DNA of 18,866 nucleotides from JBDRED01 sp043820025 [NCBI: Elusimicrobiota bacterium] (lineage in GTDB: Bacteria; RUG730; JBDRED01): positions 1-18,866 of the forward strand of contig JBDRED010000018.1 of NCBI GenBank assembly GCA_043820025.1, written 5' to 3'. A program made the position numbers and the translations under genes. Shown one piece after another: positions 1 to 18,866 of this stretch. The first letter of the stretch is position 1, and every line of letters begins with the position of its first letter. A model generated the notes under the pieces. That model made no database searches, was not told the origin of the DNA, and saw nothing but the letters and a program-made list of their open reading frames with translations.

Positions 1-632
1 TCATTATCATAATCTCCTACGCACATTCTTGAAGCTACCTGGTCAAACTCAACCTGCAGTGAGTATACTCCGGAATCATTACGATATATTCCAATACCCG
101 CATTACCAGCCCCAATATTACCGCCTAAAATAATATCCAAATCATCATCATTATCATAATCACAAAGCAGGAATGTCGGATTATATAAACCACCGGGCGC
201 CGAAATATCTAATATCTCTTCCGAAAAACTACCGGCAAAGACTGAAACGCTGTCAGACCAAACAGACCAGTTAGACGCCTCATCTGCGCTTCTAATCCAT
301 AAATAGTTTGTAGCCTCACGCACGAGTGTTGTTATAATCTTACTCTGGCTTGAACCGGGAGCCCAGCTGCTGGAAAAGGTTAAGTCATATTCAGCTGTAT
401 CAGGCGTTGCGCTCGGACTTGAAGAATATTTGATTTGAAACCGGCCGCCTGTAACATCGCCTGTATCACCGTCATCTCCTGTTGCACTCCAAGTTAATTT
501 AACTTGTAAACCAACTTCTCCTGAAAAAACCGTGATCTTATCCGGCGGAGTAGTGCCCGCAAATACATTTGTTATCAGCGCCCCTATAAAAAATATCGCA
601 ATTAAAAATGCATGAAAAAATTTATTTTTCAT
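1..632 (-). CDS. Exported fibronectin type III / FG-GAP repeat protein, C-terminus outside window
   Basis: Open from the ATG at 630-632 to the window edge (210 codons, no stop), so this is only the N-terminal part. Residues 1-25 form a signal peptide (KNK start, hydrophobic core, VFA cleavage before GTTPP). Residues about 31-133 resemble a fibronectin type III domain: VKLTWSATGDDGDTGD near 44-59, FQIKYSSSP near 65-73 and YLWIRSADEASNWS near 110-123. From about 150 it shows FG-GAP/VCBS-type repeats, with Asp-rich DYDNDDDLDIILGG at 158-171 and a second copy starting GDYDN at 206-210; such loops bind calcium in known family members. A C6 stretch at 639-644 (GGGGGG on the coding strand) lies 6 nt before the ATG and is a plausible ribosome binding site. 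The protein is probably secreted or surface-exposed; what it binds cannot be told. The exported FN3/FG-GAP call is firm, the function unknown. Confidence 0.8.
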   Translation of the reverse strand, partial: MKNKFFHAFLIAIFFIGALITNVFAGTTPPDKITVFSGEVGLQVKLTWSATGDDGDTGDVTGGRFQIKYSSSPSATPDTAEYDLTFSSSWAPGSSQSKIITTLVREATNYLWIRSADEASNWSVWSDSVSVFAGSFSEEILDISAPGGLYNPTFLLCDYDNDDDLDIILGGNIGAGNAGIGIYRNDSGVYSLQVEFDQVASRMCVGDYDN

Positions 633-647
633 TATTATCCCCCCGGA

Positions 648-663
648 AAAATGCTGACGCATA
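648..663 (-). terminator. Terminator-like hairpin, ATGC/GCAT stem with TTTTT
   Basis: On the minus strand this reads ATGCGTCAGCATTTTT, a short ATGC/GCAT stem with a GTCA loop and a T5 run. It lies downstream of metW and immediately upstream of the G-rich ribosome binding site of the 632 gene. It could end the metXW transcript or act as an attenuator in the leader of the next gene. The stem has few GC pairs, so efficiency is uncertain. The same 16-nt word forms the ssrA terminator at 18711-18726. Confidence 0.4.
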
Positions 664-696
664 TTTAAGAATTAAGTATTTAGTGCTAAGGAATCA

Positions 697-742
697 GGCC
701 GTATTAGGTTTCTATATTTACTTTTTTAAACCCTATCCGGCC
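697..742. repeat. Imperfect inverted repeat in the leader of the FN3/FG-GAP gene
   Basis: The arms GGCCGTATTAGGTTT (697-711) and AAACCCTATCCGGCC (728-742) pair over 12 of 15 positions, with about 16 nt between them. No T-run follows on the minus strand, so it is not a simple terminator. It may be an RNA structure in the 5' leader of the 632 gene or a protein-binding site. I do not recognise a known riboswitch in it. Confidence 0.4.
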
Positions 743-794
743 ATTTTAATATCTTTCTTATCGAGACACTTTTTGTCAGATTTTTGATAACATA

Positions 795-1385
795 TCAGAC
801 TGATATGATAAATACCGCGTTTTTGGCGAATATATTCGGAAGTAAATGCACGCCTCTTTTTTCAGCCAGGAAATATGTTTTCTCAACCTTAATCTTTTTA
901 TCAAGACAAAACTCTTTGAAATCCTTAATGCTTAAAAAATGCAGGTTTGGCGAATCGTACCAATGATAAGGAAGAGCATAAGTCACAGGCGCGCTCCCTT
1001 TAAAAAATAATTGAAATCTCGCTTTATAATGCGCAAAATTAGGGAAACCCACAATAACCTTTCTGCCTATACGAAGCGACTCATAAATAACATCGTCAAC
1101 CTTTTTAAGCTGCTGCATACTTTGGTTTAGAATCACATAATCAAAAGCCTTATTAGGATATTCCTTAAGGCCGCTCTCAATATCTCCGTGAAATACATGC
1201 ACGCCTCTTTCAACGCACTTGTGCACTAAATCATCGTCCAGCTCTATACCTTGAACATAAGCATGCTTTTGTTCCTGAAGGCAGTAAATCAGCTCGCCAT
1301 CCCCGCATCCAAGGTCTAGAACACTGGAACCGTCAGGTATAACTTCATAAATAATTCTATAATCAACCGGCATCTTATTATGCAT
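795..1385 (-). CDS. metW: MetW-like SAM-dependent methyltransferase-fold protein
   Basis: The 196-residue protein matches MetW in length and pattern. Motif I is VLDLGCGDG at 22-30, an acidic residue follows strand 2 (GIELD, 46-50), and HGDIESGL at 66-73 and FDYVILNQSMQQL at 81-93 are characteristic. The C-terminal half carries FPNFAHYKARFQLFFKG (114-130) and LPYHWYDSPNLHFLSIKDF (138-156), typical of MetW. MetW partners MetX in homoserine O-acylation, the first committed step to methionine; its own methyltransferase activity is not established. The ATG at 1383-1385 has GAGG 4 nt upstream; the internal Met5 has no ribosome binding site. It lies downstream of metX in the same orientation, separated by 153 bp that hold a palindromic repeat, and is probably cotranscribed. 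Confidence 0.92.
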   Translation of the reverse strand: MHNKMPVDYRIIYEVIPDGSSVLDLGCGDGELIYCLQEQKHAYVQGIELDDDLVHKCVERGVHVFHGDIESGLKEYPNKAFDYVILNQSMQQLKKVDDVIYESLRIGRKVIVGFPNFAHYKARFQLFFKGSAPVTYALPYHWYDSPNLHFLSIKDFKEFCLDKKIKVEKTYFLAEKRGVHLLPNIFAKNAVFIISV

Positions 1386-1414
1386 AAAACCTCATCTACT
1401 AACTCCCATATTTC

Positions 1415-1501
1415 GTCATCCTGAGAGAGCATTGCTCTCGAAGGATCTCCATTAACTATTTCTCCACCGAAGATTCTTCGGGCAATAACCCTTAGAATGA
1501 C
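1415..1501. repeat. Dispersed intergenic palindromic repeat, copy 1
   Basis: This begins GTCATCCTGAG with a GAGAGC/GCTCTC hairpin, passes CGAAGGATCT, and ends with CGAAGATTC...AGAATGAC, so the ends are inverted relative to each other. It fills the metX-metW gap. A further perfect hairpin TGACGCAGCAGCGTCA overlaps its end at 1498-1513. It is related to the elements at 2744, 4805, 6878, 7961, 8022 and 11726. Confidence 0.75.
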
Positions 1502-1538
1502 GCAGCAGCGTCACCTAAACACTCAAACACCTACCCGC

Positions 1539-2648
1539 TCATTTCTCATAGTTTGCTCTCAAAAAATTAGAAACAAGCTTTGTCTGATCCTCTATCTCCA
1601 ATAAAAACGCGTCATGCCCGTATGTTGACGGAACAGCGCAGTATGTTGCGGCTATTCTCTTTCGTTTTAATGCTTTTACTATCTCAATGGATTGATATAG
1701 CGGATAAAGCCAGTCAGAATGAAATGCAATTACAAGCATTTTTGTCTTGCAGTCATGCGCAACGAAATTATCTCCCGATAAATCGAAATAGTCCATAGCC
1801 TTTGTTATATATAAATATGAATTTGCGTCAAACCTCTTTACGAACGAATCGCCCTGATAACGCAGGTATCCTTCAACCTCAAACTCTGCGGGAAATATTT
1901 CTTTTCCTTTTTCTTCTTTCATCCGCCTTGAAAATTTTTGCTCCATAGAATAATCGCTCATATAAGTTATGTGCCCTACCATGCGCGCAACCGCAAGCCC
2001 GCGCTCAGGTATAGTATTTCCATAATAGTTTCCGCCGCGCCATTCCGCATCAGCCATTATTGCCTGCCTGCCCACCTCGCTAAATGCAATCTGCTGAGGA
2101 GAATGTTTAAGGGTTGTGGCAATTGGGATAGCAGTGCGCACCATTTCAGGATAAGCCGCAATCCACTGCAAAGCCTGCATACCGCCCATAGATCCGCCTA
2201 TAACGCATAAAAGTTTTTTTATCCCAAGATAATCAATAAGCATCTTTTGTATCTTAACCATATCTCCAATAGTAATCACCGGAAAATCTAACGCGTAAGG
2301 TTTTTTTGTTTCCGGATTTATCGACGACGGCCCCGTACTTCCCATACACCCGCCTAAAACATTCGAGCATATTATAAAATATTTATCCGTATCGAGCGCC
2401 TTTCCGGGCCCGATCATTGCGTCCCACCAGCCGGGCTTCTTGTCTCCTTCATGATAAAATGCGGCGTGCGCGTCTCCGGAGAAAGCATGTTCAACTAATA
2501 TTGCGTTTGATTTATCTTTATTTAACCCGCCGTATGTTTCATAAGCTATTGTGATAGGGCTTAATGTCTGGCCTGACTCGAGGATGAAATCATTTCCTTT
2601 TTCTATGCAGTTAAAATATTTTGTTTCAACTATACTTTTTTTATCCAA
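1539..2648 (-). CDS. metX: Homoserine O-acetyltransferase (MetX, alpha/beta-hydrolase fold)
   Basis: MetX transfers an acyl group from acyl-CoA to homoserine in cytoplasmic methionine biosynthesis. At 369 residues it has the usual family length. The nucleophile elbow GGSMGG (151-156) gives catalytic Ser153. SDWLYP (311-316) gives Asp312 and YGHDAFL (343-349) gives His345, completing the triad. Other signatures are ITIAYETYG (32-40), HAFSGDAHA (54-62), PGWWD (72-76), [13 protein letters not shown] (95-107) and a lid region around 207-232. The start is TTG at 2646-2648, supported by GGAG 6 nt upstream and by N-terminal alignment to the family. metW follows, as is common for this pair. Acetyl versus succinyl preference cannot be settled by eye. 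Confidence 0.96.
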
Positions 2649-2654
2649 TTATTT

Positions 2655-2658
2655 CTCC
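2655..2658 (-). promoter_or_regulatory. Ribosome binding site deciding the TTG start of metX
   Basis: The minus strand reads GGAG followed by AAATAA and then TTG at 2648. The 6-nt spacing supports the TTG start; no in-frame ATG lies nearby at the family-expected N-terminus. Confidence 0.6.
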
Positions 2659-2743
2659 GGAATAACTCTACTGATCTTTTCCCTCAACCTATCATTACTT
2701 GTAAAGGTTACGTATTTCGTAGCCTAAAAAGAAATAATATATA

Positions 2744-2865
2744 GTCATTCCGGACTTGATCCGGAATCTTTGAAAGAGTTATATCTTATGATATCCGGGG
2801 CCAAAGGCCCAGCCAACATATGATAGGAATCTAACGAAGATCCTTGGGCCACGCCCAAGGATGAC
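2744..2865. repeat. Dispersed intergenic palindromic repeat, copy 2
   Basis: This 122-bp element sits in the 323-bp metX-ychF gap. It starts GTCATTCCGGA with a TTCCGGACTTGATCCGGAA hairpin and continues ATCTTTG. A GGGCC/GGCCC hairpin lies near 2796-2811. It ends CGAAGATCC with a CCTTGGGC/GCCCAAGG hairpin and GGATGAC. Two hairpin arms facing each other is the full architecture of this family. The rest of the gap holds the two divergent leaders; no gene or riboswitch was recognised. Confidence 0.8.
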
Positions 2866-2905
2866 AAAGATATAAATATTATAATTCTTCTGACTTCTAA
2901 ATTCA

Positions 2906-2934
2906 TTGTATAATAATGTTATATATTATATAAT
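2906..2934 (+). promoter_or_regulatory. Probable ychF promoter
   Basis: TTGTAT (2906-2911), a 17-bp spacer and a perfect TATAAT (2929-2934) precede ychF, giving a leader of about 30 nt. AAAGGA at 2959-2964 lies 7 nt before the ATG. The -35 box is weak (TTG only) and the region is very AT-rich, so the exact start is uncertain; TATAAT also occurs at 2909-2914. Confidence 0.5.
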
Positions 2935-2971
2935 TATGCAAAATTTATACACAAAATGAAAGGAAATTATT

Positions 2972-4069
2972 ATGGCTTTATCTATCGGCATTGTCGGCCT
3001 TCCAAATGTGGGAAAATCAACGCTTTTTAACGCGATCACAAACGCTTCGGCAGAAGCGCAAAATTATCCATTCTGCACTATAGAACCTAATACCGGAATA
3101 GTGCCTATACCTGATCCAAGGCTGGATGTTTTATCAAAGATGAGTAAATCCGAAAAAACCATTCCGGCAACAATAACATTCGTTGATATTGCAGGCCTTG
3201 TAAAGGGCGCGTCAAAAGGAGAAGGACTTGGAAATAAATTTCTTTCGCATATACGAGAGGTGTCTGCTATAGCGCATGTTGTAAGATGTTTTGAGGACGC
3301 AAATGTTACGCACGTTGAAGGCAGTATTGACCCTATCAGAGACATTGAAACAATAAATCTTGAATTAATTCTTTCTGATCTTGATACAGCTATAAAGATG
3401 CGCGACAATACCGAAAAACGCGCAAAACATTCGGCAGACCAAGAAATAAAAGACAGAAGCATACTGCTAAATAAAATAAATCAAACACTGGAACAGAATC
3501 AACCTATACGCAGTCTTTCATTAAACCGGGAAGAAGAAATACTTCTTAAGGGAATGAATTTTCTTACTTCAAAAAAACTAATCCAGGTATGCAACATAAG
3601 CGAGGATATGCTTGGCAAACCCTCTAAGTATGTTGATATTGTAAAAGAATACACAGAAAAAGCAGGCGACGAGTTTGCTGTTATTTCAGTAAAAATCGAG
3701 GAAGAGATATCAAAATTAAGCGGACAGGAGAGAGATGAATACCTCGATGAATTAGGGATAAAAGAATCCGGCCTTGACCTAATAGCGCATAAATGCTTTT
3801 CTTTGCTGGGCCTGCAAACATATCTCACAACAGGCGTAAAAGAAACAAGGGCATGGACTATTAAAAAAGGCGACACAGCTCCTCAAGCAGCCGGCGTTAT
3901 ACATACAGACTTTGAACGCGGATTTATTAGAGCTAATGTTGTTTCATACAATGATTTTGTAAAGCTTGGGGGATTTAAAGAAGCAAAGGAAAAAGGAGTT
4001 TTAAGGCAGGAAGGCAGAGATTATATTATGCAGGACGGAGATATAGTTGAATTTTTATTTAATGTATAA
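2972..4069 (+). CDS. ychF: Redox-regulated ribosome-binding ATPase YchF (Obg/OLA1 family)
   Basis: YchF is a cytoplasmic P-loop NTPase that binds ribosomes and, unusually for its class, prefers ATP. At 365 residues it is full length. The P-loop GLPNVGKST is at 9-17, NYPFCTIEPN at 31-40, DIAGLVKGASKGEGLGN at 72-88, and NISE (208-211) occupies the NxxE position that replaces the GTP-specifying NKxD. The C-terminal TGS-like domain is intact: TIKKGDTAPQAAGVIHTDFE at 296-315, then FIRANVVSYNDF and a DGDIVEFLFNV end. AAAGGA lies 7 nt before the ATG. It is monocistronic and convergent with the downstream membrane-protein gene, with only 18 nt between the stop codons. Confidence 0.97.
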   Translation: MALSIGIVGLPNVGKSTLFNAITNASAEAQNYPFCTIEPNTGIVPIPDPRLDVLSKMSKSEKTIPATITFVDIAGLVKGASKGEGLGNKFLSHIREVSAIAHVVRCFEDANVTHVEGSIDPIRDIETINLELILSDLDTAIKMRDNTEKRAKHSADQEIKDRSILLNKINQTLEQNQPIRSLSLNREEEILLKGMNFLTSKKLIQVCNISEDMLGKPSKYVDIVKEYTEKAGDEFAVISVKIEEEISKLSGQERDEYLDELGIKESGLDLIAHKCFSLLGLQTYLTTGVKETRAWTIKKGDTAPQAAGVIHTDFERGFIRANVVSYNDFVKLGGFKEAKEKGVLRQEGRDYIMQDGDIVEFLFNV

Positions 4070-4087
4070 TTTTTATTCCGAACCAAA

Positions 4088-4768
4088 TTATAGCGGCATA
4101 AAAAACATCCGAAAAAACACCCCTGCAATAACGGCTGATATAACCCCAAGAATAACATTTATTGCCTGAAAATTTATTTTTATGATAGCTTTCTTATAAA
4201 TATACCATCTAATCAAAATAACAACCGGAAAAATCATCCACCACCCGCCGGGCAGAAGAAAACAGCTCAAAATAATTATTCGTTCTAAAATACTAAAATA
4301 CTTTTCTTTCCACTCAATTATAGATTCTTTATAAACCTGCCTTTCGGCATAATATATTGTTATAGTCGTAAAATGCGTGGCTATTATAAGAACGCTGATT
4401 ACAAACACCCACGCAGGCGCAGGCATTGTGCTCATTTTTGCGAACTGTATTTTATACGCAATAAATATAGACAAATAATGCGACACTTGATCGCAGATAT
4501 AAAAATAAATATTATCCCAAGACGGATTATTACTAATAATTTTTGTGCGGCCGTAATCAATCGCAAAATGCGCGATCCATAATAACACAAGCGTAAACCG
4601 GATAGATTTAAAATAAGGAAGAGTAAAAATTATGGAAACAACAAAAAAAATACTGCTATGAACTATCAGCCCGAAAATACTCTTAGATTTCCAAACAGCC
4701 AGCTTATTTGTCTGCAGGCTAAAATCAGCTATAAGATGCGCACACACTAACCGCCACAATATATCCAT
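4088..4768 (-). CDS. DUF3307-like multi-pass membrane protein
   Basis: This 226-residue inner-membrane protein has about six hydrophobic segments. Family-like signatures are CAHLIADFSLQTNKLAVWK (9-27), the HFAIDYGRTK helix end (67-76) and ICDQVSHYLSI (91-101); these polar residues inside or next to helices match the DUF3307 pattern (LAHLLADFxLQT ... HxxxD ... DQxxH). The biochemical role of the family is unknown. I chose the ATG at 4766-4768, 26 codons inside the longest frame, because GGAGG at 4773-4777 lies just before it, the family homology starts here, and the extra N-terminus is merely translated repeat DNA. Its stop nearly meets that of ychF, with which it converges. Confidence 0.75.
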   Translation of the reverse strand: MDILWRLVCAHLIADFSLQTNKLAVWKSKSIFGLIVHSSIFFVVSIIFTLPYFKSIRFTLVLLWIAHFAIDYGRTKIISNNPSWDNIYFYICDQVSHYLSIFIAYKIQFAKMSTMPAPAWVFVISVLIIATHFTTITIYYAERQVYKESIIEWKEKYFSILERIIILSCFLLPGGWWMIFPVVILIRWYIYKKAIIKINFQAINVILGVISAVIAGVFFRMFFMPL

Positions 4769-4772
4769 ACTT

Positions 4773-4777
4773 CCTCC
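4773..4777 (-). promoter_or_regulatory. Ribosome binding site deciding the DUF3307 protein start
   Basis: A perfect GGAGG on the minus strand, 4 nt before the ATG at 4768. It favours this ATG over the upstream in-frame ATG at 4846, which lies within the repeat. Confidence 0.7.
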
Positions 4778-4804
4778 AAAAACTAAGCTTAAAAAGCGAC
4801 ACGT

Positions 4805-4932
4805 AGTGCCATCCTGAGGATTACTATCCGAAGGATCTTCGGACAAGGCTCCTCACTCGAAGATTGCCACCGCATTTTGCGGGGCCCCGCCAGAGGCGGT
4901 GGCTTCGGGCACTATCGCTCCCTCGCAATGAC
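4805..4932. repeat. Dispersed intergenic palindromic repeat, copy 3 (composite)
   Basis: The left part GTGCCATCCTGAGGATT...CGAAGGATCTTCGG belongs to the GTCATCCTGAG type. The right part CGAAGATTGCCACCGC...CTCGCAATGAC is the related GATTGCC/CGCAATGAC type and holds strong GC hairpins (GCGGGGCCCCGC; CCACCGC/GCGGTGG). It fills most of the gap between the DUF3307 gene and the cyclase gene. Confidence 0.75.
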
Positions 4933-4990
4933 AATATTAGTTATTACAATTATTCTGTATTCTAGCTCCTGGCTTCTGTATTCTGTATTC

Positions 4991-6790
4991 TTATGTAATT
5001 ATTTCACATGTCTTTTGAGAGGCATCGTCACAGATCCTCAAGACCTCATAGATTTGCGTCTCATTTTCCTTGCCCTTGACCTTAACTCCGCCAAGGCTCT
5101 TTACCTCAACTATATCCTTAACCTTTTGATATGCCGCTTCACTAATAATAATATGCGTTTTAAAATCTCTTGTCAGCCCTTCTATTCTCGAAGCAAGGTT
5201 AACATTATCTCCAATTACCGTATAGTTCATTCTTTTAAACGATCCCATATTCCCAACAATCGCCTCTCCTGTATTTATTCCTATGCCAATATCTATTATT
5301 CTCTTCCCTTCCTTTCTCCATTTTTCCTGCATAGATTTCAACACATCGATCATCTCAACAGCGCATCTTAATGCGAGCTCAGCGTGATTCTCCTGCGGCA
5401 GAGGCGCGTTCCAAAACGCCATTACAGCGTCGCCAATAAATTTGTCAAGCGTGCCTTGGTATTTAAACACAACGTCTGTCATAGCAGTTAAATATTCATT
5501 GAGGAGCGCGACAATTTCTTCAGGAGAAAGCGCTTCGGATATTGAGGTAAACCCCACTATGTCTGAAAATAAAATTGATAATTCATTCTTTTTGCCGCCG
5601 AGCTCCAATCCTCCGGGCTTTGAAAGAACGCTCTTAATAACATCCGGCGATAAATAATAACTAAATGTTTTTCTTATACGCGATTTTTCTCTGCGTTCAA
5701 GAATCATTCTAGATAAAATTATAAGCACATAACTGCCAAAAATTACAAAAAAAGCCGGAAACAATTCCAGCCATAAATTATATTTGCTAAAAACAACCTG
5801 GCTGATAATAAAATAAGAAAGCGCTGACACGCCTGTAAGCGCTGTAGCCCACCAAGGCGATAGAACAGACAAGCCGATGCCCATTAAAATAACTATAATT
5901 ACAAGAGTTTTATATAAATCCGTTTCTCTCGGCCCTATCATAAATTCGTTATTTAAAATACTTGATATCACATTTGCGTGTATTTCAACGCCCGGGAACG
6001 ATGGAGAGAAAGGAATAGGATGCCTGTCATACAAACCTGCAGCAGTCGCTCCAATAAGCACAACCTTATCCTTAAAAAATTCAAGAGGAATATCCCCTCT
6101 TAGAACTTTATAATAAGGCAGATATCTAAAATTGCCGTAACCGCCTGTAAAATTTATTGTGAGTTCGCCGTTTCTGTCTAAAAATACGCTTTTTATTATT
6201 TCGTCCGGCGATTTATTAAAACAAAATGAAATCGCCTCTATGCTTAAAGAATAATATTTTTTGTCGTTGTCATAAAGTACCGGCAGCATCTTCCTGACAG
6301 CGCCATCCCATTCAGGAATATAGTTTGCATATCCAACGCGCGCTGCCGCTTTCTCAATACCCGGGATTGGCCCGGTAATCCTTTTTATTTTTTTTCCGTC
6401 GAGCTGCATAAACATACTGTAAATAACATTTCCCGCCATCTTTGTGCTTTTAACAAGTCTCATATCCTCTTCTGGGAATAGCGTATCCGGCTCAGGAAAA
6501 AGAACGTCAAACACAATTGCTTTCGCCTTTGCCGACGCTAAAAGATCAATCATTTTTGCGTGCACGTCGCGCGACCATGGCCATCTTCCGAAATTATTCT
6601 CCGCAATGCTTTCCTCGTCAATATTTATTATAACAACATTATCAGGAGCGCGCCTTGGCCCGCGCATATCAAACCGCCAATCAAGCGTTTTAAATTCCAA
6701 GCTCAAAAAAAATCCGCCAAACCTAAGAAGCAAAGCAAGCAAAGCAATAAGGCCGCTTACCATTAATCCTTTAATTATTCTCTTTAGCAT
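4991..6790 (-). CDS. CHASE2-domain class III adenylate cyclase
   Basis: This 599-residue membrane enzyme is predicted to make cAMP from ATP in response to an extracytoplasmic signal. TM1 lies at about 4-22. A CHASE2 sensor spans about 30-285 (FKTLDWRFDMRGP at 33-45, VIINIDEESI at 53-62, GRWPWSRD at 68-75, DKVVLIGATAAGLYD at 241-255, PGVEIHANVISSIL at 266-279). Three TM helices follow at about 292-362, then the cyclase domain (403-585). Metal-binding Asp410 (FSDIVGFT) and Asp454 (FIGDAVMAFW), adenine-specifying Lys450 and Asp528, and catalytic Asn531 and Arg535 are all present, so it should be active and adenylate- rather than guanylate-specific. GAGG lies 4 nt before the ATG. The gene stands alone, flanked by palindromic repeats on both sides. 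The CHASE2 ligand is unknown. Confidence 0.95.
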   Translation of the reverse strand: MLKRIIKGLMVSGLIALLALLLRFGGFFLSLEFKTLDWRFDMRGPRRAPDNVVIINIDEESIAENNFGRWPWSRDVHAKMIDLLASAKAKAIVFDVLFPEPDTLFPEEDMRLVKSTKMAGNVIYSMFMQLDGKKIKRITGPIPGIEKAAARVGYANYIPEWDGAVRKMLPVLYDNDKKYYSLSIEAISFCFNKSPDEIIKSVFLDRNGELTINFTGGYGNFRYLPYYKVLRGDIPLEFFKDKVVLIGATAAGLYDRHPIPFSPSFPGVEIHANVISSILNNEFMIGPRETDLYKTLVIIVILMGIGLSVLSPWWATALTGVSALSYFIISQVVFSKYNLWLELFPAFFVIFGSYVLIILSRMILERREKSRIRKTFSYYLSPDVIKSVLSKPGGLELGGKKNELSILFSDIVGFTSISEALSPEEIVALLNEYLTAMTDVVFKYQGTLDKFIGDAVMAFWNAPLPQENHAELALRCAVEMIDVLKSMQEKWRKEGKRIIDIGIGINTGEAIVGNMGSFKRMNYTVIGDNVNLASRIEGLTRDFKTHIIISEAAYQKVKDIVEVKSLGGVKVKGKENETQIYEVLRICDDASQKTCEIIT

Positions 6791-6877
6791 ACAACCTCAG
6801 AAAAACTTAGAATTGAGAATTGAAGGAAAATAAAATTAATGAGCAAAAACAATGAATTATTTTTATTTTTTTATTCT

Positions 6878-6952
6878 GTCATTCCTGCGAAAGCAGGAAT
6901 CTTCGCTAAATATTACTCTCTCGAAGATCCTCGGGTCAAGCCCGAGGATGAC
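6878..6952. repeat. Dispersed intergenic palindromic repeat, copy 4
   Basis: This is the cleanest full copy: GTCATTCCTGCGAAAGCAGGAATCTTCG, about 16 nt of AT-rich spacer, then TCGAAGATCCTCGGGTCAAGCCCGAGGATGAC. Each arm is a hairpin (TTCCTGC/GCAGGAA and CCTCGGG/CCCGAGG) and the arms are mutually inverted. It lies between the cyclase gene and the DUF4830-like gene. Confidence 0.85.
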
Positions 6953-7029
6953 ATAATAGCATATTATAATCCATTGCTTTGATCCATTTACCTTGCCTCA
7001 ATTCTCTATTCTCAATTTACAATTCCCGA

Positions 7030-7914
7030 TTATCTCCTTACATCCGCTATTCTCGGCCCCATACCCGGAATTTCCTCTCTCATTAAAAACACCCATTCTC
7101 TCTCCATTGCAGGGACCCCTTTTCTTTCTTCTTTTAATGTTAATTTATAAGCCTTATTACCTTCAATCAAAGTAGGTATAACGTCAATACCTATTACTGT
7201 GACGCGTTCAATCACATCGTTCTCTCCAAGAAATGTTTTAGTTAAACTATCCTTGAATGTTTTTGATTTAGCAAAATCATAAAAAACCGTGTTCAATAAA
7301 TACCTGCGCGAAAAACAAGCGTACATATCTTTATAATTACCTTTACTAAGCGATTCAAAAAAATACAGTATTAATTCTTCCTCATTCATTGAGCTTAAAT
7401 ATTTATCTAATTTGTCGTTTTTATTTACAATCTTTGCTGATATAAGCCAATCCTGCCACTGCTCGCCATTTATCTGTCTTAAATTAACCGCATTTCTATC
7501 AAGCGAACAGCCGCAGTTAATGCCTGATATCCAGGCTCCGGCTATCTTTTCATTGTAAATTACTATCATAGCCATCGCAGCAGTGAACGGCCTGCATGAT
7601 TCAGGAAGAATCTCGTTAAGAGTAAACATGCGCACCTTAACATTTTTGCCTCTGTATTTACTTAAATCCAAACCGATTTGTTTTGATAAAACATTATTGT
7701 ACGCCCAAAATAATCCGTTGGGATATTCGCCCGCGCTATTAGTAAATTGTTTCGGGATTTTTGTTGCAGTATCAAACTCGCCATACACAGTCCATCCATA
7801 ATCACTCAAAAGTTTTTTTGGGTCATCCGTAACCGCGGAAAGCAAAGATGCCGAGAAAAGCGTTAGAAAAAAAATCGTAAATAAAATAGAAATCGATCGT
7901 TTTAAATATATCAT
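7030..7914 (-). CDS. Exported protein with DUF4830-like and DUF4829-like halves
   Basis: Residues 1-27 are a signal peptide (LKRS, hydrophobic core, LLSA before VTD), so the 294-residue protein is probably periplasmic. Residues about 33-137 fit the DUF4830 pattern from memory: LLSDYGWTVYG, a stretch reading IPKQF, then AYNNVLSKQIGLDLSKYRGKNV-like spacing and IVIYNEKIAGAWIS. Residues about 175-294 (EEELILYFFESLSKGNYKDM onward) resemble DUF4829, an NTF2-like fold often found with it. Both families are best known from Firmicutes and have no known function. Three Cys (C134, C136 and C107) could bind metal or form disulfides. AAGGAGG at 7923-7929 lies 8 nt before the ATG, one of the best ribosome binding sites here. 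The exported status is firm; the domain names need a profile search. Confidence 0.7.
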   Translation of the reverse strand: MIYLKRSISILFTIFFLTLFSASLLSAVTDDPKKLLSDYGWTVYGEFDTATKIPKQFTNSAGEYPNGLFWAYNNVLSKQIGLDLSKYRGKNVKVRMFTLNEILPESCRPFTAAMAMIVIYNEKIAGAWISGINCGCSLDRNAVNLRQINGEQWQDWLISAKIVNKNDKLDKYLSSMNEEELILYFFESLSKGNYKDMYACFSRRYLLNTVFYDFAKSKTFKDSLTKTFLGENDVIERVTVIGIDVIPTLIEGNKAYKLTLKEERKGVPAMEREWVFLMREEIPGMGPRIADVRR

Positions 7915-7960
7915 ACAGCAGTCCTCCTTGAAATTTCTACACGTTAGATATAATTATTTC

Positions 7961-8011
7961 AAAGATCCTCGGGTCCCCGCCTTTGACGGGGCAGGCATGC
8001 CCGAGGATGAC
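7961..8011. repeat. Dispersed palindromic repeat, right arm alone with an insertion
   Basis: AAAGATCCTCGGG...CCCGAGGATGAC is the right arm of the repeat family. Its loop is enlarged by a CCCCGCCTTTGACGGGG hairpin. It lies in the gap between the DUF4830-like gene and the 8134 gene. Confidence 0.75.
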
Positions 8012-8021
8012 AAAAGCACGT

Positions 8022-8048
8022 GTCATTCCTGCGCAAGCAGGAATCTTC
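8022..8048. repeat. Dispersed palindromic repeat, left arm alone
   Basis: GTCATTCCTGCGCAAGCAGGAATCTTC is nearly identical to the left arm at 6878. Here it follows the right arm at 7961 instead of preceding it, so the two arms move or are retained as separate units. Confidence 0.75.
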
Positions 8049-8099
8049 ATTAAATTAACATCCAAACAACAACCCGACTTTAGCGCCGTTACTTGATTC

Positions 8100-8128
8100 T
8101 TGTTTAATTTTTAATCATTATATATAAT
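8100..8128 (+). promoter_or_regulatory. Promoter for the 8134 gene, predicted leaderless
   Basis: TTGTTT (8100-8105), a 17-bp spacer and a perfect TATAAT (8123-8128) are followed by AACAC and the ATG at 8134. Transcription would begin at or within a base or two of the A of the ATG. There is no Shine-Dalgarno sequence. Confidence 0.55.
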
Positions 8129-8133
8129 AACAC

Positions 8134-8493
8134 ATGCAAATCATTATTTCATTTTTAATCTTTTTCATTTTTTTTGCAACAATTTTTTATGCTTCATGGC
8201 CAAAGATCAAAAAACCGCGCATTATATTCCTGCTCATTGAAATCATAAGCTCATTTTTTTACGTCATCGTTTTCGAGATAATAATCATCCATCTTAACAA
8301 TATTTCCTTTTCAGCAAGCAGTATTCTATCAGCAAAATCTTCGGCTGTATATGCGGTAATTTTCTTCTTCGGATACTTTGGAACGCTTAGATCAAAGCCA
8401 TTATTCCCCTATGACAGAGAACTTTATTCACACCTATTATTAACCGCCTTAGAAACAGCTCTTATTAGTTTAGTCTTTTCCTTGATTATTTAA
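8134..8493 (+). CDS. Small four-helix membrane protein of unknown function
   Basis: The 119-residue protein has four predicted membrane helices at about 2-21, 31-52, 68-85 and 98-118, joined by short loops with conserved-looking polar patches (WPKIKKPR at 22-29, LRSKPLFPYDRELYSH at 85-100). I recognise no family. It has no ribosome binding site but a strong -10 box 5 nt before the ATG, suggesting a leaderless mRNA. It converges on feoB and the two stop codons share the palindrome TTAA at 8490-8493, leaving no room for a terminator. Its reality rests on the hydrophobic pattern, the promoter and the tight fit to feoB. A role beside iron uptake is possible but unsupported because it is transcribed the other way. 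Confidence 0.65.
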   Translation: MQIIISFLIFFIFFATIFYASWPKIKKPRIIFLLIEIISSFFYVIVFEIIIIHLNNISFSASSILSAKSSAVYAVIFFFGYFGTLRSKPLFPYDRELYSHLLLTALETALISLVFSLII

Positions 8494-10553
8494 TGCAGAA
8501 AATATTTGCCTAAATTATAAATCAGCCAGGACGCGCCATACGCAGCCGAGGTAGTATACATAACCATAAAAATTGTCCATGCCAAAGAAAATGATTCTTT
8601 GTAAAACACAATAGTCGCTGATAGGCATGGAACATATAAGAGAACAAATATTATCAGGCTTAACGCAGCGCTAGCTGTAAAATGTTTATCCTTTTGCAAA
8701 ACGCTCTTTAGCCCGCCCTGCATATAATCCTCTGTTTCACTGCTATAAATCGTAGAAAGGCTTGAAACAATAATTTCCTTCGCTGAAATTCCGCTGATAA
8801 GCGCTATACCTATCCGCCAGTCAAAACCAAGCGGCCTTATAGCAGGCTCTATAACCTTGCCCATCTTCCCTGCATAACTATCCTGCAGTTTACTAAATTC
8901 TACGCCTATCCTTTCAGGCGAAGTTTTTTTCGATATTGGGAAATTACTTAGAAACCAAACAACAATGGAAGCTAAAAGAATTATTGTGCCGGCTTTTTTT
9001 ATATAAAGCCATGCTTTTTCCCACATATGCATAATAATATTAATAAATGTCGGCATACGATACGGCGGCAGTTCCATTACAAACGGCTCGCTCTCTCCGG
9101 AAAGCATTGTTTTTTTTAAAAGCTTAGCTGTAATCAGCGCAGCGCACACTCCGAATAAATAAACGCAAAACATTATTGTCCCTGAGATATTTTCAGAAAA
9201 AAACGCGCCTATTAATAGAACATAAATAGGCAGTTTTGCGCCGCAGCTGATAAAAGGAATAACCAGCATTGTAGCAAGCTGGTCATTTCTGTTTTTCAAA
9301 GTTCTGCACGCCATAAGCGCAGGCACACTGCATCCAAAACCCATTATCATAGGAATAAAAGACCTGCCATGAAGGCCTATCATATGCATGAACCTGTCCA
9401 CTAAAAACGCAGCCCTTGCCATATACCCTGACTGCTCCATAAATGAAATTGCCATAAATAAAATTAGAATATTTGGCAGAAAAACAAGAACTCCTCCAAC
9501 GCCGCCTATAATTCCGTCAACAATAACCGAGCGTATTATGCCTGCGCTTAAAAAATTACGTAAAATATCCTGCAGAAACCAAAAAAAACTCTGCATCCAT
9601 TCCATGGGTATACTGCCCAGTTTAAAGGTTATATGAAATACGATCCACATAAACAAAAGAAACAATGGTATTCCTAAAATTCTATTTAATAAGACCGCGT
9701 CTATTTTTTCAGTCTTAGTAGGTTCTGTCTGCTCAGAAATTTTAACTGCTTCAAGCACAGCTCCATGAACAAAGGAATATCTTTCCTGCGAAATAATAAC
9801 CTCAGGCTCCATCTCATAATGCGTTTTCAGCCTCTCAATACTTTTATTAATTAAATGATTAATCTCAACCCATATCACCCTATTATGCAGGATGCTGTAA
9901 ACCGGCTGATCCTTTTCAATGAGTTTTATCGCAAGCCATCTTAGAGAATATTTTTCAGAGAGTTCTCCATCCTTTTGTAAGACAGCGCTGATTAATTCTA
10001 TCTCCTGCTCTAACTCAGTTTCATAAAATAATTTATTGCGCTTATAATCTGATTTTATAAATGCAATTACATTATCTAATAAATTATTTATTCCTTGTTT
10101 TTTTACTGCTGATGTTGGAACGAGCGGAACGCCGATAAGCGTGGCAAGATACTGAACATTAATCTCAATACCAAGATCCTTTAATTCATCGAACATATTT
10201 AAAGCGATAATAAGAGGCTGGTCAAGCTCCATAAGCTGAACTGCAAATGCAAGGTTTCTATTGAGGTTTGTGCTGTCAACAACATCTACAATTAAATCTG
10301 GCTTTTCATTAACAAGAAAATTTCTGGTAACTGCTTCTTCCTGAGTATAGGGCGAGAGGCTGTAAGTTCCGGGCATATCAATAAACTTAATAGTATAACC
10401 TTTATACTCTGCTATGCCTTCTTTATATGTAATGGTTACGCCGGGCCAATTACCAACATGCTGTCTTGCTCCGGTCAGCGCATTGAAAATACTACTTTTT
10501 CCGGAATTCGGATTACCTGCAATTGCCACGACCATATCTATTTTTTTTACCAT
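8490..10553 (-). CDS. feoB: Ferrous iron transporter FeoB
   Basis: FeoB imports Fe(II) across the inner membrane. At 687 residues it carries a full G domain: G1 GNPNSGKS 13-20, G2 around Thr40 in NWPGVT, G3 DMPG 59-62, G4 NMFD 119-122 and G5 TSA 147-149. A helical GDI-like region spans about 180-270 and the membrane domain about 290-687. Gate motifs are present: GFGCSVPALMACRTL (405-419, Cys408), IPFISCGAKLPIY (432-444, Cys437) and YVPCLSATI (640-648, Cys643), plus SGISAKEIIVSSL (587-599). The ATG at 10551-10553 lies 41 nt inside feoA; a second Met at codon 7 would still overlap feoA by 23 nt. The operon is controlled by the iron-box promoter at 10846-10881. Confidence 0.97.
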   Translation of the reverse strand: MVKKIDMVVAIAGNPNSGKSSIFNALTGARQHVGNWPGVTITYKEGIAEYKGYTIKFIDMPGTYSLSPYTQEEAVTRNFLVNEKPDLIVDVVDSTNLNRNLAFAVQLMELDQPLIIALNMFDELKDLGIEINVQYLATLIGVPLVPTSAVKKQGINNLLDNVIAFIKSDYKRNKLFYETELEQEIELISAVLQKDGELSEKYSLRWLAIKLIEKDQPVYSILHNRVIWVEINHLINKSIERLKTHYEMEPEVIISQERYSFVHGAVLEAVKISEQTEPTKTEKIDAVLLNRILGIPLFLLFMWIVFHITFKLGSIPMEWMQSFFWFLQDILRNFLSAGIIRSVIVDGIIGGVGGVLVFLPNILILFMAISFMEQSGYMARAAFLVDRFMHMIGLHGRSFIPMIMGFGCSVPALMACRTLKNRNDQLATMLVIPFISCGAKLPIYVLLIGAFFSENISGTIMFCVYLFGVCAALITAKLLKKTMLSGESEPFVMELPPYRMPTFINIIMHMWEKAWLYIKKAGTIILLASIVVWFLSNFPISKKTSPERIGVEFSKLQDSYAGKMGKVIEPAIRPLGFDWRIGIALISGISAKEIIVSSLSTIYSSETEDYMQGGLKSVLQKDKHFTASAALSLIIFVLLYVPCLSATIVFYKESFSLAWTIFMVMYTTSAAYGASWLIYNLGKYFLH

Positions 10554-10824
10554 GACACATACCCAGCCTTTCTACAATTATTAAATCCGCTTCATTCTTT
10601 CTTAGTGTAATACAACTGCCCCTCATACATACATAAATAGGGTCTCCCAAAGGCGCCTCACGCTCTACCCTAAGACAAGTTCCAATAACAAACCCCATAT
10701 CCAAAAGCCTGCGTATAATCTCGCCTTGTCCGATAATATCAACTATTTCCGCGCGCAGGCCTATCTCCAACTCGCTCAATTTACAGATATTTTCACCATG
10801 TTTTATTCGTCTCATATGTTTCAT
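10513..10824 (-). CDS. feoA: FeoA, SH3-like accessory protein of ferrous iron uptake
   Basis: FeoA is a small cytoplasmic protein that works with FeoB. The 103-residue product shows the family pattern: LSELEIGLRAEIVDI (16-30), IIRRLLDMGFVIGTCLRV (36-53), EAPLGDPIYVCMRGSCITLR (56-75) and EADLIIVERL (78-87). The last 16 or so residues, Cys/Arg/Lys/Gly-rich, run beyond the usual end and are encoded in the 41-nt overlap with feoB, so translation of the two is probably coupled. AAGG at 10833-10836 lies 8 nt before the ATG at 10822-10824; the internal Met4 has no ribosome binding site. Confidence 0.93.
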   Translation of the reverse strand: MKHMRRIKHGENICKLSELEIGLRAEIVDIIGQGEIIRRLLDMGFVIGTCLRVEREAPLGDPIYVCMRGSCITLRKNEADLIIVERLGMCHGKKNRYGRGNCR

Positions 10825-10845
10825 TGTATTCGCCTTATAGATTAA

Positions 10846-10864
10846 TAATGTTAGACTACCCTAA
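10846..10864 (-). promoter_or_regulatory. DtxR/IdeR-type iron box at the feoAB promoter
   Basis: On the minus strand the site reads TTAGGGTAGTCTAACATTA. It matches the DtxR/IdeR consensus TTAGGTTAGGCTAACCTAA at 15 of 19 positions and covers the whole -10 box. Repression by an iron-loaded DtxR-family regulator is the natural reading. The regulator gene is not in this window. Confidence 0.65.
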
Positions 10865-10881
10865 TTTTTCATTATTGTCAA
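10853..10881 (-). promoter_or_regulatory. feoAB promoter
   Basis: A perfect TTGACA (-35, 10876-10881), a 17-bp spacer and TAGTCT (-10, 10853-10858) give a start near 10846 and a leader of about 22 nt before feoA. The poor -10 is explained by its overlap with the iron box. Confidence 0.65.
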
Positions 10882-10933
10882 TATCCTTCCCGCCTTAGCC
10901 ATTCCCTCTGTACGGCAGGGTTGTATAGCACAT

Positions 10934-10942
10934 GGGGGACAG
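10934..10942 (+). repeat. GGGGGACAG motif, REP-like fragment
   Basis: GGGGGACAGAGGAGCG, followed by an AT palindrome (TTAATTTATTAA, 10952-10963), lies in the gap between feoA and the 11597 gene. It resembles the GAGGGACAGG units at 18109-18136. Short GGGGACAG motifs of this kind often accompany REP-type elements in bacteria; this is a fragment at most. Confidence 0.3.
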
Positions 10943-10979
10943 AGGAGCGTGTTAATTTATTAATTCACAATACTCTCTT

Positions 10980-11597
10980 TTATTTCGCTTTTCTTGTCAG
11001 GTAATTGACGATGTTTGATGTGATGTGCTCTAAGCAGTCAGTTAGATTTACGCCTTCCTGTGAGTGTACTGCGGCAATAATAATCTTTGATTTCTTTGTA
11101 TCAAATAACACTACCTCTACGCTTAATCTTGCAGGCGCCGGAAACTCCGGATATGCATCTTCTTCCCTAATCTCAGTTATTACTCCGGCCAAGACAAGAT
11201 CTTCCTTAAACGCTTTCAATGCTTTTACATTAAGAGAAGCAGGCTCTATATCAATTAATTCAAACTTTACGGGAATACGCGACCTGTCTAACATTCTCTT
11301 TATATAAAGCCCGGGCATATCAATAAAGTCTCTATTGATTTTTCCATCCAAAAGAGGCGCATTAATAAATTTTGTAACCCCTAATGTTTTATAATTTTTA
11401 TAATTGAAATTCTTATCGCACCATACCTTATTTAAATCCTCATCCTTAATCATCCCATCATAAGAAGAAAGCCTTACGTCTCTTTTTATATATTCGGCCT
11501 TATCTTCTTTAACAGGCGCAGTAATTTTTTGGGAAGGTTTTGCATAAGCATATACTGCAACTAAAAATATAAATAGTAATATTTGTAAGCTCTTCAT
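10980..11597 (-). CDS. Exported protein of unknown function
   Basis: Residues 1-19 form a signal peptide ending AYA before KPSQ, with no lipobox Cys, so the mature protein is probably soluble in the periplasm. The 205-residue protein has a W59CDKNFNYKNYKTLGV stretch and two alpha/beta segments. VLAGVITEIREED near 135-147 and LSVEVVLFDTKKSKIIIAAV at 158-177 recall small envelope proteins of the DUF4410/DUF4136 type, but I cannot assign one. The ATG at 11595-11597 has no Shine-Dalgarno sequence; TAAAAT lies 6 nt upstream, so it may be another leaderless gene. It points the same way as feoAB but is separated from it by 155 bp and its own promoter region. Confidence 0.75.
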   Translation of the reverse strand: MKSLQILLFIFLVAVYAYAKPSQKITAPVKEDKAEYIKRDVRLSSYDGMIKDEDLNKVWCDKNFNYKNYKTLGVTKFINAPLLDGKINRDFIDMPGLYIKRMLDRSRIPVKFELIDIEPASLNVKALKAFKEDLVLAGVITEIREEDAYPEFPAPARLSVEVVLFDTKKSKIIIAAVHSQEGVNLTDCLEHITSNIVNYLTRKAK

Positions 11598-11652
11598 AAT
11601 TTTATTTTAGCAAATTATATTTAAAAACAACAGCAGATATTCAAACCGGCAG

Positions 11653-11672
11653 TGTCAAGAAAGTTTCTGACA
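11653..11672. repeat. Palindrome TGTCAAGAAAGTTTCTGACA
   Basis: This 20-bp near-palindrome (TGTC/GACA and AGAAA/TTTCT arms) lies in the gap between the 11597 gene and the 13256 gene. It is followed by AAGCCTGGGCGGGGTTTACAGC. It could be an operator or the remnant of a transposon end; no transposase is nearby. Confidence 0.3.
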
Positions 11673-11725
11673 TTTTAAGCCTGGGCGGGGTTTACAGCTT
11701 TTTTTCGCAATGCTTAAATACATTT

Positions 11726-11764
11726 GTCATTGCGGGCGCTTTGCGCAACACGGCAATCTTAGCC
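11726..11764. repeat. Dispersed palindromic repeat, diverged single arm
   Basis: GTCATTGCGGGCGCTTTGCGC...GGCAATCTTAGCC is the GTCATTGC/GGCAATCTT variant seen in the right part of the element at 4805. GCGC pairing gives a hairpin about 50-90 nt after the stop of the 11817 gene, so it may help end that transcript. Confidence 0.55.
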
Positions 11765-11816
11765 AAATTAATATACAAACAATACCCCATTTATTCGCGC
11801 CTCTAACTGCTGAACC

Positions 11817-13256
11817 TTACACTGCTCTATCTAATTTGTCAAATAACATCATATTCTGATCATAATTTCTACCATTCCGGTCAAAATGTGTTACAAGCAT
11901 GTTTGCTGTATTAAACGCTTCTTTAACGCCTGTGTTTTCACCATTCAAAATCGTCCCTAAGCCCTCGCTCAATTTTCCAAACAGTTCAGCCCACATGCCA
12001 AATGTAACATTCTCGACTACAGGGGGAGCAGCAAGATTTCTTTCTTGTGTATAGACAATGCCGTCATATGTTAGATAATTGCCATCTTCAAGTTTTATTT
12101 CTCCTCTTGCTTTATCTAGCAAATATAGCTTTTTCAAATTAAAAAATGCATTTAATATTTTATCGTAATCTATACTCTTACCTGTCATCTCATATATAGC
12201 GCGCTTAACTTTATCAATATTATCCCACATCTGCTTTCGCATTTCTCTATCGCCGATTTCCTTAATATTTAACAGCGTATCGCAGACATCAATTATTTCT
12301 TCTTGAAATTTTTTCGCGTATTTTTGATTATCTCTCATTAGAATCTCATCATGCTTAACAGCTCCTTCGTTAATCTCCATTTTCTCATGTTCCTTTATTT
12401 CAGTAATCAGCTTCTCATAATCCTCTTTAGCAAGAATCCCTCTCATTATTTCCAATATATTGCCAAAACGCTCTGATATTCGCATTGTATGAACATTGCC
12501 TGTCACGGCTTTTACAACAGCTAAATACGGAAGTTCTTGTTTCAAGCCTGTTAGTTTGTCTTTCAGCTCAATATACTCGACATCCCAGGCCGGTTCTATG
12601 TTCCCTTCAGATTTTTTCTGTAAATCTTTTAGAGGATTGTCAAAACCCTCAGCAACAGACTTTAAAGTTACTATTTGATACATACTGTCTATTGCATCTA
12701 CAGCTTTGCCAAAGAGTGATATCTGAGTTTTGCCGGCATCACTGTGCCCTATGCCGGTTTCAATATCTGCAATATCATGACCATGTTCTTTTTTATATTC
12801 TTCCCTATATTTTTGCATAGGAGTCAGCAAATCATCTTTTGTTAAAGCATTTATTCCACCAATAAAAAAACTCTCTCCCCCACTGTTTGTTATATCCGCG
12901 TAAATATACGGATAATACAAATACATTAAATCAAAATTGTCCGGGCCGTTAGGAAAGTTATATTTTATACCATGGCCTTTTAGCGCGGGAAGTAGTCCTG
13001 AGGTGAACACAGAATTTAGGTCATTGTACGCCTGTTGAATACCTTCTTGGGATAGATTTAACCTTTTTCCCATTTCTTCAAGAATATGCAGCATAATAAC
13101 CGTATATTTAAAAATCTGCATATTACCATTAACATCTTTCGAATTAAATTTCAATAATATTTCGTTTAGCGTTTCCTCATCCTGACCGGCTAAGAAATGC
13201 CAGTGCAGAACTAAATATTTATATAACTCGTTTCGTTTACTTTTTTTGCGCAGCAT
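11817..13256 (-). CDS. Second ORF of the giant-protein locus, probable frameshifted C-terminal part
   Basis: The 479-residue product starts at an ATG (13254-13256) 20 nt inside the 3' end of the giant gene, in the +1 frame. It has no signal peptide and only a weak AAAGA before the ATG. Residues 10-100 match degenerate repeats of the giant protein: ELYKYL...HFLAGQDEETLNEIL aligns with DLYKKF...VFDMQDDSRNGL, and RLNLSQEGIQQAYNDLNSVF (65-84) aligns with NLSISNDQLNQRVNDIGNKLF in the upstream ORF. Its C-terminus (NMLVTHFD...MMLFDKLDRA) may be a truncated further repeat. The middle is charged and helical (about 205-385), without a known domain. It most likely began as the C-terminal quarter of the giant protein; whether it is now made separately, by slippage, or only appears split by an error is open. 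Confidence 0.7.
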   Translation of the reverse strand: MLRKKSKRNELYKYLVLHWHFLAGQDEETLNEILLKFNSKDVNGNMQIFKYTVIMLHILEEMGKRLNLSQEGIQQAYNDLNSVFTSGLLPALKGHGIKYNFPNGPDNFDLMYLYYPYIYADITNSGGESFFIGGINALTKDDLLTPMQKYREEYKKEHGHDIADIETGIGHSDAGKTQISLFGKAVDAIDSMYQIVTLKSVAEGFDNPLKDLQKKSEGNIEPAWDVEYIELKDKLTGLKQELPYLAVVKAVTGNVHTMRISERFGNILEIMRGILAKEDYEKLITEIKEHEKMEINEGAVKHDEILMRDNQKYAKKFQEEIIDVCDTLLNIKEIGDREMRKQMWDNIDKVKRAIYEMTGKSIDYDKILNAFFNLKKLYLLDKARGEIKLEDGNYLTYDGIVYTQERNLAAPPVVENVTFGMWAELFGKLSEGLGTILNGENTGVKEAFNTANMLVTHFDRNGRNYDQNMMLFDKLDRAV

Positions 13257-16200
13257 TCTTTAGCTTATCATAAAAAACACAGAAATTTAAAGCTCTCTTA
13301 AGAAAGTTTTCTAATACTACTCTGTTCAATTCTTGGCTTTGAAGCTCACACGCCATTTGCGCAAGAATATTATTATTTAATGCCAATACCTCATAACCAA
13401 ATTTATCGGCAAAAACGTCAAAGAGCGACTCATACTCATACTTAATATTTTCCCTTATTATTCCAACCTTAGTACTGCCAATACATTTCAACACTCTATC
13501 TGTGAACTTACTTATCTCGTCCGGCTGTAAAAAAAGCATAAGATATCTCAGCATTGGAGAGTTCTGATACCTCATCTGCATGTCCTGCGCATCCAATACA
13601 GCCTTATTTGTAGCAAACAAATCAAGCCGGTCTTTTGTAATATACTGCATAAGTTCTTGTAAGCGCGGATTACCCCGAATAATTTCGTTCTGTGTTGTAT
13701 TATCTGTTCGGGTTATGCCTGGCGCTGGCGCTGTTGGTAGTGTTGCGGGCCGCTGTATTGTTGCTGGCACTGCCTGGTTCGTTGGTGTTGATGCTGCATG
13801 CCCGGCATCCTTATGTTTATATTGTCTTCCAAATACAGCAGGGAAACCCTGTTCGCTTACACGTTTAAGCAATTCATCCCCCCCTTCAACTATTTTTTCC
13901 CATTCATTTATTAGAAGCGCGCCTATTCGTTCCGGCAGTTTTGTTGAATCATCCTGTTTGATAAATTGTTCCTCTATTCTCATATATTTGTAAAATAATC
14001 CTTTTTGACCGAATAACTTATTGCCAATATCGTTTACTCTTTGATTGAGTTGATCGTTTGAAATACTCAGATTGTTTGCGACTATCCTTTTTATTATCCT
14101 TATTGTTACTTCAGTTTCTATGATATTACCTTCAATACCATAAATACTTTCGCCTTTAAATTTATCAGTATATAACCTTGTTTGATCTTCTTTTTGCATA
14201 TCAAATACCATCATAAGATACGGCTTAAAAAACTCGTATGTATCTTCTACATACTCTCCATTGTTCTCCTTTATAGACATATTCCAAGCATTTACCATAC
14301 CGTACCAGTCGCACAAGTTTTGAACCTGAATGGGAAATGTTATACCCTGAGGATTTGTATAGTATGCTTCATTGTCAAAGTAATGCCGAATCATTAGAAT
14401 AAAGATATTGTTGTCTTTAATAAATGTATTTTCTCCAAATGCGTTATAAACTTTTGTATACGTTTCTTCAATCATATCGATTTTCCCGGTTTTTTTCGTA
14501 CGCATTACAAGAAACTCTTTCCTATGTTTTTCAAGATTTTGCATACCCGGTTTCATAGGTGCAGGAGTACTTTTATCCTGAAATTTTGCAGGTTTCGCGC
14601 TATTTTGACCTCCGGCGCTATTTCCCTTAGCCTGCGGTCCGGGCGCTGATGAGCCTTGAGTTTCTCTGCCAATGATGTTATTAATATTAGTCTCAACAGT
14701 ATCCAAAGAATTAACATTAGTATCAATTGTGGGTATTAATCCATTTCTACTGTCGTCCTGCATATCAAATACGTCCATTAACGTATTTTCAAACTTTTTG
14801 TATAGATCTACATCAGAAAGTGGAGCTTTTAATGCTTTATTCAATTTTTTTAACTTATCATACCACTGAAGAAACGCATCTATCCTTTCACTAAACTTAT
14901 TGTCTTTGTGTTCAATATCTGTATACAGTTTTATTAGCTGTATAAAAATATTACTTTTTGTTCTTAACACATCCGCGCCAAATATTTCCAGCATTCTTTG
15001 CCCAAAATCGCCAAACATCCTCAGGCCATTTTGATCGTCAATAATTTTTTTGATCAGAACGAGATCATAAATCCATAAATAGCGCAATATCGGGTACTCA
15101 TCAAATACTCCTTTATTCTTCGCATACATTCCGCTACCGGTTGTTGCCACATTATATGTTCTGACTTTCATCGCGTAATCCTCATAATCTTTGTCAGACT
15201 CAGGTATAATTTTAGCCAGCCAATCAGCATCTTTAATCATCAAATTCCTGCCTTCAAGATATAATTCCTCATTACTCTTCTGTGTCTGCGCTGTTTTTGT
15301 TACCGTTGTTGTTGTTGTTGTTTGTGTTTCTGTTCCATTATTATCGACATTGCTTTTGCTGCTCTTTCCCAATGTTCTTCTTTCCCCTGAAAAAGTTCCT
15401 TTTCCTTTGCTTAAAGACTGCTTTATGCCAAGTTTAACGCCTAACGCTTTCTCAAATGTATATCTAGTTTTGCCCATATATCCTTCTTGCTCTGCCAATG
15501 GCAGCATTGCAAGCCTGTGGCTAAGCTCATCATACCTACTAGCGCCATATTCTTCAAAAACGTTGGAAGCAATTTTTGCAACCTGATCCTCTAAAATATC
15601 TATAGTTCCTGCATATTGAGATGTTGCTTTATTTAAATATCCTGCAACGTTATTTGTATCATCTGTCTTACCCAGCTCTGAAACTTTTTGTTTACGTCGC
15701 TTTTCCGCCTGTTGAAGAAGATTCGTTAAATTCTGTTTATAATGTATAATCAGCTCGTTCTCAAGCCTTTCATGCAGTATAATCTGGTTAATAAAAACGC
15801 TTTCTTTTCTCTCTTCCATTAAAACAGTATATAGCGAATCAGAGATAAATAGCGTATTGTTATGAATCATTAAATGCGCCCAGTTTTTGCTCTTATCAGA
15901 AAATACAGCAGGAAAAACTTTGAAAAAGCCTTGGCCTAAACCAGGAAAATAGCTTTTTAATCTTTGAAGAAAATTCTCCATAATTTCATTTTTTCGACCA
16001 ATTACATCTGTTATAGAAACATTATTAGTATTTACTATTGTATTTATCAGAGCTGTTTTAGGCTCCCGGAGGTTAGCATTGTTTTGTGTTAATAACCTTT
16101 GGTAGAATTGTTTTTTCAAAATATTCTCTTGTGGAGTAACCATTTGCATAGAGGAATCCGCAATAACCCTCAATCCTGCCAGCATATTGTCTACAATATC

Positions 16201-17973
16201 TCTCCATGACCCGCTGTGCAGGGCTGTTGTTGGCCCGGATTCTGTAAGCTCGAATTTGCTTTCCTCATTTTTCTTAAATACCAGGGTCATCTGATTCCTA
16301 TCCGGACTTTGGCATGTCACTGTTATAGAATCATCGTCATTCTTAAAACTAATCTGAGCGCCCGGTCCCATACTCATAACAGTTTCTGCAACAATCCCAA
16401 TCACAGGCAGTATTGCATCCTGGCCAAAAACACTCGCAAGCTCAAGCATACCAGCAAGATTACAAGGTATAAATCCCGGCGTAACATTCTGCCAATGAGC
16501 CTGCTCGCATAAACGCTTAACATAAATTTTCTTATCAAAGCTCTCTCTAATAACAGGCCTGATAACAATATAGGATATGCCTTTTGCGGCAAGAAGCTCT
16601 TTAATGCCCTGAGTATGGTATCCGCCTGTTACCATAACATTAACTTTGGAACCGGCTTTAGCCATTCTTTGAAACATATTATTAAGCATCTCTTCGTTAC
16701 GTTTATTTGCCAGGCTGTAAAAACTATTCATATTCTTTTCAATGTCTCTGATATTCGCAGTAAACTTATCAAACCCGTCATTGCGGATAAGATTGCCTAA
16801 TATATCCCTGCCGTTCTTATAAAAATTATCCTCATTCTCCTCCCATTTCTGCGAATCATAAACGCTTGCGCTGTTTTCCAAGTACCTGTCAAAGAGCTTT
16901 ACATACCTCTCGCAGTATACAAGCTTTTCAGCATCGCCTTTGCCCTTTGCAAGCGCGCCCTTTATTTTAAACGCAATATCATCAACCTCAGCCAAAAGCT
17001 TAGTCTCGTTAATATTTGATAAGTAGTCCTGATATTTAAAATAGTTCGAAAGGCTTGGATAATGCTGCCCTATATTAATATTAATATTATTCCTATTAAT
17101 TATTTCCTTAAGGAATTTATAATAATCATTTGCGGCCTTGTTCTTAAAATCCTTTAGAGCCGCATAATCAGCATCAGGGATAATATCCATTATTTGAGCT
17201 GTTACAAGTCCTGCCTCAGCGCTCACCTCAGCTGAATTCAGTTCCGCTAAATCATTCTTTTTTATATATAACTCAAAGTTCGGATAATTAATTGAATGAT
17301 CTATATGCAATTTATCCAGCATTATTTTTAAATACTCAATATATTCATTAAGCGGATACCTGCAGTCATTATATTTTTTTTGGAGTTTTTCAAACTTGAT
17401 TAATTCAGGCGTATATAAAAGCTCTCTGCCCCTGTCTATTGCTCTATAAAGTTTATTAAAAAGCGCCTGTGACCGGTCTCTTGCCTGAACAGCATTATAC
17501 AATGAAAGAAAGTTTCGGTTATAAAGCTCATTAGTTTCTATGCCATATAACTTGAGCGTTTTCGGATATCTTATTGTATACAGCTCAGGCCCTGTGATAT
17601 AGCCCAAGCCTAAGAAGAACTGCGTTATTTTTTCTCTGGCATCCTTATCCTTTATTCTGCCTAATACAGATGTGTCAATACCGCCTGCAGAACCTTCCAC
17701 GCCTATCCATGAAAGATCGCTGCCAAACCGCTTCTTTAGAAGATATATAATTTTGCTGATATTCTCCTGCGCCTCTTTGTGGCAGTGGAGATTTTCAATG
17801 CAGTATATTATTTGCGATGATGCGCCTTTATAGCTGTCGGTTATTTGCCCGATATCCTGCGGAATACTAAGCTCCTGAACAATGCTTTGAGACGAAGCGG
17901 CAAATGCAAAATTTTGGCATACATTTAACATAAAACATACAACTAAAATTTTGGAAATTATTTTCCCTGTCAT
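13237..17973 (-). CDS. Giant secreted protein with a Tiki/ChaN-like N-terminal domain and degenerate repeats
   Basis: The product is 1578 residues from the ATG at 17971-17973; an in-frame TTG at 17991 would only add GGGGI read from the G-rich ribosome binding site. Residues 1-26 are a signal peptide (FAFAA). Residues about 55-475 form a domain with ENLHCHKEAQ (60-69), IGVEGSAGGID (90-100), YGIETNELY (143-151) and VTGGYHTQGI (448-457). The His/Glu and GxxH spacing resembles the Tiki/TraB/ChaN/EreA superfamily, which includes metal-dependent peptidases and haem-binding proteins; this is inference. Residues 690-750 contain ILHERLENELIIH, a possible degenerate metal site. From about 900 three degenerate repeats (about 904-1100, 1146-1382, 1429-end) are separated by Thr-rich (879-900), Gly/Pro/Ala (1102-1146) and Ala/Pro/Thr (1384-1429) linkers. 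The frame ends at an A7 tract, inside the third repeat. Confidence 0.85.
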   Translation of the reverse strand: MTGKIISKILVVCFMLNVCQNFAFAASSQSIVQELSIPQDIGQITDSYKGASSQIIYCIENLHCHKEAQENISKIIYLLKKRFGSDLSWIGVEGSAGGIDTSVLGRIKDKDAREKITQFFLGLGYITGPELYTIRYPKTLKLYGIETNELYNRNFLSLYNAVQARDRSQALFNKLYRAIDRGRELLYTPELIKFEKLQKKYNDCRYPLNEYIEYLKIMLDKLHIDHSINYPNFELYIKKNDLAELNSAEVSAEAGLVTAQIMDIIPDADYAALKDFKNKAANDYYKFLKEIINRNNININIGQHYPSLSNYFKYQDYLSNINETKLLAEVDDIAFKIKGALAKGKGDAEKLVYCERYVKLFDRYLENSASVYDSQKWEENEDNFYKNGRDILGNLIRNDGFDKFTANIRDIEKNMNSFYSLANKRNEEMLNNMFQRMAKAGSKVNVMVTGGYHTQGIKELLAAKGISYIVIRPVIRESFDKKIYVKRLCEQAHWQNVTPGFIPCNLAGMLELASVFGQDAILPVIGIVAETVMSMGPGAQISFKNDDDSITVTCQSPDRNQMTLVFKKNEESKFELTESGPTTALHSGSWRDIVDNMLAGLRVIADSSMQMVTPQENILKKQFYQRLLTQNNANLREPKTALINTIVNTNNVSITDVIGRKNEIMENFLQRLKSYFPGLGQGFFKVFPAVFSDKSKNWAHLMIHNNTLFISDSLYTVLMEERKESVFINQIILHERLENELIIHYKQNLTNLLQQAEKRRKQKVSELGKTDDTNNVAGYLNKATSQYAGTIDILEDQVAKIASNVFEEYGASRYDELSHRLAMLPLAEQEGYMGKTRYTFEKALGVKLGIKQSLSKGKGTFSGERRTLGKSSKSNVDNNGTETQTTTTTTVTKTAQTQKSNEELYLEGRNLMIKDADWLAKIIPESDKDYEDYAMKVRTYNVATTGSGMYAKNKGVFDEYPILRYLWIYDLVLIKKIIDDQNGLRMFGDFGQRMLEIFGADVLRTKSNIFIQLIKLYTDIEHKDNKFSERIDAFLQWYDKLKKLNKALKAPLSDVDLYKKFENTLMDVFDMQDDSRNGLIPTIDTNVNSLDTVETNINNIIGRETQGSSAPGPQAKGNSAGGQNSAKPAKFQDKSTPAPMKPGMQNLEKHRKEFLVMRTKKTGKIDMIEETYTKVYNAFGENTFIKDNNIFILMIRHYFDNEAYYTNPQGITFPIQVQNLCDWYGMVNAWNMSIKENNGEYVEDTYEFFKPYLMMVFDMQKEDQTRLYTDKFKGESIYGIEGNIIETEVTIRIIKRIVANNLSISNDQLNQRVNDIGNKLFGQKGLFYKYMRIEEQFIKQDDSTKLPERIGALLINEWEKIVEGGDELLKRVSEQGFPAVFGRQYKHKDAGHAASTPTNQAVPATIQRPATLPTAPAPGITRTDNTTQNEIIRGNPRLQELMQYITKDRLDLFATNKAVLDAQDMQMRYQNSPMLRYLMLFLQPDEISKFTDRVLKCIGSTKVGIIRENIKYEYESLFDVFADKFGYEVLALNNNILAQMACELQSQELNRVVLENFLKRALNFCVFYDKLKNAAQKK
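13241..13247 (-). other. A7 homopolymer at the frame junction of the giant locus
   Basis: On the coding strand the junction reads GCGCAAAAAAAGTAAACG. In the giant frame it ends CAA AAA AAG TAA. Loss of one A, or a +1 shift, gives CAA AAA AGT AAA CGA and continues into the 13256 ORF without a stop. This is the probable point of frameshift, slippage or base-calling error. Confidence 0.65.
15305..15322. repeat. Six-unit GTT trinucleotide repeat
   Basis: (GTT)6 on the plus strand encodes the Thr-rich run TTTTTT at residues 885-890 of the giant protein, the first inter-repeat linker. Trinucleotide expansion here keeps the frame, so linker length may vary between strains. Confidence 0.7.
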
Positions 17974-17977
17974 AATA

Positions 17978-17989
17978 CCCCCGCCCCCC
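17978..17989 (-). promoter_or_regulatory. G-rich ribosome binding site of the giant gene
   Basis: The coding strand reads GGGGGGCGGGGG then TATT and the ATG at 17973. G runs can pair with the anti-Shine-Dalgarno sequence through G-U wobble. A similar GGGGGG precedes the other exported repeat protein at 632. Confidence 0.5.
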
Positions 17990-18035
17990 AAAAAATTATA
18001 ACGAAATATTCCTAAAAATCTTTCCTTAATTTTTA

Positions 18036-18065
18036 ATTATATCTTTTTGCTTTGCGGAGTGGCAA
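18036..18065 (-). promoter_or_regulatory. Promoter of the giant-protein locus
   Basis: TTGCCA (-35, 18060-18065, 5/6), an 18-bp spacer and a perfect TATAAT (-10, 18036-18041) on the minus strand give a start near 18029 and a leader of about 56 nt. A second TATAAT near 17997-18002 has no acceptable -35. Confidence 0.6.
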
Positions 18066-18094
18066 GCGAACTAATTGCGAATTATTTGCGAATT
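18066..18094 (-). promoter_or_regulatory. Three 11-bp-phased 7-bp direct repeats upstream of the giant gene's -35
   Basis: On the minus strand the 7-mers AATTCGC, AATTCGC and AGTTCGC (plus-strand 18088-18094, 18077-18083, 18066-18072) are separated by exactly 4 nt each. The last abuts the -35 box. The 7+4 phasing is that of OmpR/PhoB-family binding sites, so a response-regulator activator is the leading guess. Confidence 0.55.
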
Positions 18095-18168
18095 TCCGAA
18101 ATTGATGGAATTGAGGGACAGGAATTGAGGGACAGGCCCCAAAATTCGGAAATTCCGGGGTTTCCCCC
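18090..18168. repeat. REP-like palindromic element with a tandem 14-mer
   Basis: A perfect 11-bp inverted repeat (GAATTTCCGAA 18090-18100; TTCGGAAATTC 18145-18155) encloses two tandem copies of AATTGAGGGACAGG (18109-18122, 18123-18136). A GGGGTTTCCCC hairpin follows (18157-18167). It lies between the divergent promoters of the giant gene and the 18212 gene. Confidence 0.6.
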
Positions 18169-18176
18169 TATTCTTC

Positions 18177-18204
18177 TTGAATTTTATTTATAAAAATGTA
18201 CAAT
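18177..18204 (+). promoter_or_regulatory. Promoter for the 18212 gene, predicted leaderless
   Basis: TTGAAT (18177-18182), a 16-bp spacer and TACAAT (18199-18204) are followed by CTTTTCT and the ATG at 18212. Transcription would begin at or next to the start codon, and no Shine-Dalgarno sequence is present. Confidence 0.5.
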
Positions 18205-18211
18205 CTTTTCT

Positions 18212-18637
18212 ATGAATCTTACACTCTTTTTTATTATTTTATGTTTAATAATATGCTCCTCATTTTTTTATGTATTTTTTTCATCAAACATAAAAAATTA
18301 CGGACGCTTTACCCATGAATTTAAAAAACCGCTCTTTGTGTATAAACGCCTGGACATTGAACGCGATGGTTATATATGGCGCGTTTATCTTGGAACAAAT
18401 AGAATGTCTGTATCAGACGTATATGTGGATGTGGAAGGCCCGTTATGTAAATTCTGCGCTGCTCACCTGGAACCGCAAAAAACATTTTTACTATCCATAT
18501 TGTTATCTAAAAATATCTGGAAATGTAAAAGTTGTGATTATAAAAGAATTGCTTCTATCCGGGCTTTCGCGAAAATACGGAATCAGCTTAGAAATGAGCT
18601 TGAAATAAAATTCCGCGAAGAAGGATATTTGGTATAG
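18212..18637 (+). CDS. Membrane-anchored zinc-ribbon protein of unknown function
   Basis: The 141-residue protein has one N-terminal membrane helix (about 4-23), then a soluble part with two CxxC pairs, Cys79/Cys82 (GPLCKFC) and Cys105/Cys108 (WKCKSC). Their 22-residue separation fits a zinc ribbon. The C-terminal 30 residues are charged and helical (RAFAKIRNQLRNELEIKFREE). The N-terminus has no cleavage site, so it is probably an anchor; orientation is uncertain, though a zinc ribbon suggests the cytoplasmic side. I do not recognise a family. It has no ribosome binding site and a -10 box 7 nt before the ATG. It runs divergently from the giant gene and converges on ssrA. An overlapping frame at 18315-18608 lacks such features and was rejected. 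Confidence 0.72.
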   Translation: MNLTLFFIILCLIICSSFFYVFFSSNIKNYGRFTHEFKKPLFVYKRLDIERDGYIWRVYLGTNRMSVSDVYVDVEGPLCKFCAAHLEPQKTFLLSILLSKNIWKCKSCDYKRIASIRAFAKIRNQLRNELEIKFREEGYLV

Positions 18638-18706
18638 TGTTTGAGTGTTTGAGTTATAAAAGTGATAAATCAATTCCTGCTTTCAAATCTCTATTTTCTA
18701 ATTTCT

Positions 18707-18726
18707 AAAAATGCGTCAGCATTTTT
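18707..18726 (-). terminator. Terminator of ssrA
   Basis: Minus-strand AAAAATGC-TGAC-GCATTTTT forms an 8-bp stem with a tetraloop and T5, directly after the CCA end of tmRNA. Because the stem is AT-rich and symmetric it could also stop transcripts from the 18212 gene coming the other way. Confidence 0.6.
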
Positions 18727-18866
18727 TGGTGGAGGTGGCGGGAATTGAACCCGCGTCCAAGAACACATTGATAATAACATCTACAAGCTTAGCTGGCATT
18801 TTAATTTAACTGCAAACTCTCCTATCCAGCAGGATCATTCTGCAGCTATCCGGATAAATGTCCGTT
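18727..18866 (-). ncRNA. ssrA: tmRNA (ssrA), 3' part
   Basis: tmRNA rescues stalled ribosomes by trans-translation. The minus strand ends in an acceptor and T-arm, GGACGCGGGTTCAATTCCCGC followed by CACCTCCACCA, with an encoded CCA at 18727-18729. Upstream, AGCTAAGCTTGTAGATG is the conserved segment before the tRNA-like domain. Pseudoknot-like complementary segments lie nearer the window edge (e.g. GGATAGCTGCAG and GATCCTGCTGGATAG). The tag reading frame and the 5' half of the tRNA-like domain lie beyond the window. This is not a tRNA: the region lacks an anticodon arm. Confidence 0.93.

What the first reader, a model, noticed from the sequence alone, without database searches (positions are those of the whole stretch)
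12957..13700. Giant protein gene appears split at an A7 tract; the repeat continues across the frame change
The 1578-codon frame stops at 13237 just after CAAAAAAAG. The next ORF, in the +1 frame, starts 20 nt earlier. Internal repeats show that its first ~100 residues belong with the upstream end: FYDKLKNAAQKK + SKRNELYKYL...HFLAGQDEETLNEIL parallels WYDKLKKLNKA...DLYKKF...VFDMQDDSRNGL. RLNLSQEGIQQAYNDLNSVF in ORF2 parallels NLSISNDQLNQRVNDIGNKLF in ORF1. So one ancestral protein of about 2,050 residues is either frameshifted, expressed by slippage on A7 to yield a short and a long secreted form, or mis-sequenced. Separate expression would leave ORF2 without a signal peptide.
Basis: partly seen in the sequence, partly recalled or inferred. 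Interest (0 to 1): 0.65.

Follow-up and report, generated by a model that had tools for sequence, protein, structure and literature searches.

The report
Secreted large-protein gene, probably frameshifted
Two overlapping genes in an uncultured bacterium are probably one secreted protein of about 2,050 residues whose reading frame is broken at a run of seven A's, an ordinary kind of break that only raw reads or a close relative can confirm.

Summary
The coordinates, the A7 tract, the +1 frame and the 20-nt overlap are confirmed. ORF1 (1,578 aa) looks like a secreted modular protein: signal peptide (by eye), a roughly 460-aa head, then linker-separated repeats. Repeats A and B are related (0/500 shuffles); the third copy matches A (2/500; softer gaps 0/500) and stops inside the repeat, six codons before the stop. 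ORF2's first 85-90 residues fit the continuation of copy B (12/987 control windows, 14/3000 shuffles) but not that of copy A. So "one gene, one-base frameshift" is the best reading (about 0.6). Two natural overlapping genes remain possible (0.3): here feoA and feoB overlap by 41 nt with an A8 inside. Programmed slippage is unlikely (0.07): the tract is short and the needed direction is the rarer one. No convincing relative of ORF2 or of ORF1 501-1578 was found in 384 + 95 genomes, so the fused-frame test could not be done. More interesting is the head: a predicted EreC/ChaN-like fold with an H-E-R-H set kept in 84/84 aligned rows, at the N-terminus of frames of very different length in genomes titled Omnitrophota and Elusimicrobia.

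The parts
17899..17973 (-). Signal peptide of ORF1, residues 1-25 (ends AFA), after a G-rich ribosome-binding region
   Evidence: translation; second-strongest of 14 start-site pairings, -9.9; signal peptide judged by eye, not predicted
16504..17886 (-). ORF1 residues 30-490: head domain shared with many proteins of genomes titled Omnitrophota and Elusimicrobia; predicted EreC/ChaN-like fold with about 290 helical residues between core strands
   Evidence: 15/32, 161/384 and 49/95 genomes; AlphaFold2 pLDDT 88.1; VIA-align Z 9.8-7.2; H63 E93 R425 H453 in 84/84 rows; N-terminal place in 77/83 rows
15244..15378 (-). Thr-rich linker, ORF1 residues 866-910
   Evidence: composition scan
14659..15264 (-). 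Repeat A, ORF1 904-1105
14539..14718 (-). Pro/Ala/Ser/Gly-rich linker, ORF1 1086-1145
13819..14553 (-). Repeat B, ORF1 1141-1385
   Evidence: A-B z 9.8, 0/500 shuffles
13654..13848 (-). Pro/Ala/Thr-rich linker, ORF1 1376-1440
13240..13698 (-). Repeat C, first part only, ORF1 1426-1578; ends inside the repeat
   Evidence: A-C 2/500 and 0/500; B-C not significant; A+B profile, E 2.4e-5 for a single target
13240..13259 (-). 20-nt stretch in which both frames are open; holds the A7 (13241-13247) and ORF2's ATG
13237..17973 (-). ORF1, 1,578 aa
11817..13256 (-). ORF2, 479 aa; its first 85-90 residues probably the missing rest of repeat C

Best explanation
ORF1 and ORF2 are the two parts of one gene for a secreted, modular protein of about 2,050 residues: signal peptide, EreC/ChaN-like head, a region without known relatives, linker-separated repeats A, B and C, then a C-terminal part without known relatives. 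A one-base length difference at the A7 tract (13241-13247) puts a stop six codons after the landmark YDKLK of repeat C. As the sequence stands, the exported product ends inside repeat C, and the rest is not made, or is made from the ATG in the overlap without a signal peptide. Shown: the frames, the tract, the repeats A-B and A-C, the head family. Inferred: that ORF2's start is the rest of repeat C, export, and that the break is a mutation or a sequence/assembly error (not separable here).
For: Repeat C matches A up to YDKLK, six residues before ORF1's end, and stops mid-repeat, while after the same landmark A runs on for about 44 residues and B for about 148 before a linker. Linkers precede A and follow A and B; none follows C within ORF1. 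ORF2 6-95 fits B's tail at the register set by the anatomy in 12/987 control windows and 14/3000 shuffles; the other two frames of the same DNA score -37 and -40 against 26 (the frame comparison used the 14-residue register). Both frames are open together for only 20 nt, and these hold the A7. ORF2's start pairs weakly with the anti-Shine-Dalgarno (-1.0 against -9.9 for ORF1). No terminator-like site and no promoter-like excess in 11500-13700. Other proteins with this head have frames from about 500 to 35,113 codons (rows listed).
Against: Tail of copy A: no similarity to ORF2 (497/987 controls; 590/5000). B against C directly: none (168/500). The A+B profile does not single out ORF2. Whole-ORF2 local searches with A or B do not beat shuffles (44/400 and 108/400). 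Coding signal is weak in both coding frames from about -120 to +60 nt around the tract. 24 other A/T runs of 7 or more lie inside ORFs of this window without cutting one short (25 of 31 runs are inside ORFs), so the sequence is not generally poor. feoA and feoB, two ordinary genes, overlap by 41 nt around an A8. Counting ORF2, 5 of 14 starts examined pair weakly, so a weak start site is not rare here. No orthologue with a fused frame was found.
Confidence: 0.6

Rival explanations
1. Two natural genes of one operon: ORF1 ends with a partial repeat and ORF2 is translated on its own, or by coupling, from the ATG that overlaps ORF1's end. ORF2 would be a cytoplasmic or otherwise exported partner.
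For: ATG directly after an in-frame stop and one codon; feoA/feoB overlap by 41 nt around an A8 in this window; 24 other long A/T runs in ORFs do no harm; weak coding signal in both frames at the junction; copy A's tail does not resemble ORF2.
Against: ORF2's first 85-90 residues resemble the continuation of repeat B (12/987, 14/3000); ORF1 ends mid-repeat without the linker that follows A and B; weak start site (-1.0); no signal peptide seen in ORF2 (by eye).
Confidence: 0.3
2. The A7 is a working slippage or phase-variation site: most product is the 1,578-aa secreted form and a minority of transcripts or cells make the long form.
For: A7 directly before the stop. Transcriptional slippage at an A11 lying 28 nt before a premature stop makes two needed length forms of Citrobacter rodentium TssM1, 20-25% (PMC4256274, passages). 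Slippage rises exponentially with run length (PMC5574713, passages).
Against: The tract is 7, not 11. In E. coli and Buchnera transcripts insertions, mostly of one base, prevail at A/T runs; deletions started within uninterrupted runs in under 1% (E. coli) and 21% (Buchnera) of cases, and no transcription error there restored a frame (PMC5574713); ORF2's frame needs loss of one base or gain of two. The heptamer A_AAA_AAG is in slippery register, but a -1 ribosomal shift there ends after nine residues (VNETSYINI*). No unusual fold around the tract (z -0.79). A/T runs of 7 or more are common here (31).
Confidence: 0.07

Closest known systems
Citrobacter rodentium tssM1 (transcriptional slippage at A11; PMC4256274, passages seen)
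   Same: A-tract shortly before a stop, downstream frame carrying the rest of a longer protein
   Different: A7 not A11; the frame relation needs the rarer direction of slippage; no relative with a continuous protein was found; no expression data
EreC / ChaN / BcR135 / HopBA1 / PMT fold group (PMC7979712, passages seen)
   Same: The 7 best VIA-align rows are EreC (2), BcR135 (2), ChaN, HopBA1 and PMT (Z 9.8-7.2), i.e. EreC and four of the five proteins the paper names as sharing its fold. Invariant H63, E93, R425, H453 parallel EreC H50, E78, R261, H289; R-H spacing 28 in both, H-E 30 against 28
   Different: Apparently secreted; about 290 helical residues between core strands; 7-14% identity; Foldseek alone is not significant (best row EreC, E 0.044)
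Huge/giant proteins of Omnitrophota and Elusimicrobiota (PMC11573180 and PMC12057145, passages seen; the West-Roberts preprint seen only as cited there)
   Same: The same head domain lies in frames reported up to 35,113 aa (G078)
   Different: 1,578 or about 2,050 residues, below the 5,000-residue definition of PMC11573180; in the rows listed nothing after residue ~590 matches

Membership tests
EreC/ChaN-like fold group | Shared fold | tested here: met
   AlphaFold2 pLDDT 88.1; the seven best VIA-align rows are all of this group, Z 9.8, 9.3, 9.0, 8.8, 7.8, 7.6, 7.2, next row 6.8 unrelated. Caveat: Foldseek E 0.044, and the tool warns that Z under 13 can mislead for helical models
EreC/ChaN-like fold group | Catalytic H, E, R, H of Ere enzymes (H50, E78, R261, H289) | tested here: met
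   H63, E93, R425, H453 in 84/84 rows; the correspondence rests on order and spacing, not on a residue-level superposition
EreC/ChaN-like fold group | Pfam PF04187 (ChaN) membership by sequence | tested here: inconclusive
   10 of 84 rows match, best E 0.0093; the window protein does not. Two other families match more rows (PAH_ZNF598, 24 rows, best 3e-6; DUF1722, 19 rows, best 3.5e-5); not looked into
EreC/ChaN-like fold group | Esterase activity or haem binding | not testable with these tools
   needs purified protein
Huge proteins (more than 5,000 residues) of PVC-type bacteria | More than 5,000 residues | tested here: not met
   1,578 aa, or about 2,050 if one gene
Programmed transcriptional slippage genes (tssM1-like) | Long A/T tract (A11 in the model case) | tested here: not met
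   A7
Programmed transcriptional slippage genes (tssM1-like) | Tract kept in relatives, two products made | tested here: inconclusive
   no relative of the junction region found; products need RNA/protein data
-1 ribosomal frameshift cassette | A_AAA_AAG in slippery register leading into the downstream ORF | tested here: not met
   heptamer in register, but the -1 frame stops after nine codons and is not ORF2's frame

The most novel reading that the evidence does not exclude
A shared secreted EreC/ChaN-like hydrolase head fronts a large class of long modular proteins in two phyla, and in this gene the length of the exported product is set by slippage or phase variation at the A7, giving a short form and a rarer long form.
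Probability: 0.06. Interest if true: 0.6.

Novelty: new member of a known kind. Interest (0 to 1): 0.32.

Why it matters
If it is one broken gene, it is a caution about annotating long genes of uncultured bacteria as two proteins. The lasting point is the head domain: a predicted hydrolase-like module with invariant H-E-R-H that recurs, up to 24 matches in a genome, at the N-terminus of proteins of very different and sometimes extreme length in genomes titled Omnitrophota and Elusimicrobia, which would give proteins of unknown function a first testable activity.

Tried and rejected
ORF2 in genome contigs and viral contigs: 10 and 1 stretches matched a pattern, none a relative. ORF2 in 384 genomes of the phylum of G019: 3 matches, E 0.0024-0.0073, two of them over the same residues 71-159; in 95 genomes of the class of G003: 1, E 0.0021, residues 175-239. 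ORF1 501-1578: 1/384, E 0.0016, and 0/95 (which itself warns that an empty answer without a positive control shows nothing). Repeat profile A2 in 95 genomes: 7 matches at E <= 0.1, best 0.0025, short, 4 of 7 with stops inside. Pfam: no family for ORF1 at E <= 1; for ORF2 only NTNH_C at E 0.3, below its cut-off, taken as noise. PHROGs: E 0.03-0.09 only. PDB by sequence: nothing for ORF2 at E <= 1; the repeats were not searched there. PDB sequence hits of the head profile to centrins and calmodulin (best E 0.0033, helical part) were taken as composition of the helical region. NCBIfam: no family for the window's head. The fold of repeat B failed (pLDDT 48, 3 rows) and is not used. Viral fold library: nothing with E <= 0.001. 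C against ORF2 110-479 (17/500 and 3/500) hints at a further distant copy; not settled.

Organism: YchF is 70% identical to G003 (record title Elusimicrobia bacterium RIFOXYA2_FULL_47_53) and no other of the 95 genomes of that class matches at E <= 1e-130; the best elsewhere is 55%. A MetX+MetW tree (77 rows) leaves the window as an unresolved branch beside 8 Elusimicrobiota rows and a 42-row set rich in Omnitrophota. My notebook entry ('Elusimicrobiota, not Omnitrophota') was too firm; the lineage is left unplaced. An earlier count said 'exactly the 5 proteins' of the EreC paper; in fact it is EreC and four of the five (BcR136 is not among the rows). In one search two printed column heads are swapped: ORF2's frame is the one headed 'other'.
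Full report
What is there. On the minus strand ORF1 (13237-17973, 1,578 aa) ends GCG CAA AAA AAG TAA, and ORF2 (11817-13256, 479 aa) starts with an ATG 20 nt before ORF1's end, in the +1 frame. ORF2's frame is closed just upstream (TAA AGA ATG), so both frames are open together only over 13240-13259, which contains the A7. An A7 lies in 1.4% of 20-nt coding windows of this DNA (214/15,165). That figure is after the fact, since the tract drew attention first.

Anatomy of ORF1. A signal peptide (by eye), a head domain (residues ~30-490), a region without known relatives (~500-865), and units A, B and C. Linker-like stretches rich in P, A, S, T, G, Q or N lie at 866-910, 1086-1145 and 1376-1440 (single shorter stretches reach the same threshold elsewhere in ORF1, and in ORF2 at 66-90 and 81-105). 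Units A and B are homologous (z 9.8, 0/500 shuffles). Unit C, 1426-1578, matches A (z 3.5, 2/500; gap 9: z 4.7, 0/500) but not B directly (168/500 and 189/500). A profile of A and B finds C (E 2.4e-5 for a single target) but scores ORF2 (0.043) like an unrelated ORF1 stretch (0.042). The A-C alignment runs to YDKLK, six residues before ORF1's end, and no linker follows. So ORF1 stops inside a repeat.

Does ORF2 continue it? I set the register by the landmark (six ORF1 residues follow it) and asked whether ORF2 6-95 fits the tail of B or A. With B, 12 of 987 overlapping control windows and 14 of 3,000 shuffles do as well (z 3.1). Skipping 0 residues gives 36/987 and 102/3,000; skipping 14, chosen after the fact, gives 1/987 and 9/3,000. 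With A nothing at any of the three (429, 497, 455 of 987). Free-ended tests give 87/5,000 and 7/224 for B, 590/5,000 and 47/224 for A; with softer gaps 72/3,000 and 20/215 for B, 1389/3,000 and 158/215 for A. Local searches of whole ORF2 with A or B do not beat shuffles (44/400, 108/400); C gives 15/400 at a different place, ORF2 230-370. A four-row MAFFT alignment put ORF2's start elsewhere.

Expression signals. ORF2's start pairs weakly with the anti-Shine-Dalgarno (-1.0; ORF1 -9.9), but with ORF2 counted 5 of the 14 starts examined are weak. In 11500-13700 promoter-like sites are not in excess (11, shuffles 9.2 +- 2.9) and no terminator-like site was found. The RNA around the tract is not unusually folded (z -0.79). 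Codon signal is weak in both coding frames from about -120 to +60 nt around the tract; the third frame scores higher near -90 but holds stops. Neither reading explains that well.

Separate genes remain possible. In the same window feoA and feoB, ordinary neighbours, overlap by 41 nt around an A8. And 24 other A/T runs of 7 or more, that A8 among them, lie in ORFs without cutting one short. These are the best arguments for two natural genes, or for a real break as against poor sequence.

Slippage. In C. rodentium tssM1 an A11 lying 28 nt before the stop gives 20-25% long form (PMC4256274, passages). In E. coli and Buchnera transcripts, insertions at A/T runs are mostly of one base and rise exponentially with run length; deletions seldom start within runs (under 1% in E. 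coli, 21% in Buchnera), and no error restored a frame (PMC5574713, passages). Here the tract is 7 and ORF2's frame is reached by loss of one base or gain of two. The in-register A_AAA_AAG leads in the -1 direction to a stop after nine codons. I put working slippage at 0.07.

Relatives. The window's genome is not held. ORF2 has no convincing relative in genome contigs or viral contigs, in 384 genomes of the phylum of G019 (titled Omnitrophota; 3 weak matches) or in 95 genomes of the class of G003 (titled Elusimicrobia; 1 weak). ORF1 501-1578 gives 1/384 weak and 0/95. The 384 were drawn from a larger group. The organism is an unplaced lineage: YchF 70% to one Elusimicrobia genome, at most 55% elsewhere, while a MetX+MetW tree leaves it unresolved.

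The head domain. It is found in 15/32 genomes chosen by MetX similarity (E <= 1e-3), 161/384 (E <= 1e-20) and 49/95 (E <= 1e-3), with up to 24 matches in one genome. Frames in the rows listed run from about 500 to 35,113 codons (G078; that frame was not checked further). In 77 of 83 rows an in-frame stop lies at most 120 codons before the match; in the other 6 the fetched DNA ends first, so the head is N-terminal. In the rows listed no match passes residue ~590. AlphaFold2 with 84 rows gives pLDDT 88.1. VIA-align's seven best rows are HopBA1, ChaN, EreC (two), BcR135 (two) and PMT, Z 9.8 to 7.2: EreC and four of the five proteins that the EreC paper names as sharing its fold (PMC7979712, passages). 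Nine positions are invariant in 84/84 (H63 E93 G94 G144 E146 R425 G450 G451 H453). H63/E93/R425/H453 parallel EreC H50/E78/R261/H289 in order and spacing. The window protein alone of the 84 has E at 60, three before H63, where EreC has E47; the other 83 have Q. Against this: Foldseek alone was not significant (E 0.044), ChaN's Pfam model matches only 10/84 rows (best E 0.0093), and two other Pfam families match more rows. Literature searches listed no paper that I saw describe this domain; the library lacks bioRxiv and most subscription papers, and I saw passages of two of the listed papers on giant proteins only.

Verdict. One secreted gene of about 2,050 residues broken by one base at the A7, cause undecided (mutation or sequence error), 0.6; two natural overlapping genes 0.3; working slippage 0.07. 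As a finding about a break it is ordinary; the head domain deserves its own look.

Noticed in passing
16504-17886 (-): Head domain with EreC/ChaN-like predicted fold and invariant H-E-R-H, N-terminal in proteins of very different length in genomes titled Omnitrophota and Elusimicrobia.
   Followed up: yes
17794-17796 (-), ORF1 residue 60: The window protein has E where the 83 other aligned rows have Q, at the position of EreC E47 relative to the catalytic His.
   Followed up: no
10513-10553 (-): feoA and feoB overlap by 41 nt and the overlap contains an A8 run: a second gene junction with a homopolymer in the same window.
   Followed up: no
13187-13367 (-): Codon-usage signal is weak in both coding frames around the junction; unexplained.
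   Followed up: partly
12147-12569 (-), ORF2 230-370: Possible further distant repeat copy resembling unit C (15/400, 7/400 and 5/400 shuffles at three gap costs).
   Followed up: partly
17978-17989 (-): G-rich run GGGGGGCGGGGG just before ORF1's start, and a G7 at 13878-13884 inside ORF1: other homopolymers that could vary.
   Followed up: no
2972-4069 (+): YchF is 70% identical to one Elusimicrobia genome and no other of 95 in its class matches at E <= 1e-130, while the best MetW matches are Omnitrophota and the MetX+MetW tree is unresolved: unclear placement.
   Followed up: partly
G078:C37:183594-184964: Head domain in a frame reported as 35,113 aa.
   Followed up: no
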